Positions 1-64,000 of a stretch of DNA of 64,000 nucleotides are shown here, one piece after another; position 1 is the stretch's first letter; each line of letters opens with the position of its first letter. Made by a program: the position numbers and the translations under genes. The notes under the pieces were generated by a model. That model ran no database searches and was not told the DNA's origin. It saw only the letters and a list, made by a program, of their open reading frames with translations. The stretch is from Polyangiaceae bacterium (GTDB lineage Bacteria > Myxococcota_A > Polyangia > Polyangiales > Polyangiaceae): positions 2,604,001 through 2,668,000 of the forward strand of contig JABTUA010000001.1 in the NCBI GenBank assembly GCA_015075635.1, in the 5' to 3' direction.

Positions 1-6
1 CGCCGC

Positions 7-360
7 TCAGTTCACGCTTCGATCCACCGGCACTTCCACCGGCACCGGCTCCATCGGCCCGTCCGCCCATTCCGTCGTCTCCCAGTCGTGGACGTAGATC
101 TCCTCCTGCTTGCAGACGGGACAGTGCGCGGCGATGGCGTTGTTGGGCATCTTCTCGACCCACAGCAGGCCGGGGCACTGCTTTCGCTTCGGCTTGCGCG
201 AGCACTCGATCAAGGTCTCCAGCATCGTGTCCGGCTTCAGCGGGCCGCCATATTCGATGATCCGCGCGATGCGAAGCATGTTGCGCCGCAGGCGAGCCGG
301 CTCCAGCGGGATGTTGCCGTGTTCGTCAAGCCAGTGGCGGGGATCGACGACGAGCTTCAT
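7..360 (-). CDS. Small hypothetical protein with a zinc-ribbon-like half
   Basis: I do not recognise the family by name. The 117-residue product starts MKLVVDPRHWL. The ATG at 360 has a GAGGA Shine-Dalgarno-like stretch about 8 bases upstream, so I prefer it to a more upstream start. The second half has a Cys pair in HCPVC (about residue 80) and another Cys in CPGLLW, suggesting a small, possibly metal-binding fold. It is acidic at the C-terminus. It points away from the recombinase module and lies at the left end of a lower-GC accessory segment, so it probably belongs to an integrated element. Function unknown. Confidence 0.6.
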   Translation of the reverse strand: MKLVVDPRHWLDEHGNIPLEPARLRRNMLRIARIIEYGGPLKPDTMLETLIECSRKPKRKQCPGLLWVEKMPNNAIAAHCPVCKQEEIYVHDWETTEWADGPMEPVPVEVPVDRSVN

Positions 361-408
361 GTCGGGTGTCCTCGGCGACAGAGAGTACCGCACCGAGACG
401 ACCTGAGA

Positions 409-807
409 TCACCTCTTGTAGACGCAGTCGTTGCAGCCGCCCTTGCAGCAGTGGTTGCTGAACTGCGCGCAGCCACCATCGATCCCGAAGCAGCTGCACT
501 GCCACTTCCCGTTGAGCAGGAGGCAATGCCCTTCGCATGGGACGCCTTCGCAGCATGAGACGACGGCCCCGAACGATCCGGCTGCGTCTGGAGCGCATGA
601 CTGGTCGCCGTCGTACTCGGGGCCGTCATAGAGTTGGACGTCGCCGAGGTTCAGGTGCGGAGTGTCGGCGTCCGCGTCGATGGAGCCATCAGCGCCGCCG
701 TCCGTGCCTGCGCCGGCCATTCCTCCGGTTCCGCCGGGCTCGCTCGACATCTCGCTGCATTGCCACACGGCGACGGCGAAGAGCGCCAGTGTCAGCCGAG
801 CCTGCAT
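409..807 (-). CDS. Small Cys-rich secreted lipoprotein, paralog 1
   Basis: Predicted exported protein of 132 residues: a hydrophobic N-terminus ending in VWQC (an imperfect lipobox), an Asp/Gly-rich linker (about residues 25-60), then a compact Cys module. The module reads SCCEGVPCEGHC, a short loop, CSC, GGC and a final CC, matching the pattern CCxGxxCxGxC-CxC-C-CC found in two more genes at 3831 and 4211. Disulfide-rich modules of this size are typical of surface or secreted domains; the role here is unknown. ATG at 807 is chosen; the GTG at 810 is also possible. No good ribosome binding site is visible. Confidence 0.65.
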   Translation of the reverse strand: MQARLTLALFAVAVWQCSEMSSEPGGTGGMAGAGTDGGADGSIDADADTPHLNLGDVQLYDGPEYDGDQSCAPDAAGSFGAVVSCCEGVPCEGHCLLLNGKWQCSCFGIDGGCAQFSNHCCKGGCNDCVYKR

Positions 808-892
808 CACCAGGAGATGATCGCTCGGGAACCTCTCGGGCTCAACGGTCAGCGCAGCGACGACAGCGACGGCACGCAGCCAAGTCTCCGTC

Positions 893-1522
893 TCACTCGG
901 TGGCCTCTTCGTCGTCTTCCGCGCCCACGATGCCTTCCGCCCGCAGACTGATCCACCCGCTGTCCCTCGCCCCGATGACGACTACGTCGCTCAATAGGAT
1001 CCCGACCGCTTCGCCCGCCGCATCCAGTCGTTCTGCAAAGTGGATCAGGTCGGGCATCGTTCTGGGCTGGCCGGTTGGCATGTTCAAGACGACCAGGAAG
1101 GCTTCAGCCCCACACTTGATCATGCTGCGAAGAACGGTCGCTGCTTCGAGTCCGTAGCCTCCCGCAGTGTTCTTGCCGACTTCGACCTCGCTCCTCAGGT
1201 AGCCATCACCATCGAGCGCAACGGCGACGACAATCTCGTCCAGCTCGCCGGCAAGTCGAGGCGTGTACACCCGTGCAACTTCTTCGGCGTCGATCAGCTT
1301 GTGTCGCGGCATTGAAGGCCATGTCCGCAGCACCAGGATCTGCATGGCCGTAATCGCGCGCACCTGGCTTTCCTGAAGTTCCAGAGCGCGTAGCTCATCG
1401 CCATCGAGCGACCGCCAACCACCCGGCGCAGTTGCGAGTGCGAGCGCTGCGGTGACGTCGCCTTCGAGCACGTCGCTGAGCAGTTGCAGTTCGGGCGCGC
1501 CCAATTCGTCGGCGATGGTCAT
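893..1522 (-). CDS. RadC-like (JAB/MPN fold) protein, probably without metal site
   Basis: The 209-residue protein matches RadC-family proteins: an N-terminal helical segment with a lysine/leucine-rich turn, then a JAB-like domain (about residues 85-195). In RadC the metal site is HNHPSG followed by PSxxD. Here the corresponding stretch reads LNMPTGQPRTMPD, so both His ligands are missing while the P-(S/T)-G and downstream Asp remain. The usual C-terminal DHLIVG strand is present as SDVVVIG. RadC-like genes are common on mobile elements, where their function is unclear. It is divergent from the RepA-like gene at 1664. Start at ATG 1522 chosen because upstream translation is low quality. Confidence 0.6.
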   Translation of the reverse strand: MTIADELGAPELQLLSDVLEGDVTAALALATAPGGWRSLDGDELRALELQESQVRAITAMQILVLRTWPSMPRHKLIDAEEVARVYTPRLAGELDEIVVAVALDGDGYLRSEVEVGKNTAGGYGLEAATVLRSMIKCGAEAFLVVLNMPTGQPRTMPDLIHFAERLDAAGEAVGILLSDVVVIGARDSGWISLRAEGIVGAEDDEEATE

Positions 1523-1663
1523 GAGCTGAACCGTACCGACGACACGCGCGCGAGCAATCCATCTTTCGCGGTTTCCATCCACGGGAACCGCTCTTTCTTG
1601 AGAACAAAACCGGAAACCAAAAAGCGACGCATCCCGAGCGATGTCGTCGAGCAGGAGGAGTCC

Positions 1664-2851
1664 ATGCAGGCCATGAACGAACTCATCGAGCAAACCGAGA
1701 ACAACATCGAAACGAAGGAGAACGAGAATGAGACGACCGAAGCGAATACGCAGGAACAAGACACCAACCAGACCGAGAAGAACCCGTTCACGTCAGGAGC
1801 GATCTGTCTGGCCGATCTGGCGCACGAGCCGCTTCCCAGGGTGGAATACGTGGCGGAACGACTCGCGATTGCGCCTGGACGGCCGACGGTGATCTTCGGT
1901 CAATCAGGTCGAGGTAAGACGTTGTTTACCTCGTACATCGCCAGCTGCGTCGCGCTGAACCTGCCCCTCTTCAGCAAGTACGACGTTCGAGCCGGAGAAG
2001 TACTGCACCTCGATTACGAGCTTGGCCAGCACGAGATGCAAGTCAGGTATCGACAGATGGTCGTCGGCCTTGGTCTCGATCTCGACGCAGCGCCTGGCAT
2101 CTGGTTCCGTTCCTACCCTGCCTTGAAGCTCGACGAACCCGATGCTCGCGTCCATCTACGACAAGCGATGGAGGGAAAGCAGCTCGTGATCATCGACCCG
2201 CTTTCGAGGGCAACTTCGGCGACGGACAACGATCCTCGAATTGGCGACGCATTGGCCATGACCGGTGAACTCTCGAACGAGCTTGGTGTCGCGGTGGTCT
2301 GGGTGCATCACGAAGGAAAACGCGTCGGCACTGGATACGGTCGAGGCTCGTCGGCGATTCAGGACAGCGCCGGCTGCGTGCTCCGCGTGTCGTCGCCCGA
2401 GCGCGGTCGTTTCGTCGTGGAGCAAGTGAAAGCAGTGCCGCATCCCGTTGCTCCCCTCATGTTCGAGATCGAAGAAGTGGGTGGCATCGCTCCGGAGACG
2501 CGGCGAGCGCGAGGGCTTCGGCTGGTGGAGTACGACCCCGACGCGACGCCTGTTGTTGCGGCGACGAACAAGACCGACGTACGTGCGGCCATTATCGCCT
2601 TTTTGGAGGGGCATCCGGAGGGGGCGAGCGGACGGGATACACGCAAAGCAGTAGGAGGCAACACCTCAAGGTTCGTTCAGAGCATGAGGGTGTTGATCGC
2701 GCAGAACATAGTCGTTGTCCGTCCGGATCCGAAGGACGGCAGAAAGCAGATCTACATGCTGGCCAGGAACTCGCCCGACTTCGAGCCCACGAACGGGACG
2801 GTTATCCAGTTCCCGAGCCGCCGTGACGAAAGCGAGGGCGACGATGTTTGA
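1664..2851 (+). CDS. RepA-like AAA (RecA-fold) ATPase
   Basis: A 395-residue protein with an acidic, polar N-terminal tail (to about residue 45), then a RecA-fold ATPase core: Walker A GQSGRGKT near residue 80 and Walker B LVIIDPL near residue 175. This is the architecture of plasmid RepA (hexameric helicase) and AAA_25 ATPases carried by integrated elements. The last 70 residues look like a winged-helix DNA-binding domain. The ATG at 1664 is preceded by AGGAGGAG, a strong ribosome binding site; the longer frame upstream is not needed. The 3' end overlaps the recombinase gene by 8 bases, so the two are likely translated together. Likely job: replication or mobilisation of the element (inference). 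Confidence 0.75.
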   Translation: MQAMNELIEQTENNIETKENENETTEANTQEQDTNQTEKNPFTSGAICLADLAHEPLPRVEYVAERLAIAPGRPTVIFGQSGRGKTLFTSYIASCVALNLPLFSKYDVRAGEVLHLDYELGQHEMQVRYRQMVVGLGLDLDAAPGIWFRSYPALKLDEPDARVHLRQAMEGKQLVIIDPLSRATSATDNDPRIGDALAMTGELSNELGVAVVWVHHEGKRVGTGYGRGSSAIQDSAGCVLRVSSPERGRFVVEQVKAVPHPVAPLMFEIEEVGGIAPETRRARGLRLVEYDPDATPVVAATNKTDVRAAIIAFLEGHPEGASGRDTRKAVGGNTSRFVQSMRVLIAQNIVVVRPDPKDGRKQIYMLARNSPDFEPTNGTVIQFPSRRDESEGDDV

Positions 2852-3641
2852 TCCCGAAAACAGCGGGAAACGAGCTGGTTCCGTCGTACAACCGAACGGT
2901 GGTAAGACAACGAGAAGTCGTACGACAGCCCGAAACCGTAGAACGACGGGCGATCCCCAGCGTGCCGTCGCCTACATCCGCGTGAGCAAGGAGGAGCAGC
3001 ACATCGGGCCGCAAGCTCAGCGCGACGCGATCGAAGCGTGGGCCGCTCGGGAAGGTGTAGATGTCGTCGGCTGGCATCTTGACCAGGGGTTCACCGGGAA
3101 GCTCCCGCCGGGCAAACGACCAGCTCTTGCAGACGCGCTGGCCGCTCTGCACGAGCACCAGGCCGGTGTTCTCGTCGTGGCCAAACGAGACCGGCTGGCC
3201 AGGGACGTCTTGGTCGCCGGCTACCTGGAGATGAAGGTCAGGCAAGCCGGCGCACGGATCGTGTCAGTTGCTGGCGAAGGCACCGGCGACGACTCACCGA
3301 CCGACCGCCTCATGCGCCAGATCATCGACGCCTTTGCCGAGTACGAGCGGCAGATCATCGCCGCTCGAACTCGCGCAGCGCTCCAGGCGAAGAAGGCCCG
3401 TGGTGAACGAGCTGGCAACTTGCCCTGGGGCTATCGCGCCGACGATAACGGCAAGCTCGTGGAGGACGTCGATGAGCAGCTCGTGATCGCGCGCATTCGC
3501 GACCTGCGCGACGAGGGTGTGAGCATCCGTGGAGTCGTCCAGTGCTTGGCCGAAGAAGGCTACCGATCGCGGGTCGGGAGGCCGCTCACTCAGGGGACGG
3601 TCTGGAACATCCTGTGCGCGCTCGCCGGTCGCGTTGCGTAG
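2844..3641 (+). CDS. Serine site-specific recombinase (resolvase family)
   Basis: The 265-residue product has the resolvase catalytic domain from about residue 35: AVAYIRVSKEEQ with the nucleophilic Ser, QRDAI, and the arginine motif KRDRLARD near residue 115. The E-helix region FAEYERQIIAARTR follows. A C-terminal helix-turn-helix-like segment (about 215-262) reads EGVSIRGVVQCLAEEG. It cuts and rejoins DNA through a 5'-phosphoserine link. Its size is that of small resolvases or invertases, not large phage integrases. Start ATG 2844 overlaps the RepA-like gene's end. It probably resolves or moves the accessory segment. No attachment site pair could be identified. Confidence 0.85.
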   Translation: MFDPENSGKRAGSVVQPNGGKTTRSRTTARNRRTTGDPQRAVAYIRVSKEEQHIGPQAQRDAIEAWAAREGVDVVGWHLDQGFTGKLPPGKRPALADALAALHEHQAGVLVVAKRDRLARDVLVAGYLEMKVRQAGARIVSVAGEGTGDDSPTDRLMRQIIDAFAEYERQIIAARTRAALQAKKARGERAGNLPWGYRADDNGKLVEDVDEQLVIARIRDLRDEGVSIRGVVQCLAEEGYRSRVGRPLTQGTVWNILCALAGRVA

Positions 3642-3646
3642 CCAGC

Positions 3647-3791
3647 GCCCGGATGCAGGAGCTGCACGAGCATCCGAGGGATCGTGCAGGTGCTGGCCGA
3701 CGACGGCTTCCGCTCGCGGACGGGAAGGGCCGTGAGCAGGGGGAGCGTGGAGAACCTGCTGCGGGTGCTCGCTGATGCGGTATTGCCATAG
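3647..3791 (+). pseudogene. C-terminal remnant of a second serine recombinase, frameshifted
   Basis: Immediately after the stop of the intact recombinase, the DNA encodes ARMQELH in one frame (3647-3667), then SIRGIVQVLADDGFRSR and onward to a stop at 3789-3791 in another. Together these align with the intact gene's last 50 residues (ARIRDLRDEGVSIRGVVQ...). A net loss of about 11 bases at 3668 removes the residues matching DEGV and breaks the frame. Amino-acid identity is only about half, so this is a leftover of a diverged tandem paralog rather than a recent copy. There is no start codon; it is not expected to be functional. Confidence 0.75.
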
Positions 3792-3830
3792 AGATCCATG
3801 CTGTTCGGATCAGCCGCCGGTGGCCTGGGG

Positions 3831-4247
3831 CTACTGCGGTGCGATGCAATCCTCCGGCGCAACACAGAACGGGCCGAACGGGTCTCCCGTATCTGGATTG
3901 GCGATCCAACAGCACGCCGCGCCGGGCGGGCACACAGCGCCGTCGCAACGACACGCTGGATAGTACGGAGTCGGTTCTTGACACGACCCGTGGCAGCGCT
4001 GCCCTTCGCAGCAGCTCTCGATCCCTGGCCCCGTGCCCACCTCCGCGCACGATCCAGAGGCGCTCTCCGAGGAATCAGAAGGCACCGCGTGATCGGCCGA
4101 TGCTTCGCCAGAGATCCCGCCCGCACCGCTTGAACCGTCGGGTGAACCGGAGTCAGCGGACGATTCGTAGCTGGTTGTGCCGGCGCATGCCCAGATCGGA
4201 AGGCACACGGCTACTTCCACGGCAAGCAAACGCCGTATCCACCGCAT
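3831..4247 (-). CDS. Small Cys-rich secreted lipoprotein, paralog 2
   Basis: 138 residues: a Lys/Arg-started hydrophobic leader ending in IWACAG (lipobox-like), a Ser/Gly/Asp-rich linker, then a Cys module. The module reads SCCEGQRCHGSC, a 9-residue loop, CRC, a single Cys and a closing CC, with an extra pair in FCVAPEDC. It shares the CCxGxxCxGxC core with the genes at 409 and 4211. ATG 4247 is chosen because AGAAGGAGG lies about 10 bases upstream. The first 37 bases overlap the 3' end of paralog 3, so the genes at 4639, 4211 and 3831 form one leftward operon. Function unknown; probably a surface-anchored disulfide-rich domain. Confidence 0.7.
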   Translation of the reverse strand: MRWIRRLLAVEVAVCLPIWACAGTTSYESSADSGSPDGSSGAGGISGEASADHAVPSDSSESASGSCAEVGTGPGIESCCEGQRCHGSCQEPTPYYPACRCDGAVCPPGAACCWIANPDTGDPFGPFCVAPEDCIAPQ

Positions 4248-4639
4248 ACGAGCTGTGCCTCCTTCTCGGATCCGATGTTGCAACAGACCGATGGCAGGAC
4301 GCAGCCACCCTCTATGCCCCCGCAATGGCAGGAACCTGATTCGCAGGTTCCCAGGCAAACGTGCCCGTTGCAGCAACTCTTGAGGGGATCCGTGCCGCCA
4401 TCCTTGCACACCCACGGGAACTTGTCGTCCGGGCTCTCTGGGCCCGAATCAGATCCTGGAGTCGTTCCCCCAGCTCCAGTGTCTACGCTTGCGTCGGGCG
4501 GGTTGATCGCGTCGGGGCCGGCGTCGACCGGCATGCCACCCGTACCTCCCGTCGCCGGGTTACCCGTCGATGGAAGCTCGACGTTCCCCCCACATCCGAG
4601 GGCGGCCACGCCGAGAACAACGCAGACACGGACGAGCAT
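4211..4639 (-). CDS. Small Cys-rich secreted lipoprotein, paralog 3
   Basis: 142 residues with a clean lipoprotein signal (MLVRVCVVLGVAALGC), a Gly/Thr/Asp-rich linker to about residue 80, and the Cys module SCCNGHVCLGTC, CHC, GGC, CC. Among the three paralogs its loop between the third and fourth Cys groups is the shortest. The start ATG at 4639 overlaps the stop of the upstream large protein by one base (TGATG), which implies translational coupling. The upstream partner is also a lipoprotein, so the operon seems dedicated to surface or secreted products. Function unknown. Confidence 0.7.
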   Translation of the reverse strand: MLVRVCVVLGVAALGCGGNVELPSTGNPATGGTGGMPVDAGPDAINPPDASVDTGAGGTTPGSDSGPESPDDKFPWVCKDGGTDPLKSCCNGHVCLGTCESGSCHCGGIEGGCVLPSVCCNIGSEKEAQLVCGGYGVCLPWK

Positions 4640-6264
4640 CAATCCACCCAGCCCCAGGCGACCACATGAAGGTTGCGCCCCTGAAGCGGATGGCTCGGCA
4701 CGCAGCCGCGTTGCTCGTCGCTGGAGTAGATCGCCAAGTGCCGCCAATTTGCGTTTCCCGGCACCGGCGGAACCGCGAGCAGGGCGAAGTAATCGCCCCA
4801 GTAGTGCGCGTTCTGCCATTCATAGTAGGCGGGGCACACCTCCGGGTCGGGTCCGGGCAGAGGAGAGAAGACCACCGTGGGATCCGCCGCGCTTGGCAGC
4901 GTCCCGTAGAGCGTCGCGAGAGTCACCTGGGCGTGCCCTTGGGCTATTTCGTCGCGCCCAAACTCATAGAACGCGTAGCGCCAGTCCGCGCCGGAGCCAT
5001 CCTGGCCAGGGCTCTTGTCGACGAACTCGATTCGAGGCTGAGTCTGGTAGCCGGCGCGTAGCCGAGCGCCCCATGCATCGATATCCTGACAGCTCAGGAC
5101 GCCCTCCAGCCCGAACCGGAAGCAGCGCGTGACGCCCACGTAGGTTCGTGAAGCATCCGGATCGCCGCCAGGCTCCACACGTGAGTACACGAAGATGAAC
5201 TCGCGAACCGTCGAGCCCGCGAGCTGAGTGCGATTCACGGCGAAGTCGGCGCTCACGCCCGACCGGAGTTTCTTGTCGGTCACGACCCCGGCGGGGAGGG
5301 AGGCAAAGACCTTGGCTCCCGTCGTCACCTGGCCGATGTACGTGCACCCGTCGCTTGTTACCTGGCAGAGCCGAACGGTTCCGGCATCGTTCATTCCCGA
5401 CAGCCACACAACTCCGCTCTGATCACGACGTAGCTCCGGACTCCTTGAGTACGTCTCCATGTCCGCGTCGACCGGCAGCTTCTGAAGGAACGGCTCGCTC
5501 GCGCCGGTGTAAACGAGTTCGTACAATAGGAGTCGGCCCAAAGTGGTAGATGTCCTGAAATCGTCCGCCGCAACGAAGACGCGACCGCCAGCTCCGATCG
5601 CCACGGTCGTTTGATCCGTACCGTAATCGCCGATGTCCGGTTCTCGAATGCACGTGAGGTCGCCGAACTGAACTCCGCCGTCGAACGAAAGCGCCACGCA
5701 GACGCTGTCGACGAGATTGATCCCATCCGGGGTGGTCAACGTCGTAGGCCACCCGTTGAGCGAGGTCTGTGATGTGCCCGCGACCGAGTCGAACGCTTGC
5801 CGACTGACGGCGAGGCTCGCGTAGGCAACCAGCGATGGGTTGGTCAACCCAACCGCGAGGGCCGGATCACTCCAGAGAATGGCAACCGGTTCACCCCACA
5901 CGAACTGGGGGTAGACCTTGCCGGGTGCTTGCCAGGACGCACCGTTTGCACTGTAAGACCAGCCGTTGATGGATGAACCCCGCCGGAACGAAACGCCGCC
6001 GGGCAGCGACTGGTCGTAGGTGATGTCCTTCGGATTACCGGCCACGTTGTTCATGAAGTTCGGGCCGGTGAACCGGTGCCCCACCACCAGATTCACGCTT
6101 CCGTTCAGCCGCCGCGCTACGACCGCGTGCACTTCGGCCTGCTCGCCGGACTCGTGGGGTTGTTTGGGGCTACCGATGAGCGGCGGATCGGAAACCGCGC
6201 AACCCGCCATGATTGTCGAGATCGCCCACGTCGACAGGATCAACCCACCTCGCGAATACCCCAT
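4639..6264 (-). CDS. Large exported lipoprotein, sialidase/propeller-like
   Basis: The 541-residue product has an N-terminal leader ending in IMAGC (lipobox) at about residue 21. The mature part is rich in repeated beta-strand patterns such as VCVALSFDGGVQFGD and VFVAADDFRTS, which resemble the Asp-box strands of sialidase-type beta-propellers, though no complete catalytic set can be identified. I therefore do not assign an enzyme activity. ATG 6264 has GGAGGG 4 bases upstream; a longer frame to 6324 lacks such a site. It is the first gene of a leftward operon with two Cys-rich lipoproteins. Confidence 0.6.
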   Translation of the reverse strand: MGYSRGGLILSTWAISTIMAGCAVSDPPLIGSPKQPHESGEQAEVHAVVARRLNGSVNLVVGHRFTGPNFMNNVAGNPKDITYDQSLPGGVSFRRGSSINGWSYSANGASWQAPGKVYPQFVWGEPVAILWSDPALAVGLTNPSLVAYASLAVSRQAFDSVAGTSQTSLNGWPTTLTTPDGINLVDSVCVALSFDGGVQFGDLTCIREPDIGDYGTDQTTVAIGAGGRVFVAADDFRTSTTLGRLLLYELVYTGASEPFLQKLPVDADMETYSRSPELRRDQSGVVWLSGMNDAGTVRLCQVTSDGCTYIGQVTTGAKVFASLPAGVVTDKKLRSGVSADFAVNRTQLAGSTVREFIFVYSRVEPGGDPDASRTYVGVTRCFRFGLEGVLSCQDIDAWGARLRAGYQTQPRIEFVDKSPGQDGSGADWRYAFYEFGRDEIAQGHAQVTLATLYGTLPSAADPTVVFSPLPGPDPEVCPAYYEWQNAHYWGDYFALLAVPPVPGNANWRHLAIYSSDEQRGCVPSHPLQGRNLHVVAWGWVD

Positions 6265-6501
6265 GTCGCCCTCCGCTGATGATCTCGACCTGATCAAAAG
6301 TACCTGGGCATAGCGAACCGTCAATGGCTATCGCCGCGTTCAGTTCGACTGGGCGGATTCTCAACAGCGAGCGACCCGACCTCGTGGGCGGTCGCAGCCT
6401 GACCGGTTCGGGCCTCCACCAGCTGCCGCGTCCCGCGCAGTTGGCGTGGCGGGAACGCGCTGGCGGCACTGGAGTCCGCTCCGCGTGCTAAGCTTCGCGA
6501 C

Positions 6502-6741
6502 GTGAGACCCTCGAACGCCGAGAAAGTCCTCAGCGACGCGCTGGAGCTGACCGCCCAAGACCGAGCCAAGCTCGCCGCTGCTCTGCTGGCCAGCCTCGAC
6601 GAAGGCGAAGACGAGGACGCCGGGCACGCTTGGGCTGCGCAGATAGAGGGTCGAGCAGAGCGGGTGCTCTCCGGTGGCTCGCAAGGGGCCCCTTGGGAAG
6701 CCGTCCGCGAGCGGCTCGTCGCTCGGCTGCGGCGCGGCTGA
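6502..6741 (+). CDS. Addiction-module antitoxin-like small protein
   Basis: 79 residues, GTG start. The sequence has the two-part look of the 'addiction module component' family: an N-terminal helix with VLSDALELTAQDRAKLAAALLASLDEG-type heptads and a C-terminal AWAAQIEGRAERV...PWEAVRERL motif. In that family the protein neutralises a ParE/RelE-type toxin encoded just downstream on the same strand. Here the downstream genes run on the opposite strand and no ParE-like frame is visible, so it appears to be an orphan antitoxin. The gene is otherwise intact. Confidence 0.7.
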   Translation: MRPSNAEKVLSDALELTAQDRAKLAAALLASLDEGEDEDAGHAWAAQIEGRAERVLSGGSQGAPWEAVRERLVARLRRG

Positions 6742-6753
6742 AGCCGCCGCACG

Positions 6754-7035
6754 TCACTCGTGCCGATCGAACCAGTCGAGCACTTCGTCGGCGTCCACGG
6801 CGAACTTTCCGCAGAGGTGGCGGAGCAAGTACTCGCTCACGACAGGCCCGATGTCGTCGTCCATGTAGGGGTACTTGCGCGGCTGCTTCTCTCCGGCGAC
6901 CTGTCGGAAGAAGCAGCCCCCGCGCACCGGTCTTTTGGTGACGGGGTGAAGGATGTCGATGCGCTTCTCGGTGCAGCCGTACTCCTCGATCAAGTGATCG
7001 CGAAGCTGAGCGAATGTGGGCAGTCGATGGCGCAC
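6754..7035 (-). CDS. Small hypothetical protein, possible toxin partner
   Basis: 93 residues, basic in the middle and acidic at the end (DADEVLDWFDRHE). The N-terminus LPTFAQLRDHLIEEYGC resembles the start of small HicA-like or related proteins, but the diagnostic HicA Gly-Ser-His turn is not seen, so I only call it a possible toxin. It lies 15 bases downstream of a HicB-like gene on the same strand, which is the evidence for pairing. It may instead be an unrelated accessory gene. Confidence 0.45.
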   Translation of the reverse strand: MRHRLPTFAQLRDHLIEEYGCTEKRIDILHPVTKRPVRGGCFFRQVAGEKQPRKYPYMDDDIGPVVSEYLLRHLCGKFAVDADEVLDWFDRHE

Positions 7036-7050
7036 TGGACGCAGGCTCGA

Positions 7051-7341
7051 CTACGCGACAGATGCTTGTTCGAGGGGTGTCCGTCGAACGACCAGCCCAG
7101 GCTTGCCGCGATCCCACGGCAGGGCGGCCTGGTACAGGCGCTCGAAGATCGCAGGGGGCACACGCTTCACGTCGGCCAGCGGTTCCGCACCGCTTTCCGA
7201 GTCGAGGGCTTCGTGGATGTGGATCGTGGCGTCCAGGTTCTCGATTGCCTGCTCCTCGGTGACGCCCTGCGCGCACACGTCAAGCTCCAGGGCCTGTGCG
7301 ACCCACGCGCCTGTGTCGGGGAAGAGGAGAACACGCAGCAT
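7051..7341 (-). CDS. HicB-like small protein
   Basis: 96 residues. The first 55 (VLLFPDTGAWVAQALELDVCAQGVTEEQAIENL) have the HicB-type partial RNase-H-like fold: a beta strand, an ELDVCAQG turn, then a helix starting TEEQAIENLDATI. HicB proteins neutralise HicA mRNA interferases and usually carry a C-terminal DNA-binding domain; here the C-terminus is short (ending RRTPLEQASVA) with no obvious ribbon-helix-helix. It is the first gene of a two-gene leftward unit with the 93-residue protein at 6754. Confidence 0.55.
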   Translation of the reverse strand: MLRVLLFPDTGAWVAQALELDVCAQGVTEEQAIENLDATIHIHEALDSESGAEPLADVKRVPPAIFERLYQAALPWDRGKPGLVVRRTPLEQASVA

Positions 7342-7623
7342 CTGCTCGACATATTGAGCCTGGACGGCTGCTCAGTCAACAATGCGCCCCGCGTTCTACG
7401 GCCCACCGGCCCCTACCCTCGCCTTGTGCTGGTTCCGCTGCCACCTCGATCAGCGCCGTTCTAAACTCCTCCAGATACGGACGCTCAGCTTCACTTCGCT
7501 CCCCAACGGACTTCCGGCAGTCCCTCGCCCCTTTCGTGGCTCACGCCGTTGCTCGAATCGCGTTGCCAGCGCCGGGTCCATTGACGACACGCCCGCGGGC
7601 ACTACGTCGCCGGCGCTCCAGCG

Positions 7624-9096
7624 ATGACCTTCGCCTTCGACAACACCTACGCGCGACTCCCCTCCCGCTTCTTCGCGCCCGTCTCCCCGACCAGGGTCCG
7701 CGCGCCGCGCGTCGTGAAGATCAACCGCGCGCTCGCTCTCGAGCTCGGGTTGGATCCGGACGAGCTCGAGTCGCCCGCCGGAGCGCAGGTGCTCGCCGGC
7801 AACGCGCTGCCCGACCGAGCGGAGCCCATCGCCCTGGCGTACGCCGGACACCAGTTCGGCTCCTTCGTGCCTCAGCTCGGCGACGGGCGCGCCATCCTGC
7901 TGGGGGAGCTCGTCACGGCAGACGGACGGCGCGTGGACGTACAGCTCAAGGGCTCCGGCCCCACGCCCTTCTCGCGCCGCGGTGACGGGCGAGCAGCGCT
8001 CGGTCCCGTCCTGCGCGAGTACGTCGTCAGCGAAGCGATGGCCGCTCTCGGCGTTCCGACGACCCGTGCGCTCGCGGTCGTGCTGACCGGCGAGCAGGTG
8101 TTTCGAGAAGAGGCGCTCCCCGGGGCAGTGCTCACCCGCGTCGCCGCCAGTCACATCCGAGTCGGCACCTTCGAGCTCTTCGCCGCGCGTGACGATCGTG
8201 ATGCCTTGGCCACGCTGGCGTCGCACGCGCTCCGCAGGCACTACCCCGGCTCCGTGGGCACCGGCGACGACGCGGGGGCTCTGCTCGAGCGCGTCGTCGA
8301 GGCCCAGGCGAGCCTCGTCGCGCGCTGGCTCGGAGTCGGCTTCGTGCACGGGGTGATGAACACCGACAACACCGCCATCTCCGGCGAGACCATCGACTAC
8401 GGGCCTTGCGCGTTCCTCGACGAATACGCTCCGGGCAAGACGTTCAGCTCCATCGATCACGCTGGGCGCTACGCGTTCGCCGCTCAACCCCGGATCGCCC
8501 TGTGGAATCTGGCGCGCTTCGCCGAGACCCTGCTGCCCCTCCTAGCCGACGACGAGGACGACGCCGTCCGCGTCGCGACCGAGCAGCTCCAGCGCTTTCA
8601 GCCCATCTTCGCCGCGGCGCACGCAGGGGTGCTGCGCTCGAAGCTCGGCCTCGCGCGAGCAGAGCAGGACGACGCCGCGCTCGCGGCCGACCTGCTCGAT
8701 CGGATGGCGGAGAGTGAGGTGGACTACACTCTCCTGTTCCGCGGCCTGTGCGCCGCCGCCGAAGACCCCGCGGAGGACTCGCGGATCGCCTTGCTGTTCC
8801 GCGACCCGGAGGCGTTCCACGGTTGGTCGCGCGCGTGGCGCCGCCGCCTGGCGCGGGAGGAGCGCGAGCCCCGTGCGCGCGCGGCGGCCATGCGGCGCGA
8901 GAACCCCGCGTTCATCCCGCGCAACCACCGCATCGCCGAAGCCATCGAAGCCGCGGTCCGCCGCGACGACTTCGCGCCCTTCGATGCGCTGGTCCGGGTG
9001 CTCGGGCGACCCTACGACGACCAACCGGAGGCCGCGCACCTCGCCAGAGCGCCTCGGGCCGAAGAGCGGGTGCGCCAGACCTTCTGCGGGACCTAG
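7624..9096 (+). CDS. selO: SelO/YdiU family protein adenylyltransferase
   Basis: 490 residues, full length for bacterial SelO. This pseudokinase-fold enzyme transfers AMP from ATP to Ser, Thr or Tyr of target proteins. Recognisable blocks are the N-terminal FDNTYARLP, the nucleotide loop [11 protein letters not shown] (about residues 85-95), the [17 protein letters not shown] block, the MNTDN catalytic/metal motif near residue 246 and the D(Y)GPCAFLDEY motif. The C-terminus QTFCGT carries Cys where some homologs have selenocysteine, so no recoding is needed. The 282 bases upstream show no gene. Its stop is 10 bases from the convergent DUF4259 gene. Confidence 0.93.
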
Positions 9097-9106
9097 GCCC
9101 CCAGCT

Positions 9107-9535
9107 TCAGGACGCCGCTGTCCCGTGGCCCGCGACGCGAGCCCTTAGCTCCGCCACGGCCGCGTGCCACTTGTCGGCGTCTGGGCTCTCGTCCCAGAGC
9201 TCGCGGAGCTCGGAGGGCTGCCCGACGATGCGATCGATGGCTTCGAGCGCGTGCTGGACCAGCTCCGGGGCCGGGGTGAGCGGGTGTGTACGGACCCATT
9301 TGTCCAGGGCCTCGGTGTGCGCGTTCTGCTCTCCCCACTTGCCCCTGAGGCGCGCGATCACCTCGCAGGCCGCCAGTGCCTCACAGGCGTGATCGGCGTC
9401 CAGGTAGTCGGTCCCCGCGACCAACACCGCCTCGATGGCATGGCGAACGACCGACAGATCCTCGGTGCCGTGCAGCTCGAAGGCCCAGTCGCAAGCCGTA
9501 TCGTTGTCGAAGGTGCCGACGTCCCACGCTCCCAT
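9107..9535 (-). CDS. DUF4259 domain protein
   Basis: 142 residues beginning MGAWDVGTFDNDTACDWAFEL, the hallmark N-terminus of DUF4259, followed by alpha-helical sequence including a helix-turn that carries YLDADHACEALAACEVIA, as in that family. No catalytic residues are known and the role is unknown. Members occur as single small cytosolic proteins. It converges on selO with almost no spacer and lies upstream of a lipoprotein gene on the other strand. Confidence 0.85.
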   Translation of the reverse strand: MGAWDVGTFDNDTACDWAFELHGTEDLSVVRHAIEAVLVAGTDYLDADHACEALAACEVIARLRGKWGEQNAHTEALDKWVRTHPLTPAPELVQHALEAIDRIVGQPSELRELWDESPDADKWHAAVAELRARVAGHGTAAS

Positions 9536-9643
9536 GACACACCGGAGCAGAGCTTAGGCCCCCGCGGCAGGCAGCGCCCCTGCAATTATCGCGCGTTTAG
9601 CCCGAGACTGCGGCTAAGCTCCCGCGGCGGAGGGAGACAGACC

Positions 9644-10234
9644 ATGAAGAGGCTCCAGGTTTTCGTTTTGATGCTCGGGCTCGCGCTGACGTTGCTCGCC
9701 TGCAAGATGCTGGGCGGCGGCAAGAGCTACCCCGAGTCCGAAGAAGGACTGAAGCAGCTCGCCACGGATCTCTCGACCGCCAGCGACAGCGACGGCGAGA
9801 AGATGGGCAAGGACCTCGCTCTGCCCGACCCGAGCGGATTCTTCACCAAGACCTTCGGCGCCGACAACGCCTCCAAGCTCGCCTCGGACTACGCGACGGA
9901 TGTGCCGAAGCTCGGCACCATCGGCAGCTTCTTCAAGGCCGCGCAAGCCAAGGGCAAGACCGAGATCTTGATCGAGAAGCACACGAGCCCCGACGACGAC
10001 AACGCCAACTCGCTCCAGGAGGCGGCCATCCGCGCGATGAAGGCGCCGACCGCCATCTACACCATCAACTGCGTGGAGCCGGGCAAGACCATCGGCTCGA
10101 GCCTGTGGTCCTTCGCCTACGTGGACGGGAAGTTCCGCTACCTGGGCAAGCTCAAGGCCCTGAAGCCCGGCGCGAGCCCGCTCGACGAGCTCTCGAAGAA
10201 AGACGTGAAGGACGCCCTCAAGGGCGGCGACTGA
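9644..10234 (+). CDS. Lipoprotein of unknown function
   Basis: 196 residues with a clear lipoprotein signal (MKRLQVFVLMLGLALTLLAC, Cys at residue 20). The mature protein is charged and Lys/Asp-rich, with no recognised domain. AGGGAG precedes the ATG by 9 bases. The C-terminal part, including SLWSFAYVDGKFRYLGKLK, looks like a small beta domain. It stands alone between convergent neighbours and is separated from the next gene by a GC-rich stretch containing a short CCGGC/GCCGG stem near 10240. Function unknown. Confidence 0.75.
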   Translation: MKRLQVFVLMLGLALTLLACKMLGGGKSYPESEEGLKQLATDLSTASDSDGEKMGKDLALPDPSGFFTKTFGADNASKLASDYATDVPKLGTIGSFFKAAQAKGKTEILIEKHTSPDDDNANSLQEAAIRAMKAPTAIYTINCVEPGKTIGSSLWSFAYVDGKFRYLGKLKALKPGASPLDELSKKDVKDALKGGD

Positions 10235-10295
10235 AGGTCGCCCGGCGAAGCCGGCCTACCCTCCGCCCGCTGTCGATTCTTCGAAGCTCTCGAGC

Positions 10296-11177
10296 TCAGC
10301 GCCAGGGGTCCATCACCTCTGGCTCGGGGTTCATGCTGACGCGCCGGGCGGTGGTCTGACCGGCGACGATCTGCACGCGCAGGAAGCGCTTGATGGCGCC
10401 GCGCCGAAGCTCGAGGTTCACCGGCCCGCTGGGCAGCGGCGCGCGCACGACCGGGCTGGCGCCGAGGTTCTTGCCCTGGGCCAAGACGGAGTCGCAGGTC
10501 GGCACGCACATCACCGTCAGAAAGCCGGTGCCCTGCACCGGCGGCGGCGGCTGGCTCGTCGCCGGCGGCTTCGGCGCCGAGGTCGCCCAGGGATCCACCA
10601 GCGTCGGGACTGGCTTGGGCGCCGGCGGGCTCGGCGCCAGCGGTGCGACCGACGGGGCGGGCGCTGGTGCGACGCTCGGCGCGAGCGCGGGACGCTCGAG
10701 ACCGAGGCCAGGCGCCGGGGCTGCCGCGCGTGGCGCCTCCGACACCGGCGTCTCCGCTGGGCGCGGTCGCGCGCGCAGCGCGAGCGCCCCGAGCGCCGCT
10801 GCTGCGCAGAGCGCGGCGGCGATACCGAGCACCAGGCCGAACGAGCGACGGGCGGGCGCCTCGGCTCCCGCCGCGGAAGCGACCTCGTCGGCGACGGCAC
10901 CCGCGCTCGACTGGACTCGAACGGCCACCTCGCTGCACTCCGCGCAGCTCTCGAGGTGCGTCGCGAGCTCTGCCTCCTGCTCCGCGTCGAGCAGGTCCTC
11001 GCTCTGGAGCGCGAGCAGGACCTCAGCCTCCACGCAGGCGTCACCGCGGCTGGCGCTGCGTTCGTCGCGCAGCTCCGCGAGCGACAGCACCGCGCTGCAC
11101 GCCGCGCAGGCGACCGCGTGCTCCTCCGCCGAGGCCTGGCGCGCGAGCAAGACATCGACTTCCGGGCACTGGGTCAT
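10296..11177 (-). CDS. Anti-sigma-like membrane protein with zinc finger and PEGA-like domain
   Basis: 293 residues. The cytoplasmic part holds the zinc-binding anti-sigma motif HLESCAEC (about residues 70-77), which in this family inhibits a partner ECF sigma factor. One transmembrane helix follows (VLGIAAALCAAAALGALAL, near residue 115). A long Pro/Ala linker follows, then a C-terminal beta domain (about 215-285) resembling PEGA domains. The start ATG 11177 overlaps the sigma gene stop (ATGA, 4 bases), the classic sigma/anti-sigma arrangement. The periplasmic domain may sense a surface signal; the cue is unknown. Confidence 0.75.
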   Translation of the reverse strand: MTQCPEVDVLLARQASAEEHAVACAACSAVLSLAELRDERSASRGDACVEAEVLLALQSEDLLDAEQEAELATHLESCAECSEVAVRVQSSAGAVADEVASAAGAEAPARRSFGLVLGIAAALCAAAALGALALRARPRPAETPVSEAPRAAAPAPGLGLERPALAPSVAPAPAPSVAPLAPSPPAPKPVPTLVDPWATSAPKPPATSQPPPPVQGTGFLTVMCVPTCDSVLAQGKNLGASPVVRAPLPSGPVNLELRRGAIKRFLRVQIVAGQTTARRVSMNPEPEVMDPWR

Positions 11178-11818
11178 GACGGTTCCTCCGGAGACAGCTC
11201 GGCCTCGACGGCGGGCTCGCGGTAGCGATCGCGCAGGCGCTTGAGCGCGGCGCGCAGAGCGCGTTCCGCCGCGGCGGGAGTCGCCGACCCCAGGCGCTCG
11301 GCGATGGTCTCGTTCGACTCGCCGTCGAGCCAGAGCGAGAGCGCGGTCAGCTGCTGCACGCTCAGATCGTCGCGGGCTCGCTCGAGCACGCGCAGCACCG
11401 TGGCGTGACGCGCCAGGTCCCTGTCGGCGATGGGCGGCGGCACGTCGTCGATGGGAACCAGGCGCACCCAGCGCGCCTGCTCGCCGCGACCGACGTGCTC
11501 GGGGTGCGCCCGGGTGTAGTCCACCGCCACCCGGGTCGCGACCGTGTGGAGCCACGCCGCGAAGGCCGCCTCGCTCTTGCCACCGGCTGAGGTGACGAAG
11601 GCTCGAAGGCGGCGGAACCCGCCCTCGCGCAGCTTCGCCATCACCTTGAGCACGATCTCGCGGCGGTCGTCGGGGCTCTTGCACAAAGGACCGGTGATCT
11701 GCCACCTGCCGGTGAGCGCCCAGATACGGGGCTCGACCCGCCGCCACAAGGCGTGCCAGGCCGGGGTGTCGCCGTCGAGCACCCGCAGCGCCAGCCCCGT
11801 CAGGTCGTCCGCGTCCAC
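11174..11818 (-). CDS. ECF-type RNA polymerase sigma factor
   Basis: 214 residues with an ECF-like layout: region 2 (about residues 20-110) includes a helix RVAVDYTRAHPEH typical of the -10 recognition face. Region 4 (about 150-205) has the helix-turn-helix LSLWLDGESNETIAERLGSA followed by ALRAALKRLRDRY. GTG at 11818 is the start. It directs RNA polymerase to a specific promoter set and is paired with the anti-sigma gene that overlaps its end. Region 2 is diverged from standard ECF groups, so the group is not assigned. No target promoter is recognised in the window. Confidence 0.75.
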   Translation of the reverse strand: MDADDLTGLALRVLDGDTPAWHALWRRVEPRIWALTGRWQITGPLCKSPDDRREIVLKVMAKLREGGFRRLRAFVTSAGGKSEAAFAAWLHTVATRVAVDYTRAHPEHVGRGEQARWVRLVPIDDVPPPIADRDLARHATVLRVLERARDDLSVQQLTALSLWLDGESNETIAERLGSATPAAAERALRAALKRLRDRYREPAVEAELSPEEPS

Positions 11819-11873
11819 CTCATGGATTGAACGGCGGAGCAGGGCGAGTTGTCACGGCGCCAGTGACTTTTTT

Positions 11874-12890
11874 TCAGTCGGAGGGCCGCGCCGCACCGCG
11901 CACGAAGCGCTCGACCGCCTGAGCCACGTGGGGCGCGACCCGTTCGGGCGCTGGCGGGTTGAACCAGGCGAACGGCTCGACGAGCTTGCTGGGTCGAAGG
12001 CGCGGCAGACCCAGACCTCCCCGCGAGCACTCCACCAACAAGCTGAGCGCGCCGTGCTTGTCGTAGAACCAATCGAGCTCCATGCCCGGCGCCGTGAAGC
12101 CTGGGACCCAGTGCGACGATTGAACGGCGCGGTAAGGCTGGTGCGGGTCGGCACGGCGGGCGACGTGACGGGCCCAGCGGCGGAGCTCGCTGCGATCGAG
12201 CGCCGGAAACACCCGGCCGCCCCAGGGGTACAGCACCACCCCGCCGAAGCTGTGCAGCGACAGCGCGCGGTCCACCATCTGCCCTTTGAAGCAGCTCACG
12301 ATGGCCCGCACCTCGGGCTCGCTCGCGGGGCCGCTCCCCGCAGAGAAGATCGGCTTGAAGAGCAGACGAGCCAAGCTCCGCTTGCCCCAGAAGCTCGGGA
12401 AGTTACGGTTCAGATCGACGCGCCGGGCGTTGTGTCGGACGAAGCGCCGGCGCCCGCGCCGGAGGTTCTCTTCCACGCGCAGGACGCCGTCGGGGTTGGC
12501 GACGATCACGCTGACCACCCGGCGATCCGTGGGCGGGCGCTCCACCAAGCGCTCGAGCAGCGTGAAGTGGGTCTCGACGCCGATCCACTCCATGGGGTGG
12601 ATCCCGCTCAGCACCGCGGTCGTACGCCGAGCGTCCGGCGGCCCCACCGAGAGCGCGAAGATCGGCTCCTCGCGCACGCTCTTGCCGATCACCGAAACGT
12701 GCGCGCCGCGCCGGCCCAGCTCGCTGAGCTGGGAGAGCACCTCGCCGTAGCCTCGATAGGGTCCGAGCCCTCGGGGCTCGGTGGTCAACGCCAGCGGGGC
12801 CTTGCGGTGTCGGTCCGTGGCCCGAGCCAGGGCCTGTTCGGCCGCCACGACCCCGATCGGGTGGGAACGCATGCCCTGCTGTCCTGCCAT
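11874..12890 (-). CDS. M14-family zinc carboxypeptidase
   Basis: 338 residues with the full M14 catalytic set: HPME (His98 and Glu101, zinc ligands), RRVDLNRNFP (substrate-binding Arg-rich block near 157-164), LHSFGG (His213, third zinc ligand) and LLVECSRG with catalytic Glu287. These enzymes remove C-terminal amino acids or hydrolyse peptidoglycan peptides. No signal peptide is visible, so it is probably cytosolic unless exported by another route. ATG at 12890 is used; an in-frame ATG at 12872 is possible. It runs toward the sigma gene and is divergent from the membrane-fused synthase gene. Confidence 0.85.
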   Translation of the reverse strand: MAGQQGMRSHPIGVVAAEQALARATDRHRKAPLALTTEPRGLGPYRGYGEVLSQLSELGRRGAHVSVIGKSVREEPIFALSVGPPDARRTTAVLSGIHPMEWIGVETHFTLLERLVERPPTDRRVVSVIVANPDGVLRVEENLRRGRRRFVRHNARRVDLNRNFPSFWGKRSLARLLFKPIFSAGSGPASEPEVRAIVSCFKGQMVDRALSLHSFGGVVLYPWGGRVFPALDRSELRRWARHVARRADPHQPYRAVQSSHWVPGFTAPGMELDWFYDKHGALSLLVECSRGGLGLPRLRPSKLVEPFAWFNPPAPERVAPHVAQAVERFVRGAARPSD

Positions 12891-13023
12891 TTACCGACGC
12901 GCGGACCAAGCGCATCTGCTCGATCCCGCGTCAAAATGCCGAAAACCCGAGTCTCGTTCGGCGCCGTTCCGCTATGGTGCGCGCGCTTTGTCCACGCCCC
13001 TCGCCCCTGCCGTCGAGTCCGGA

Positions 13024-15453
13024 ATGTCGCGCACCAGCACGGCGCCCGGCGCAACCCCGTTCTGGATCCCGGTCGCCTTGTTCGTCGTCTCCGGGGCGAC
13101 CGGGCTGGTCGATCAGCTCTGCTTCTCGAAGTACCTGACTTACATCGTCGGTTCCACGGCGCACGCCGTGAGCGCGGTGCTCGCTGCGTTCATGGCGGGC
13201 CTGGCCATCGGCGCGCATTTCGGCGGCAAGCTCTCTTCTCGCATCAAGAACCCGCTCTTCGCCTACGGCGTGCTCGAGCTCGCGGTCGCAGCGTCGGTCG
13301 CGCTCGCCCCGTTCGCCTTCCAGGCGCTGACCCCGCTCTACGTGAAGGTCGCTCAGGCCGCGCCGGGCTCGCTGGTGGTGCTGAGCGGCGCACGCTGGTG
13401 CCTGGCCATGCTGGTGGTGATCGTGCCGACCACCGCGATGGGAGCGACCTTGCCCTTCCTGTCACGAGCGCTCGGCGAAGGGGCCGCGGCCACGCCGGCG
13501 GAGGCCGCACGCCGCGCGCGCCGCCTGGGGATCCTCTACGCCGCCAACACGCTGGGCGGCGCCCTGGGTGCTCTCGCCGCTGCCTACGCGATCTTGCCGG
13601 CGCTGGGGCTGACGAAGACCCTCGCCGCCGCGGCGGCGTTGAGCGGCGCCATCGGCGTGTTCTCCCTGCTCTTGGGCCGCAGGGGCGCCCTGCTCGCCGA
13701 GCCCGCCCACTCGGGGCCGAGCGAAGCTCGAGAGGACGCGGAGGCCAGAGCGGTCCCCCAGGCCGATCCCGGCTCCCGGGAGCAGGTCCTGCTCACGACC
13801 TTGGCCTTCGCCTCGGGCTACCTGGTGTTCTCCGCGGAGGTCGTGTTCACGCACCTCTTGGCGCTGATCATCGGAAACAGCGCCTACGCGTTCGGGCTCA
13901 TCCTCGCCGTCTTCCTCACCTGCCTGTTCGTGGGCGCGTCACGCGCTCCGGCTCTCGGCAGGCGCTACGGCGACGCGACGCTGCCAGCGAGCCTGGTCCT
14001 GACCGGAGCGCTGCTCGCGCTCACGCTGCCGCTCTGGGATCGCTTGCCGCTGGTGTTCAAGGGCACTGGCGAGCAAGTCGCGAGCTTCGAGGGCCGCGAG
14101 GCGGTGCGGGGTCTGGTCGCGTTCGCGGTGCTATGCCTGCCGACCTCGCTGATGGGGCTGACCTTCCCGCTGCTCTTGTCGCGCGTCGCGCGCTACGCCG
14201 GCGTCGGGCGCCTGGTCGGGCGCCTCACTGCGGTCAACACCATCGGAGCAGTGACCGGCTCGCTGGTAACCGGGTACCTCGTGCTGCCCGCGCTGGGCTC
14301 GCAGCGCGTGCTCGCGACCTGCGCGGTGGTCTTCGCCCTGCTCGGCGTCGCCACGGCGCTGACGACCTCGGCGACCGCCAAGCGCTTCGCGCTCGGTTTC
14401 GCGGCGCTCGCCCTGCTCCTCGCGCTCGGCGCGCCGCGCTGGGATCTGGCTCGCTTGACCAGCGGCTCCAACGTCTACTTCGACAGCGAGCGGCCGCCGG
14501 ACGAGCTCCTGATGATGGAGGAAGACGTCCACGGTGGGGTCACCACGGTGGCGCGGCGCGGCGACGTCTTGACCCTGTACACGAACGGAAAGTTCCAGGG
14601 GAACAACGGCTGGGAGATGAACGCCCAGCGCTTCTTCGCCCACTACCCCTCGCTGTTCGTGCCGGAGCACCGGCGCGCGCTGGTCATCGGTCTCGGGACC
14701 GGCACCACCCTGGGCACCATCGCGGCTTACCCTTGGCAGGGCGTGGACATGGTTGAGATCTCGCCCGCCATCGCCCGCGCCGCGAAGCAGCACTTCGGCA
14801 GCATCAACCGCAACGCCCTCGACGATCCCAAGGTGAAGCTCCACCTGGCGGACGGCCGCAACTTCCTGTTGCTCACCACCGAGCGCTACGGCCTGGTCAG
14901 CATGGAGCTGTCGAGCGTCTGGTTCGCCGGCGCGTCGAACCTGTACAGCCGAGAGTTCTACCGGCTGGTTCACTCGCGCCTCGAGCCCGGCGGGGTGTTC
15001 CAGCAGTGGGTGCAGCTGCACCACATGAGCCGGCGCGACTTCGCGACCATCCTGCACACGCTGGCGGACGAGTTCGACCACGTCACGCTGTTCTACGGCG
15101 GCGGGCAGGGCATCCTGGTCGCCTCCGAGCGCCCCCTCGTCGCCTCCCGCGCCCACCTCGAGCGCATGCAGGCCGATCCGACGGTACACGACAGCATCCC
15201 GAACAACCGCCTGTTGGCCACGCTGCTCGACGACGTCATCGTCACCGACAAGGGGCTCCGCCGCTTCATCGAGGACTCGGCGCGCCAGGCCGGCCTCGGC
15301 GTCGGCGACCTGGTGTCGAGCGACGACAACCTGTACCTCGAGTACGCCACGCCGCGCGGCAACGTCCTGCCCTGGTCGAGCCGAGAGGAGCTGGTGAAGA
15401 CGCTCCGGAGCTACCGCGACCCCGCCGAGATCGCCGCGATGCTCGGCCCCTGA
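13024..15453 (+). CDS. Membrane-fused spermidine/spermine synthase-like protein
   Basis: 809 residues. The N-terminal ~500 residues form about 12 to 14 hydrophobic helices, starting at FWIPVALFVVSGATGLVDQLCF. The C-terminal ~270 residues form a spermidine-synthase-like Rossmann domain: GLGTGTTLG, a VDMVEISP motif and a LADGRNFLL block. Such fused proteins are widespread but their substrate is usually unproven. The catalytic Asp and DAYS-type motif of true polyamine synthases are not obvious, so I name it only by fold. ATG 13024 sits upstream of the first helix; longer in-frame extension lacks protein-like content. Confidence 0.85.
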   Translation: MSRTSTAPGATPFWIPVALFVVSGATGLVDQLCFSKYLTYIVGSTAHAVSAVLAAFMAGLAIGAHFGGKLSSRIKNPLFAYGVLELAVAASVALAPFAFQALTPLYVKVAQAAPGSLVVLSGARWCLAMLVVIVPTTAMGATLPFLSRALGEGAAATPAEAARRARRLGILYAANTLGGALGALAAAYAILPALGLTKTLAAAAALSGAIGVFSLLLGRRGALLAEPAHSGPSEAREDAEARAVPQADPGSREQVLLTTLAFASGYLVFSAEVVFTHLLALIIGNSAYAFGLILAVFLTCLFVGASRAPALGRRYGDATLPASLVLTGALLALTLPLWDRLPLVFKGTGEQVASFEGREAVRGLVAFAVLCLPTSLMGLTFPLLLSRVARYAGVGRLVGRLTAVNTIGAVTGSLVTGYLVLPALGSQRVLATCAVVFALLGVATALTTSATAKRFALGFAALALLLALGAPRWDLARLTSGSNVYFDSERPPDELLMMEEDVHGGVTTVARRGDVLTLYTNGKFQGNNGWEMNAQRFFAHYPSLFVPEHRRALVIGLGTGTTLGTIAAYPWQGVDMVEISPAIARAAKQHFGSINRNALDDPKVKLHLADGRNFLLLTTERYGLVSMELSSVWFAGASNLYSREFYRLVHSRLEPGGVFQQWVQLHHMSRRDFATILHTLADEFDHVTLFYGGGQGILVASERPLVASRAHLERMQADPTVHDSIPNNRLLATLLDDVIVTDKGLRRFIEDSARQAGLGVGDLVSSDDNLYLEYATPRGNVLPWSSREELVKTLRSYRDPAEIAAMLGP

Positions 15454-15481
15454 GCGGGCCCACGTGCTAAGCTCGCTGGCG

Positions 15482-16639
15482 ATGGCGGCGCGGCTCGGAA
15501 CTTGGGGCGTTTCCCTCGCCTCGCTCTGCCTCGCGGCCTGCTCGCTGCTCGCCCCGAGCGACGACGAATTCCTGGGCGGTTCGGCAAGCGGCGGGAAGAG
15601 CTCCGGGGGTGCGGGCGGCGCCGGCGGCAGCACCGGCGGGTCCGCAGGCTCCACCGGCGGGTCCGCAGGCAGCGGCGGCGCTCCGAGCGGCGGCGGCGCT
15701 CCGAGCGGCGGCGGCGCTCCCAGCGGCGGCGGCGCTCCCAGCGGCGGCGGCGCTCCCAGCGGCGGCGGCAGCGGCGGCACGACCTGTACGCCCACGACCG
15801 GCGACGCCAGCGCGCTGCCACGGGCGGCCTACGTCTTCCTCGATCGTTCCGGCAGCATGGCCGACCAGAACAAGTTCCCCATGGCGTCGAGCGCGATCAA
15901 CGCCTTCGCCACCAGCGCGCAGGCCGCCGGCATCGACTTCGGCCTCCAGTACTTCGGTCTGCAAGCCGGAGGCAGCTGCGCCGGTGGCGGCTACAGCACG
16001 CCCGCCGTCGGCTTCGGTGTCCTGCCCGGGCTCGCCAGCGCGGTCGCCACCTCCCTGACCGCGACCACGGTCGGGCTCCAAACGGTGCTGGAGGGCACGT
16101 TCAACGGCGGCAAGAACGCGGGTACACAGTACCTCGCGACCAAGCCGGCGACACAGTTCGACGTCGTGGTGATCACCGACGTCACGTCGGCGACCGCCGG
16201 CGGCGGCTGTAGCAGCGCGACAGCGGTCTTGAACCAAATCCTGAGCACGGCCTGGCCGGCGGTGACCTCGCACTTCATCGCGCTGCCCGCCTCGGACCTC
16301 AATTTCATCAACGGCTTCGCCGCGGCGGGCGGCAGCGTCGCCGTACAGAGCGCGACCACCTCTCAGGCCATCACCGCCGCGATGCTCTCGGCCGTCACGC
16401 CGTGTCGCTTCAGCTATCCCGCGGGCAAGACGGCGGCGGAGGTCGCGTTCACGCTCGACGTCGGGGGCACTCCCTTCACGCTCACGCACCACTCGAGCGC
16501 TGCCGGCTGCCCCGGCGGGCCGTTGCCCGGCGACGGCTGGTTCGAGAACGCCGGCACCGCAGTGCTGTGTCCGGGCTCCTGCAGCAAGCTCGCCGCCGAC
16601 GCGAACGGCAAGGTCAAGTACACGACCACCTGCCCCTGA
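15482..16639 (+). CDS. VWA-domain surface lipoprotein with GAPSGG repeats
   Basis: 385 residues. A signal peptide ends in LAACS (lipobox). A Gly/Ser linker contains five tandem GAPSGG hexapeptides. A von Willebrand A domain follows (about residues 115-325) with the metal-site motif FLDRSGSM near residue 121, intact DxSxS. The last 60 residues include several Cys. VWA domains bind ligands through Mg2+ at this site; such lipoproteins are common on myxobacterial surfaces. The stop is 3 bases from the convergent gene's end at 16643. The partner protein is unknown. Confidence 0.85.
   Translation: MAARLGTWGVSLASLCLAACSLLAPSDDEFLGGSASGGKSSGGAGGAGGSTGGSAGSTGGSAGSGGAPSGGGAPSGGGAPSGGGAPSGGGAPSGGGSGGTTCTPTTGDASALPRAAYVFLDRSGSMADQNKFPMASSAINAFATSAQAAGIDFGLQYFGLQAGGSCAGGGYSTPAVGFGVLPGLASAVATSLTATTVGLQTVLEGTFNGGKNAGTQYLATKPATQFDVVVITDVTSATAGGGCSSATAVLNQILSTAWPAVTSHFIALPASDLNFINGFAAAGGSVAVQSATTSQAITAAMLSAVTPCRFSYPAGKTAAEVAFTLDVGGTPFTLTHHSSAAGCPGGPLPGDGWFENAGTAVLCPGSCSKLAADANGKVKYTTTCP
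15680..15769. repeat. Five 18-bp tandem repeats in the VWA lipoprotein linker
   Basis: The unit encodes A-P-S-G-G-G and starts at 15680, 15698, 15716, 15734 and 15752. Copies differ only in the Ser or Pro codon (ccgagc versus cccagc), indicating recent expansion. In-frame, so copy-number change would alter linker length without breaking the gene. Confidence 0.9.
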
Positions 16640-16642
16640 CGC

Positions 16643-17485
16643 TCAGAAGCTCGCGCCCAGGCGCGCACCCATGCCTTGCCGCAATGGCACCGCGCGCACG
16701 AACACGCCCTGCTCCTGCTGCTTCTTGTTCCCGGAAACGTAGAGGTAGGCGCCCACCCCGCCGGCAACGAGCGCGACACCCAGCGAGATGTCGGCCAGGA
16801 GGTAGCTCCGGCGCATCGCGTCCACGTCGTCGCGCTTGCAGTCGGGCTTGCAGGAGTCCAAGTCGCTCTCCTGCCCCTTGCCCGAGAGGCCGAAGCCGAC
16901 GAAGCCGCCCAGCCCGAGCACCGCGACGCCGCCGAGCACCCACACCGCGGGGCTGATGCGGCTCGGCGCAGGCGCTGGGGCAGGCGGCGGCTCGGGCGAG
17001 GGAGCGGCGGGAGCGGCCGCCGGGACGTCCAGCGTGACTTTCTCGTTGCGCCGGCCCTCCGGGAGCGTCACCCGCTTCTCGACGCTGCGCCCGTCGCTGG
17101 TCTCGGCGCGGAGCAGGTGCTCTCCCGGCTCGAGCTCGATGGGGCCGGACGCCTGCTCCGCCGGCGTGCCGTCGATGCTGATGCGGATGGTGCTGTCCGA
17201 TTTGCCCGCGTCCAGCGCAGACACGATCACCGACGCGAGGACGGCGTCGAGCTTCGGGAGCTCCGCCTCGCACTCGCTGCGGACCAGCTTGGGACAAGCC
17301 GCGTTGGCACAGATCGAGTAGTCCTGCTTGGCCGCGCGCAGCTTCTTCTCCTTTTGAGCGAGCTGTGCACGTTCGTGCGCGTCGAAGCACTCGGGTTTGG
17401 TCGGGGTCCCGGGCGCTGCGAACGCGCTCGCGCAAGTGCAGACAACGGCCAGCGCCAGCCCTTGGGAGAGAATCAGTTTCGCCAT
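16643..17485 (-). CDS. Exported PEGA-like membrane protein
   Basis: 280 residues: a signal peptide (to about residue 24, cleaved after AFA), a Cys-containing helical region with CFDAHERAQLAQ, a small beta domain (about 95-150; GPIELEPGEHLLRAE resembles PEGA), a Pro/Ala linker, then two transmembrane helices near residues 180 and 240. The architecture matches the gene at 53378. The stop of the upstream kinase overlaps the ATG (TGATG), so it is translated with the kinase and may be its partner or a reporter of envelope state. A GTG start at 17488 is possible. Function unknown. Confidence 0.75.
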   Translation of the reverse strand: MAKLILSQGLALAVVCTCASAFAAPGTPTKPECFDAHERAQLAQKEKKLRAAKQDYSICANAACPKLVRSECEAELPKLDAVLASVIVSALDAGKSDSTIRISIDGTPAEQASGPIELEPGEHLLRAETSDGRSVEKRVTLPEGRRNEKVTLDVPAAAPAAPSPEPPPAPAPAPSRISPAVWVLGGVAVLGLGGFVGFGLSGKGQESDLDSCKPDCKRDDVDAMRRSYLLADISLGVALVAGGVGAYLYVSGNKKQQEQGVFVRAVPLRQGMGARLGASF

Positions 17486-19122
17486 CACATGCAGTGCCGT
17501 TTGAACTTCTTGATGCCGTTCGCGTCAATCACCCACGGTGGGTTGCAGTCCCCAGCGGGCTTCGGCGCCGCCTTGGGCGCGGCGGGGGCCGCTGAGATCT
17601 GTGGCGTCGGCGGAGGCTTTTCGGGCGCGGGCGCGGGCTTCGGCGCCGGCACCGCGGGCTCGCTCGTCGGCTCCGGCGTCGCGGCGGGCGGTGCCGGCAC
17701 GGGCGCCGGCGCGGGCGGCGGGGTCGCCTCTACGGGTACCTCCGGGCGGGCGGCGCCGGTCGGGGGTAGACCGAGCACGTCCGGCGCCTCGTCGGTCGGA
17801 GCGCGGCCTTTGAGCACGACGACCAAGACGACGAGAAACAGCGCCATCGCGCCCGCCACCGCGCCGAGCACCACCTTGAGCTGCTTGTTCGGTCGGAGCG
17901 GGAACAGCGAGCGTTGCGCTGCCGTGTCCCAGGCGGCGGTGGAGACCTCGGAGACCTGCGAGCTCGGCTCGGTGCGCAGCGGATGAGCCGGCACGGGGGT
18001 GGCCTCGAGGACCGGCAGCGGCACGGGGGCTTGCGGCGCGGGCGCCGCGGGGATGGGCGGCGCCGCGTCGACGGGCAGCGGAGCGGGCAGCGGCGCGCTC
18101 GGAACCGCGTCGGGCACCGTCGCCGGCTGCGGCAAGCCGGCAGCGGAGGCGTTCGATTCGCTGCCGAGCTCGATCAGGCGCTCGGCACGCTTGCGCAGCG
18201 TCTCGCCGACCAGGCCGTCGACCCACTCGCCGATCACGCGCGGCACCGCCGGCGGCAGCGCGTCCTCCAGATCCATCGCCATCTCGCGGGCGCTCTGGTA
18301 GCGCTCGGCGGGCGAGCGCTCGAGCGCGCGCAGCACCACGTCGTCCACCGCGCTCGGGATCCCCGGGACCAGGCTGGAAGGTGGCTCGATCGGGTGCTCG
18401 ATCACCATCGTCATGGTGCGCATCGGCTCGTCGGCGACGAAGAGCCCCCGCCCAGTCAGGGCCTCCCAGAGCACGATGCCCGCTGCGAAGACGTCCACCC
18501 GATGGTCGAACTTGTCCGCCTTCACCTGCTCCGGCGCCATGTAGCGGAACTTGCCCTTGATGCGTCCGGCCTCGGTCTCCATGATGCGCCGCGACGCCTT
18601 GGCGACACCGAAGTCGACCACGCGCGCCACGCCGTCGAGACCCACCAGGACGTTCTGCGGGGAGACGTCGCGGTGGACGATGTGCAGCGCCTCGCCGCGC
18701 TCGTCCTTCGCCGTGTGTGCGGCGTGCAGGCCGTAGAGCACGTTGCTCACGATGCCGCTCACCACGCCCGGCGGAATGCGCTGGTCCCGGGCGGTCACGC
18801 GCTTGATCAGGTGAGAGAGCGAGTCCCCTTCCACGTACTCCATCACCAGGAACAGGTCCCCCTCGAGCGCCACGACATCGAGGGTGGAGACCACGTTCGG
18901 GTGGCGGATGCCCGCCGCCAAACGCGCCTCGTCGATGAACATCGCCACGAACTCCGGGTCCTTGGCGAAGTGGGGGTGGAGACGCTTGATGGCGACGGTG
19001 CGCGCGAACCCGACCTGGCCAATCATGCGGCCGAGGTGGATCGTCGCCATGCCCCCCGACGCGATCTCGTCGTAGAGCACGTAGCGGCCGACCACCCGTC
19101 CGGCTTCGTGCGCGTTGCCCAA
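17485..19122 (-). CDS. Ser/Thr protein kinase (Hanks-type), single transmembrane helix
   Basis: 545 residues. The kinase domain (about 14-290) is intact: Gly loop IASGGMA, Lys46 in VAIK, HRDVSPQN (Asp152), DFG (170-172) and MAPEQ. A Pro/Ala-rich juxtamembrane stretch follows, then a transmembrane helix near 420-440 and a Pro/Ala-rich extracytoplasmic tail ending in Cys. It is expected to phosphorylate proteins in the cytosol in response to an outside cue. Myxobacteria have many such kinases. It forms an operon with the overlapping PEGA-like gene at 16643. Confidence 0.93.
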   Translation of the reverse strand: MGNAHEAGRVVGRYVLYDEIASGGMATIHLGRMIGQVGFARTVAIKRLHPHFAKDPEFVAMFIDEARLAAGIRHPNVVSTLDVVALEGDLFLVMEYVEGDSLSHLIKRVTARDQRIPPGVVSGIVSNVLYGLHAAHTAKDERGEALHIVHRDVSPQNVLVGLDGVARVVDFGVAKASRRIMETEAGRIKGKFRYMAPEQVKADKFDHRVDVFAAGIVLWEALTGRGLFVADEPMRTMTMVIEHPIEPPSSLVPGIPSAVDDVVLRALERSPAERYQSAREMAMDLEDALPPAVPRVIGEWVDGLVGETLRKRAERLIELGSESNASAAGLPQPATVPDAVPSAPLPAPLPVDAAPPIPAAPAPQAPVPLPVLEATPVPAHPLRTEPSSQVSEVSTAAWDTAAQRSLFPLRPNKQLKVVLGAVAGAMALFLVVLVVVLKGRAPTDEAPDVLGLPPTGAARPEVPVEATPPPAPAPVPAPPAATPEPTSEPAVPAPKPAPAPEKPPPTPQISAAPAAPKAAPKPAGDCNPPWVIDANGIKKFKRHCM

Positions 19123-19183
19123 GGCCCAAACATGCTAGCCCGGGCGGTGACGAGGGACGAGAAGCGTGGTACTCCCCAGGCCG

Positions 19184-19867
19184 ATGCGACGACTGTGGGT
19201 GGCGCTCTTGGTCCCGGCCTTGGGCTGCGCCTCCACGGTCGTCCGACTGCCCGGCGAGCTTCCGACGCAGAGCGGCAACGCCAAGAATGCCTGCGAATCC
19301 ACGGAGTGGCTGGTGCTCGCCCCCACCCAGAGCCAAGAGGTCAGCCACAGCGGGCGGAGCAGCGTCGCCCGCAAGGACGGCTTCGGCGTGTACCGGGTGG
19401 GTGAAGACCACCCGGAGAAGATCCCCGGCCTCGCCGAGCGCCTCGGCTCGTCGCCAATCGTCGAGCGGCACAAGGCTGGGGTGGAGCGCCACGACCAGAA
19501 GCAGTTGCTCGCGGCAGGCCTCGGCGGCGCGGGCCTCATCGCGTTGGGCATCGGCTCCTACCTGTTCGCCACCTCGTTCGACACGAAGAAGACGACGGCG
19601 TCGGACGGCAGCGTCGACGAGGAACAGGACATCAACGGCGGGCGGGTCGCCGGGGCCAGCGCGCTCATCGCCGCCGGCTTCGGCCTGGGCATTGCCGGCA
19701 TCATCGTCAGCCCGGGCGCGGGCGAGCGCGCCAAGGCCGACCAGAGCCGTTACGTCTTCACCCCGCCGGAGGACGATCCGGAGGCGGTCAAGTCGATGGT
19801 GGACCGGCACAACAGCGCGGTGCGAGACCGCTGCAGCCAGGCCCCGGCGGCGGCTCGGGCGGAGTAG
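19184..19867 (+). CDS. Lipoprotein with two central transmembrane-like segments
   Basis: 227 residues. A short leader ends in VPALGC (lipobox). Two hydrophobic stretches (about residues 107-127 and 160-180, Gly/Ala-rich) flank a charged loop, and the C-terminus is polar. No domain is recognised. ATG 19184 is preferred because the leader begins MRRLWVALLV; a GTG at 19166 would extend it by six residues. It is divergent from the kinase gene, with 61 bases between starts. Confidence 0.7.
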   Translation: MRRLWVALLVPALGCASTVVRLPGELPTQSGNAKNACESTEWLVLAPTQSQEVSHSGRSSVARKDGFGVYRVGEDHPEKIPGLAERLGSSPIVERHKAGVERHDQKQLLAAGLGGAGLIALGIGSYLFATSFDTKKTTASDGSVDEEQDINGGRVAGASALIAAGFGLGIAGIIVSPGAGERAKADQSRYVFTPPEDDPEAVKSMVDRHNSAVRDRCSQAPAAARAE

Positions 19868-19904
19868 CGGACCGCTCAGACTCGGGCTTCGGCCGCGAAA
19901 GTCG

Positions 19905-20903
19905 TCAGACCGCGACGGCCAGGGTGTCCGGCTCGGACTCGGCTCCGAGCGCGGGGTGCTCCGCGGGCGCCGCCGGCTGCGCGACGCCCAAGCCAGCGCG
20001 ATCGACGATGGCTTCGCACAGATCGGCGAAGGAGTAGCCGGCCTCAGCGGCGATCTTGGGCAGGAGGCTGGTCGGGGTCATGCCCGGCAGCGTGTTGACC
20101 TCGAGCACGTACTCGTTCTGCCCTTCGGTCACCAGTAGATCGACGCGCACGGCGCCGGCGCTGTCCAGCGCCTGCGCGGCACGCTCCGCGAGGTTCAACA
20201 CGCCGCGGTAGCGGGTCGCGGGCAGCCGCGCTGGCATGAAGTACTCGGTCATCCCCGGGGTGTACTTGGCGTGGTGATCGTACATGCCGCTCTTCGGCGC
20301 GATCTCGATGGCACCGAGCACGCGGCCGTCGAGGATCCCCACCGAGATCTCCTTGCCGGCGATGAAGCGCTCGACCAACACGCTCTGATCGTAGCGGCGC
20401 GCGTCCGCGATGGCCCGAGCGAGAGCGGCGGGGCTGTCCGCCTTGGCGATTCCGAAGCTCGACCCCTCGCGCCGTGGCTTGACCACCACCGGGAAGCCGA
20501 AGGAGCCGTGGACTTCTTCCACGTCCGCCAGGCCTTCCGCGTCGAAGACGTAGTACGGCGGCGTCGGCACGTTGTGCAGGCGGAAGAGCTCCTTGCTCTT
20601 CAGCTTGTCCATGGCCAAGGCGCTCGCGAGCACGCTCGAGCCCGTGTAGGGGATCTCGAGGATCTCGAGCAGGCCCTGGATGCAGCCGTCCTCACCCAGG
20701 CGGCCGTGCAGCGCCAGGAAGGCCACGTCGATGCGAGCCGCGCGCAGCGCCCCCACGGTGTCGATCCCGGGCCCGAGCTCGATCTCGACCACGTTCCGCC
20801 CCGCCGAGCCCAGGGCCTTTGCCACTGCTCTGCCGGTGCTGAGGGAGACCTCCCGCTCGGCCGAGGTTCCGCCCATGACGACTCCGATACGCGGCGCTTT
20901 CAT
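19905..20903 (-). CDS. ddl: D-alanine--D-alanine ligase
   Basis: 332 residues, an ATP-grasp enzyme that joins two D-Ala for peptidoglycan precursors. Visible blocks: GGTSAEREVSLSTG at the N-terminus, the HGRLGEDGCIQGLLE turn, KPRREGSSFG (ATP loop), and LEVNTLPGMTPTSLLPK near the C-terminus with the Mg2+-binding Glu/Asn. It is about 25 residues longer than short Ddl enzymes because of a Pro/Ala-rich C-terminal tail. The start has GAGGAG about 6 bases upstream. It is cytoplasmic. No mur/fts cluster is adjacent, so ddl is separated from the usual cell-wall locus here. Confidence 0.95.
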   Translation of the reverse strand: MKAPRIGVVMGGTSAEREVSLSTGRAVAKALGSAGRNVVEIELGPGIDTVGALRAARIDVAFLALHGRLGEDGCIQGLLEILEIPYTGSSVLASALAMDKLKSKELFRLHNVPTPPYYVFDAEGLADVEEVHGSFGFPVVVKPRREGSSFGIAKADSPAALARAIADARRYDQSVLVERFIAGKEISVGILDGRVLGAIEIAPKSGMYDHHAKYTPGMTEYFMPARLPATRYRGVLNLAERAAQALDSAGAVRVDLLVTEGQNEYVLEVNTLPGMTPTSLLPKIAAEAGYSFADLCEAIVDRAGLGVAQPAAPAEHPALGAESEPDTLAVAV

Positions 20904-21004
20904 CGATGCTCCTCACCTCGTCGCTATCGGAGGTCGGTGCGTTCGGCCAAATAAACGCGGCGGATCGCGCGCCGCTTCCGGCCGGCACCTCGCGCTCGCC
21001 CGCG

Positions 21005-21772
21005 TCAGGTGATTTCGACCAGCACGGCGGTGATGTTGTCGCGACCGCCGCGGCCGTTGGCGATCTCGATGAACTTGCGCACACAAGCCTCGCCGCCGAG
21101 CGCGGTAACGTCGGGAATTTCAGCGGTGCGCAGGTAGCCGTGGAGCCCGTCGCTACAGAGCAGGAATTGGTCGCCCAACTCGAGCTCGACCCAATGGGTG
21201 TCGACCTGCACGTAGTCGCGATTGCCCACCGCCCGCGTGATCACGTTGCGGTGCCGGCTGTGCTTGGCCTCCTCGGCGGTGATGAGGCCTTGCTTGAGCT
21301 GCCAGGCGATAAGTGTGTGATCTTCCGTGAGTTGTGCGGCTTCACCGCCACGCACTCGGTAGATCCGGCTGTCGCCGACCTGAGCGAGCACCGCGAAGTC
21401 GCCCAGGGCCATCATCGTGCTCAGCGTGGTGCCCATGCCGGCCTTGTTGGCATCCAGCTCCGCCATCGCGAACACCATGTAGGTCGCGGCCTGAACTGCG
21501 CCCTCGAGCAGCCGCGCCGCGGCCCGGGCCTTCTCCTCGCTGAAGTCGCCCTCGAGCTCGAGCGCGCGTTTGCCCCGCTTCACCATGCCGTAGACGGTGT
21601 CCACCGCCTCCTGGCTCGCCACCTCACCCGCCGCATGGCCCCCCATGCCGTCGGCGACGACCCACAGACCCAGCTCGTCGTCGCAGAGGTAGGCGTCCTC
21701 GTTGACCTGACGCCGCTTGCCCAAGTCGGTCGCGCCGTACGACGTGATCTTCAGTCGGCCGGGCTCGCCCAT
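21005..21772 (-). CDS. PP2C-family protein phosphatase
   Basis: 255 residues. PP2C motifs are intact: RQVNEDAYL, VADGMGGHAAGE, LLCSDGLHGYL and GGRDNITAVLVEI, giving the metal-binding Asp set. It removes phosphate from Ser/Thr residues using Mg2+ or Mn2+, commonly opposing Hanks-type kinases. One such kinase lies 2.3 kb away (17485). The start at 21772 follows GAGGCGAG. It is divergent from the FIST gene, with a 99-base gap. Confidence 0.93.
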   Translation of the reverse strand: MGEPGRLKITSYGATDLGKRRQVNEDAYLCDDELGLWVVADGMGGHAAGEVASQEAVDTVYGMVKRGKRALELEGDFSEEKARAAARLLEGAVQAATYMVFAMAELDANKAGMGTTLSTMMALGDFAVLAQVGDSRIYRVRGGEAAQLTEDHTLIAWQLKQGLITAEEAKHSRHRNVITRAVGNRDYVQVDTHWVELELGDQFLLCSDGLHGYLRTAEIPDVTALGGEACVRKFIEIANGRGGRDNITAVLVEIT

Positions 21773-21871
21773 CTCGCCTCGACGTTTAGCGGAACCGGCG
21801 GCCCGGCGAAAGCGGAGTCGCACCGCGCAGGCCCTTGCGGCCGGCGCCGCCGTTAAATAACGTGGCGGCCC

Positions 21872-23002
21872 ATGGCGGGCGCGGTGAGCTTCGTTGTCCA
21901 GACGCGAAGCCCGACCCGCGCGGCGCGCGAGCTCGCGACTGCCCTGGGCCGCGTCCAGCGCCCGGCGGGCGCGCTGGTCTTCACCAGCGGCGCGCTCTCG
22001 GAGCTCGGTTCGGAGCTGGGGCGCGAGCTCGTCGCAGCGGCGCCGGGCTTGCCCCTCCTCATCGCTTCCGGCGCCGGCGTGCTCACCGAGCGCGGCGAGG
22101 TCGAAAACGAGCCTGCGGCGGCGGGCATCCTCTGGACCGGGGGTCGTACGGAGGTGCTGGTGGTCGGGGCCAGCGGCGCCGACGAGGCGCTCGAGGGGCT
22201 GAGCCGTGCCCTCTCCGATCGCAGCGCCAAGAGCGCGCCGACCGCCATCGCGTTCGTCCGCCCCGAGGGCTTCTCCCCCTCGTCCCTCGAGCCATTGTGG
22301 GACGCCCGAGTCACTCGCCACCTGTTGGGCGCCGGCACACTGGGCTTCGATCCGGTGGTGGTGGACGCCGAGGGCCGGGTCAGCTCCGGTCGCGCCGCCG
22401 CACTGCTCGTGCGCGGTCTCTCCCCGCCGGTCATCCGGACATCGCCCGCGTGCCGCCTCCTGATGCCGCTCCGTAGAATCACCGAGACTCGCGGCGCGCT
22501 GGTGACCCGCATCGAGTCCGAGCCCGCGCTCGACGTGCTGTCCGCAGTGGGCGAGTCGCTGGCCGGTCAGCCCTTGGTGCTCGCGGTGCTGAGCGACGAC
22601 GAGCCCGGCGAGGGGCGCTCGGAGCTGCTCGTCCGCGCCGTGCAGGGCGTCGACCCGGTGCGCCGGGGCCTGCTCATCTCCGAGGAAGCGCGGGAGGGCA
22701 CGCGCATCGCGTTCGCGGTGCGCGACGCCGGACACGCGCGCGCGGATCTCGAGGCAGCGGCGCGCGACGCGCTCCGGACCGCCGCTGGCGCTGCGCCGCG
22801 CTTCGGCATCTACGTCAGTTGCGCGGGCCGGGGCAGCTCGCTCTACGGCGCCGCAGACGTGGACGCCAAGATCCTGCGCGCGCGCTTCGGCGAAATGCCC
22901 TTCGCCGGCCTTGCTTCGTCCTTCGAGATCGCTCCCCACCGCGGGCGCGCCCAGCTCCAGCTCTACACTGGCGTCGTCGCGCTGTTCTCGGCACCGAGTT
23001 GA
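21872..23002 (+). CDS. FIST-domain protein (FIST-N and FIST-C)
   Basis: 376 residues. The C-terminal half reads RFGIYVSCAGRGSSLYG ... GLASSFEIAP ... LQLYTGVVAL, the signature of FIST-C; the N-terminal half (AARELATALGRV ... FTSGALSELG) fits FIST-N. FIST domains are thought to sense small ligands and usually sit in signalling proteins. Here both stand alone in a cytosolic protein. The stop is 2 bases from the sctV start, so the two genes are co-transcribed; the pairing is unusual and its meaning is unknown. Confidence 0.9.
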   Translation: MAGAVSFVVQTRSPTRAARELATALGRVQRPAGALVFTSGALSELGSELGRELVAAAPGLPLLIASGAGVLTERGEVENEPAAAGILWTGGRTEVLVVGASGADEALEGLSRALSDRSAKSAPTAIAFVRPEGFSPSSLEPLWDARVTRHLLGAGTLGFDPVVVDAEGRVSSGRAAALLVRGLSPPVIRTSPACRLLMPLRRITETRGALVTRIESEPALDVLSAVGESLAGQPLVLAVLSDDEPGEGRSELLVRAVQGVDPVRRGLLISEEAREGTRIAFAVRDAGHARADLEAAARDALRTAAGAAPRFGIYVSCAGRGSSLYGAADVDAKILRARFGEMPFAGLASSFEIAPHRGRAQLQLYTGVVALFSAPS

Positions 23003-23004
23003 AC

Positions 23005-24972
23005 ATGGCCACTCCCACAGCCCTGCGCCTCGGCGCTCAGAAGAAGCGTTTCTCCACCGCGGACGTGGCCCTGGCCGCGCTGGTGATGGCGGTCGTCGGC
23101 CTGATGATCGTGCCGCTGCCCACCTGGGTGCTCGATCTGCTGATCGCGTCCAACCTGGCCGCCAGCGTCGCCATCTTGCTGGTCACCTTGTACGTGAGCG
23201 ACGCGCTGCGCATCGCCGCGTTCCCCACGCTGCTCCTGCTCACGACGCTGGTACGCCTGGCGCTCAACGTCTCCTCGACCCGCCTCATCCTGCTCCAGGC
23301 GGACGCGGGCGAGGTGATCCGCGCCTTCGGCACCTTCGTGGTGCGAGGCAACTACGTGGTCGGCGGCGTGATCTTCTTGATCCTGTCCATCATCCAGTTC
23401 GTCGTCATCGCCAAGGGGTCGGAGCGTGTCGCCGAGGTCGGCGCGCGCTTCACGCTGGACGCCATGCCCGGCAAGCAGATGGCGATCGACGCGGAGCTCC
23501 GCTCCGGCGCCATCGACGGCAACGAGGCCCGCCGCCGGCGGCGGGCGCTCTCCCGGGAGAGCCAGTTCTACGGCGCCATGGACGGCGCGATGAAGTTCGT
23601 CAAGGGCGACGTCATCGCCTCGTTCCTGATCACCCTGATCAACCTCCTGGGCGGCATCGCCATCGGCGTCGGGATGAAGGACCTGGAGCTCGTCACCGCG
23701 GTGAAGCGCTACGGCCTGCTCACCATCGGCGACGGCCTGGTCACTCAGATCCCGGCGCTGGTGCTGGCCACCGCCGCGGGCATCCTGGTCACCCGCGTCG
23801 CCAGCGAGGAGCCGGACACGCCGCTCGGGCAGGAGCTGGCCACGCAGATCTTCGGCGCGCCGCGCGCGCTCAGGGTGGCTAGCGTCTTCGTGTTGATCCT
23901 GGCGGCCATCCCCGGCTTGCCGGCGCTGCCGTTCCTGGTCATCGGCGCGCTCTTGTTCTTCGCCTCGCGCTCCGGCACGCGCCGCGCGCCGATCGGCGAG
24001 GCCAGCGCGAACGAGCCGGTGCAGCGCGGCGAGGACGCCGAGGCCCCTCCCCGCTTCGTGCCCGTCGTGGTGCCCTGGTCCCTCGACGTGAGCCCGGATC
24101 TCGCGCCGCTCTGCGATGACGACACGCGCGGCGGCGAGCTCCGGCGGGCCGGCGTGCGCGCCGCGGCCTCCGCCGTCCAGGAGGTGCTGTTCCGCGATCT
24201 GGGCGTCCCCTTGCCCGCCGGGCGCGTGGCGGTCAGCGACGAGCTCCCGGAGCGCACGGTGGTGCTCTGCCTGGGAGAGGTGCCGGCCAAGTCCATGGTG
24301 CTCTCCCCCGGTCTGCCCGACTCCGACGTCGCCGCCCACCTGGTCGAAGAGTCGCTGTCGGTCTTGCGGCGCCGCGCGGCGGACTTCCTGGGCATCTCGG
24401 AGACCCAGGTGCTGCTCGACCAGCTCGAGCAGGTGTCGCCGGCGACCGTGCGCCAGGTGGTGCCCAAACCGGTGCCGGTCGTGCTGCTCGCCGACGTGCT
24501 GCGTCGCCTGGTCGAGGAGGGCGTCAGCGTCCGCGACCTGCGCGGCGTGCTCGAGTCCCTGGCGCAGGTGGCCCACGCCGAGAAAGACTCGCTGAACCTC
24601 GCCGAGTACGTGCGCTCGTGCCTGCGCCGGCCGCTCAGCCACCAGCTCACCGGCGGCAGCGGCGAGCTCGAGGTGCTGCTGCTGGACTCGATGATCGAGG
24701 ACACGATCCGCGGCGCCATCTCCCGCACGGCCGCCGGCAGCTTCCTGACGCTCGCCCCCGCCGCGGCCCGCGACGTGGTGCGCGCCGTGCGCCGCGCACG
24801 CGACGCTGCCGAGGGCGCGACCAGCGTGGTCCTGACTCAGCCCGACGTGCGCCGCTTCGTCAAGAAGCTGATCGAGCTCGACATGCCCGAGCTGCGCGTC
24901 GTCTCCTACGCCGAGCTGCTCCCGGAGATCGCCATCCGCCCCGCCGGCAAGGCGACGCTCGCGGGCCTGTGA
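23005..24972 (+). CDS. sctV: Type III secretion export gate SctV-like protein
   Basis: 655 residues of the FlhA/SctV family, the export gate of type III secretion machines. The N-terminal half holds about 8 transmembrane helices and the conserved FTLDAMPGKQMAIDAEL loop; the helix ESQFYGAMDGAMKFVKGD is the SctV rather than FlhA version. The C-terminal half (from about residue 340) is the cytosolic ring domain. No other secretion genes lie in the window, so it is an orphan gate next to a FIST gene. The start ATG is 2 bases past the FIST stop. Confidence 0.9.
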   Translation: MATPTALRLGAQKKRFSTADVALAALVMAVVGLMIVPLPTWVLDLLIASNLAASVAILLVTLYVSDALRIAAFPTLLLLTTLVRLALNVSSTRLILLQADAGEVIRAFGTFVVRGNYVVGGVIFLILSIIQFVVIAKGSERVAEVGARFTLDAMPGKQMAIDAELRSGAIDGNEARRRRRALSRESQFYGAMDGAMKFVKGDVIASFLITLINLLGGIAIGVGMKDLELVTAVKRYGLLTIGDGLVTQIPALVLATAAGILVTRVASEEPDTPLGQELATQIFGAPRALRVASVFVLILAAIPGLPALPFLVIGALLFFASRSGTRRAPIGEASANEPVQRGEDAEAPPRFVPVVVPWSLDVSPDLAPLCDDDTRGGELRRAGVRAAASAVQEVLFRDLGVPLPAGRVAVSDELPERTVVLCLGEVPAKSMVLSPGLPDSDVAAHLVEESLSVLRRRAADFLGISETQVLLDQLEQVSPATVRQVVPKPVPVVLLADVLRRLVEEGVSVRDLRGVLESLAQVAHAEKDSLNLAEYVRSCLRRPLSHQLTGGSGELEVLLLDSMIEDTIRGAISRTAAGSFLTLAPAAARDVVRAVRRARDAAEGATSVVLTQPDVRRFVKKLIELDMPELRVVSYAELLPEIAIRPAGKATLAGL

Positions 24973-24987
24973 GGAGCAGGCGGGCGG

Positions 24988-25194
24988 GCTTCAGGTCTCA
25001 GAGCCAGGAGCACAGGACCGACAGGGGGTGAGGGCCAAAGGCGGGAGGCGGGCAGGCTTCAGGTCAAGGCTCAGGGTTCGGGATCCAGGCCAGGCTTCAG
25101 GCGCGAAGCCGCTCGGTCTTCCTGAGCCCTGACCCCTCCCCGCCTGGGGCCTGTCCTCCTTCCCCCCTGTGCCCCTGGCTCTGAAGCCTGAAGC
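24988..25194. repeat. Imperfect inverted repeat, 29-bp arms
   Basis: Arms at 24988-25016 and 25166-25194 are inverted copies with 26 of 29 matches (gcttcagg, cagagccagg and gcacagg blocks). Between them the motif gcttcagg recurs twice and ggctcaggg/cctgagccctg forms a nested inverted pair. No gene lies in 24973-25202. The right arm resembles 61160-61190, next to another leftward gene's stop. Confidence 0.7.
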
Positions 25195-25202
25195 CTGAGG
25201 CC

Positions 25203-26162
25203 TCAGACTCCCCGCTGCACGACCATCTTGCGGGGCATCTGCCCGCTGCGCTCGAGCACTTGCTTGGCCTCTTTCTGCAAGAGCGGGTGCGCGCGTTTGG
25301 CCAAGAAGCCGCCGAGCAGGCGCATGTCGATGTCGCCCAGGCGCTTGACGCACTTCTTCATGTTCTTGAGGTCGCTGGTGTGGGCGTAGGCGTAGGCGTA
25401 GGCGCGATAGAGCTGCGGCCGGAGCGGCTCGTACTCCGGATCCTCGGGGTCGATCAGCTGGAGCGTGTCGAGCGCCTTCTTGGCCTGACCGCTCCGGGCC
25501 CAGGCCTCACCGATCACCGCGGTCATCATCGCGCGCGACTTCGCGTCCTGGTGGCGGCTCACCTCGATGCCGTCGGCGAGCGGGCGAGCCTCGCCCACGT
25601 CACCCATCAGGAGGTGGATCATCGCCCGCTGCGTCCGCGCCTCGTCCGCGACCGTCGCCTGCACCTTGCCGAGGTCGATCTGCTCCAGGGTCCGGAGCGC
25701 CTTCTTCGGATCCTCCTGCAGCTCGAGCTGCGCCCGGGCGAAGATGGCAGCGGGGTCCTTCTTCTTGAACGACGCGTCGAGCTCGCTGAGCGCCGCCTTG
25801 CGATCTTCGGCGGTCTCCACTCTGTTCAGGATGCCGGCGACGCTGCGCGCCTTCTTGGCCTGCTGCACCGCCCAGAGCACCACGCCCACGAGCAGCAGCG
25901 TGGCCAGGGCCGGCAACCCCAGGGCGATGGAGCGCCCGGTCGTCGAGTGGGTGAAGCTGGCGGCGAACGCGCCGATCAGCCAGACCGCGATCAGCGGCAG
26001 CGCCAGGCGCATCAGGAGCTTCTTGAACGCTTCGCCGCGCAGGGGATCCGGGACGTCCACCGGCTTCGCCTTCATCGGCTCGTTCAGCAGCGGCTTCTTG
26101 CTGCTTCCGTCGTCGTCGCGTTTGGTCGCGGCTCGCCTGAGCTTTCGGGCTTCTTTGGCCAC
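25203..26162 (-). CDS. Membrane protein with TPR-like helical domain
   Basis: 319 residues. A basic N-terminus (MAKEARKLRRAATKR) precedes two transmembrane helices (about residues 52-70 and 78-98). The rest is helical, with TPR-like 34-residue spacing (KKALRTLEQIDLGK, KKALDTLQLIDPED). It probably sits in the inner membrane with a cytosolic helical scaffold. Function unknown. It is the last gene of a leftward cluster and ends just beside the inverted repeat. Confidence 0.7.
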   Translation of the reverse strand: MAKEARKLRRAATKRDDDGSSKKPLLNEPMKAKPVDVPDPLRGEAFKKLLMRLALPLIAVWLIGAFAASFTHSTTGRSIALGLPALATLLLVGVVLWAVQQAKKARSVAGILNRVETAEDRKAALSELDASFKKKDPAAIFARAQLELQEDPKKALRTLEQIDLGKVQATVADEARTQRAMIHLLMGDVGEARPLADGIEVSRHQDAKSRAMMTAVIGEAWARSGQAKKALDTLQLIDPEDPEYEPLRPQLYRAYAYAYAHTSDLKNMKKCVKRLGDIDMRLLGGFLAKRAHPLLQKEAKQVLERSGQMPRKMVVQRGV

Positions 26163-26206
26163 GGGCGGCTCTTAAGCGCAGGTGGCCCGCGGCGCAAGTC
26201 GGCCCG

Positions 26207-27484
26207 TCAGGCCGCCGGGGGCGCCAGGCTGTCGGGACCCGCGTCCGGCAGGAGCTCGTAGCGGAAGTGCAGGAACACGCTCTGCGCCAAGGACAGGGTC
26301 GGCACCGCCAACAGGGCGCCCCAAAGGCCGAAGAAGTGCTCCCCCACGATCAACGAGAACACCACCAGCACGGGGTGGATCTTGGCGGCCACACCGATGA
26401 TCTTGGGGTTCAAGAGGTTGGCCTCGACCTGGTGGATGCCGATGATCCAGAGCAGCACCCAGAGCGCCGTGAAGAAGTCCTGCGTCAGGCCGATGAGCAC
26501 CGCCGGGATGGTGCTGAGGATCGAGCCGAAGATCGGGATGATGCTCATCACGGCGGCCACCAGCGACAGGATGGGCCAGTATTTCAGCCCGAACATCCAG
26601 AAGCCGATGGCGGAGAGCACGCCGTTCACCAGGCAGATGAGCAGCTGCCCGCGCACCACACCGGCCAGGCCCCGATCGATTCGGTGCAGCAAGCGATCGA
26701 AGCTCGGACGCACGCGCTCGGGCGGCAGGGAGCGGAAGAAGTCGATGATCGCCTCCCGCGTCAACATCAGATAGGCGGCGAGCATCAGCGTCAGGAAGAA
26801 CAGGAAGATGCTGCGCGCGACCTTGCCGAAGATGGCCTGCCCCACCTTGAGCAGGTCGAGCGCGTTTCGCTTCACGTAGTCGAAGGCCTGCCCAGCGGCC
26901 TCCCGCGCCAAGCGCGCGGCGCTGAAGCGCTCGGCGGGCTCCGTCGTGATGGGCAGGACCTTCCAGTGCTTGGCGTCTTCTTGCACGATCTCCACGCCCG
27001 AGCGCAGCTCCACGGTGAACGAGCCGTCCGGTCGCTTCTGGATCTCCAGCGCCGGCGCCGGCTCCTCTGGCTTGGCGGGCGGAGCGACACGGTCGAGGAT
27101 GCCTTGAGTGAAGCCCTCGACGCGCGGCGCCCAGGTGGTGGTGAGCTTCTCGGTGATCTGCGGCGCGTCGCGCGCCAGCGTCATGGTCTCCTGGTACAGA
27201 CGCGGAGCCATGGCCGCGACCGCCAGGTAGAGGCCCCCGAGGGTGACGACGTAGACCAGGATGATGGAGATCGCGCGGGGCAGCTTGGCCCGCTCGCAGA
27301 GGTCCACCGCTGGCGTCAGCACGTAGGCGATGATGAGCGCCATGATGAACGGCAGGATCACCTCCGCCGCCCACCAGATGGTCAAGAGCGCGAACAGCCC
27401 CGAGGCGCTCAGGAAGACCAGGCGCGAGCGCGTCCAGCCGAAGCGGCTCCCGCGCGGCTCCTCGATGATGAGGGGCTCGGTCAC
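26207..27484 (-). CDS. AI-2E family (PerM-type) membrane transporter
   Basis: 425 residues with the AI-2E family layout: paired N-terminal helices, a large extracytoplasmic loop (about 70-190), and the conserved C-terminal bundle containing GVLSAIGFWMFGLKYWPIL, PIFGSILSTIPAVLIGL and HQVEANLLNPKIIG. Members move small molecules or ions; the substrate cannot be told from sequence. The loop has a Pro/Ala/Glu-rich insertion. The ATG overlaps the stop of the HIT gene by 4 bases (ATGA), indicating one operon. Confidence 0.88.
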   Translation of the reverse strand: MTEPLIIEEPRGSRFGWTRSRLVFLSASGLFALLTIWWAAEVILPFIMALIIAYVLTPAVDLCERAKLPRAISIILVYVVTLGGLYLAVAAMAPRLYQETMTLARDAPQITEKLTTTWAPRVEGFTQGILDRVAPPAKPEEPAPALEIQKRPDGSFTVELRSGVEIVQEDAKHWKVLPITTEPAERFSAARLAREAAGQAFDYVKRNALDLLKVGQAIFGKVARSIFLFFLTLMLAAYLMLTREAIIDFFRSLPPERVRPSFDRLLHRIDRGLAGVVRGQLLICLVNGVLSAIGFWMFGLKYWPILSLVAAVMSIIPIFGSILSTIPAVLIGLTQDFFTALWVLLWIIGIHQVEANLLNPKIIGVAAKIHPVLVVFSLIVGEHFFGLWGALLAVPTLSLAQSVFLHFRYELLPDAGPDSLAPPAA

Positions 27485-27981
27485 CGGGCTTCCTCCGCGC
27501 CGGCGAAGTGCGGCAGGAGCTCTTCCCAGGTTCTCTCCAGGTACTCGGGCATCACCCGCACGTCGGCGATCACTGGCATGAAGTTGTTGTCCCCGGACCA
27601 GCGCGGCACCAGGTGCACGTGCAGGTGCTCGTGGATCCCGGCGCCCGCGGCCCGCCCGAGGTTCATGCCCACGTTCAGCCCCTCGGCACCGCTGGCCGTC
27701 TGCAGGCGCGCTGCGCTCTCGGTGACCAGCCGCCAGAGGGCGTCGTGCTCCTCGGGCGCGAGCTCCGAAGGCGAGGCGGTGTGGCGGTTCGGAACGACCA
27801 TCAGGTGCCCTGCGGCGTAAGGGTACTTGTTGAGCACGACGTAGGCGTGCTCCTGCCGCACCAGCACCCGACTCGCCCGCCCGACCTCGCGCCCCACGTA
27901 GCCGCAGAGCACGCAGCCCTCTGGCTTTTCAGCCTGGCGGATGAAGTCCATCCGCCACGGAGCCCAGAGTCGCTCGGACAT
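27481..27981 (-). CDS. HIT-family hydrolase
   Basis: 166 residues. The HIT triad motif HEHLHVHLVPRW (His117, 119, 121 and 123) is intact, so the nucleophilic His is present. A CxxC pair (CVLC, residues 23-26) is seen in the branch that includes Ap4A phosphorylase-like enzymes. These proteins hydrolyse or phosphorolyse dinucleoside polyphosphates or AMP-linked substrates; the exact substrate is unknown. It heads the operon with the transporter gene and lies downstream of rpsA on the same strand. Confidence 0.9.
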   Translation of the reverse strand: MSERLWAPWRMDFIRQAEKPEGCVLCGYVGREVGRASRVLVRQEHAYVVLNKYPYAAGHLMVVPNRHTASPSELAPEEHDALWRLVTESAARLQTASGAEGLNVGMNLGRAAGAGIHEHLHVHLVPRWSGDNNFMPVIADVRVMPEYLERTWEELLPHFAGAEEAR

Positions 27982-28028
27982 CGAGCGGAACCTAGCTCAG
28001 AAACGCGAGGCGGTGAAAGTGGGGGAAC

Positions 28029-28048
28029 GCGAGGCCGAAGGGCCTCGC
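28029..28048 (-). terminator. Perfect 8-bp stem, candidate rpsA transcript end
   Basis: The stem gcgaggcc/ggcctcgc closes a four-base gaag loop, in the 168-base gap between rpsA and the HIT gene. No T-run follows, so it may be a pausing or RNA-stabilising hairpin rather than an intrinsic terminator. Confidence 0.45.
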
Positions 28049-28149
28049 CCGGCACAAGTGCGAATCCCGGCGGCGCCGGGCGCCGGCCGTGTCTCAGTGC
28101 GGAAGAGTCGCCCGAGGCCACAGCCGGCGTCGGAGAGAGAAAGAAACCC

Positions 28150-29877
<1,728 letters not shown>

Positions 29878-29984
29878 GGGACGGTACGCTGCCTCCTTGG
29901 CCTTCCGGCGTTTTGGTCGCTTGGTGTGGGTGCGGGATGGACCGCCCCATGCGCCTCGCCCGAAGGGACGCCTCCCGTAGCGCA

Positions 29985-30125
29985 CGGGTCAGGCCCCGTC
30001 AAACGGGAAACCCCCGAGGGCCGTCGAAGAAATCGACGTCCCTCTCGGTTTGTCACCGGGGAGACGCGCGCCTCCCCGCCCCAACGAAGTGAATTCGCTG
30101 GGGCCCTAACCCCAGGCGGGGCCGG
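29985..30125 (-). promoter_or_regulatory. Structured leader of rpsA
   Basis: Two hairpins lie in the 286-base gap upstream of rpsA. One is at 30014-30048 (CCGAG-A-GGG paired with CCCTCGG, capped by GTCGA/TCGAC). The other is at 30074-30121 (CCCCGCC/GGCGGGG enclosing CCAGCGAA/TTCGTTGG). The second has a G-U pair only if transcribed leftward, which supports an RNA element on the rpsA strand. It may serve S1 autoregulation, or end the upstream transcript. A smaller ACGGG/CCCGT stem lies at about 29982-29999. Confidence 0.45.
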
Positions 30126-30163
30126 CCGCGCCGGCGTTCGCCCGGCCGATCTTCGATGCTCCT

Positions 30164-31096
30164 TCAATCGCACGAATCGCCGCCGGCGCAGCGAAGCAGG
30201 AGCGCCAAGGTCTCCGGCGGCAGGCGCAGGCGAAGCACCACGCGGGGACCCACCGACTCCACCACCAGGCCCTCGATCAGCTTGGGCAAGAGGCCGTCGC
30301 TCGCCTTCACCGCGCGCGCCAGCGAGCCCAAGGATTCCGCGACCTCGCGCGCGGCCGACTCCCCGGCGAGCTCGAGCTCCAGCTCGGCCTGCAATCCCTG
30401 CGCGTGGAGGTCTGCCGAGAGTCGCAGCCGCTCCGCCTGGGCCAGCAGCCGCCCCACGGTGGGCGCGCGGCTCTGGAGCTGCCGGCCCAGCAGGCGGGGC
30501 CGGGCGTCGACCGACAACACCCCCTGCTCGACCGGCTCGAGGTGGCTGTCCTCCGCCCCTTGCTCCAGCCGCCGCTCCACGCTGTCGAGGGGCGCGGTGG
30601 AGACGAAGACCAGGACGTCGTCCGCGCGGGCGTAGATGCGGGCCGGCGCCGCTCGGCTCGGGACCTTCGCGCGGTCGAAGCGCCGCCAGCCGGCGCCGAG
30701 GTCCGAAGGCGGTCCCCAGACCGCCGCGCCAGCCTTCGCCCGCGGGTCGAGCTTCTCGAAGCGGCCCTTCAGGATGGTCACGCTGTCACTGTGCCGGCTC
30801 GCCTCGCCCGGGCGGAGCGCGATCCACAGCGTGTCGGCCTGCGCGAGCGCGTCCGCGATCAGCTGCTCGGTGTCGGGGTCGCCGCTGGCGCCGCCGACGT
30901 CGCTCCTCTTGCGCAACAGCTCGAAGGCGCTCTCGCCCAGCACCGCGCGGATGCGCGCGAGATCGATGCGCACGGCGAAGTCGAGATCCGCCGGGATCGC
31001 GTCGCTGGGCTCACGGAACGCGGGCGCCGGCGTGGCTGGCGGTGGGATCCGGTCGGGTCCGCCGCACGCCGCGCAGGCGAGCGACAGCGCCAGCAT
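30164..31096 (-). CDS. Lipoprotein of unknown function
   Basis: 310 residues. The leader is short (MLALSLACAAC, lipobox-like). The mature protein is Arg/Ala-rich with alternating beta-like and helical segments; no domain is recognised. Its architecture and mid-domain patterns (VRIDLARIRAVLGE) recall the lipoprotein at 33166 in the same cluster. The start overlaps the cmk stop by one base (TGATG), so it is translationally coupled to cmk. Placement between cmk and rpsA is an insertion into an otherwise common gene order. Confidence 0.7.
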   Translation of the reverse strand: MLALSLACAACGGPDRIPPPATPAPAFREPSDAIPADLDFAVRIDLARIRAVLGESAFELLRKRSDVGGASGDPDTEQLIADALAQADTLWIALRPGEASRHSDSVTILKGRFEKLDPRAKAGAAVWGPPSDLGAGWRRFDRAKVPSRAAPARIYARADDVLVFVSTAPLDSVERRLEQGAEDSHLEPVEQGVLSVDARPRLLGRQLQSRAPTVGRLLAQAERLRLSADLHAQGLQAELELELAGESAAREVAESLGSLARAVKASDGLLPKLIEGLVVESVGPRVVLRLRLPPETLALLLRCAGGDSCD

Positions 31097-31806
31097 CAGG
31101 CCGGAGAGGCGAGGCGTCGCTCGACCTCCCGCACGCGAGCGACGATGCGCTCGACGACCTGGTCCACGCCGAGCGAGGAGCTGTCGACCAGCATCGCGTC
31201 GGGAGCCTGTGCGAGCGGCGCCACTGCCCGCGTGCTGTCGCGCTCGTCGCGCGCCGCGACCTCGCGGGCGATCACCTCGAGCTCCGCGCGCTCGCCGCGC
31301 GCCTCGAGCTCGGTCTTGCGCCGCAGCGCCCGCACCTCGACGCTCGCCGTCAGGAAGAACTTGGCCTCGGCGTCCGGGAAGACCACGCTGCCGATGTCGC
31401 GGCCCTCGAGCACCACGCCGCCGGCCGCGCCGGCGCGGCGCTGCATGTCGAGCAGAGCGGCTCGCACCGCCCCGATCGCCGAGACTCGACTGGCCCCTTC
31501 GGCGATTTCCTGGGTACGGATCGCGGTCGAGACGTCCTCGCCGTCGAGCAGCACGCGCTGGGCGCCGTCCTCCCCGGACTCGAAGCGAATGCCCTCGCGC
31601 GCGGCCAGCGCCCGCGCCAGCTCGCCCACGGATTCTGGGTCGTCGAAGCCGAGGCGCGCCCGGACCGCCGCCAGCGCCACCGAGCGGTAGATGGCGCCGG
31701 TGTCCACGAGCAGATAGCCGAGGCTCGCCGCCACGCGCCGGGTCACCGTGGTCTTGCCGGCGCCCGCGGGCCCGTCGATGGCGACCACGGGCCGCGCCCG
31801 CTTCAC
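31096..31806 (-). CDS. cmk: Cytidylate kinase
   Basis: 236 residues. It phosphorylates CMP and dCMP with ATP. Seen: P-loop AIDGPAGAGKTT at the N-terminus, LVDTGAIYR, the LEGRDIG motif and the lid-region Arg residues near RDERDSTR. GTG 31806 is chosen because GTGA overlaps the aroA stop by 4 bases; a longer frame upstream is not homologous. It lies between aroA and a lipoprotein gene in the pheA-aroA-cmk-rpsA order known from other proteobacteria. Confidence 0.95.
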   Translation of the reverse strand: MKRARPVVAIDGPAGAGKTTVTRRVAASLGYLLVDTGAIYRSVALAAVRARLGFDDPESVGELARALAAREGIRFESGEDGAQRVLLDGEDVSTAIRTQEIAEGASRVSAIGAVRAALLDMQRRAGAAGGVVLEGRDIGSVVFPDAEAKFFLTASVEVRALRRKTELEARGERAELEVIAREVAARDERDSTRAVAPLAQAPDAMLVDSSSLGVDQVVERIVARVREVERRLASPA

Positions 31807-33155
31807 GACTCCACCTCGATCTCGGCCCCCAGGGCGCGCAGCGTGCCGGCGAAGCGCGGGAAGCTGGTGGCGATGCACGCGACGTCCTCCACCACCGTGG
31901 GGCCGTCGGCGATCAGCCCCAGCACCGCCGCCGTCATCGCGATGCGGTGATCGCCGCGGCTGTCCACCCGCGCTCCGACCAGTGGTCCGCTCGGCCTTCC
32001 CTCCACCGAGAAGCCGTCCTCGTGCTCCACGGCCTCGACGCCGAAGGCGCGGAGCAGCGCGACGATGGCGGCGATGCGGTCGCTCTCCTTGACTCGGAGC
32101 TCGGCGACGTCGAAGAAGCGCGTCGTTCCGGCTGCACGCGCGGCGAGCGCGGCGCAGATCGGGATCTCGTCGATGGCGCGCAGCGCGAGCTCCCCGCCGA
32201 CGCTGGCGCCGCGCAGCGCGGTGCCCCGCGCCGAGATCTCTCCGAAGGGCTCTCCCAGCGACTCGCCACGCGGGACGACCACGAGCTGTCCGCCCAAGCG
32301 CTTGACGATGTCGAGCAGGCCCGAGCGCGTGGGGTTCACCCCGGTGTTGCGCGTGGTGACGGCGCTGCCCTCGACCAACAGGCCCGCGACCAGCAGGAAC
32401 GCCGCCGCCGACAGATCGCCGGGCAAGTCGACGCTGAACGGCCGGAGCGATTTCGGATCCGCCGGCGGGTGCAGCTTCACCACTGGCCCTGCGGTCTCGA
32501 CCGGCACACCCAGCGCGTTGAGCAAGCGCTCGGTGTGGTCTCGGGACACCAGCGGCTCGCGGACCAGCGTGGGGCCCGAGGCCCAGAGGCCGGAGAGCAG
32601 GAGCGCGCTCTTGACCTGCGCGCTCGCCACCGGGAGCTGGTACTCGAGCGGTTCCAGTCGGCGCCCCGCCGGCAGCGGGCCGATCTCCAGGGGCGCCGTG
32701 ATCTCGCCACTGCCGTCCGAGCGCGGCGCGCCGGTGATGACGGCGCCACGCAGGCCGAGCGGCTTCACGATGCGTCCCATCGGCCGGCGCGAGAGCGAAG
32801 CGTCGCCGACCAGCCGCGACGCGAAGTGCTGCCCGGCGAGCACGCCGGAGAGCAGGCGCATCGTCGTGCCGGAGTTGCCGCAGTCGATGTCCGCGCTCGG
32901 CGCCGAGAGGCCGTCGAGACCCACTCCGTGCACCCGGAGCGTGCCGTGCGCGTCGTCCTCGATGCTCACGCCCATCTGGCCAAAGGCGCGCTGGGTCGCG
33001 ACGTTGTCCTCGCCGTACGAGAAGCCCCGCAGCTCCGAGCGACCACCGGCCAGCGCCGCCAAGATCAGCGCGCGGTGGCTGATGCTCTTGTCCGCCGGCA
33101 CCGGCACGCTGCCCAGGAGCGGCCGGGAGAGAGGCTTGACGATCAGGCGCGCCAC
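31803..33155 (-). CDS. aroA: 3-phosphoshikimate 1-carboxyvinyltransferase (EPSP synthase)
   Basis: 450 residues, shikimate pathway step six: adds enolpyruvate from PEP to shikimate 3-phosphate. Visible: KSISHRAL at the N-terminus, DCGNSGTTMRLL (PEP-site loop), YQLPVASAQVKSALLLSG, and RVKESDRI and DHRIAMT in the C-terminal half. The GNSGTT loop matches the Bacillus-like rather than the E. coli-like (GNAGT) type, so inhibitor sensitivity should not be inferred from E. coli. It is in an operon with cmk (overlap). Confidence 0.95.
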   Translation of the reverse strand: MARLIVKPLSRPLLGSVPVPADKSISHRALILAALAGGRSELRGFSYGEDNVATQRAFGQMGVSIEDDAHGTLRVHGVGLDGLSAPSADIDCGNSGTTMRLLSGVLAGQHFASRLVGDASLSRRPMGRIVKPLGLRGAVITGAPRSDGSGEITAPLEIGPLPAGRRLEPLEYQLPVASAQVKSALLLSGLWASGPTLVREPLVSRDHTERLLNALGVPVETAGPVVKLHPPADPKSLRPFSVDLPGDLSAAAFLLVAGLLVEGSAVTTRNTGVNPTRSGLLDIVKRLGGQLVVVPRGESLGEPFGEISARGTALRGASVGGELALRAIDEIPICAALAARAAGTTRFFDVAELRVKESDRIAAIVALLRAFGVEAVEHEDGFSVEGRPSGPLVGARVDSRGDHRIAMTAAVLGLIADGPTVVEDVACIATSFPRFAGTLRALGAEIEVES

Positions 33156-33165
33156 GCGGCTCTGC

Positions 33166-34194
33166 TCACTTCACGCCCGGGCTCTGCGTGGCCGGGATCA
33201 CGTTTGGCTGGTTCGGGACGCCCAGGTAGCTCGCGAGCTGGTCGAGCATCTTGCTCACCTCGGCTGCGTCGAGCGCCGCCACGAACTTGGTGTCCTTGTC
33301 CTCGGCCTTGGCGTCGAGCTGGCGGATGGGCTGACCGATGCCGAGCAGCGAGGCGAGCCAGCCGAAGCTCGCCGCCATGTCCTTGATGGTCATGAGCGAC
33401 TGCGCGCCGGCCTGGGCGCCCTGCGCGTCGCCGTAGGTGAGCGTCCCGGCCAGGTTGATGCCCGGGGACTCGAAGTTGCCGACCATCCGCGCCGTCTCCA
33501 GGCCGGCGAGGAACGGGAACTGCTGGCGCGCGGCGTCCGTCACCGGCTGCGCGCGCAGGTCGAAGCCGGCCACCACCGGAGCGTTCGGCGTCTTCAGGAG
33601 CTCGTCGAACCAGGCTGGGACCTGCTTCCTCACGCGTCCCTCCTTGATGCGGTCGAGCGCGCGCCGGATGCCGGTCTCGTTGCCGATCAAGAGCGTGCGC
33701 GCGGTCAACACCACGAAGCCCAGGTTGTGGGAGGTGTAGAGCGTGCGTCCTGCGTACGTGGACTTGACCACAGGCGTGCCGAGCGGCGTCTTCTGCGTGC
33801 CGTCCGCGGCCGCCTCGATGGCCGCCTTGTCGAAGCGTCCGGTGAGCACCGCCGCCGAGTCGGCGCCCGCCATCGAGTAGACGCCGACGTAGGCGTGGTC
33901 CAGATCGCGCCCGGGATCGAAGTTGGCGCTCGCCGGCACGGGCGTCCGCGCGCGAGCGATGTCGAGGAGCTTCTGCCCGAACTGCGACGCGAACAGCTTC
34001 TTCGTGTCGACGGAGAACAGGCCCACCGCCCCGCTCGGCAGCAGGGCCACGGGCTCCTGATCGATCTCCGCGTCGGTGAGCGACTTGTCCTCCCCCGCCG
34101 CCACGATCTTGTCGGGCTTCTTGGGGCAGCCGGTGGCGAAGCCGAGCGCGAGCGCGCTCGCAAACACAGCCTTGGCCCAGTGCGCGCGCTTCAT
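33166..34194 (-). CDS. Lipoprotein of unknown function
   Basis: 342 residues with a leader ending in FATGC (lipobox). The mature part has about six segments alternating helical and beta-like, including VGLFSVDTKKLFASQFGQKLLDIA and VVLTARTLLIGNETGIRRAL. It has no recognised domain. It sits between pheA and aroA, 10 bases from the aroA start, so it is probably co-transcribed with aromatic-pathway genes despite being an exported protein. It may be related to the lipoprotein at 30164. Confidence 0.7.
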   Translation of the reverse strand: MKRAHWAKAVFASALALGFATGCPKKPDKIVAAGEDKSLTDAEIDQEPVALLPSGAVGLFSVDTKKLFASQFGQKLLDIARARTPVPASANFDPGRDLDHAYVGVYSMAGADSAAVLTGRFDKAAIEAAADGTQKTPLGTPVVKSTYAGRTLYTSHNLGFVVLTARTLLIGNETGIRRALDRIKEGRVRKQVPAWFDELLKTPNAPVVAGFDLRAQPVTDAARQQFPFLAGLETARMVGNFESPGINLAGTLTYGDAQGAQAGAQSLMTIKDMAASFGWLASLLGIGQPIRQLDAKAEDKDTKFVAALDAAEVSKMLDQLASYLGVPNQPNVIPATQSPGVK

Positions 34195-34245
34195 CAGAGC
34201 CCGGAGCCTACACGAGCGGGTGCGAATCGGGGAGCAAGAGTCGGG

Positions 34246-35319
34246 TCAGCGTTCGGTCGGGAACGAGCCCAGCACCTTGAGGTACTTGGTCCCGCGCTTG
34301 ACCGCCTCGAGGGCGGTGACCAGCGGGCGGTCGGTGTGGTGGCCGCTGACCTCCACGTAGAAGACGTAGTCCCAGCCCTTGCCGCTGACGGGGCGGGACT
34401 GGAGCTTCTTGAGGTTGACCCCGCGCTCGGCGAAGTGCCGGAGCACGTCGAACAACGCTCCCGGCGTGTCGTCCACGCTGAAGAGCAGGCAGGTCGTGTC
34501 CTTGCCGGAGCGGATGGCGGGCCGAGCGCCGGCTATCCCGTAGCGGAACGACATGTCGGCGGTGTCGCCCACGTTCGCCCGCACGGTCGTGAGCTCGGCG
34601 TCCCGGCCGCAGGGGGCCGGGCCTAGCGCCGCACTGCCGTGGTCGCCGGCGGCGAGCTCTACTGCGACGACCGGGGAGCGGACGTCGATGACGGTGGCCT
34701 TCGGCAGCTCGCGCTCCAGGAACCGCTCGCAGGCGGCGTGCGCCGCCGCGGTCGCGTACACCTTGTCGATGTCGGCGATGTTCGCGGTGTGGCTCATCAG
34801 ATCGTAGGCCGCGGCCGCGGTGCGCTCCGCGACCAAGACCAAGTCCGTCTGCTCCAGCGTCGCGATGCTGGAGACCAACAGGCCCTCCGTCGAGGACTCG
34901 TAGGGGAACACGGCGTAGACGGCGCGACCGCGCGCGACCTCTTCGAGCGCTTCCGCCACGGTGCCGCACTCCGCGTAGATGCTCCCCGCGCCGAAGAAGC
35001 TCCTGGCCGTGGCGTGGCAGAAGCCTCCCTCGGGCCCCTGATAGGCCACCCGCGCCGGCTGCTCGAGCGCGCGCGCCGCCGCGCGGATCTGCCCGAATAC
35101 GGCCCGGAGATCGTCGGCGGGCAGATCACCGCTCGACTCCTTCTCGAGCGACGCGAGCCACTCGCGCTCGCTCACGTCCGCCGGCAGGTTCTCGCCTTCG
35201 GCGAGCTTGTGGATCTTGCGGCTCAGGCGCGCGCGTTCCTCGAGCCGGGCGAGGAGCGCGCGATCGAGCTCCGCGATCTCCCGCCTCACGTCGTCGACTT
35301 CGTGCCGCTTGTCAGCCAT
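34246..35319 (-). CDS. pheA: Chorismate mutase-prephenate dehydratase (P-protein), diverged dehydratase site
   Basis: 357 residues. Chorismate mutase domain (about 1-85, AroQ-like), prephenate dehydratase domain (about 90-270) and a C-terminal ACT domain (about 276-350). It would form phenylpyruvate from chorismate. Known dehydratase motifs are altered: GPEGTFSH reads GPEGGFCH, the IENS block reads YESS (141-143), and the TRF motif reads FRY (258-260), so the usual catalytic Thr is Phe. The ACT ESRP motif is QSRP. The gene is complete and in the conserved aroA order, so it is more likely diverged than dead. Confidence 0.8.
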   Translation of the reverse strand: MADKRHEVDDVRREIAELDRALLARLEERARLSRKIHKLAEGENLPADVSEREWLASLEKESSGDLPADDLRAVFGQIRAAARALEQPARVAYQGPEGGFCHATARSFFGAGSIYAECGTVAEALEEVARGRAVYAVFPYESSTEGLLVSSIATLEQTDLVLVAERTAAAAYDLMSHTANIADIDKVYATAAAHAACERFLERELPKATVIDVRSPVVAVELAAGDHGSAALGPAPCGRDAELTTVRANVGDTADMSFRYGIAGARPAIRSGKDTTCLLFSVDDTPGALFDVLRHFAERGVNLKKLQSRPVSGKGWDYVFYVEVSGHHTDRPLVTALEAVKRGTKYLKVLGSFPTER

Positions 35320-35350
35320 CACCGTAATCCTAGCAGAGCCGCCCGAGCGC

Positions 35351-35650
35351 TCAGGAGCCCGCGCTGGGCTTGTCCGCCTTGGGAGCAGCAGGCGCGGTCG
35401 ATTCCGACTTCGCTGCCGGCGCTTCGCTCTTCGGCGTCGTCGGCTTGGTCTCCGCGCTCGCCGGCTTCGCGGATCCGTAGCCGTCCGCGTACCAACCGCC
35501 GCCGCGCAGAATGAACCCCTGCCCGCCGGAGACCTGGCGCTTGGCGCGCTCGGACTTGCAGCTCGGGCAGATCCTGAGCGGGGGCTCACTGATCGATTGC
35601 TCCGCCTCCCATTCGAAGGAGCACGCGGAGCACACGTACTCGTACGTCAT
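35351..35650 (-). CDS. FmdB-family zinc ribbon protein
   Basis: 99 residues beginning TYEYVCSACSFEWE, then CPSC: the FmdB zinc ribbon with two CxxC pairs. A Gly-rich stretch (FILRGGGWYADGYG) follows, with a low-complexity Pro/Ala/Lys tail. FmdB-type proteins are small predicted regulators, with no firm function. The start ATG at 35650 is chosen because the domain starts there. It lies upstream of pheA, on the same strand. Confidence 0.85.
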   Translation of the reverse strand: MTYEYVCSACSFEWEAEQSISEPPLRICPSCKSERAKRQVSGGQGFILRGGGWYADGYGSAKPASAETKPTTPKSEAPAAKSESTAPAAPKADKPSAGS

Positions 35651-35937
35651 GGCGGCCAAATGCGACCGAGCCGAGGGTCTGTCAATATTTCCCGTGGAAT
35701 AGGCGCCCCGCCCCGCGGAGGTTTTCACTTGAGTCCTGACGGGATGTCGCCTATCAAATGTGCAGTACCTGGCGTGACCCTACATGACGTGCGGTTGCCC
35801 TAGGTGAAAATGCGCTCTTTCGGGCGCTCGCTCGTAGACGAAAAGCCCCACCACGCCGGCCCCGCCGGCCGGGGCGAAGCGCTCCCTACCCAAGGCTGCT
35901 AGCCTCGGGAAACCGGGCCGACAAGGACGTTTCATCG

Positions 35938-38900
35938 ATGCACATCAAGAGGCTGGAGATCGCGGGCTTCAAGTCCTTCGTGGACCGCACCGTGATCCAC
36001 TTCGACCACGACGTCATCGGCGTCGTCGGCCCCAACGGCTGCGGCAAGTCCAACATCGTCGACGCCATCCGCTGGTGCATGGGCGAGCAGAGCGCCAAGC
36101 ACCTGCGCGGCCGGGCCATGGAAGACGTGATCTTCAACGGCTCCGAGTCCCGCGGCCCCCACGGGTTGTCCGAGGTCACCCTCACCTTCGACAACACCGA
36201 CCCGACCTACGCAGAGAGCCTGCCCCCGGAGTACCAGGCCTATCCCGAGATCGCCATCACGCGCCGACTGTACCGTGACGGTACGAGCGAGTACCTGATC
36301 AACAAGACGCAGGTTCGCCTGCGCGACATCACCGAGCTGTTCCTGGGCACCGGTGTCGGCACCAAGGCTTACTCGATCGTCGAGCAGGGGCGCATCGGGC
36401 AGATCGTCAGCTCGCGTCCGGAGGACCGCCGGCTCTACATCGAAGAGGCCGCTGGCATCACCAAGTACAAGCAGCGGCGCAAGCAAGCCGAGCGCAAGAT
36501 GGAGCTGACGCGCCAGAACTTGTTGCGCATCACCGACATCGTCACCGAGATCGATCGCACGCGCGCCTCGCTCAAGCGGCAGGTCGCCAAGGCCGAGCGC
36601 TACATCCAGTACCGCGCCGAGCTCGAAGACCTGGTCCTGCACGACGCTTCGCACAAGCTGCTCGAGTACATCGTCACCGAGCAGGTCGAGAAGACCAGTC
36701 ACGGAGAGGCTCAGAGCGGGCTCGAGCGCGCGCGGGAGAACCTCTCCGCAGCGGAGAGCGAGCTCGATCTCGCGCGGCAGGAGTCGCTGAGCATCGAGCA
36801 ACGCGCCGACAAGGCCAGCACCTCCGCCTTCGAGGCCGACAACGAGGTCACCGCCCTCGGCGCCGAGATCGAGCGCGCCAAGGACCGGATGAGCCACCTC
36901 GTCGAGCGGCAGAACTCCGCAGAAAACGAGCAGGATCAGATCGCCAGCCGCCTGGCCGAGCTGAACGCCGAGCGCGAGACCTTGGCCGACCGCCTGGCGG
37001 ACCTCGCCCGCGACGAGACCGAACGCGCCGCGGACGCGCAGAAGGAAGACGACGCCCTCGGCGAGCTCCGCGGCGAGGAGTCCCGCGCCAACGAGGTCTT
37101 GCAGGGCGTGCGCGACGAGCTCGGACGGACCAGCTCGCAGGCCGCCGCCGAAGAGGCGCGACTGGACGCGCACGCGCACCACATCGCCGAGCTCGAAGCG
37201 CGCCGCGACCGGCTGGGCGTCGAGCGCGACGGCATCGCCGACGAGCTCGCCGAGCTCAGCGCCAAGAAGCACGCGCTCGAGCGCAGCGTCGCCGAGCTCG
37301 CGGAGGGCAAGCGCCTGACCGTCGCCGAGCGCGAAGGCCTGGAGGCCGAGCTCGTCGAGCTCAGGGCCCGTCAGCTCGAGAGCGAGCGCAAGGTCGACGT
37401 CGCGAAGAACGAGCTCGGACTGAAGAAGAACCGGCTCAAGGCCCTGGACGAGCTGCACCGCCGTCTGGAGGGCGTGGGCGCGGGCGCGCGCGCGCTGGTG
37501 AACGGCTCGCACGCGGGCGTGCTCGGCCTGGTCGCCGACCGGATCGAGGCGCCGGAGGAGCTCACGGCGGCGTTCGCCGGCTTGCTCGGCGAGCGCCTGC
37601 AATACGTGGTGGTCGAAGATCTCCCGCGCGGGCTGGACCTGCTCGGCGAGCTCGCGCGCGCGGCGCGCGGCCGCGCCAACATCGTGGCGGCACGCCCGCC
37701 CTACGTGGCGGGCTCCGCGAAGAGTGGCGCACTGTCCGAGCCGGGGGTGATCGGCTACCTGGCGGACCGGCTGGTGTACGCCCCGGCGGACGAGGCCCTG
37801 GTGCGCGCCCTGGTCGGCGACACGCTGCTGGTGGAGACACCCGCGCAAGCGCTCTCCCTGGCCGAGCGCTTCGTCGGCACCACGGCCGTCTCGCTCGACG
37901 GCACCGTGGCGCGGCCCGACGGGGTCGTGAGCGGTGGCAGCGGAGACGACGCGGCCGCCGCCATGGTCGAGCAGAAGCGCGAGCTGCGCGTCCTGGCCGA
38001 GGACGTCGAGCGGCTGAGCGAGCACTACTCCCGCGTGCACGAGGAGCACACCGCGCTCCGCGCCCGCCTGTCCGAGGTGGGCACCAGCCTCGACCGCGCG
38101 CGCCAGGAGGCCCACGCCGGCGAGCTCGCGCACGTGACCGCCGAGAAAGATCTGGCCCGCACCTCGGACGAGATCACGCGGGCCACCGCCCGGCAGGCCA
38201 CCATCGGCGCCGAGTCCGCGGAGCTCGAGACCAAGCTCGCCGACGCGCGCCGAGCCCAGGGCGAGTGTCAGACTCAGCTCGAGGCCGCCCGCGCCAGCCT
38301 CGAGCACCTGCGTCACGAGCTCGGCAAGGCCGAGGCGCAGGCCGCCTCCTGGAACGAGCGCGTCACCGCGCAGGCCGCGCTGGTCACCGAGCGCAAGGTC
38401 CGTCTGGCCCAGGTGCGCGAGCAGGTCGAGGCGGCGAAGAGCTCGCAGGAGCGTGTGCTCGCGGCCATCGCCGATCTGGAAACGCGCGCCCAGCGGCTCG
38501 GCGACGAGCTGGTCGAGGTCGCGCGGTCGCTCGGCGAGACCGCCGCGCAGATCGTGATCGCGCGGGAGACGCGCCTCGGCGCCACGGAGGCAGCGCGGCT
38601 CGCTCACGAGGAGCTCTCCGCGGCGCGCGCTCTCTTGGAGCAGGTGCGCTTCGCGCTCGGCACCCGCGAGGCCGAGCTCAAGACGTTGCGCGACGAAGCG
38701 CAGCTGCTCGACGAATCGCTCCGGCGCGCGGAGATGGCCCTCCAGCGCATCGAGCTCGAGCGCCAGCACCTGCTCGCGAACGTCCGCGATCGCTTCCGCG
38801 GCCTCGACCTCCTACGGGTGGTCGGCGACTACCACGCTCGCCCGATCCCGGACGACGAGCAGCGCCGCCGCATCGAAGAGCTGACCCAGCTCATCGACCG

Positions 38901-39579
38901 CATGGGCCCGGTGAACCTGGACGCGGGTCGGGAGTGGGAGGACGCCGAGAAGCGCTTCCACGATCTGTCCACCCAGAAGATCGACATCGAGAAGGCCCTG
39001 GACGACCTCGACCGCGCCATCAAGCACATGAACCGCGAGTCGCGGCGGCGCTTCAAGGAGACCTTCGAAGCCGTCAACGAGCTGTTCAAGAAGACCTTCG
39101 TCCGCATGTTCCGCGGCGGCCGCGCCGAGCTCGCGCTCACCAACCCCGACGACATGCTGGAGACCGGCGTCGAGATCATCGCCCAGCCGCCCGGCAAGAA
39201 GCTCGGCAACATCGAGCTGATGAGCGGCGGCGAGAAGGCGCTCACCGCGGTGTCGCTGATCTTCTCGATCTTCCAGTACCGGCCCTCGCCGTTCTGCGTG
39301 CTCGACGAGGTCGACGCCCCGCTCGACGAGGCCAACGTGGCCCGCTACAACGAGGCCATCCGCTCGATGACCGCGAACTCGCAGTTCATCCTGATCACCC
39401 ACGTGCGCAAGACCATGCAGAGCGTGGACGTGCTCTACGGCGTGACCATGGGCGAGCCCGGCGTCTCGCGCATCGTCAGCGTCAAGGTCAACGATCAGGC
39501 CCAGGCGCGCAGCGAGCACCGCGGCGCGCTCTCGAGCATGCCGCCGGCGGCTGCGGACGAGTCGGTTCAGGTCGCGTGA
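35938..39579 (+). CDS. smc: Chromosome segregation ATPase SMC
   Basis: 1213 residues, usual SMC length. The head begins GPNGCGKSN (Walker A), with the signature LMSGGEKALTAVSLIFSIF and Walker B FCVLDEVDAPLDEAN near the C-terminus. Between them are two long coiled coils with Ala/Glu/Arg heptads and a central hinge (about residues 500-670, GVGAGARALVNG...). It forms dimers that, with ScpA and ScpB, organise and separate chromosomes. The start is preceded by AAGGA. ScpA/B genes are not in the window. A 287-base upstream gap holds no gene. Confidence 0.96.
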   Translation: MHIKRLEIAGFKSFVDRTVIHFDHDVIGVVGPNGCGKSNIVDAIRWCMGEQSAKHLRGRAMEDVIFNGSESRGPHGLSEVTLTFDNTDPTYAESLPPEYQAYPEIAITRRLYRDGTSEYLINKTQVRLRDITELFLGTGVGTKAYSIVEQGRIGQIVSSRPEDRRLYIEEAAGITKYKQRRKQAERKMELTRQNLLRITDIVTEIDRTRASLKRQVAKAERYIQYRAELEDLVLHDASHKLLEYIVTEQVEKTSHGEAQSGLERARENLSAAESELDLARQESLSIEQRADKASTSAFEADNEVTALGAEIERAKDRMSHLVERQNSAENEQDQIASRLAELNAERETLADRLADLARDETERAADAQKEDDALGELRGEESRANEVLQGVRDELGRTSSQAAAEEARLDAHAHHIAELEARRDRLGVERDGIADELAELSAKKHALERSVAELAEGKRLTVAEREGLEAELVELRARQLESERKVDVAKNELGLKKNRLKALDELHRRLEGVGAGARALVNGSHAGVLGLVADRIEAPEELTAAFAGLLGERLQYVVVEDLPRGLDLLGELARAARGRANIVAARPPYVAGSAKSGALSEPGVIGYLADRLVYAPADEALVRALVGDTLLVETPAQALSLAERFVGTTAVSLDGTVARPDGVVSGGSGDDAAAAMVEQKRELRVLAEDVERLSEHYSRVHEEHTALRARLSEVGTSLDRARQEAHAGELAHVTAEKDLARTSDEITRATARQATIGAESAELETKLADARRAQGECQTQLEAARASLEHLRHELGKAEAQAASWNERVTAQAALVTERKVRLAQVREQVEAAKSSQERVLAAIADLETRAQRLGDELVEVARSLGETAAQIVIARETRLGATEAARLAHEELSAARALLEQVRFALGTREAELKTLRDEAQLLDESLRRAEMALQRIELERQHLLANVRDRFRGLDLLRVVGDYHARPIPDDEQRRRIEELTQLIDRMGPVNLDAGREWEDAEKRFHDLSTQKIDIEKALDDLDRAIKHMNRESRRRFKETFEAVNELFKKTFVRMFRGGRAELALTNPDDMLETGVEIIAQPPGKKLGNIELMSGGEKALTAVSLIFSIFQYRPSPFCVLDEVDAPLDEANVARYNEAIRSMTANSQFILITHVRKTMQSVDVLYGVTMGEPGVSRIVSVKVNDQAQARSEHRGALSSMPPAAADESVQVA

Positions 39580-39663
39580 GGCAGGCCTGACTGACGCCAT
39601 CTTGACGCCCGTCAAGGCGAGGCCGGCGGGAGCAGCCGCAGCATGGGCGCTCGGAGGTGCCGC

Positions 39664-41886
39664 ATGCGCGTGCTCTTGGTCGGGGCGGATTTCGAAGAGA
39701 ACCTGGGCGTCGGGATGATCGCTGCGGCCGCCGAGGCCGCCGGACATCAGGTCGCCATCGCGCCCTTCAACGCGCCCAAGGCCGCCGCGGGCATCGCCGC
39801 GCGGGTCGCGCGGGAGGCGCCGGATCTGGTCGGCCTCAGCATCCAGTTCCAGCACCGCTCCCACGAGTTCGTCTCGCTCGCGCGGGCGCTGCGCCGCGCG
39901 GGCTACCGCGGACACGTCACCGCCGGCGGTCAGTTCCCGACCCTCGCCGCCCGCGAAGTGCTCGGCAGCGGCCACGGCATCGACAGCGTCGTGCTCCACG
40001 ACGGCGAGGAGACGATCGTCGAGCTGCTCGCCGCGCTGGAGCAGGGCACGCCCCTCGACCAAGTGCGCGGGCTCGCGTTCGTGGACCAGGGCGGCGTTCG
40101 GCTCACTCCCGGCCGCGGCCTCGGGACGAGCCTCGACAGCCTCCCCTTCCCCAAGCGCTACCGGCGCCCGTCGCGCCACGCCGGTGTGCCGTTCGTGCCC
40201 ATCATGGGCTCGCGTGGCTGCTGGGGCAGCTGCAGCTACTGCTCCATCACCTCCTTCTACCGCGACGCCAAGCAGGCCGGCGGCGGGCCGCTCCTGCGCC
40301 TGCGCAGCCCCGACAACGTCGCCGAGGAGATGGCCGGGCTCAGCCACGCCATCGGCGAGGCGTGCGTGTTCTGCTTCCACGACGACAACTTCCTCCTACC
40401 GAAGCCCGCCGACTCGCTCGAGCGCGTGCAGGCCATCGTCGGCGCGCTCCGCCAGCGCGGCGTCGAGAAAGCCGGTTTCATCGGCAAATGCCGGCCGGAG
40501 ACCCTCAGCGCCGAGCTCGCCCGCCAGCTCGCCGAGCTCGGGGTGGTGCGCCTCTACGTCGGCGTCGAGAACGTGGCGGAGGCGGGCTCGGATCACCTGA
40601 ACCGCGGGGTGCAGCACCGCGCGGTGTCCGAGGCCCTCGACGCCTGCGAAGCCACAGGAATCTTCGCCTGCTACAACCTCCTGGTCTTCGAGCCGAAGGC
40701 GACCCTCGCTCACTTGCGCGAGAACGTCGCGTTCATGCGAGCGCACCCCGCTCAGCCGGTCAACTTCTGCCGCGCCGAGCCCTGCTACGGGACGCCGCTC
40801 CAGCTCGGCCTGGCAGCTTCCGACAAGCTCGGCGGCAGCTACTTGGGCTGGAACTACCGCATCGAAGATCCGAGGACGGAGCTCTGCTTCCGCATCGCGG
40901 CGGCGGCGTTCCGCGAGCGGAACTTCCGCTGCGACGGCGTGGCCAATCGCTACATGGGCGTGGGCTACGCGGCCAAGCTGGTCGAGCACTTCCACCCCGA
41001 CGTGGGGGGAGCCCATCGTCGCCTGCGGGAGCGGGCCGAGTCGCTGACGCGCGCCATCACCCTCGACACGGCACGGCTGCTCGAGAAGGCGGTGGACTGG
41101 GCGGAGCACGCCGACCTCGCCGACTTCGACGCCATCGAGCGAAAGACCGCGCTGCTCGCGCTGGAGGTCGCCGCGTCAGATCGGAGCTGGCAGCACGAGC
41201 TCGATGGCTTCTACGCGGAGGTCGACGCGGTCGTCCGGCGGCTCGGGGAGCCGCGCGCGATCCGGCCGAAGCGACCGCCGGCGCGGAGCGGCAGAAACCT
41301 GGCGCTCGGCGCGTCGCTCGCCCTGTGGGCGCTCGGCTGCGGCGGCGACACCGATGACGGCCCACTCCCACAAGACGGCGGCAAGGAAGACCAGATGGTC
41401 GCCGATCCCCCGCCCCCGGACGCCGGCTACGACGCCGGCGAAGACCAGATGGTCGCCGATCCGCTCCCCGAGGACGCCGGTGTGGACGCCGACGCCGACG
41501 ACGGCGACTCCATGGTCGCCGATCCGCCGCCCGCAGACGCCGGCATGTCGCTGAACGAGCCGCCCGCGGGGCGCCGCGAGCTCATCGACCAGTGGACCGA
41601 CACCGGCGTGCGGCGCGCGGTGCGCAGCAAGGATCTGCCGCTCTACGATCCGCCGGAGCTCGAGCTCGCCGCGACCCGCGTCGGCGGCGCGATCGAGGTC
41701 CGGGTCTTGGGCCTGCCCGAGGGCGCGAGCACGCGCTTCGAGGCGCTCGGCACGGTCGCTGCGGACGGCGCGCTCGCCCGCTGGACTCCCGCCGACGAGG
41801 CCTTCGACGCGCTCAGCGTCGCGGTGCGAACCCGCGGCGGCATCAGCGTGGCAAGCGTCAGGGCGAAGGCCGTGCGCACGGGCTAG
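39664..41886 (+). CDS. B12-binding radical SAM protein fused to a lipoprotein-like tail with MVADP repeats
   Basis: 740 residues. An N-terminal cobalamin-binding Rossmann domain (about 1-150, without the DxHxxG base-off motif) is followed by a radical SAM domain with CWGSCSYC (Cys186, 190, 193). From about residue 540, a hydrophobic stretch ends in LWALGC (Cys559, lipobox-like), then MVADP recurs at 578, 596 and 617 amid PPPPDAG-like sequence, with a final beta-rich domain. No start codon precedes the lipobox in this frame, so it is a true fusion. GGAGG sits 6 bases before ATG 39664. Known relatives methylate or rearrange substrates with SAM; the tail may be the substrate (inference). It converges on dnaE2, and their stop codons overlap (CTAG). 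Confidence 0.75.
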   Translation: MRVLLVGADFEENLGVGMIAAAAEAAGHQVAIAPFNAPKAAAGIAARVAREAPDLVGLSIQFQHRSHEFVSLARALRRAGYRGHVTAGGQFPTLAAREVLGSGHGIDSVVLHDGEETIVELLAALEQGTPLDQVRGLAFVDQGGVRLTPGRGLGTSLDSLPFPKRYRRPSRHAGVPFVPIMGSRGCWGSCSYCSITSFYRDAKQAGGGPLLRLRSPDNVAEEMAGLSHAIGEACVFCFHDDNFLLPKPADSLERVQAIVGALRQRGVEKAGFIGKCRPETLSAELARQLAELGVVRLYVGVENVAEAGSDHLNRGVQHRAVSEALDACEATGIFACYNLLVFEPKATLAHLRENVAFMRAHPAQPVNFCRAEPCYGTPLQLGLAASDKLGGSYLGWNYRIEDPRTELCFRIAAAAFRERNFRCDGVANRYMGVGYAAKLVEHFHPDVGGAHRRLRERAESLTRAITLDTARLLEKAVDWAEHADLADFDAIERKTALLALEVAASDRSWQHELDGFYAEVDAVVRRLGEPRAIRPKRPPARSGRNLALGASLALWALGCGGDTDDGPLPQDGGKEDQMVADPPPPDAGYDAGEDQMVADPLPEDAGVDADADDGDSMVADPPPADAGMSLNEPPAGRRELIDQWTDTGVRRAVRSKDLPLYDPPELELAATRVGGAIEVRVLGLPEGASTRFEALGTVAADGALARWTPADEAFDALSVAVRTRGGISVASVRAKAVRTG

Positions 41887-44800
41887 TGAAAATCCCGTGA
41901 CCGCTTCTCGAGCTTCGACTCCGGACGGTCGAGGCGCTCGAGGTCGTCCACGATCACGTGCAGGATGGGCACCTCCGCCCGCGTCGCCTCGCGGTCGCGC
42001 TCCACCTTGCCGTGGGCGAGCAAGAGCGTCGAGTGGCGCGCGACCAGGCGCAGGCGCTCGTAGACCGCATTCCACAAGATCAGGTTCACGAAGCCGGTCT
42101 CATCCTCCAGCGTGATGAACACGACGCCGCTCGCCGTGCCTGGCTGCTGGCGCGTGAGCACCAGGCCCGCGACGCTGATCCGGCTGCCCTGCCGCGCGCC
42201 GGGCAGCTCCGCTGCCGTGAGCACCCCCCGCGCCCGCAGGCGCTCCCGCAGGTGGCGCATCGGGTGATCCGAGACGGAGAGTCCCTTCCGCCCGTAGTCG
42301 AGCAAGAGCTGCTCGGCAGCGCGGAGGGGCGGCAGCTCGACGCGCGGCTCGACCACGTCGAGCTTCGCGAACAAGCCGCCCACGCGCGGGGCGCGCGACT
42401 GCCACACCGCGTTGCGCCGCCCAGGCACGAGCGGCTCGAGCGCGCCCGACTCCGCCAGCCGCTCGAGCTCGTCTTTGCGCAGCTCCGTGCGCCGGATCAG
42501 GTCGTCGATGCTGCAAAACGGCGCTTCGGCCCGCGCGCGCTCGATGCGTCGCGCCCGCGCCTCCGAGAGCCCCTTGATCATGCGCAAGCCCAGCCGCACC
42601 GCCCGCGCCGCCTCGGGGAACGGGCTCCTGATCGCGTTCGCCTCGCCGGGCGGCTCCAGCGTGTTGTCCCAGTCGCTCGCGCTCACGCTCACCTCCCGGA
42701 GCTCCACGCCGTGGCGCTGCGCATCCTGGAAGATGGTGCTGGCCGAGTAGAAGCCCATGGGCTGCGAGTTCACCAGCGCGCAGGCGAAATGCGCCGGATA
42801 GTGCGCCTTCTGCCAGGCCGAGACGTAGACCAGCAAGGCGAAGGAGGCCGCGTGCGACTCGGGGAAGCCATAGTCCCCGAAGCCCTTGATCTGCTCGAAC
42901 AGGCGCTCGCCGAACTCCTGGCTGATGCCCTGCCGGGCGAAGCCCTCGAGCAAGCGATCCCGGTGCCTGAGCAGCTTGCCGCTCTTCTTCCACGCCGCCA
43001 TGTCGCGCCGCAGCTGATCGGCCTCGCCGCCGGAGTAACCCGCGCCCACGATGGCGATCTGCATCACCTGCTCCTGAAATAGCGGAACCCCGAGGGTGCG
43101 CTCGAGGATCGGCCACAGCGACGGGTGCGGCGAGGCGACCTCCTCCTCGGCGTTTCGCCGCCGGAGGTAGGGATGCACCATCCCACCCTGGATGGGCCCG
43201 GGCCGCACGAGGGCCACCTCGACGACCAGATCGTAGAAGCGCCGGGGCTTGAGCCGCGGCAACATCGCCATCTGCGCGCGGCTCTCGATCTGGAACACCC
43301 CGACGGTGTCGGCGCGACAGCAAAGATCGTAGACGCGGGGGTCTTCGGCGGGGACGCGGGCCAGGGAGTCGAGGGGATCGGAATTCGGGTGAATCAATCC
43401 CAAACACTTGCGAATCGCCGTCAACATCCCCAGCCCCAGGACGTCGATCTTGAAGAAGCCGAGCGTCTCGATGTCGTCCTTGTCCCAGGGCATCACCGTG
43501 CGCTCGGGCATCCTCGCCGGCTCGATCGGCGCCACCTCGTGGAGCGGCTGCGCCGAGAGCACGAACCCGCCCACGTGAATCGAGAGATGGCGCGGGAAAC
43601 CCTCGATGGCCCGCGCCAGCATCACGCTCTGCCGGAGCCGCGCGTCGCTGGGATCGAAGCCCATCTCGAGCAGGCGCGTCTGGCTGACCTCGGCGGAGTC
43701 CCAGTGGGTGATGGTGCCCGCCAAGCGGTCGATCTGCTCCAGCGAGAGGCCGAAGACCTTGCCCACCTCGCGTAAGGCGCTCTTGCCCCGGTAGCAGATC
43801 ACCTCGCTGACCATGGCGGCGCGGTCGCGGCCGTAGCGCGCGTAGATCTCCTGGATCACCTCCTCGCGGCGCTCGTGCTCGAAATCGATGTCGATGTCCG
43901 GCGGCTCGCTGCGCTCCGCGCTCATGAAGCGCTCGAACAACAGGTTCGAGCGCGCCGGATCGACGGCGGTGATGCCGAGCACGAAGCAGACCGCGCTGTT
44001 GGCAGCGCTGCCCCGCCCCTGACACAAGATGCGCCGCGCCCGCGCGATCTCGACGATCTCCCAGGTCGAGAGGAAATAGGGCGCGACGCCGAGCTGTGCG
44101 ATGAGCCCCAGCTCCTTCTCGATCTGCGCCGCGACGCTGGTCGGTACCCCGCCGGGGTAGCGCCGGTTGGCCCCTTCCTGCGCCAGTCGCCGGAGCTTCT
44201 GATCCGCGCTCTCGCCCGGCGCGAGCGTGCAGGGAAAGTGATAGCTGAGCTCGGAGAGCGAGAAACGACACGCGCTCGCCACCTCCGCGCTGCGCTCGAC
44301 CCAGCCGAGCCGGTCGCGGAAGAGCTTCTGCATCTCCAGCTCGGAGCGCAGAAAAGCCTCGCTGTTGGCCGTCAGCGCCGTGCCCGCCCGATCCAGCGTC
44401 GTGCCCTCGCGGATGCAGCACACCACGTCGGCCACGGCCTTGCGCGAGCGGTGGTGGAACAGCGGCCGCGCGCTGGCCACCACCTCGAGCCCGTAGCGCT
44501 CCGACCAGCGCTCGACCTCGAGCAGGCGCACGCTGTCGAAGGCGTCGAGGTGGCGATGGGCTGCGATGAAGGCGCGCTCGCCGAGCACGTCGGCGAGCAG
44601 GCCGAGGAGCTCGGGCGGCGGCGCGTCGGGGCCGCGAGGATCGCGCGGCGCGGGCACGACGGCCAGGAGCCCCTGGTGGTAGCGCGCGAGATCGTCCAGG
44701 CTGAGCGCCCCCTCCCCCTTCGGCCGCCCGGCGTGCGCGAGGGTGAGCAGTCGGCAGAGGTTCGAGTAGCCGTCGTGATCGCGAGCGAGCAAGGCGACGC

Positions 44801-45077
44801 TCGGAGCCGACGAGAGCGCGCCGAGACGCGCTTCGCTCGGCGAGGTCGGCGAGCGCGACGGCACGGCTGGATCGAGCAGGAGCTCGGCCCCGACGATCAG
44901 CGGCTGCTCGCACTCTCGGCTCTGGGCGTGGGCGCGCACCGAGCCATACAGACCCATGCGATCGGTCAGCGCGAGGGCGGCGAGGCCGAGCTCCTTGGCG
45001 CGCACCACCAGCTCCTCCGGGTGCGAGGCGCCGGTCAGGAACGAGAAGTTCGAGCGCGCGAGCAGCTCGGCGAACAT
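41883..45077 (-). CDS. dnaE2: Error-prone DNA polymerase DnaE2 (ImuC)
   Basis: 1064 residues, the C-family alpha-subunit-like polymerase of the SOS mutasome. The PHP domain (SNFSFLTGASHPEEL) starts at residue 1 but lacks the usual HxH pair (reads LLARS). Catalytic DxD is intact in PPDIDIDFEHERR, followed by FPRHLSIHVGGFV and GDYGFPESHAASFALL, typical of DnaE2. An OB domain is near the C-terminus (ISVAGLVLTRQQPG). It performs translesion synthesis with ImuA and ImuB. A LexA-like operator abuts the start codon. No Shine-Dalgarno is visible. It is 4 kb away from imuB-imuA. Confidence 0.93.
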   Translation of the reverse strand: MFAELLARSNFSFLTGASHPEELVVRAKELGLAALALTDRMGLYGSVRAHAQSRECEQPLIVGAELLLDPAVPSRSPTSPSEARLGALSSAPSVALLARDHDGYSNLCRLLTLAHAGRPKGEGALSLDDLARYHQGLLAVVPAPRDPRGPDAPPPELLGLLADVLGERAFIAAHRHLDAFDSVRLLEVERWSERYGLEVVASARPLFHHRSRKAVADVVCCIREGTTLDRAGTALTANSEAFLRSELEMQKLFRDRLGWVERSAEVASACRFSLSELSYHFPCTLAPGESADQKLRRLAQEGANRRYPGGVPTSVAAQIEKELGLIAQLGVAPYFLSTWEIVEIARARRILCQGRGSAANSAVCFVLGITAVDPARSNLLFERFMSAERSEPPDIDIDFEHERREEVIQEIYARYGRDRAAMVSEVICYRGKSALREVGKVFGLSLEQIDRLAGTITHWDSAEVSQTRLLEMGFDPSDARLRQSVMLARAIEGFPRHLSIHVGGFVLSAQPLHEVAPIEPARMPERTVMPWDKDDIETLGFFKIDVLGLGMLTAIRKCLGLIHPNSDPLDSLARVPAEDPRVYDLCCRADTVGVFQIESRAQMAMLPRLKPRRFYDLVVEVALVRPGPIQGGMVHPYLRRRNAEEEVASPHPSLWPILERTLGVPLFQEQVMQIAIVGAGYSGGEADQLRRDMAAWKKSGKLLRHRDRLLEGFARQGISQEFGERLFEQIKGFGDYGFPESHAASFALLVYVSAWQKAHYPAHFACALVNSQPMGFYSASTIFQDAQRHGVELREVSVSASDWDNTLEPPGEANAIRSPFPEAARAVRLGLRMIKGLSEARARRIERARAEAPFCSIDDLIRRTELRKDELERLAESGALEPLVPGRRNAVWQSRAPRVGGLFAKLDVVEPRVELPPLRAAEQLLLDYGRKGLSVSDHPMRHLRERLRARGVLTAAELPGARQGSRISVAGLVLTRQQPGTASGVVFITLEDETGFVNLILWNAVYERLRLVARHSTLLLAHGKVERDREATRAEVPILHVIVDDLERLDRPESKLEKRSRDFH

Positions 45078-45079
45078 GG

Positions 45080-45096
45080 GCTGAACAAATTATCAG
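45080..45096 (-). promoter_or_regulatory. LexA-type SOS operator of dnaE2
   Basis: On the dnaE2 strand the site is CTGATAATTTGTTCAGC. It matches 16 of 17 positions of CTRHAMRYBYGTTCAGS, recalled as the Myxococcus LexA box. It starts 2 bases upstream of the ATG, so the mRNA may have almost no leader or the start may lie further in. Confidence 0.75.
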
Positions 45097-45145
45097 TCTA
45101 TTTCGCTGGGAAAAATCTCATTCTTGGGGCAGCGACAAGGCTCAA

Positions 45146-45796
45146 TCACTTCGCGAGGATGGCGGCCATCTTCGCCTTGGCGTCGGCCTCGCTGGTCGCC
45201 TCCACGAAGCTGTGGGCGTAGCCGTCGACGCTCGGCAGACCGGTGATGCACCAGCCCGGGTTGTCCGGCTGAGGCACCAGCGTGCCGAAGGGATCGATGC
45301 CCGCGACGAAGTACTCGCCGACCTTGTCGGGGCCTTCCGGTGGCGCGTAGTAGGCGTGACCGCCGTGGTTCACCTGCGTCACACCGCTGCCCTTGCCGAT
45401 GGCGATCACGTCGAAGGTGACGTGCGCGCCGCCGGCACCCGAGCACTCCTCGTCGATGCGCGCCACCTGGATCACCGCGACGACGCACGAAGCCGCGATG
45501 ACGGCCTCGAGCCCCGCGTCGAGTGTCCCGCCCTCTTGGCAGCTGCCCGCATCCACGCCGCCGCCGCTCCCGCCGCCCGAGCTCGAGCCCGCAGCACCCG
45601 AGGTGCCTCCGCTCGACGTGCCGCCTCCGCTCGTGCCGCCTCCGCTCGACGTGCCGCCTCCGCTCGTGCTGCCTCCGCTCGAGGTGCTGCCTCCGCTCGA
45701 GGTGCTGCCTCCGCTCGACGGCGTGCCGTCTCCCGATGTTTCTCCGGAGCAAGCTGCGGCGAGCGCGATGCACGTCGCGACGATGAGCGGGCGCAT
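45146..45796 (-). CDS. Lipoprotein with GGSTSS repeats
   Basis: 216 residues. The leader ends in ALAAACS (lipobox). About residues 20-75 are low-complexity GGSTSS/GGGTS repeats, then a small globular domain with four Cys and a GEYFVAGIDPFG/GWCITG pattern. Function is unknown. It is divergent from the protein at 45825, with only 28 bases between starts, so the promoters must overlap the coding starts. Confidence 0.75.
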   Translation of the reverse strand: MRPLIVATCIALAAACSGETSGDGTPSSGGSTSSGGSTSSGGSTSGGGTSSGGGTSGGGTSSGGTSGAAGSSSGGGSGGGVDAGSCQEGGTLDAGLEAVIAASCVVAVIQVARIDEECSGAGGAHVTFDVIAIGKGSGVTQVNHGGHAYYAPPEGPDKVGEYFVAGIDPFGTLVPQPDNPGWCITGLPSVDGYAHSFVEATSEADAKAKMAAILAK

Positions 45797-45824
45797 GCCC
45801 GCAGTGTACGTGGTATCGGGGGGC

Positions 45825-46898
45825 ATGCGCCGCCTCGGCCCGCTTCCCCTCTGCCTGGCCGCCCTGTCGGCGTGCGTCGGCACCGTGCCCCGCCCCGAGC
45901 CCCTCGGCGCGGAGCCACTCGCGCCGGAGGACGCCCGGCCCGGTCCCGCGCGCCCACGCGCCGTCCGCGAGCGCCCCACCCGGGCTTGCTTGCCGAAGGC
46001 GCTGGCGGAGCACGGGCGCGTGACCCAAGCGAAGCTCGGCGCGCCGGATCGGCTCACGTTCTGCATGCGCGAGGAGGGTGTGAGCGACGATACCCCCGAC
46101 GCCTGCTTCGACTGGAACCTCGAGAGTCAGGCCTTTCGAGTCGCCAACCCGCTCGAGCCGCCGCCGCCCCCGGAGGAGCCAGCCGCGGCAGCGAGCCCGC
46201 GCATCGACAAGGACGCAGTCAGTCTGTGCAGCAGCGCGGGCAAGTGCACGCCGTTCGTCTCCGCGCGGGCGCTACCCAGGACCGAGCGCTATCGCCGCGA
46301 GGCCGACGACCGCCTGTTCGCTCGCGTGTCCGAGGACGGCAAGCTCGTCGCGCTGGTACGCCAGCCGAGCGCGAGCGCTGACGACTCCACTGGCACCGTG
46401 GAGGTCTGGAGCGCCGAGCAGAGGAAGCTGCTGAAGCGCTTCAAGGTGACCTCTCCGGCGCACGGCGACCAGATCGCCGCGCTGCGCTTCCTCGGCCGGG
46501 CCCTGCTCGTGGAGCAGTGCGACGCCGGTCCAGCCTGCACCGGGCGGCTCTTCGACCCCGCCACGGGGAAACAGCGCCTGGAAATTCCGGTCAATTTCTA
46601 CGGCGCCGAGCTCTACCCGCTCGCCGCAGGGCGCTGGCTGTTCGTGGACGGATGGCTGCGCGGTGCCGCCGTCGTCGATGTGGACTCGGCGCGCTTGGTG
46701 GCCGAGCTGAAGAGCGGGGTCAGCGGTCCGGCCGAAGACGCCGGGCGAGTCGTGCGCCTGCCGAACGGGGAGCTCCTGCTGCTTTTGTCCGGCGCGGGTG
46801 CCGGCGCGGAGCTCGCCGTCGGCGGCACGCTGATCCGCCTCGACCCGAGCACGGGTGCGAGCGCCAAGCGCTTCGCCCCGCCCGGCTGCGCCGAGTGA
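45825..46898 (+). CDS. Lipoprotein with propeller-like repeats
   Basis: 357 residues, leader ending in LSACVG (lipobox). The body (about 170-350) has WD/PQQ-like strand repeats such as VEVWSAEQRKLLKRFKV, TGRLFDPATGKQRLEIPV and TLIRLDPSTGASAKRF, suggesting a beta-propeller. No binding or catalytic motif was identified. It is divergent from the lipoprotein at 45146 and 51 bases upstream of the sulfatase-like gene. Confidence 0.7.
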   Translation: MRRLGPLPLCLAALSACVGTVPRPEPLGAEPLAPEDARPGPARPRAVRERPTRACLPKALAEHGRVTQAKLGAPDRLTFCMREEGVSDDTPDACFDWNLESQAFRVANPLEPPPPPEEPAAAASPRIDKDAVSLCSSAGKCTPFVSARALPRTERYRREADDRLFARVSEDGKLVALVRQPSASADDSTGTVEVWSAEQRKLLKRFKVTSPAHGDQIAALRFLGRALLVEQCDAGPACTGRLFDPATGKQRLEIPVNFYGAELYPLAAGRWLFVDGWLRGAAVVDVDSARLVAELKSGVSGPAEDAGRVVRLPNGELLLLLSGAGAGAELAVGGTLIRLDPSTGASAKRFAPPGCAE

Positions 46899-46949
46899 GT
46901 CGATGTCGGGAAGTTGCCCACTCTCCCGGGCCATCGATAGGACCGGGGC

Positions 46950-48332
46950 ATGGAGCTCGACCGCTCACTCCTGCTCACCTTGCCCCTGTTGATGTTCGGC
47001 TGCGGAAACGAGCCGCCGGCTCCCGCACCGGCACCAGCCGAGCCACCGAAGGCCGCCGCGCCTCCGGCCGACAAAGCGACACCGAAGCCCGAGAAGCCGG
47101 CGCTCGCAGCGAAGAAGAGCGCGCGCAAGAAGGAGCCGCTCAACGTGCTGCTCCTGACCATCGACGCGCTGCGCGCGGACATGCCGTGGAGCGGCTACGC
47201 GCGCGACATCGCGCCGAACCTGACCCGCTTCGCGAGAGAGAACGTGGTGTTCGACAACCATCGCTCCGTGACGAGCTTCACCGCGCAGAGCGTGCCGGCC
47301 ATGCTCTCCGGCCGCTACGCCTCGACGCTGTACCGCAGCGGCTACTTCTTCGCTGGTTATCAGGACTCGAACGAGCTCTTCCCCGAAGCCCTCCAGCAGA
47401 AGGGCATCCGCACCATGGCCGTCCACTCGCACTTGTACTTCAACCGAGGCAAAGGCCTGAACCAGGGCTTCGACCTCTGGGAGATGGTGCCCGGGCTCAC
47501 TTTCAACGAGCGCAGCGACGACCACGTCACCAGCCCCAAGACCAATGAGCTGATGCAGAAACAGCTCTCCGATCCGGAGAACGTGAAGGGTCAGTTCTTC
47601 GCCTGGACTCACTACACCGACCCGCACCACCAGTGGATCAAGCACAAGGAGTCCCCGGACTTCGGCAACCGGGAGCGCGATCTCTACGACAACGAGGTGC
47701 ACTACACCGACCAGCACGTCGGCAAGCTCCTCGACTGGGCCGCCGAGCAGCCCTGGTGGGACAAGACCGCGGTCATCATCAGCGCCGACCACGGCGAGGC
47801 CTTCGGCGAGCACGGCATGATGCAGCACGCCCACGAGCTCTACGAAGAGCTGGTGCGGGTCCCGCTCCTGATCCGAGTCCCGGGCGTCGAGGCGCAGCGC
47901 ATCTCCACGCCGCACACTCACTTGGACCTCGGACCGACCATCATGGAGCTGATGGGCCAGGAGGCGCTCTCGGGCTTCATGGGCGAGAGCCTGGTGCCGA
48001 TGCTGGAGGGCAAGCCCGGCAAGGTGAAGCCCGTCGTGCTCGAGCTCACCGCCGACAACGTCCAGCCCGCGCGCCGGGCCGTGGTGAGCGGCGACTGGAA
48101 GCTGATCCGCTTCGGCGACAAAACCGGGCCCGAGAAGCTCTTCCACCTGAAGACCGATCCGGGCGAGCAGAAGGATCTGGCCAAGACCGAGCCCGAGAAG
48201 CTCTCGGAGCTGCGGGCGCTGCTCGACTCCCAGTTCGCGAAGCTGCCGCGCATCCAGCCCCACGGCGGGATGAAGCTCAAAGGCGGCGGCGTGGCCGACG
48301 GCCCCATGCGCCCCGAGCTCGCTGCTCGCTGA
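46950..48332 (+). CDS. Sulfatase-superfamily lipoprotein
   Basis: 460 residues with a leader ending in MFGCGN (lipobox), a Pro/Ala/Lys-rich linker (to about residue 62), then an alkaline phosphatase/sulfatase-fold domain starting VLLLTIDALRADM (metal Asp). It has ISADHGEAFGEHG and SAD-type metal motifs. The active-site element reads QSVPAMLSG: Ser is in the formylglycine position but the Arg of the CxPxR sulfatase motif is Met. It may be a Ser-type sulfatase, a phosphodiesterase or a phosphoethanolamine-type transferase. Anchoring is likely in the outer membrane. Confidence 0.82.
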   Translation: MELDRSLLLTLPLLMFGCGNEPPAPAPAPAEPPKAAAPPADKATPKPEKPALAAKKSARKKEPLNVLLLTIDALRADMPWSGYARDIAPNLTRFARENVVFDNHRSVTSFTAQSVPAMLSGRYASTLYRSGYFFAGYQDSNELFPEALQQKGIRTMAVHSHLYFNRGKGLNQGFDLWEMVPGLTFNERSDDHVTSPKTNELMQKQLSDPENVKGQFFAWTHYTDPHHQWIKHKESPDFGNRERDLYDNEVHYTDQHVGKLLDWAAEQPWWDKTAVIISADHGEAFGEHGMMQHAHELYEELVRVPLLIRVPGVEAQRISTPHTHLDLGPTIMELMGQEALSGFMGESLVPMLEGKPGKVKPVVLELTADNVQPARRAVVSGDWKLIRFGDKTGPEKLFHLKTDPGEQKDLAKTEPEKLSELRALLDSQFAKLPRIQPHGGMKLKGGGVADGPMRPELAAR

Positions 48333-48358
48333 GACGAAAACGCGCTAGGCTGGTCATC

Positions 48359-49408
48359 ATGCGCGCTTCCCTGGGGTGGCTCCCACTCGCGCTCGCGCTC
48401 GGCTGCACGGTCGATGAGGTGGATCTCTCGGGCAAGCGCTGCCCCTGCGCGGCGGGGTGGACCTGCGACCCGAGCACCGAACGCTGTGTGATCGGTAAGC
48501 CCACGGGCACGGGAGGCAGCGGCGGCGGCTCCGGCACGAGCGTCTGCCAGGACGTGGTCGAAAACGAGACGCTCAGCCTCGTCTGTCCCAGCGGCATGGT
48601 GATCACCGGCATCGACTTCTCCAGCTACGGCGACGATCCGGGGAGCTGCGCCAGCCCCAAGCAGGGCCCCTGCCACGCGACCACGTCCGCAGCGGTGGTC
48701 GAGTGCTACTGCCTCGGCAAGCCGAGCTGCACAGTAGCCGCCAGCAACGGAAACTTCGGCGACCCTTGCACCAAGGTGGAGAAGCGCTTGTTGGTGGTCG
48801 CAACCTGCGGTCCTGCGCCGGACTCGGGCGCTGGCGGCAGCGCGGGCAGCTGCGCGGTCGGCACCGGCGGCAGCGGCGGCTCCACCGGCGGCGCCGGCGG
48901 CACCACCAGCGGCGGCGGCACCACCAGCGGCGGCGGCACCACCAGCGGCGGCGGCACCACCAGCGGCGGTGGCACCACCAGCGGCGGCGGCACCACCAGC
49001 GGCGGCGGCACCACCAGCGGCGGTGGCACCACCAGTGGCGGTGGCACCACCAGCGGCGGCAGCGGCGGAACGGGCGGTGCGACGGCCGGCAGCGTGGCGT
49101 GTGGCAACACGCCCTGCTCGCTCTCCAGCGCGTTCTGCTGCGCTGGCACGCTCACCGGGTGCGTCTCGAACGGCTCGGGTTGCGCGGGTGCGGACATTCG
49201 CTGCGACGGACCCGAGGACTGCAGCGGCAACCAGATCTGCTGCGCGGACTTCATCGGCAGCGACCTCGATGGCACGGCTTGCCGCCATCAAGCTCAGTGC
49301 AAATCGAACGAAATCGTGTGCGGAGCCTCCCCCGGAGTGTGTGCGACGGGGCTCACTTGCCAGCCGATCCCGGGCTACTCAGCCTACAAGGTCTGCACGT
49401 CGGGTTAG
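48359..49408 (+). CDS. Lipoprotein with SUEL (galactose/rhamnose-binding lectin) domain and GTTSGG repeats
   Basis: 349 residues. The leader ends in LALGC (Cys16). A short Cys module (to 44) precedes a SUEL lectin domain (about 63-150): ETLSLVCPSG, IDFSSYGDDPGSC, VECYCLGKPSC and NFGDPC in the order seen in animal rhamnose-binding lectins. Then nine GTTSGG repeats form a linker and a C-terminal Cys-rich module (ACGNTPCSLSSAFCCAG...). It is expected to bind sugar at the surface. The stop overlaps that of imuB on the other strand (TTAG). Confidence 0.8.
   Translation: MRASLGWLPLALALGCTVDEVDLSGKRCPCAAGWTCDPSTERCVIGKPTGTGGSGGGSGTSVCQDVVENETLSLVCPSGMVITGIDFSSYGDDPGSCASPKQGPCHATTSAAVVECYCLGKPSCTVAASNGNFGDPCTKVEKRLLVVATCGPAPDSGAGGSAGSCAVGTGGSGGSTGGAGGTTSGGGTTSGGGTTSGGGTTSGGGTTSGGGTTSGGGTTSGGGTTSGGGTTSGGSGGTGGATAGSVACGNTPCSLSSAFCCAGTLTGCVSNGSGCAGADIRCDGPEDCSGNQICCADFIGSDLDGTACRHQAQCKSNEIVCGASPGVCATGLTCQPIPGYSAYKVCTSG
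48898..49062. repeat. Nine 18-bp tandem repeats in the SUEL lipoprotein
   Basis: The block caccaccagc recurs every 18 bases from 48901 to 49045, encoding GTTSGG. Third-base differences (ggc/ggt) are few. It is an in-frame minisatellite that can vary linker length. Confidence 0.9.
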
Positions 49409-51075
49409 TCCGCCACCGCCTGCATGAAGCGCTTGCCGCTCTGGCGGTCCACGTAGATCAGCGCGTCGAGCCCGCCCTCGGTGCCGGTGAGCCACAGCCG
49501 CAGGTAGTCCCGCGCGACGGGCGCGGACGTCCACCACTCCACCGCCTCGAGCCGCTCCACGAAGCCGATGCGTTCGATGGTGTAGAGGCGATGGTCGATG
49601 CAGAGCGTCGCCCCTACCCGTAGCGCGACCTCGAGCGGCACGGGCTGGGGCAGGAGCCGAGTCGGTGCGCCGAGCCTCGAGCCGGCGAGCGAGCGCAGCC
49701 TGCGAACGGGCAGCGGCTCGCGCCGGGGCTTCTTCGGGCGCAGCGCTCCAGGCTCGGGGAGCGCGGGGACGAGCTCGGCCTGCTTCTCCGGCCGGTGCGA
49801 GTCGGCGAGCGCCAGAACCCCCACCCGCTCTCGACCGATGTCGGCGGCGAGCTCCGCCAGGACCACCGGCAGCGACTCGAGCCCCTTTTGACCGGTGACT
49901 CCCCCGGACACCCGTGACAGCTCGAGCTGACGCCCGAGCGCGCGGATGATGGCCGGCACCTCGAGGCGGAGCCCCACGCTGGGCGCCTCGAGCCGGGTGC
50001 GCTCGAGCCGCGAGACGATCACCCGGCTCATCTCTTCGGCTCGCCAGAGCGGCGAGGCGAGATCGAACACCAGCGCCTTCTCTTCGGGGACCCCTTGGTG
50101 GCGCGCGATGGCTCGATCGTGGGACACGACGAGGACCAGCTTCTGCGCGGCCTCGCCGCGCCCGGCGAGACGCGCCGAGACGCGCGCGACGAGCCCGCGC
50201 AGCACGAACAAAAGCGGCTGGATGCCCGAGGCCGGCTCGTCCCACTCGCTCTGCTCCACGAGCAAGCTCGGCGGTTTCCAGGCGACGAGCGGCGTGGCAT
50301 CTCTGCCGTCCGCCAGATCCAGCGCGCGATCCGCGTGCTCTCCCAGGCGCGTCGCGGAAGCCGCGCGCGGGAGCTTCGCCAGCTCCCCCAGCGTGAGCAC
50401 GCCGAGACGGGCGAGCCAGGCCGCGTGCTCCCCAGCGATCGGCAGCGCGGTGACGGGCAGCGCGGCCATGGTGTGACGCGTGCGCTCGGCAGGCACCACG
50501 CTCACGCCTCGCTCGCTGTGCGCCGACGGGTTCCCCCAGCGCGCCAGCGCCTGGCTGAGCCGCGGTCCGCCCGCGACGGCCACCCGCGCCACGTGACCCA
50601 GTGCCCGCACCCGGCTCAGGAGCTCCGTGGCCAGCGCTTGCTCGTCACCGAAGAGATGCGCTGCTCCCGTCACGTCGACCCACACCGTGTCCGGCGCTTC
50701 CAGGGACACCGTGGCTCCGAACGCGAGGGCGGCCTCCGCCACGCGACCGAGGGCCGCATCCAGCTCTGCCCGGGGGAGCTCCACGATCCGGAGCTGCGAC
50801 AAGAGCACGCAGGCCTCGGCGATGCTCTGACCTGGGCGCACGCCGAAACGCCGCGCTGACCCGCTGACCGCATCGAGCAGCGCGGTAGCCGGAACCGGCT
50901 CCGCGTCACCTCCTCCCCTCGCTTGGTCCACCAGCACCACGGCGAACGGTGACAGCTCCTGGCGCGATGCCGGCGCGTGCACGGCCCGCGCAACCACCAG
51001 CGACTCGGCAGCCAGCTCGGTCACCAGATCGGGCAGCACCACCGCGGCAATTCTGCTTTCGCGCGCTTCGCTCAT
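49405..51075 (-). CDS. imuB: ImuB, Y-family polymerase-like mutasome protein
   Basis: 556 residues. The Y-family fold is visible (AVVLPDLVTELAAE at the start, SLEAPDTVWVDVTGAAHLFGDE near 130, ALARWGNPSAH, LGELAKLP) but the acidic catalytic triad is not complete, as is usual for ImuB. ImuB bridges ImuA, DnaE2 and the sliding clamp in SOS mutagenesis. The C-terminal RLLPQPVPLEV block is characteristic. It overlaps the end of imuA by 4 bases (ATGA), so they are coupled. dnaE2 is separated from this pair by four genes. Confidence 0.92.
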   Translation of the reverse strand: MSEARESRIAAVVLPDLVTELAAESLVVARAVHAPASRQELSPFAVVLVDQARGGGDAEPVPATALLDAVSGSARRFGVRPGQSIAEACVLLSQLRIVELPRAELDAALGRVAEAALAFGATVSLEAPDTVWVDVTGAAHLFGDEQALATELLSRVRALGHVARVAVAGGPRLSQALARWGNPSAHSERGVSVVPAERTRHTMAALPVTALPIAGEHAAWLARLGVLTLGELAKLPRAASATRLGEHADRALDLADGRDATPLVAWKPPSLLVEQSEWDEPASGIQPLLFVLRGLVARVSARLAGRGEAAQKLVLVVSHDRAIARHQGVPEEKALVFDLASPLWRAEEMSRVIVSRLERTRLEAPSVGLRLEVPAIIRALGRQLELSRVSGGVTGQKGLESLPVVLAELAADIGRERVGVLALADSHRPEKQAELVPALPEPGALRPKKPRREPLPVRRLRSLAGSRLGAPTRLLPQPVPLEVALRVGATLCIDHRLYTIERIGFVERLEAVEWWTSAPVARDYLRLWLTGTEGGLDALIYVDRQSGKRFMQAVAD

Positions 51076-51770
51076 GAGCACTTCCTGAGGCCCCAGGCGA
51101 TCTTGCGCGGAGAAGAGACTCTGCCGTGCTTGTCCTTGGCCACGCGCACCCCGAGCTCGTGCTCGCTCGGACGCGACAGCTCGATGCGCTGCGCGACCGG
51201 CAGCGGTAGCGGTCGCGAAGCCCTGCTGTCCGTGACGAGCAGCACGCAGGCCGACGTCCCTTCGACGGCCATGGCCAAGCGCCGCACGACGCGCGGCCAG
51301 GTGCCGAGAGAGACATCCACGGGGTGGCCAGGAGCTCCCATGGTGTCGATGACCACGAGCGCGAACGCTCGCGACTCCACCAGGCGCAGGCTCACGCGGC
51401 TGAGCGCCTCGAGCGGCGGGCGCACCACGAGCAAGCGCCCGAGCTCGACCCCTGCTTCGGCGACCCCGGGCCCGTGGAGCGAGCTCGACGCATCGACGAA
51501 GGCACACCAGGGGGTGTCCCCCCCGCGCTCGCGCCCCTCCGCCTGGGCGGCGCGGCAGGCCGCGAGCGCGATGCGGGTGGCGCCGGCGGCCGCTCCCTTC
51601 ACGCACAGCTCCACCACCGAGCCCCGACCGAGCCCCCCATCCGGCAGGAGCTCGTCGAGCCCCAACAGCCCTAGCGAAAGCCCGCTCTGCGGCAGCTCGC
51701 GAGGTGCCAGCGCACCCCCGCGCAGGAGCGCCGCAGGCAGCCGGTCGAGGACGTGTTGCGGCAAGGCCAT
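51072..51770 (-). CDS. imuA: ImuA, RecA-like mutasome protein
   Basis: 232 residues of RecA-fold sequence: a Gly-rich start (GGLGRGSVVELC replaces a canonical Walker A), ALAACRAAQAEG, FVDASSSLHGPG and LVVIDTMGAPGHP (Walker B-like), ending KIAWGLRKC. ImuA is thought to bind RecA and ImuB. ATG 51770 is chosen because the SOS operator covers the alternative ATG at 51788. It is the first gene of imuA-imuB. Confidence 0.88.
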   Translation of the reverse strand: MALPQHVLDRLPAALLRGGALAPRELPQSGLSLGLLGLDELLPDGGLGRGSVVELCVKGAAAGATRIALAACRAAQAEGRERGGDTPWCAFVDASSSLHGPGVAEAGVELGRLLVVRPPLEALSRVSLRLVESRAFALVVIDTMGAPGHPVDVSLGTWPRVVRRLAMAVEGTSACVLLVTDSRASRPLPLPVAQRIELSRPSEHELGVRVAKDKHGRVSSPRKIAWGLRKCS

Positions 51771-51779
51771 GGCAGGTGT

Positions 51780-51796
51780 ACTGAACATACACTCAG
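51780..51796 (-). promoter_or_regulatory. LexA-type SOS operator of imuA-imuB
   Basis: On the imuA strand the site is CTGAGTGTATGTTCAGT. It keeps the CTGA-n8-TCAG dyad and the GTTCAG half of the dnaE2 site (12 of 16 shared bases) but fits the recalled consensus less well. It lies 9 bases upstream of the ATG. Confidence 0.6.
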
Positions 51797-51875
51797 CACT
51801 CGGAAGTGCAACCCAGCCCGGTCAAGAAATGTCCGTGCTTCACCTGGCGCGGCGGGGGACTATCCTCGCGCCCCG

Positions 51876-52457
51876 ATGACCCGGACGGCACCGCTCCTCG
51901 CCCTCGCCGCGCTCGGCTGCTTCGGCTGCGGCGCACGGACCCTCGAGCCGACCGCGTCGCCGCCGCCCACGGGTGGCCCGGTGGCAGAGGCTGAGGAGGG
52001 CGACGGCCCGAAGGGCGGCGTGTGGTCCGAGTGTTACTCGGCTTTTTCGCCCACGGGCTCGCCAAAGGAAGACCTCGCGCGGCTGACCCGCAGCTGCGGC
52101 CCTACCGGCGGCATGCAGGCCGTCACCCGCGTGCAGACCGCGGAGCAGAGCGAGAAGGATCCCGCGGACCGCTACACGTTCTACGTGCCGGCCTCCGGCG
52201 CCTGCTACCGCGTGTATGCCGTCGGCGATCGCAACGTGCTCGATCTGGACGTACTCCTGCGCGGTCCCGATGGCGAGGACGTGACCGGCGACATGAGCCA
52301 CGACGCTTTCCCGGTCACACCGCCGGCTGGCCCGATCTGCTTCGACGTGCCCGGCCTCTACATGCTGGAGGTCAGCGTGTTCCGCGGCTCCGGACGCTAC
52401 GCGCTCCAGGTCTGGGGAAACGCCGCGGGCCTGGGCAAGGGCGGCGCCAAGCCCTGA
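51876..52457 (+). CDS. Lipoprotein of unknown function
   Basis: 193 residues. The leader ends in CFGCG (lipobox). The mature region has two Cys near residues 52 and 73 and a C-terminal beta-rich domain (GLYMLEVSVFRGSGRYALQVWG) resembling a jelly-roll/pre-peptidase type domain. No motif is recognised. It is upstream of larE on the same strand with a 39-base gap and divergent from imuA. Confidence 0.7.
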   Translation: MTRTAPLLALAALGCFGCGARTLEPTASPPPTGGPVAEAEEGDGPKGGVWSECYSAFSPTGSPKEDLARLTRSCGPTGGMQAVTRVQTAEQSEKDPADRYTFYVPASGACYRVYAVGDRNVLDLDVLLRGPDGEDVTGDMSHDAFPVTPPAGPICFDVPGLYMLEVSVFRGSGRYALQVWGNAAGLGKGGAKP

Positions 52458-52496
52458 GCTGGCAGATCCCGGTCCGGGTGTTATGTACCAGCGGAA

Positions 52497-53333
52497 ATGA
52501 GCGTCGAAACCGCTGCCCAGAAGCTCGAGCAGCTGCGAGCCGGCCTGCGCGAGCTCGGCTCGGTGCTGGTCTGCTACTCCGGCGGTCTCGACAGCGCGTT
52601 CGTGCTGGCCGTCGCCCACTCCGAGCTCGGCGAGCGCGCCGTCGGCATGACGGCCGTGAGCCCCAGCCTGCCCGCGAGCGAGAAGCTCGACGCCGAGCGC
52701 ATCGCCAGGCAGATCGGCGCCGCGCATCGCTTCGTGGACTCGAACGAGATCGCGCGCCCCGGCTACGTCGCCAACGAGCCCGACCGCTGCTTCCACTGCA
52801 AGAGCGAGCTGTACGAGATCGCGGAGCAGAAGCGCGCTGAGTGGGGCCTCGCTCACGTCGTCAACGGCACCAATCTCGACGACCTCGGCGACTATAGGCC
52901 CGGGCTCGAGGCCGCGAAGAACGCCGCAGTGAAGAGCCCGCTGGTGGACGCCGGATTGACCAAGAGCGAGGTGCGACAGGCCGCGCAGCTCATCGGCATG
53001 GACGTGTGGGACAAGCCCGCGTCGGCCTGCTTGTCGAGCCGCATCCCCTACGGCACCAGCGTCACGGCCGAGCGCCTGCAGCAGATCGGCGGGCTCGAGG
53101 CCGCGCTCAAGGCGCTGGGGTTCCGCCAGCTGCGCGTGCGCTGGCACGACAAGATCGCCCGCATCGAGATCGAGCTCTCGGAGCTCGAGGGCTTGTTCCG
53201 CCCCGGTGTTCGCGAGGAGGTCGTCCGCCTCGGCAAGGCCCACGGCTTCAGCTACGTGACCATCGACCTCGCGGGCTACCGTCAAGGCTCGCACAACGAG
53301 GTCCTGGTCGGCCGCTCACTCCGCCTGGTGTGA
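52497..53333 (+). CDS. larE: ATP-dependent sacrificial sulfur transferase LarE
   Basis: 278 residues, PP-loop enzyme SGGLDS (residues 28-33). In the known family LarE adenylates and thiolates the nickel-pincer cofactor precursor, giving up a Cys sulfur; here Cys178 sits in PASACLSSRIPYG at the equivalent position, so the Cys-type mechanism is expected. CFHCK at 98-102 adds a further Cys pair. LarB and LarC are not in the window, so the pathway is incomplete locally. Confidence 0.93.
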   Translation: MSVETAAQKLEQLRAGLRELGSVLVCYSGGLDSAFVLAVAHSELGERAVGMTAVSPSLPASEKLDAERIARQIGAAHRFVDSNEIARPGYVANEPDRCFHCKSELYEIAEQKRAEWGLAHVVNGTNLDDLGDYRPGLEAAKNAAVKSPLVDAGLTKSEVRQAAQLIGMDVWDKPASACLSSRIPYGTSVTAERLQQIGGLEAALKALGFRQLRVRWHDKIARIEIELSELEGLFRPGVREEVVRLGKAHGFSYVTIDLAGYRQGSHNEVLVGRSLRLV

Positions 53334-53377
53334 GCGAGGAGGCTCGCCCAGAGCGCCCCCGTGGTATCGTCCCGAGC

Positions 53378-54313
53378 GTGTCGGCCCGGTTCGGTCGCTT
53401 GGCGATGAGCGCGTGCTTCGCGGCGGTGGCCGTGTCGAGCGGCGCGCGGGCCCAAGGCGGCGGCGAGACCGAGGTCGCGGCGCAGTTCTTCGAAGCCGGG
53501 GCCGCGGCGGCCAAGAAGGGCGAGTTCCGGGTGTGCGCGGAGGCCTTCACGGAAGCCCACAAGCGCGCGCCCCACGGGGCCACGCTCTACAACGCCGCGT
53601 TGTGCTGGGAGGGCGCCAAGGACCGCGCCCGCGCCGCCAACGACTTCGCCCAGGCGCTGAAGCTCGGCAGCCTGTCCGACGCGCAGGCCAAGCAGGCCAA
53701 GCAGAAGCTCGCGGAGCTTCGAGCAGCGCTGGGCAAGCTCGAGGTCCGCGAGCCGAAGGGCACCCGAGCCAGCGTCGGTCCCATCCAGCAGACTCCCATC
53801 CCCTTCGAGACCTTCGTCGAGCCCGGCGAGCACGAGGTGCGGCTCGAGGGACCGGATGGCGAGCTGGTCACCCGCACGGTCAGCGTCGAGGCGGGACAGC
53901 AAAAGCGGGTGTTGCTCGAGCTCGGCGAGGACGAGCCCGACGACGCGCCCGCGAAGCCCACCCCGTCCGAGCCGACGACGAGCGACTCGAGCGGCGACAT
54001 CCAGCGCACCTTCGGCTGGGTGCTGATCGGCGCCTCGGCGGCTGCTGCCGGCATCGGCGTCGGCTACTACGTGAGCGCCCTAGGCGCGAAGCAGAAGTTC
54101 GACGACTCGGACCACACCGACGTCGGCGATCGCGAGGACGCCATCGACCGCTACGCCATCGCGCGGGCGCTGTGGATCGGCGCCGCGGTCGGCGGCGCCG
54201 CCGGCGTCACCCTGGTGATGATCGCACCCAAGAAGAAGCCCTCGCCAGAGCCGGCTGGCGCGCTCCGGCTGCGCCTGCACCCGCTCGGCGCGAGCGCCTC
54301 CTACACGTTCTGA
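53378..54313 (+). CDS. Exported TPR/PEGA-like membrane protein
   Basis: 311 residues. A signal peptide (GTG start, then ARFGRLAMSACFAAVAVSSGARAQ) precedes a TPR-like helical stretch (CAEAFTEAHKRAPHGATLYNAAL), a PEGA-like beta domain (about 120-190; FVEPGEHEVRLEG), a Pro/Thr linker and two transmembrane helices (near 217 and 262). It shares this order with the gene at 16643. ATG at 53405 is an alternative start, but it would shorten the signal peptide. Function unknown; likely surface sensing or scaffolding. Confidence 0.78.
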   Translation: MSARFGRLAMSACFAAVAVSSGARAQGGGETEVAAQFFEAGAAAAKKGEFRVCAEAFTEAHKRAPHGATLYNAALCWEGAKDRARAANDFAQALKLGSLSDAQAKQAKQKLAELRAALGKLEVREPKGTRASVGPIQQTPIPFETFVEPGEHEVRLEGPDGELVTRTVSVEAGQQKRVLLELGEDEPDDAPAKPTPSEPTTSDSSGDIQRTFGWVLIGASAAAAGIGVGYYVSALGAKQKFDDSDHTDVGDREDAIDRYAIARALWIGAAVGGAAGVTLVMIAPKKKPSPEPAGALRLRLHPLGASASYTF

Positions 54314-54438
54314 CCTCTATTTCTTGGCAGCCCTGGCGATCTTGACCAGCTGCCCGAGGAGCCGGTCCAGCCGACTAGGCTTGCCTTCTTCCTTGCGTGC
54401 CCGCTGCGACCGGGGAAGATCGGAGCCTGGAGGACGCG

Positions 54439-55437
54439 ATGCGCAAGGCTGCCCTGTTGATGACGCTCTTGGCCCTGGGATGCGGTGGCGAGTCGGACAG
54501 CGATGGGAGCGGAGGCTCCGGGGGGCAGAGCGGCGGGTCCGGCGGCGGCACGGGCGCCACCGGGGGCTCCTCCGGCTCGGGCGGCGCGAGCGGCGGTTCG
54601 GCGGGCAGCGGCGGCACCGCGGGGAGCGGCGCGACGGGCGGCGCGAGCGGGGCCGGCGGCAGCGGCGGCGCCAGCGGAGGCGGCGGAACGGGTGGTGGCA
54701 GCTGCGGCTTCTGCGATTTCGTGTGCTGCGGCAGCGCCTGCACCAACACCGGCAACGACATCAAGAACTGTGGCAAGTGCGGCACGGTTTGTCCGGGCAC
54801 GAACCCCTACTGTGACAACGGCGTGTGCAAGACCCAGGCGCCCTGCGAGTCCGGCACCGCCTGCATCGGCACGACCACCTGCTGCGGCAAGAGCTGCTGC
54901 GCGCTCGGCGAGATCTGCTGCGACGTCCCCGGACCCCTCGGCACGCCCTACCCCACCTGTCACACGCCTGTGGACGGAACCTGCCCCAAGGGCTGCACGA
55001 GCTGCGTCTGCAACTCCCCCGACACGCCCATCGCCACGCCCAGCGGCGAGCGGCGCATCGCCGATCTCCGCGACGGGGATCTGGTCTACAGCATGGACGG
55101 CGGCAGGATGCGCGCGGTGAAGGTCAGGCAAACCCACCGCGTCGAGGCGCCGAACCACGCTGTCGTGCGCGTGACCCTGGCGAGCGGGGCGGTGCTCGAG
55201 GTCAGCCCCAAGCACCCCACGGCGGACGGGCGCTCCTTCGGGGATCTGCGCGGGGGGGACCGCCTGGACGGCGTGTTCGTCGTCGCCGCCGAGCTCGTCC
55301 CGTTCACGCACTCGCACACCTACGACATCCTGCCGGACTCGGACACCGGCACCTATTGGGCCGGAGGCGTGCTGATCGCCAGCACCGTCGCCGGCGCGCC
55401 GCGCGAGAGCCTCACGAGCGCACCGGCGAGCCGCTGA
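54439..55437 (+). CDS. Cys-rich lipoprotein with C-terminal Hint domain
   Basis: 332 residues: leader ending in LALGC (Cys15), a 70-residue Gly/Ser linker, a Cys-rich module (about 88-185, more than 20 Cys), then a Hint domain beginning at Cys191 (CNSPDTPIATP, IADLRDGDLVYS). It has the block-B His in SPKHP (residue 259) and THSHTYDI near 300. Hint domains in hedgehog and inteins cleave at their first Cys. The C-terminal His-Asn pair of inteins is absent (GVLIAST), so splicing is not expected. GGAGG precedes the ATG. Confidence 0.8.
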   Translation: MRKAALLMTLLALGCGGESDSDGSGGSGGQSGGSGGGTGATGGSSGSGGASGGSAGSGGTAGSGATGGASGAGGSGGASGGGGTGGGSCGFCDFVCCGSACTNTGNDIKNCGKCGTVCPGTNPYCDNGVCKTQAPCESGTACIGTTTCCGKSCCALGEICCDVPGPLGTPYPTCHTPVDGTCPKGCTSCVCNSPDTPIATPSGERRIADLRDGDLVYSMDGGRMRAVKVRQTHRVEAPNHAVVRVTLASGAVLEVSPKHPTADGRSFGDLRGGDRLDGVFVVAAELVPFTHSHTYDILPDSDTGTYWAGGVLIASTVAGAPRESLTSAPASR

Positions 55438-55498
55438 TGCGGGCGCCGGATTGACGCTTGACGCTTCAGTCGTCCGCTGAGCGAGACGAGAATCCCGC

Positions 55499-57748
55499 TC
55501 AGCGCGGGCGCGGACGGTCGCCGCCGCGGCGGCGGTCGCCCCCGCGGTCACCGCGATCGCCCCCGCGGGGCGGCCGGCCGCCACGATCGCGGGACGGCGG
55601 ACCCGCCTCGCGCGCGCGCTGGATGCGCTCGCGGGCGGCCTCGCCCTCCTCGCCCTCCGGGAACGGCAAGAGCTCGCGACGGGTGAGGCGCGTCTTGCCT
55701 TCGCGGTCGATGCTGATGACCTTGACCTCGACGGTGTCGCCTTCCTTGAGCACGTCGCCGGGGAACTCGACTCGCTCGTGCGCGATCTCCGAGACGTGGA
55801 GCAGCGCCTCTTTGTTCGGAAGGATCTCGACGAAGGCGCCGAAGTCCACGATGCGGGTGACCGTGCCCTTGTAGACCTGGCCGACCTCGGCCTCCGCGGT
55901 CAGCCCCTTGATGATCTCCAGGGCCTTCAGCACCGCCTCGGAGTCGGAGCTCGCCACGTTCACCGTGCCGTCGTCCTCCACGTCGATCGCCACGCCGGTC
56001 TGGTCGACGATGCCCTTGATGGTCTTGCCGCCGGGTCCGATGATGATGCGGATCTGGTCCGGCTTGACCTTGATGGTCGTGATGCGCGGCGCCCACTTGT
56101 TGATCTCGGGGCGGGGCTCGGCCAGGGTCGCCAGCATCTTGCCCAGGATGTGCAGGCGGCCTTCGCGGGCCTGCTCCAGGGCGCGCTCGAGGATCGAGCG
56201 CTCGAGCCCGGCGATCTTGATGTCCATCTGGATGGCCGTCACGCCGCGATCGGTGCCGCAGACCTTGAAGTCCATGTCGCCGAGGTGATCCTCGTCGCCG
56301 AGGATGTCGCTCAGGATGGCGACCTTGTCGCCCTCCTTGATCAGACCCATGGCGATGCCGGCGACGGGCTTTCGGATCGGCACGCCGCAGTCCATCATCG
56401 ACATCGTCGCGCCGCACACCGCGGCCATCGAGCTCGAGCCGTTCGACTCCAGCGTCTCGCTGACGATGCGGATGGTGTACGGGAACTTCTCGTGGCTGGG
56501 GATCATGCGGACGACCGCGCGCTCCGCCAGCGCGCCGTGGCCGATCTCGCGGCGACCGGGACCGCGCATGGGCTTGGTCTCGCCGGTGCTGAAGGGCGGG
56601 AAGTTGTAGTGGAGCATGAACGGCTTCCACGACTCGCCGGTGAGCGCGTCGATCTTCTGCTCGTCGGTCGAGGTGCCGAGCGTCGTGGTGACGATGGCCT
56701 GAGTCTCCCCGCGCTGGAACAGCGCCGAGCCGTGCACGCGCGGCAAGAGCGCCACGTCGCAGGTGATGGGGCGGATGGTCCGCTCGTCGCGGCCGTCGAT
56801 GCGCACGCGCTGCTCGACCACCATCTTGCGGACGACGACGTACTTCCGCTCCTCGAACTCCTCCTTGACCAGCTTCTCGACGCTCGGCCACTTCTCCTCG
56901 CCGAGCTCCGCCTTGAGCTTCTCCGCCAGCGCCTTCTTGAGCTCGCCGTAGCGGTCGTAGCGCTTCTTCTTCTCCTTGATCACGCAGGCCTGGGCCAGGT
57001 CGGCGTCGACCAAGACCGCGACGCGCGCCTTGATCGCCTCGTCGAGCTTCACGACCGAGAACTCGCGCTTCGGCTTGCCCACCGCGGCCCGGAGCTTCTC
57101 GATCAGCTCGATCACCTTCTGGCCCTCGCGGTGCGCGAACATCAGCGCGTCGATCAGATCGGCCTCGCTGCACTCGTCCGCACCACCCTCGACCATGCAG
57201 ATGGCGTCCTTGGTGACCGCGACGACCACGTCGATGTCGGCCTTCGCGCTCTGCTCGAAGGTCGGATAGGTGACGAGCTCTCCCTCGACCCGGGCCACGC
57301 GAATGCCGCACAGCGGGCCGTCCCAGGGGATGTCCGAGATGGCCAGGGCCGCGCTGGCCCCGGTCAGCGCCAGGACGTCGGTGGGGTTCGCCTTGTCGGC
57401 GGAGAGCACGGTCGCGATGACCTGCGTGTCCTTCTTGTAGCCCTCGGGGAAGAGCGGCCGCAGGGGCCGGTCCATCAGGCGGCAGGCCAGGATCTCGTAG
57501 TCACGCTGGCGCGCCTCGCGCTTGAAGAAGCCTCCGGGGATCTTGCCTGCGGCGTAGGTCTTCTCGACGTACTCGCAGGTGAGCGGGAAGAAATCGAGGC
57601 CCGGGCGCTCCTCGGTGGAGGTGGCGGTCACCAGCACCATGCTCTCGCCGTAGGTGACGAGGATCGATCCGTGGGCGAGCTTGGCCAAGCGGCCCGTTTC
57701 GAGTGTGAGCTGACGGCCACCAACGGTGACGGATTCACGTACGTACAT
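55499..57748 (-). CDS. pnp: Polyribonucleotide nucleotidyltransferase (PNPase)
   Basis: 749 residues: two RNase PH domains, then KH (IIIGPGGKTIKGI) and S1 (YKGTVTRIVDFGAFVEILPN) domains, full length for PNPase. It degrades RNA phosphorolytically and is part of the degradosome in many bacteria. ATG 57748 (MYVRE) is chosen because AAAGGGG precedes it; a longer frame to 57796 is not homologous. A Gly/Arg/Asp-rich tail of about 45 residues follows the S1 domain. It follows rpsO, the usual order. Confidence 0.95.
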   Translation of the reverse strand: MYVRESVTVGGRQLTLETGRLAKLAHGSILVTYGESMVLVTATSTEERPGLDFFPLTCEYVEKTYAAGKIPGGFFKREARQRDYEILACRLMDRPLRPLFPEGYKKDTQVIATVLSADKANPTDVLALTGASAALAISDIPWDGPLCGIRVARVEGELVTYPTFEQSAKADIDVVVAVTKDAICMVEGGADECSEADLIDALMFAHREGQKVIELIEKLRAAVGKPKREFSVVKLDEAIKARVAVLVDADLAQACVIKEKKKRYDRYGELKKALAEKLKAELGEEKWPSVEKLVKEEFEERKYVVVRKMVVEQRVRIDGRDERTIRPITCDVALLPRVHGSALFQRGETQAIVTTTLGTSTDEQKIDALTGESWKPFMLHYNFPPFSTGETKPMRGPGRREIGHGALAERAVVRMIPSHEKFPYTIRIVSETLESNGSSSMAAVCGATMSMMDCGVPIRKPVAGIAMGLIKEGDKVAILSDILGDEDHLGDMDFKVCGTDRGVTAIQMDIKIAGLERSILERALEQAREGRLHILGKMLATLAEPRPEINKWAPRITTIKVKPDQIRIIIGPGGKTIKGIVDQTGVAIDVEDDGTVNVASSDSEAVLKALEIIKGLTAEAEVGQVYKGTVTRIVDFGAFVEILPNKEALLHVSEIAHERVEFPGDVLKEGDTVEVKVISIDREGKTRLTRRELLPFPEGEEGEAARERIQRAREAGPPSRDRGGRPPRGGDRGDRGGDRRRGGDRPRPR

Positions 57749-57931
57749 TTTCAAAGCGCCCCTTTCTTGGGCGAACGCCCGCTGCGTGCGGGTCAACGCC
57801 GATTGCGAGCGCCATTACCCCTTCAGCCTCGGTTCCTGATCGCGACACGCTCTTGGGTCGCGCGCACGAGTCGAAGATGAAGTCAGGCGCTGCAGCCGGA
57901 GAAAATTTGCGGCTCTTGGACTGACCCGCGC

Positions 57932-58201
57932 TCACTTGCGCAGGTTCAGCGAGGACACGACCTTGCGATAGCGATCGACGTTCGACTGCTTGAGGTAGTC
58001 GAGCAGGCGACGACGCTGGCCGACGAGCATGAGCAGACCACGACGGCTGTGGTGGTCCTTCTTGTGGGTCTTGAAGTGCTCCGTGAGCTGCTCGATGCGC
58101 TGGCTCAAGAGGGCGATCTGCACCTCGGGGGAGCCGGTGTCCGAATCGTGGAGCCGGAAGTTGGTGATGACGCGCGTTTTCGCGCCGGGCTCTAGCGGCA
58201 T
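57932..58201 (-). CDS. rpsO: 30S ribosomal protein S15
   Basis: 89 residues, normal length. It carries the conserved [24 protein letters not shown] and LLDYLKQSN blocks. It binds 16S rRNA early in assembly. GAGGAAAGG precedes ATG by about 6 bases. It is upstream of pnp with a 183-base gap. In other bacteria S15 represses its own translation through its leader; a specific leader structure was not identified here. Confidence 0.96.
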
Positions 58202-58367
58202 GACGACCTTTCCTCTGGATTAAAGTCCGCGGAGTATACGCGCGAAGATCGGCCGGTCAACGGGATCGCGGGCCAGGGCAAAAGCGCGGGAAAAACGCCA
58301 AAATGGCCGGAGCCCGGCTCGGCCGAGGCCGCCCGGGCTCCGCGGGGGCCCAACGGGCCCGGGGACG

Positions 58368-58937
58368 TCACTTGCCTTCGACCACGTGGCAGCCGCCGCA
58401 GCCGAAGCCTTCCTTGGTCTCCGGGTTGAAGGCGGGGACTCCGAGCGCCGCGGCCATCTCGCCGGTCACCTTCTCCATCATGAACTTGGTGATCTTCTCG
58501 TGCTTCTTCAGGTGCTTGGCGAAGCCGTTGGTGCGGTCGAGCTTCGGGAGCTTGGCGTTCGGCATCTTGAACTTGCCCTCCTTGGCGCCAGGCCCGTGGC
58601 AGGTTCCGCAGTTCACGTCGGCGAACTTCTTGCCGTCGAACTCCTTGAGCAGCGCGCCCAGCTTCGGCACGACGACGCTCTTCATGTGCTCCTTCTTCTG
58701 CTCGTCGTTCATGTCCTTCCAGGCGGCCTTGGCGGGCTCTTCCGGCTTCTTCTCCTCGGGCTTTGCCTCCTCGGGCTTCGCCTCCTCCGGCTTGGGCTCC
58801 TCGGGCGCAGCCGTCTCCGCCGGCGCGGGCTCCGTGCCGCCGGCCTCGGGCGGCGGGGTCGCTCCGCCACAAGCCACTGCCAAACCCACTGCTCCGGCCA
58901 TCGCGGCCACCACGAAGCTTCCGTGAACGAAACGCAT
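58368..58937 (-). CDS. Diheme c-type cytochrome lipoprotein
   Basis: 189 residues. The leader ends in LAVACGG (lipobox), followed by a Glu/Pro/Lys-rich linker (about 45-70). Two heme-binding CxxCH motifs are seen: CGTCH (110-114) and CGGCH (180-184), the second near the very end. This is small for a diheme cytochrome. It probably carries electrons at the outer membrane; partners are not in the window. GGAGG precedes the start. Confidence 0.85.
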   Translation of the reverse strand: MRFVHGSFVVAAMAGAVGLAVACGGATPPPEAGGTEPAPAETAAPEEPKPEEAKPEEAKPEEKKPEEPAKAAWKDMNDEQKKEHMKSVVVPKLGALLKEFDGKKFADVNCGTCHGPGAKEGKFKMPNAKLPKLDRTNGFAKHLKKHEKITKFMMEKVTGEMAAALGVPAFNPETKEGFGCGGCHVVEGK

Positions 58938-59058
58938 GCTCTCTGACCTCCGAGCGGGCTTTTCCCAAGGCCCCGCAACGTTGGCAAGACAAACCTGCCG
59001 GTCCGGACCGGCCCAAGGACGCGCGAGCAGGCTCTCGGGACGCCGGGCGCGTCGGAGC

Positions 59059-59877
59059 TCAGCTCGCGCCGTTGTCGCGGCGCAGCGACTCGAGCGAGGC
59101 GCGGTACTCCGCCGCCACCCGCGACGACGCGAAGGGCTCGGGTGCGACGTTGGACAGCGCCGCGAGCACCTTCCAGACCACGCCGGGCACGTGCAGGTAC
59201 TTGCGCTGGCGGAAACCCTCGAGCCCAGAGCGAGCACAGCGGTCCACCGGCATGAGCCAGCTCCTGAGCGAGTTGAAGCGCTCGCCTTCGGTCATCTCCG
59301 TGGCGATCCCGCCCGGCGCGAAGGTGGTGATGGAGACGTTCTTACCCTGGAGCTCGTGGTACAGGCTGCAGCCGTAGTGCACCAGGAACGCCTTCGTGCC
59401 CGAATACGCGGCCTGGTAGGGCACCGGTGAGAGCCCGGCCATGCTCGACACCAGCATCACCCCCCCGCCCTCGTTCTGCTTCTCCAGATAGGGCAAGAGG
59501 TGGGTGGTGAAGCGCACCACGCTAGTCACATTGGTCGAGAGCATGCGCGAGAAGCCATCCCAGCCGAGCTCGTGCCAGTCCCCGAAGTGGGTGATGCCGG
59601 CGTTCAAGACGGCGCCGTAGAGCGGCTCGCCCTGGGTCGCAGCCTCGCACACGCGATCGACGTCGTCGGTCTTCTGCAGGTCCGCCGTCAACGTCAGCAC
59701 CTTCACGCCGGTGGGCTCGAGCTCCTGCTTGAGCGCCTGGAGGCGGTCCCCGCGCCGCGCCACGGCGAGGATGTTCGCGCCGTGGTCCCGCGCGAGCTGC
59801 CGAGCCATCTCCTGCCCCAGCCCGGAAGAGGCGCCCGTCACCAGCACCCAGCGACCCCGAAAGTCCATCGGCTTCAT
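59059..59877 (-). CDS. Short-chain dehydrogenase/reductase
   Basis: 272 residues. Cofactor motif TGASSGLG, the NAG motif, catalytic Ser in VSSMAG and YSGTK (Tyr/Lys) are intact. It reduces or oxidises a carbonyl/alcohol with NAD(P)H; the substrate cannot be told. A C-terminal helical tail (RSGLEGFRQRKYLHVPG) resembles the fatty-acyl-type SDR group. ATG 59877 is used; an ATG at 59868 is an alternative. Upstream is the tandem-repeat block. Confidence 0.9.
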   Translation of the reverse strand: MKPMDFRGRWVLVTGASSGLGQEMARQLARDHGANILAVARRGDRLQALKQELEPTGVKVLTLTADLQKTDDVDRVCEAATQGEPLYGAVLNAGITHFGDWHELGWDGFSRMLSTNVTSVVRFTTHLLPYLEKQNEGGGVMLVSSMAGLSPVPYQAAYSGTKAFLVHYGCSLYHELQGKNVSITTFAPGGIATEMTEGERFNSLRSWLMPVDRCARSGLEGFRQRKYLHVPGVVWKVLAALSNVAPEPFASSRVAAEYRASLESLRRDNGAS

Positions 59878-59928
59878 GGGGGCGGGACTTAGCATTTCTT
59901 TTGTTTGCGCTCCGCTGAAGACCCGGGC

Positions 59929-60468
59929 GCCTCGCGACCCTTCCCACCGGACGAACAGCCGGCGCCCGGATTCGCCGGGTTTTCTCCCTCCGCTCACTCT
60001 GGCGGATCGTGATCTGATCTTGCCAAGACCCAGGACGTGGTGGCGGGCTCGGCCTCTGGCCTCGTGTTCGCTCCGCGGGGTACCCCAACCGCCTCGCGAC
60101 TTTTCCCACCGGACGAATAGCCGGCGCCCGGATTCGCCGGGTTTTCTCCCTCCGCTCACTCTGGCGGATCGTGATCTGATCTTGCCAAGACCCAGGACGT
60201 GGTGGCGGGCTCGGCCTCTGGCCTCCGTTCGCTCCGCGGGGTACCCCAACCGCCTCGCGACCCTTCCCACCGGACGAATAGCCGGCGCCCGGATTCGCCG
60301 GGTTTTCTCCCTCCGCTCACTCTGGCGGATCGTGATCTGATCTTGCCAAGACCCAGGACGTGGTGGCGGGCTCGGCCTCTGGCCTCGCGTTCGCTCCGCG
60401 GGGTACCCCAACCGCCTCGCGACTTTTCCCACCGGACGAATAGCCGGCGCCCGGATTCGCCGGGTTTC
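59929..60468. repeat. Three and a third copies of a 162-bp tandem repeat
   Basis: Units begin at 59929, 60091, 60252 and 60414 (period 162/161/162); the fourth is cut off at about 60468. They are near identical. Each contains the short palindrome gccggcgcccggattcgccgg followed by tttt, a stem-loop with T-run. Confidence 0.93.
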
Positions 60469-60660
60469 TCACGCGGGGACTCTTCTCGCGTCCGCTCACC
60501 CCCGCGACGTCTGGCGTCACTTCCGCACGGTCGAAACAGCCGGCGCCCGGATTCGCCGGGTTTTCTCACGCGGGGACTCTTCTCGCGTCCGCTCACCCCC
60601 GCGACGTCTGGCGTCACTTCCGCACGGTCGAAACAGCCGGCGCCCGGATTCGCCGGGTTT
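60443..60660. repeat. Two copies of a 97-bp tandem repeat joined to the same palindrome
   Basis: After copy four, the palindrome recurs at 60539 and 60636 (spacing 96 and 97). The filler between them differs from the 162-bp unit (cgcggggactcttctcgcg). The palindrome is thus the shared part of both repeat types, six copies in total (59958, 60120, 60281, 60443, 60539, 60636). Confidence 0.9.
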
Positions 60661-60737
60661 TCTCACTCTCCTCTCCTTGGCAGATCGTGATCTGATCTTG
60701 CCAAGACCCAGGACGTGGTGGCGGGCTCGGCCTCTGG

Positions 60738-61120
60738 CCTCGCGTCTTCCCCCGGAGGCCTCGCGTCTTCCCCGCGTCTTCCCCCGGAGGCCTCGCGTCT
60801 TCCCCCGGAGGCCTCGCGTCTTCCCCGCGTCTTCCCCCGGAGGCCACGCGTCTTCCCCCGGAGGCCTCGCGTCTTCCCCCGGAGGCCTCGCGTCTTCCCC
60901 CGGGGGCCTCGCGTCTTCCCCCGGAGGCCTCGCGTCTTCCCCCGGAGGCCTCGCGTCTTCCCCCGGAGGCCTCGCGTCTTCCCCCGGAGGCCTCGCGTCT
61001 TCCCCCGGAGGCCTGGCGTCTTCCCCCGGAGGCCTGGCGTCTTCCCCCGGAGGCCTGGCGTCTTCCCCCGGAGGCCTCGCGTCTTCCCCCGGAAGCGTCG
61101 CGTCTTCCCCCGGAAGCCTC
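60738..61120. repeat. 21-bp minisatellite, about 19 copies
   Basis: Unit cctcgcgtcttcccccggagg recurs from 60738, with two shortened copies (by 12 bases, cgcgtcttccccgcg) and a few one-base variants (cctggcg, ccacgcg, ggaag). It leaves open frames on both strands (for example ASSPGGL), which are artefacts of the repeat, not genes. Confidence 0.92.
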
Positions 61121-61198
61121 GCGCTTCGCGCCTGAGCCCCTCACGGCCTTCCCCCTTCCGCGCCTGGCTCTGAAGCCCGAGCCCTGCCCGCCTGCCGC

Positions 61199-63010
61199 CT
61201 AGAACCTGGCCTGCATCGCCAGCCCGTAGCCCACGAAGTTCGGGCTGATGAAGCTGCGCAGGAGCACCGTGCCGCTCGGATCGAGCTCGAGCCGGGTCAT
61301 GTTGTTGTCGCGGCGGAACTGCATCCAGCCGATGGCGCTCATCATCGGGGAGATGTCCCACTTGAGGCTGCCGCGTGCCTGCAAGATGGGCACGCGCTTC
61401 TCGCCCGCGGGCAGGAAGGCCAGGTTGCCCTGCTCGCGGACCACGATGGTGCGCGAGGTGTCCTGACCGAACAGGTCCACGCTCTCGCTGCGGAAGGTGG
61501 CAGGATTCTGCAGCCCAGCGCCGAAGCCCGGGGTCAGGTGCAGGCTCTCGATGAAGTAGTCCACCGAGGCGGCGAAGAAGGTCTCGTTCTCGGTCTTGGC
61601 CGCGTTCGGCAAGGTCTGGAACGGGATGAAGCTCGGTTGGTTGCGCAGCACGAAGGGCAGATCGCGGTAGATGGCCGAGAGGCTGGTGCGCAGGTAGCCG
61701 AACTTGATGTTGGCCTGCACCGCCGCGGCCCGCGCCAGCTGGATGTCGGTCGCGCCGGGCACGTCGAAGTCCTTCAGGTTCTGGTGCAGCTGCGTGGCCT
61801 CCGCGGAGAGCGCCCACGAGAGCTTGCCCGGCTCGTACTTCTCCTGCTTGAACTGCTCGAGCGGCGCGTTCGGATCGTTGCGGTAGAGCAGGAAGTCCGC
61901 CGAACGCGGCACGGCCATGTCCTGGTGCAGCACCGCGCGGCCGGAGAAGCCGTAGGTGAAGACGCGCTTTCCGAGCACGTCCGGATCTTCGAAGCGCCCC
62001 TGCTGGAAGTAGCCGGCGCCCACGTCCACGTGGAGCATCTCAGCCACGTCAGCGCCCGCGCCACCCAGGAAGCCGTAGTTCGTCTCGGCGACGCGCACCG
62101 TGTCCGTGGTCGAGCCTTCGCCGGACCCGCCCTCCACGATCCGCTGCTGCACCTCGATGATGCTGGCGGTCTTGAAGCCGCCGAAGGCGTACCAGCCCTT
62201 GCCGTCGTACTGCAGCTTGGCGCCCGGCGCGCTGGCCTGCAGGCGCGGGAAGATCGACTGGTTGAGGCGGCCGTTCGTGCCGCCCCAGGTGATGTCGTAC
62301 AGGTAGCCGAGCCGGAAACGATCCGTGTCGATGGGATACAGCGTGAGGCCGAGGCCCTGCGGGTTCTTCGCGTCTCCGCCGGTGCCGTAGAAGACGCGCA
62401 GGTAGGTGCCGGCGTCCTCGAGCACGCGGTTCACGTTGTTCGACTGCGATGCCAGCTCGGTCATGTTGACACGCATCACCAGCGCGGCCTCGGTGTCCAC
62501 GTTCTCGGCGAAGCCAGGCAGTCGGCTGTAGAGCACCAGGTGCGAGACGTTCTCGCGACCGGAGAAGCGCGAGTTCAAGTTGTCGAAGAACAGGCGGTAC
62601 TGCGGCCGATCGCCGACGCTGGCGTTGGGCGAGAGCGGGAAGGCCTCGCCGGTCTTGTGCAGGAAGTCGTCGTCGCCGAAGGTCCAGGTCAGACGCGTGT
62701 CCACGAAGGGCGAGTAGGCCTGCGCGCGCGGCCCAGCGCCGGGCTTGGGCTTGTCCGGCTCCGCCTTGGCCGCCGCCGGCTCGGGCTTGACCTCGGGCGC
62801 CGCCGGCGCCGTCGCCTGCCGGGCCGGTTGCTCCGGCTTCTTCTCCGCCTCCGGCGCTTCCTCGAGTTTCACGTCCTCCGGCTTCACCGGCGGATCGCCT
62901 TCGGGCTTGGGCTCGGGAGCCGGCTGGGCGCGCAGGGTCCCGGTCAGCGAAAGCGCTGCCGCGAGCCAGAGCGTCGTCCGGAGCTCAGTTCGATGCTTCA
63001 TTCGGGTCAT
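61199..63010 (-). CDS. Outer-membrane beta-barrel protein of unknown function
   Basis: 603 residues. The N-terminus is a signal peptide (MTRMKHRTELRTTLWLAAALSLTGTLRAQ), then a Pro/Glu/Lys-rich periplasmic linker to about residue 95. The rest has alternating aromatic beta-strand patterns (RLTWTFGDDDFL, YRLFFDNLNSRF, FRLGYLYDITWG) and ends in Phe (MQARF), typical of outer-membrane barrels. It is larger than porins of 16 strands; function is unknown. ATG 63010 follows AAGGAC; ATG 63001 is an alternative. It overlaps the gene at 62985 by about 25 bases, so the two are co-transcribed. Confidence 0.78.
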   Translation of the reverse strand: MTRMKHRTELRTTLWLAAALSLTGTLRAQPAPEPKPEGDPPVKPEDVKLEEAPEAEKKPEQPARQATAPAAPEVKPEPAAAKAEPDKPKPGAGPRAQAYSPFVDTRLTWTFGDDDFLHKTGEAFPLSPNASVGDRPQYRLFFDNLNSRFSGRENVSHLVLYSRLPGFAENVDTEAALVMRVNMTELASQSNNVNRVLEDAGTYLRVFYGTGGDAKNPQGLGLTLYPIDTDRFRLGYLYDITWGGTNGRLNQSIFPRLQASAPGAKLQYDGKGWYAFGGFKTASIIEVQQRIVEGGSGEGSTTDTVRVAETNYGFLGGAGADVAEMLHVDVGAGYFQQGRFEDPDVLGKRVFTYGFSGRAVLHQDMAVPRSADFLLYRNDPNAPLEQFKQEKYEPGKLSWALSAEATQLHQNLKDFDVPGATDIQLARAAAVQANIKFGYLRTSLSAIYRDLPFVLRNQPSFIPFQTLPNAAKTENETFFAASVDYFIESLHLTPGFGAGLQNPATFRSESVDLFGQDTSRTIVVREQGNLAFLPAGEKRVPILQARGSLKWDISPMMSAIGWMQFRRDNNMTRLELDPSGTVLLRSFISPNFVGYGLAMQARF

Positions 63011-64000
63011 CCGTCGTCCTTGGGGAAACACACGCGATCTGCGAGCTCACGGGAGCCTTGGGGCCGTCTGCGCAGGCCTTCTGCGACATCTCGCTGCACA
63101 CCAGGTCGTCGCCGCAGCGGGCTTCGATGGTCCAGTTGAGATCGCCACCGCTGAAGTTGCGGAGCGTCCCGCTGAGCGAGGTGATGGGCTTGCCGCGCAT
63201 GCTCACCGGGTCGAAGCCCGGGATGCTGCGCGTGTTGATCTGGATGCTCTTCGGGCCCGGCAGCACCACGCGGTAATTGCCGCGCGAGACGAAGCCCGTC
63301 CACTCCACGCAGTTCGGCTCGGCACCGCACGCGTTGGCGCAAGCAGCCTCGCAGGAGCCCTTGGTGTCGAAGTCGATGAAGCCGGAGCCGTCCAGATCGC
63401 AGCTCGAAGCCGCGTCGCTGAAGATGACGGGGGGCGGGGTCGCGCAGTCGTTCTGCCCGGGAGCGAGGGCGACCTCGGGAGGGTTGGGCCCGAAGAAGGC
63501 GCCGACGGTCACGTTCTCGACCCGCACCAGCGCGCTCTCGATCTTCTCCATCAGCCCGGCGTCTTCCGTGGCGTCCGGCGCGATCACGGTGGGCTCGGGC
63601 ACGCGACAGGGTCCGTCGCCGGGGTCGGTCGGCGTCGGGAAGCGCCAGGCGTGGCGCTCGAACGAGGGGAACGACAGCTCCGTGAAGCCGAAGAACTCGA
63701 CGGCGGTGCCGGTGAGCTTGGTGATGCGATCGCACACCCGTAGGAAGGGCGGCGTGTTGAAGGTGAAGGCGAAGATGTGGTTGTAGCCGAGCGTGTCGCT
63801 CAGATCCGTCGCGTAGAAACCGTCCGCGGCGATGCGCGTCACGATCAGCTCGGCGGGGAGGTCGGTCTTGACCTCCACCGACTCGAGCTCGTACGGGCTG
63901 GTCGCGCCGCGACCCTGCACGTCCCCGAGCCGGGGCAGCTCGAAGCGCACCGGCTGCGAGACGCCCGCTGCGAAGGTGCCGGGACCCTCGGAGTCGTCGT
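62985..64000 (-). CDS. Secreted Cys-containing protein of unknown function (5' truncated by window edge)
   Basis: The frame is open without a stop to the right edge, so the start lies beyond 64000. The visible 338 residues are beta-rich with several Cys near the C-terminal half (CEAACANACGAEPNC). No domain is recognised; the DLDGSGFIDFD stretch resembles a calcium-binding EF-hand-like loop. It ends inside the barrel protein gene by about 25 bases, so the products likely act together at the surface. Confidence 0.6.
   Translation of the reverse strand, partial: DDSEGPGTFAAGVSQPVRFELPRLGDVQGRGATSPYELESVEVKTDLPAELIVTRIAADGFYATDLSDTLGYNHIFAFTFNTPPFLRVCDRITKLTGTAVEFFGFTELSFPSFERHAWRFPTPTDPGDGPCRVPEPTVIAPDATEDAGLMEKIESALVRVENVTVGAFFGPNPPEVALAPGQNDCATPPPVIFSDAASSCDLDGSGFIDFDTKGSCEAACANACGAEPNCVEWTGFVSRGNYRVVLPGPKSIQINTRSIPGFDPVSMRGKPITSLSGTLRNFSGGDLNWTIEARCGDDLVCSEMSQKACADGPKAPVSSQIACVSPRTTDDPNEASN

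Follow-up and report, generated by a model that had tools for sequence, protein, structure and literature searches.

A B12-binding radical SAM enzyme fused to a repeat-bearing lipoprotein tail in a Polyangiaceae genome: a possible enzyme-substrate fusion with split relatives

Among borosins, types I-III fuse an N-methyltransferase to its own core (OphMA), and type IV is split (SonM/SonA) (PMC8429565, PMC11285071). The gene we describe here lies in a 64,000-nucleotide stretch of a Polyangiaceae genome (the window, whose first letter is position 1) and is like the borosins in architecture, in that a modifying enzyme and a substrate-like part form one chain while relatives are split (67 fused, 28 split of 100), albeit with the substrate role being inferred. 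Unlike borosin enzymes, which are SAM-dependent alpha-N-methyltransferases, ours is a B12-binding radical SAM enzyme: no SAM-dependent alpha-N-methyltransferase domain was found in the window protein, only B12-binding and Radical_SAM. Again unlike borosins, the substrate-like part is a lipoprotein, putatively exported, whose place is taken by a soluble repeat protein in one clade. With the cobalamin-dependent radical SAM C-methyltransferases that act on RiPPs and proteins (TsrM, PoyB/PoyC, ApyD and MgmA) the protein shares a B12-binding domain plus radical SAM core, yet these enzymes have separate substrates whereas here enzyme and lipoprotein tail share one chain. Best-scoring curated profiles for the enzyme part are those of BchE and of HpnR, a hopanoid C-3 methylase; these two enzymes act on lipids or porphyrins, and neither is known to have a repeat lipoprotein partner. 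Another B12-type protein, the CUAEP/CCAEP-tail radical SAM (seleno)protein NF040546 (36.5 bits against a cutoff of 500), is named for a short C-terminal tail motif; judging by this name its tail is a single short motif, while the window protein carries an exported-type repeat domain. A literature search, confined to open-access papers and so without subscription ones, turned up nothing published that describes the family.

The features of the gene are as follows.

39664..41886, + strand: whole gene, B12-binding radical SAM enzyme plus fused repeat lipoprotein tail, 740 aa (Pfam domains; homologues align from 39664)
39664..40047, + strand: N-terminal B12-binding domain (PF02310 over residues 12-121, 69 bits against a cutoff of 32.1)
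40210..40722, + strand: radical SAM core with CxxxCxxC at residues 186-193 (PF04055 over residues 183-353, 51 bits against a cutoff of 29.5)
41011..41244, + strand: pair of long helices at the C-terminal end of the enzyme part, residues 450-527 (AlphaFold prediction, pLDDT mostly >95)
41281..41340, + strand: internal signal sequence, residues 540-559, made of a basic stretch, a hydrophobic segment and the lipobox LWALGC with Cys559 (position kept in 64 fused homologues)
41395..41430, + strand: repeat 1, MVADPPPPDAGY, residues 578-589 (DNA pattern search and motif count)
41449..41481, + strand: repeat 2, MVADPLPEDAG, residues 596-606 (DNA pattern search and motif count)
41512..41544, + strand: repeat 3, MVADPPPADAG, residues 617-627 (DNA pattern search and motif count)
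41659..41865, + strand: predicted C-terminal seven-stranded beta-domain, about residues 666-734 (AlphaFold; kept in fused tails of class I; C-termini of stand-alone partner lipoproteins look similar)

The longest open reading frame begins at 39643, 7 codons 5' of 39664; homologue alignments begin at 39664. The gene is flanked by what we take to be, judging by their sequences, smc (ending at 39579) and, on the opposite strand from 41883, an error-prone DNA polymerase gene, so tailoring or transport genes are not its direct neighbours. A sequence-only reading had joined enzyme and tail in a single frame at 39664-41886, with CxxxCxxC at residues 186-193, LWALGC with Cys559 and MVADP at residues 578, 596 and 617; frame and coordinates proved right and the motifs held exactly. 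Its claim that the tail is not a separate gene, since no start codon lies just before the lipobox, held too in a codon scan, which covered codons -45 to -10 relative to Cys559 of the window gene and turned up no ATG, GTG or TTG in frame. The C-terminal beta-domain had been missed.

With a B12-binding domain and a radical SAM core containing CxxxCxxC, whose residues C186, C190 and C193 are invariant (62 homologues), the enzyme part satisfies the domain criteria for class B (B12-dependent) radical SAM proteins. We assign it to this class by its domains, while cobalamin binding and methyl transfer activity are inferred. None of the curated NCBIfam cutoffs was reached. The best sub-threshold matches were HpnR, ApyD and BchE, with HpnR (TIGR04367) at 86.1 bits remaining far under its cutoff of 650, ApyD (NF050148) at 81.8 bits missing that of 750 and BchE staying far under 481 bits; rSAM_ocin_1 (TIGR03975), at 51 bits against 281.85, was not met either. 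Fold matches in the PDB were OxsB, TsrM, MgmA, AprD4, CysS and TokK at 14-18% identity, and these solved relatives include the cobalamin-dependent methylases TsrM, TokK, CysS and MgmA, and also OxsB. PADLOC gave no match and a plasmid search returned distant radical SAM proteins only. Membership in a known family was rejected, given no NCBIfam cutoff reached by the enzyme, no Pfam/NCBIfam family for tail or partners and no PADLOC match.

Residues 540-559 satisfy the features of a bacterial lipoprotein signal (basic n-region, hydrophobic h-region, lipobox Cys), but do so internally; in split partners the same features are N-terminal. Genome-wide motif counts, taken from DNA pattern searches, gave three matches for [MV]V[A/V/I/T]DPxP in the 9.47-Mb genome, all of them in this tail, and 0 for the reversed control. 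A stricter motif occurred 61 times in 43 homologous tails as opposed to 0.2 times in shuffled tails, and the repeat consensus D-x-M-V-V/A-D-P-x-P-P-D-A-G was counted in 195 copies among 33 same-clade homologues, each protein having 1-10. The fusion, its internal lipobox and its repeats are shown by these data. Between close orthologues the repeat tail has a dN/dS of 0.06-0.34, i.e. it is under purifying selection, and so the tail is neither a frameshift product nor debris. Pfam found nothing in the last 200 residues of the window protein, and no Pfam/NCBIfam family was found for tail or partners. In the AlphaFold model (mean pLDDT 85, pTM 0.85), enzyme part and beta-domain are predicted confidently and the repeat region 558-647 is disordered.

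Members of the family are not restricted to this locus. The same genome holds two more with DPLPPP repeats (L002) or EMAPRPP repeats (L003, the only match to an EMAPRPP DNA pattern in the genome) and a distant one (L004), which has an internal lipobox too. Within the bacterial family, 23 of 98 genomes carry a member at E <1e-60. A scan of named genomes returned 80 loci, mostly from Myxococcota, with others from Gemmatimonadota, Acidobacteriota, Verrucomicrobiota, Planctomycetota, Armatimonadota, Thermodesulfobacteriota and methanotrophic archaea. Removal of near-identical copies left 104 loci, four of which remained unclassified. Among the 100 classified relatives, 67 are fused, 28 are tail-less with a motif gene as neighbour and five lack an identified partner, showing that fused and split forms recur. 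In nearly all fused members (64 of 67) a test detected a hydrophobic segment whose closing Cys falls at residues 529-571; of the other three, L061 has by eye such a segment with Cys, and in L120 and L132 the signal segment lacks Cys and ends in AVA or TAA. In many fused members (e.g. L002, L091-L104) the tail carries motif repeats without any beta-domain.

Fourteen tail-less enzymes adjoin a gene whose predicted product is exported, nearly always as a lipoprotein, and contains a DPxP-type motif. Six other tail-less enzymes are followed downstream by a soluble protein with repeated EPAH and no evident signal peptide. These partners are listed by locus.

L038, L039 (two copies), L128: GYGVVDPMPPP partner
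L042: VVCDPMPAP partner, motif present twice
L102, L103, L114, L116: AVDPPPPPLQC partner
L092, L101, L105, L123: VVDCVPxPxC partner
L121: MVVDPPPPPPP partner with a type-I-like signal
L047: ACDPAPEP partner, the weakest case
L111:6837-7625, L118:3680-4453, L125:6866-7555, L130:6758-7546, L131:6817-7542, L134:6768-7952: EPAH-repeat proteins

In another clade, a lipoprotein with a C-x-x-C-x4-E-M-A-P-S-P-I motif is encoded immediately upstream in 8 of 8 members. Its profile found eight places in the 98 genomes (E <1e-10), every one of them directly beside a family enzyme by coordinates, and a GYGVVDPM DNA pattern matched once in 98 genomes, again beside the enzyme; the tight linkage is shown by these searches. 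No partner was found near L040, L044, L108, L113 and L119. Pfam/NCBIfam families above cutoff were absent from the two EPAH proteins tested. As a side observation, EPAH proteins share an N-terminal part (IGFVVTT..P), their hosts being Desulfuromonadales, Methanoperedens and others.

An alignment of five stand-alone partners, divergent at 23-40% identity to the first, has invariant columns only at the start Met, three residues of the N-region and V-V-D-P-x-P-x-P. Homology links the EMAPSPI lipoproteins to the VVDCVP ones (180 columns, hhalign probability 96, E 4e-9); in their alignment EMAPSPI faces DDPLPKPM. With the C-termini of both these families the fused beta-domain aligns in register (E 3e-4 and 1.6e-3), albeit at low hhalign probabilities (39 and 16). 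AlphaFold predicts seven strands in the window beta-domain, the same number as at the C-terminal end of the partner of L092. Beyond its own clade, the beta-domain HMM matches only the partner lipoproteins of L092 and L123, and does so weakly (E about 0.02); comparing profiles of this fused domain and of Gemmatimonadota-type partners yielded no convincing match.

In a tree built from 103 enzyme cores, 5 changes suffice to explain the fused state (4 of them forced by starred branches), as opposed to a shuffled mean of about 30. Fusion or fission arose at least about four times, and this repetition is Rosetta-stone evidence that enzyme and partner act together; we regard the pairing as well supported. 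The window clade, with 35 fused rows, has as its sister a clade that includes split VVDCVP members. Similarly, motif type requires 6 changes on the enzyme tree compared to a shuffled mean of 27.5. That motif type tracks enzyme clade is shown and is the pattern expected of a co-evolving enzyme and target, with shared ancestry explaining part of the clustering.

Taken together, we consider it likely that the motif repeats of a lipoprotein, in this case one fused to the enzyme itself, are modified in cis by the B12-radical SAM enzyme, and that the tail is subsequently exported and lipidated by way of its internal signal; catalysis, chemistry, site, cis action, export order, lipidation and cleavage are all inferred. 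In such a scenario, the enzyme part would fold in the cytoplasm and the disordered tail would offer each [M/V]V[A/V]DPxPxDAG repeat to the active site, either in cis or from one copy of the protein to another, for a radical and probably methylcobalamin-dependent modification to be placed on motif residues. The internal signal would carry the tail across the inner membrane and Lgt would lipidate Cys559; Lsp may cut before this residue, which would release the enzyme and leave the modified lipoprotein with its beta-domain. In relatives this pair comes from two neighbouring genes. The DPxPP, EMAPxP and EPAH motifs have in common an acidic residue and a Pro within the three residues that follow, so the modification may fall on either of these residues or on a neighbour of the Pro. 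Judging by analogy from other class B enzymes, we would first guess C-methylation. B12-radical SAM enzymes also perform other chemistry.

The sequence-only reading had taken the tail for a substrate modified in cis and then exported or anchored. This is supported as a reading, while cis modification and export order remain inference. It had also asked for stand-alone repeat lipoproteins beside B12-radical SAM genes, which we found in several clades, and it would have been refuted by a tail that is absent or frameshifted in homologues or belongs to a separate, non-co-occurring family; this is not so with 67 of 100 relatives fused and most others having a neighbouring partner. Folding of the full protein, which it had suggested, was done with AlphaFold and did not place the repeats in the active site.

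Several points speak against our preferred explanation. The modification has never been observed, and in the model the repeat region (558-647) is disordered and is not positioned in the active site. Lipid and pigment enzymes (HpnR, BchE) are among the nearest curated profiles, albeit far under cutoffs, and 5 of 100 relatives are without a nearby partner. hhalign probabilities for the beta-domain against partners are low (39, 16), though E-values and register agree. Finally, it is unusual for a lipobox to lie internally, behind a folded domain of 540 residues, and proof that Lgt and Lsp process it is lacking.

The tail could alternatively be no more than a membrane anchor or scaffold that tethers the enzyme to the membrane or a partner complex, with the enzyme acting on a lipid or small molecule (like HpnR, HpnJ or BchE). 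In favour of this are HpnR, ApyD and BchE as top sub-threshold profiles and a hydrophobic segment that would tether the enzyme. In 28 relatives, however, the partner is a separate gene, and with the lipoprotein or repeat protein encoded separately, covalent anchoring of the enzyme is impossible there. Moreover, EPAH partners have no evident signal peptide, the fused L120 and L132 have an internal signal without a lipobox Cys, and the motif is the best-conserved partner segment, its type following enzyme clade; so to our minds a mere anchor seems unlikely. Unlikely too, in our view, is a scenario where the modified site lies elsewhere (in the beta-domain or around the lipobox) and the repeats serve as a recognition or display element. 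Consistent with it, the beta-domain is conserved in the window clade and in several stand-alone partners, and, with about 90 residues disordered, the predicted pTM of 0.85 exceeds our expectation for a beta-domain that floats freely; this is a hint that it docks on the enzyme, and a lead only as there is no error matrix. Against it, motif copies number up to 10 and many fused tails carry repeats without a beta-domain, which leaves the motif as the only element that tails share.

That the fusion is an assembly, frameshift or gene-calling artefact, or that the tail is made from an internal start, can practically be ruled out. An in-frame ATG does occur 10-45 codons before the Cys in 38 of 64 fused homologues (about 60%), yet start positions are not conserved among them and the window gene has no ATG, GTG or TTG there, and a separate lipoprotein from an internal start was rejected on these grounds. 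An assembly or frameshift artefact was rejected as well, since 67 distinct homologues taken from many assemblies show the fusion, as do further genes of this genome, and since purifying selection acts on the tail. A docking of repeats in the active site, also considered, is not predicted by AlphaFold, which leaves this region disordered.

Returning to the reading that the enzyme modifies the repeats, a bolder version sees a widespread undescribed modification system, in which B12-radical SAM enzymes would target VVDPxPP, EMAPxP, MCEMAPP or EPAHY repeats in exported lipoproteins or soluble repeat proteins, and in which the substrate was repeatedly fused behind an internal signal peptide to yield a self-modifying polypeptide that is then split between cytoplasm and envelope. 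We lean towards this version by a narrow margin. If true, it would be a radical SAM counterpart of borosins whose self-modified part leaves the cytoplasm as a lipoprotein, and it would provide a substrate handle for a large orphan B12-radical SAM family, the motif being written in the same chain. A new modification would also be predicted on envelope lipoproteins of Myxococcota and others, and the question is raised whether Sec, Lgt and Lsp can use an internal lipobox behind a 540-residue folded enzyme.

Some tails and one further locus are worth recording in their own right. Fused tails with HMCEMAPPP or WHMCEMMMEPI repeats occur at L122, L136, L112, L129 and L133; tails of these types come from Myxococcota, Verrucomicrobiota and one record labelled Nealsonbacteria, the latter probably being a binning matter. 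In EMAP-type fused tails (L003; also L030, L054, L115, L120) an extra folded-looking segment resembling the TonB C-terminal type lies between repeats, for which a Pfam match was absent at L115. The tails of L083, L084, L087 and L031 (proteins of about 870-930 residues) are Gly/Thr/Ser-rich (TGGxxxxTGG) with embedded VVDMAPxTGG-like repeats. At 45146-46066 of the window, on the minus strand, another lipoprotein-like open reading frame has low-complexity STSSGG/GGGTSG repeats directly after its lipobox.

Follow-up and report, generated by a model that had tools for sequence, protein, structure and literature searches.

A tandem-repeat block in a Polyangiaceae genome as a probable relic of a dispersed non-autonomous mobile element family

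The nested tandem-repeat block described here is likely to be the relic of a member of a MITE/REPIN-like family of non-autonomous transposable elements in Polyangiaceae, one that has no terminal repeats and was multiplied locally. It occupies positions 59907-61127 of the analysed stretch of DNA (64,000 nucleotides, hereafter the window), inside contig C1 of its own genome (G000; 9.47 Mb, 5 contigs). It is a real and orderly structure, and probably a relic of mobile DNA rather than a control switch.

Architecture of the block

The block is composed of three full copies of an element of about 160 bp, two truncated copies and one more full copy, which together carry six stems, and of a minisatellite of 19 units. 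These features, their neighbours and a second family member in the window are as follows (bit scores refer to the R1 model described below).

28054..28138, - strand: second family member in the window, R1 38.2 bits; internal-deletion derivative without the GATC core
59059..59877, - strand: SDR gene (PF00106, E 1e-41); predicted start 30 nt from the block
59907..60067, + strand: full copy 1 of the dispersed element, 161.5 bits
59959..59978, + strand: stem H1, CCGGCGCCCGGATTCGCCGG, the first of six exact copies over 20 nt, repeated from 60121, 60282, 60444, 60540 and 60637
60005..60032, + strand: conserved core segment GATCGTGATCTGATCTTGCCAAGACCCA of copy 1; the core is also present in copies 2, 3 and 6
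60068..60228, + strand: full copy 2, 145.6 bits (148.1 bits if the bounds are 2 nt longer)
60229..60390, + strand: full copy 3, 156.5 bits
60391..60478, + strand: truncated copy 4, 59.2 bits; 5' half and stem, without the conserved GATCGTGATC core
60487..60573, + strand: truncated copy 5, 51 bits; second 5'-half lineage, without the core
60584..60745, + strand: full copy 6, 150.8 bits; second 5'-half lineage with the common 3' half, a mosaic identity pattern
60741..61127, + strand: minisatellite, 19 units of a 21-bp sequence, twice spaced at 11 bp
61128..61198, + strand: tail rich in CCTGAG/GGCTCTGA; by eye it resembles the 3' flank of copies L056 and L023
61199..62887, - strand: flanking gene, 3' end facing the block; no Pfam hit at E ≤ 1e-10

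Tandem Repeats Finder reports a 162-bp unit in 3.3 copies (59928-60467, 97% match, score 1031), a 97-bp unit in 2.3 copies (60442-60666, 99%, score 443) and a 21-bp unit in 14.4 copies (60826-61127, 96%, score 541), together with an irregular 21/11-bp stretch at 60741-60858; by direct counting, the 19 minisatellite units give 18 spacings, 16 of 21 nt and 2 of 11 nt. The array start at 60741 falls inside the last bases of copy 6, which ends at 60745. An earlier note on this DNA had counted 162-bp, 97-bp and 21-bp repeats and six copies of a palindrome, and these counts are borne out, the palindromes being identical over 20 nt. Its 162-bp and 97-bp units are not separate repeats: one dispersed element, in full and in 3'-truncated form, accounts for both. 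Its SDR neighbour is likewise recovered; its "barrel" protein finds no counterpart in Pfam at the threshold given above.

The mosaic expansion suggested in the same note is supported by the identities between copies. The 5' halves of copies 1-3 are 65-69% identical to that of copy 6 and the 3' halves 91-92%, while copy 1 matches copies 2-3 at 76-80% in the 5' half and at 98-99% in the 3' half. The 5' half of copy 4 is identical to that of copy 2, and the 5' half of copy 5 to that of copy 6. The family member at 28054-28138 lies, by eye, directly behind an apparent TGA stop.

A dispersed family in one branch of Polyangiaceae

A BLAST search of G000 with positions 59900-60770 (the block minus most of the 21-bp array) yields at least 67 matches, mostly at 70-86% identity at other places (40 of 116 candidates scored). 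The R1 model, built from a 23-sequence alignment (A1), gives at least 140 matches in the 9.47-Mb genome at E ≤ 0.001, a floor because 150 of 18437 first-look candidates were scored. In the genome search proposed earlier for the palindrome, the element that bears it recurs genome-wide; for the 21-bp unit, no place elsewhere in G000 is among the matches listed, those to the array end all lying inside the block (block query, 40 of 116 BLAST candidates scored).

Of the 140 matches, 94 were examined, in 85 groups; the other 46 comprise 36 matches below 41.9 bits and, from L009, L010 and the window, 10 partial tandem copies. Overlap with a predicted gene exceeds 40 nt at only two of the 94 positions (L057 and L104). 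The elements are therefore short, non-coding and dispersed in many copies (at least 140 matches), in agreement with the definition of MITEs. At L020:3314-4435, two copies 959 bp apart share equal score, length and aligned letters, possibly representing a segmental duplication.

Among relatives, R1 matches are found in 4 of 39 genomes, the own genome included, and an order-level search with stricter filters gives matches in 10 of 183. Under stricter filters, R2, a cross-genus model of the 90-nt core, gives matches in 13 genomes out of 108 in the family (in three of these, one weak match each) and in 9 out of 377 in the phylum. Five of the latter score only 28-30 bits; these five, outside G000, G001, G002 and G022, are probably chance. 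The core pattern occurs in 13 stretches across a collection of 84,980 species genomes, each in a record titled as a Polyangiaceae or Myxococcales MAG, and no occurrence was found in viral contigs. Convincing matches are confined to one branch of Polyangiaceae. Rfam covariance models give 0 matches at E ≤ 1 in window positions 57800-63200. No report on the repeat itself appears among the matches listed from the open-licence literature, and a term search of a MITE review (PMC10969869) finds none of CTAG, stop codon and Myxo.

Subfamilies, inverted ends and the conserved core

Classes set by pattern divide the 85 groups of G000 into 36 of a TIR type, 7 of a second type, 3 of a third type and 39 of type A, a remainder class that includes the window block and takes in apparent decayed members of other types (e.g., L049, L089 and L107). 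The TIR type has ends like CTAGGGGGTGTCCCTAATTC...GAACTAGGGACACCCCCTAG, starting at CTAG or a variant of it, and a 15-nt part of this end, at up to two mismatches, gives 64 matches vs 3 for a reversed control pattern. Two TIR copies, L050 and L051, are apparently identical across 163 nt. The second type carries other short ends in at least one copy, L106 (TCTGACTCGGCTTTCGCT against TCAGACTCGACTTTCGCT). The median inverted-repeat score is 18 in type A (window included) vs 25.5 in the TIR type, and type-A copies, the window block too, lack clear terminal inverted repeats.

The core also occurs in G145, which belongs to a related genus: an inverted pair of cores is present in 8 of 13 fetched regions (six of the 8 had been preselected as pairs from the match list), a weak partner in 1 and a single core in 4. 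The conserved cores of about 90 bp stand head-to-head in these pairs and form the ends of foldback elements of about 300 bp; in the six preselected pairs the arms measure 88-115 nt and face each other across a spacer. One of the G145 elements, L215, has CTAG at both outer ends, and other pairs have TAG or CTCGA-type sequences. By sequence, G145 therefore contains the inverted doublets that characterize REPINs; none was seen among the 94 matches examined in G000. The core segment GATCGTGATCTGATCTTGCCAAGACCCA of the window matches a portion of the long terminal inverted repeat of G145. The inverted pairs suggest that the core is such a repeat, and its most plausible reading is as a transposon end. 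The protein-binding sites proposed in the earlier note would fit if the protein were a transposase acting on this core.

Some copies contain additional DNA. At L090:2927-4765 (G000 C1:1222626-1224464), a 1669-nt insert splits one element copy inside the conserved GGAT/CGTGATC segment and contains an IS110-family transposase gene (PF02371, E 2.7e-24), a single case which suggests that an IS110-family IS may target the repeat. Extra segments related by eye (CACCC..CGGGT..CTTCC..GGTCGTC), incomplete in some copies, occupy the stem 1 loop of seven copies (L078, L079, L080, L083, L084, L087 and L094) and the middle part of the GATC segment of three (L075, L085 and L089), which looks like insertion of a single small module at two places.

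Position relative to genes and stop codons

Copies are located mainly at the 3' ends of genes. With genes called by the author's own codon-usage script, 46 of the 85 groups lie in convergent gaps, 28 in codirectional gaps in sense, 10 in codirectional gaps in antisense and 1 in a divergent gap. The resulting sense bias in codirectional gaps (28 same/same vs 10 opposite/opposite, p 0.005) holds for all types together and is not significant within either main type alone (p 0.065 and 0.093). Judged by distance, the stop of the upstream gene is at the left end in 29 of 36 TIR copies, a convergent stop is at the right end in 20 of 36, and both are present in 16 of 36.

CTAG is rare in 529 kb of element-holding loci, with 221 observed vs 1470 expected from base composition, and 88 of the 221 are at elements. 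The 133 element-free CTAGs comprise 20 at a stop codon, 50 in coding sequence and 63 at other intergenic places; target rarity alone therefore does not explain why 29 of 36 TIR copies are at stops. The host genes looked of all kinds by eye (ten of their proteins were run against Pfam), and a shared-regulon reading was rejected on this ground.

Gain, loss and persistence among relatives

The argG site is filled in G000 and empty in G001, and is also empty in G002 as judged by match coordinates; the empty site in G001 shows no clean single CTAG, the flanks being too diverged. In the record behind L119, which is probably G002, the element is absent from the sites of L078 and L016; this record also has an element at a place where, in G000, a gap of about 50 nt contains none. 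The lysC site of G001 contains what is, by eye, a degenerate copy belonging to a different type.

At each of three sites an element persists in two congeners: rpsG-fusA and an AMP-binding enzyme gene in G000 and G001, and a sigma-70 gene in G000 and G002. The gene at the latter site had been considered as topA, an assignment that is ruled out. A search for S7 in 60 genomes gave a hit in 56, and of the 30 S7 loci of the family that were fetched and scanned, only those of G000 and G001 match the element convincingly. The idea that conservation at rpsG-fusA proves a function was rejected on this result.

Tandem arrays at element borders

Of the 39 type-A groups, 17 have a tandem array no more than 150 nt from the 3' end, compared with 2 of 36 TIR-type groups and 5 of 111 control intergenic regions; the excess of type A over controls is strong (Fisher p 5e-8). 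At the 5' end, arrays are present in 9 of 39 type-A and 2 of 36 TIR-type groups, and the two small types together have 1 (3') and 0 (5') in 10. Most of the 5' repeats are truncated versions of the 5' part of the element itself, often ending, by eye, at or directly after the stem. The 3' units vary by locus (e.g., 21, 24, 26, 33, 42 and 6 nt) and at some loci take in the last bases of the element. Arrays and mosaic halves alike fit a putative process of slippage and recombination at the G+C-rich stem. At L015, the intergenic DNA reaching as far as about 500 nt beyond the element (3135-3295, - strand) on its 3' side reads like a putative RNase P RNA.

Stem pairing and terminator-like properties

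A terminator-like scan of the block finds 6 sites vs a shuffled mean of 1.3, and 5 of the 6 are the stem. Across 35 aligned sequences from 9 genomes, pairing of the stem is kept in 92% of cells, and only one of its pairs is compensatory. The second stem (GATC...GATC) has no pair changed on both sides and is unpaired at one pair in 10 of the 35 sequences. For both stems together the covariation score is 0.086 vs 0.075 for the structure slid by 3 columns, and 230 of 500 shuffles reach the observed count of pairs changed on both sides. Folding of three segments in 86 of the 94 copies, those with a recognizable core, gives mean z values of -0.55, -0.79 and -0.46, barely below shuffles, and RNAalifold predicts 9 pairs with 1 covarying from 23 sequences and 4 pairs with 0 covarying from 29. 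A structured-RNA reading was rejected on the basis of these few pairs, the near-shuffle z values and the absence of double changes in the second stem.

Conservation is strongest in the GATC segment, beyond the stem. The array-bearing 3' flanks have a C>G skew of 0.175 (n 17) vs 0.010 in codirectional control gaps (n 56). The T-tailed strand in the window is antisense to both adjacent genes, which makes a terminator role of the block there unlikely. The earlier suggestion of repeated terminators is weakly supported: stem pairing and the short T run speak for it, the covariation control, the fold energies and the antisense placement against it.

Origin of the block

It is proposed that a putative transposase would bind the core of about 90 bp as a transposon end and insert the element at CTAG-like sites, thereby spreading the family. 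Such targets are rare in the genome, and the copies that survive are found at the 3' ends of genes, in many cases with a stop codon bordering the element, so that the genes would stay intact. Some copies would then lose their ends. In these end-less copies the G+C-rich stem could be a point of polymerase slippage or of unequal recombination, which would multiply full and 3'-truncated units, swap halves between variants and expand 3'-border sequence into locus-specific minisatellites. This sequence of events is favoured by the dispersion of the family, the inverted-end subfamilies, the position at stop codons, the core pairs of G145, the empty sites, the mosaic and the 3' arrays. The failure to find a transposase with matching ends in G000 (DDE_3, and 12 of 14 DDE_Tnp_1 matches inspected), the type-A ends without inverted repeats and the argG site without a clean CTAG count against it, and neither the three element sites kept in congeners nor the codirectional sense bias is predicted by pure mobility.

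Those two features would be more natural if the family were a conserved 3'-end RNA element under selection (a terminator, Rho loading site or mRNA stabilizer, like E. coli REP/BIME) and the block a multiplied terminator. The location at gene 3' ends, the stem followed by T-rich sequence with its five terminator-like sites, the 92% pairing with its compensatory pair and the C>G skew of the 3' flanks are also in line with such a role; however, the fold energies are near those of shuffles, the common structure is slight, the slid control nearly equals the true structure in covariation, the window element is antisense to both genes and, of the 30 S7 loci scanned, only those of G000 and G001 keep a convincing element. 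Moreover, the best-conserved GATC segment lies past the stem, where a terminator would already have stopped transcription, and this explanation is considered unlikely. A related proposal, to which a low probability is also assigned, holds that the family homes to gene stops, recognizing the rare CTAG and landing between tail-to-tail genes that both keep their stop, while the end of about 90 bp is kept at some sites as a sense 3'-end signal and end-less copies generate locus-specific minisatellites; it rests on the 29 of 36 TIR copies at an upstream stop and 16 of 36 at both, vs 20 of 133 element-free CTAGs. Passive growth by slippage of unremarkable intergenic sequence, with no mobile family, would account for locus-specific units and for 3'-truncated repeats sharing one start border, but it is disfavoured by the genome-wide copies, which stand at 85 separate places among the matches examined, as well as by inverted-repeat ends and empty sites, and is very improbable. 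Least probable of all is a collapsed or mis-joined repeat: the block is repeat-rich, as such an artefact would be, but it sits inside contig C1 of a 5-contig genome, and other loci show a comparable architecture built from different units.

Known systems and implications

REP sequences are far shorter than the core of about 90 bp in this family. By analogy, the closest precedents for the family appear to be REPINs and the BrickBuilt MITE. According to PMC3116915, REPINs and REP sequences are likewise non-autonomous and extragenic and occur as inverted doublets able to form hairpins (cf. G145), as singlets (cf. G000) and in tandem arrays, whereas one subfamily here has separate CTAG-bounded terminal repeats. 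BrickBuilt, as characterized in PMC4596501, is an intergenic, non-coding element of Porphyromonas gingivalis with small inverted-repeat ends and 19 copies in one genome, and has a tandem array of a 23-nt unit that grows or shrinks from one strain to another. The present family shares the intergenic, non-coding nature, the inverted-repeat ends and the tandem array; BrickBuilt differs in its unrelated host, in having one 23-nt unit rather than locus-specific units, in placing the array between leader and tail, where here it adjoins the 3' border of the core and duplicated 5' halves lie upstream, and in lying 49-591 nt from coding sequences (PMC4596501), whereas the TIR type often abuts a stop.

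If the preferred explanation as a mobile-DNA relic is true, the family would exemplify a bacterial mobile element that settles at harmless tail-to-tail junctions, with stop codons at its borders, and whose copies lose their ends and then grow new minisatellites locally. The family would also be a lineage marker for part of Polyangiaceae, and its covariance model could be used to annotate unnamed intergenic repeats in large Polyangiaceae genomes.

Candidate mobilizers

IS630/Tc1 and IS5-type MITEs insert at TA or CTAG-like sites. The present family resembles them in its CTAG-like ends, short inverted terminal repeats and non-coding nature; it differs in that no DDE_3 gene, as a candidate IS630-type mobilizer, is found in G000. 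DDE_Tnp_1 has 14 matches in G000, 12 of them with loci that were inspected, and around these 12 no convincing pair of known ends was found; at L181 and L189, DDE_Tnp_1 is flanked on either side by matches to an 11-nt end at two mismatches. The absent mobilizer is the main gap in the mobile-relic reading. Three DDE_Tnp_1 matches have equal score and frame length (C2:1165307-1165930, C2:2888249-2888872 and C2:503059-503682), and two of these G000 C2 matches lie within about 0.4 and 1.3 kb of a family element; the three are a possible lead to the mobilizer.
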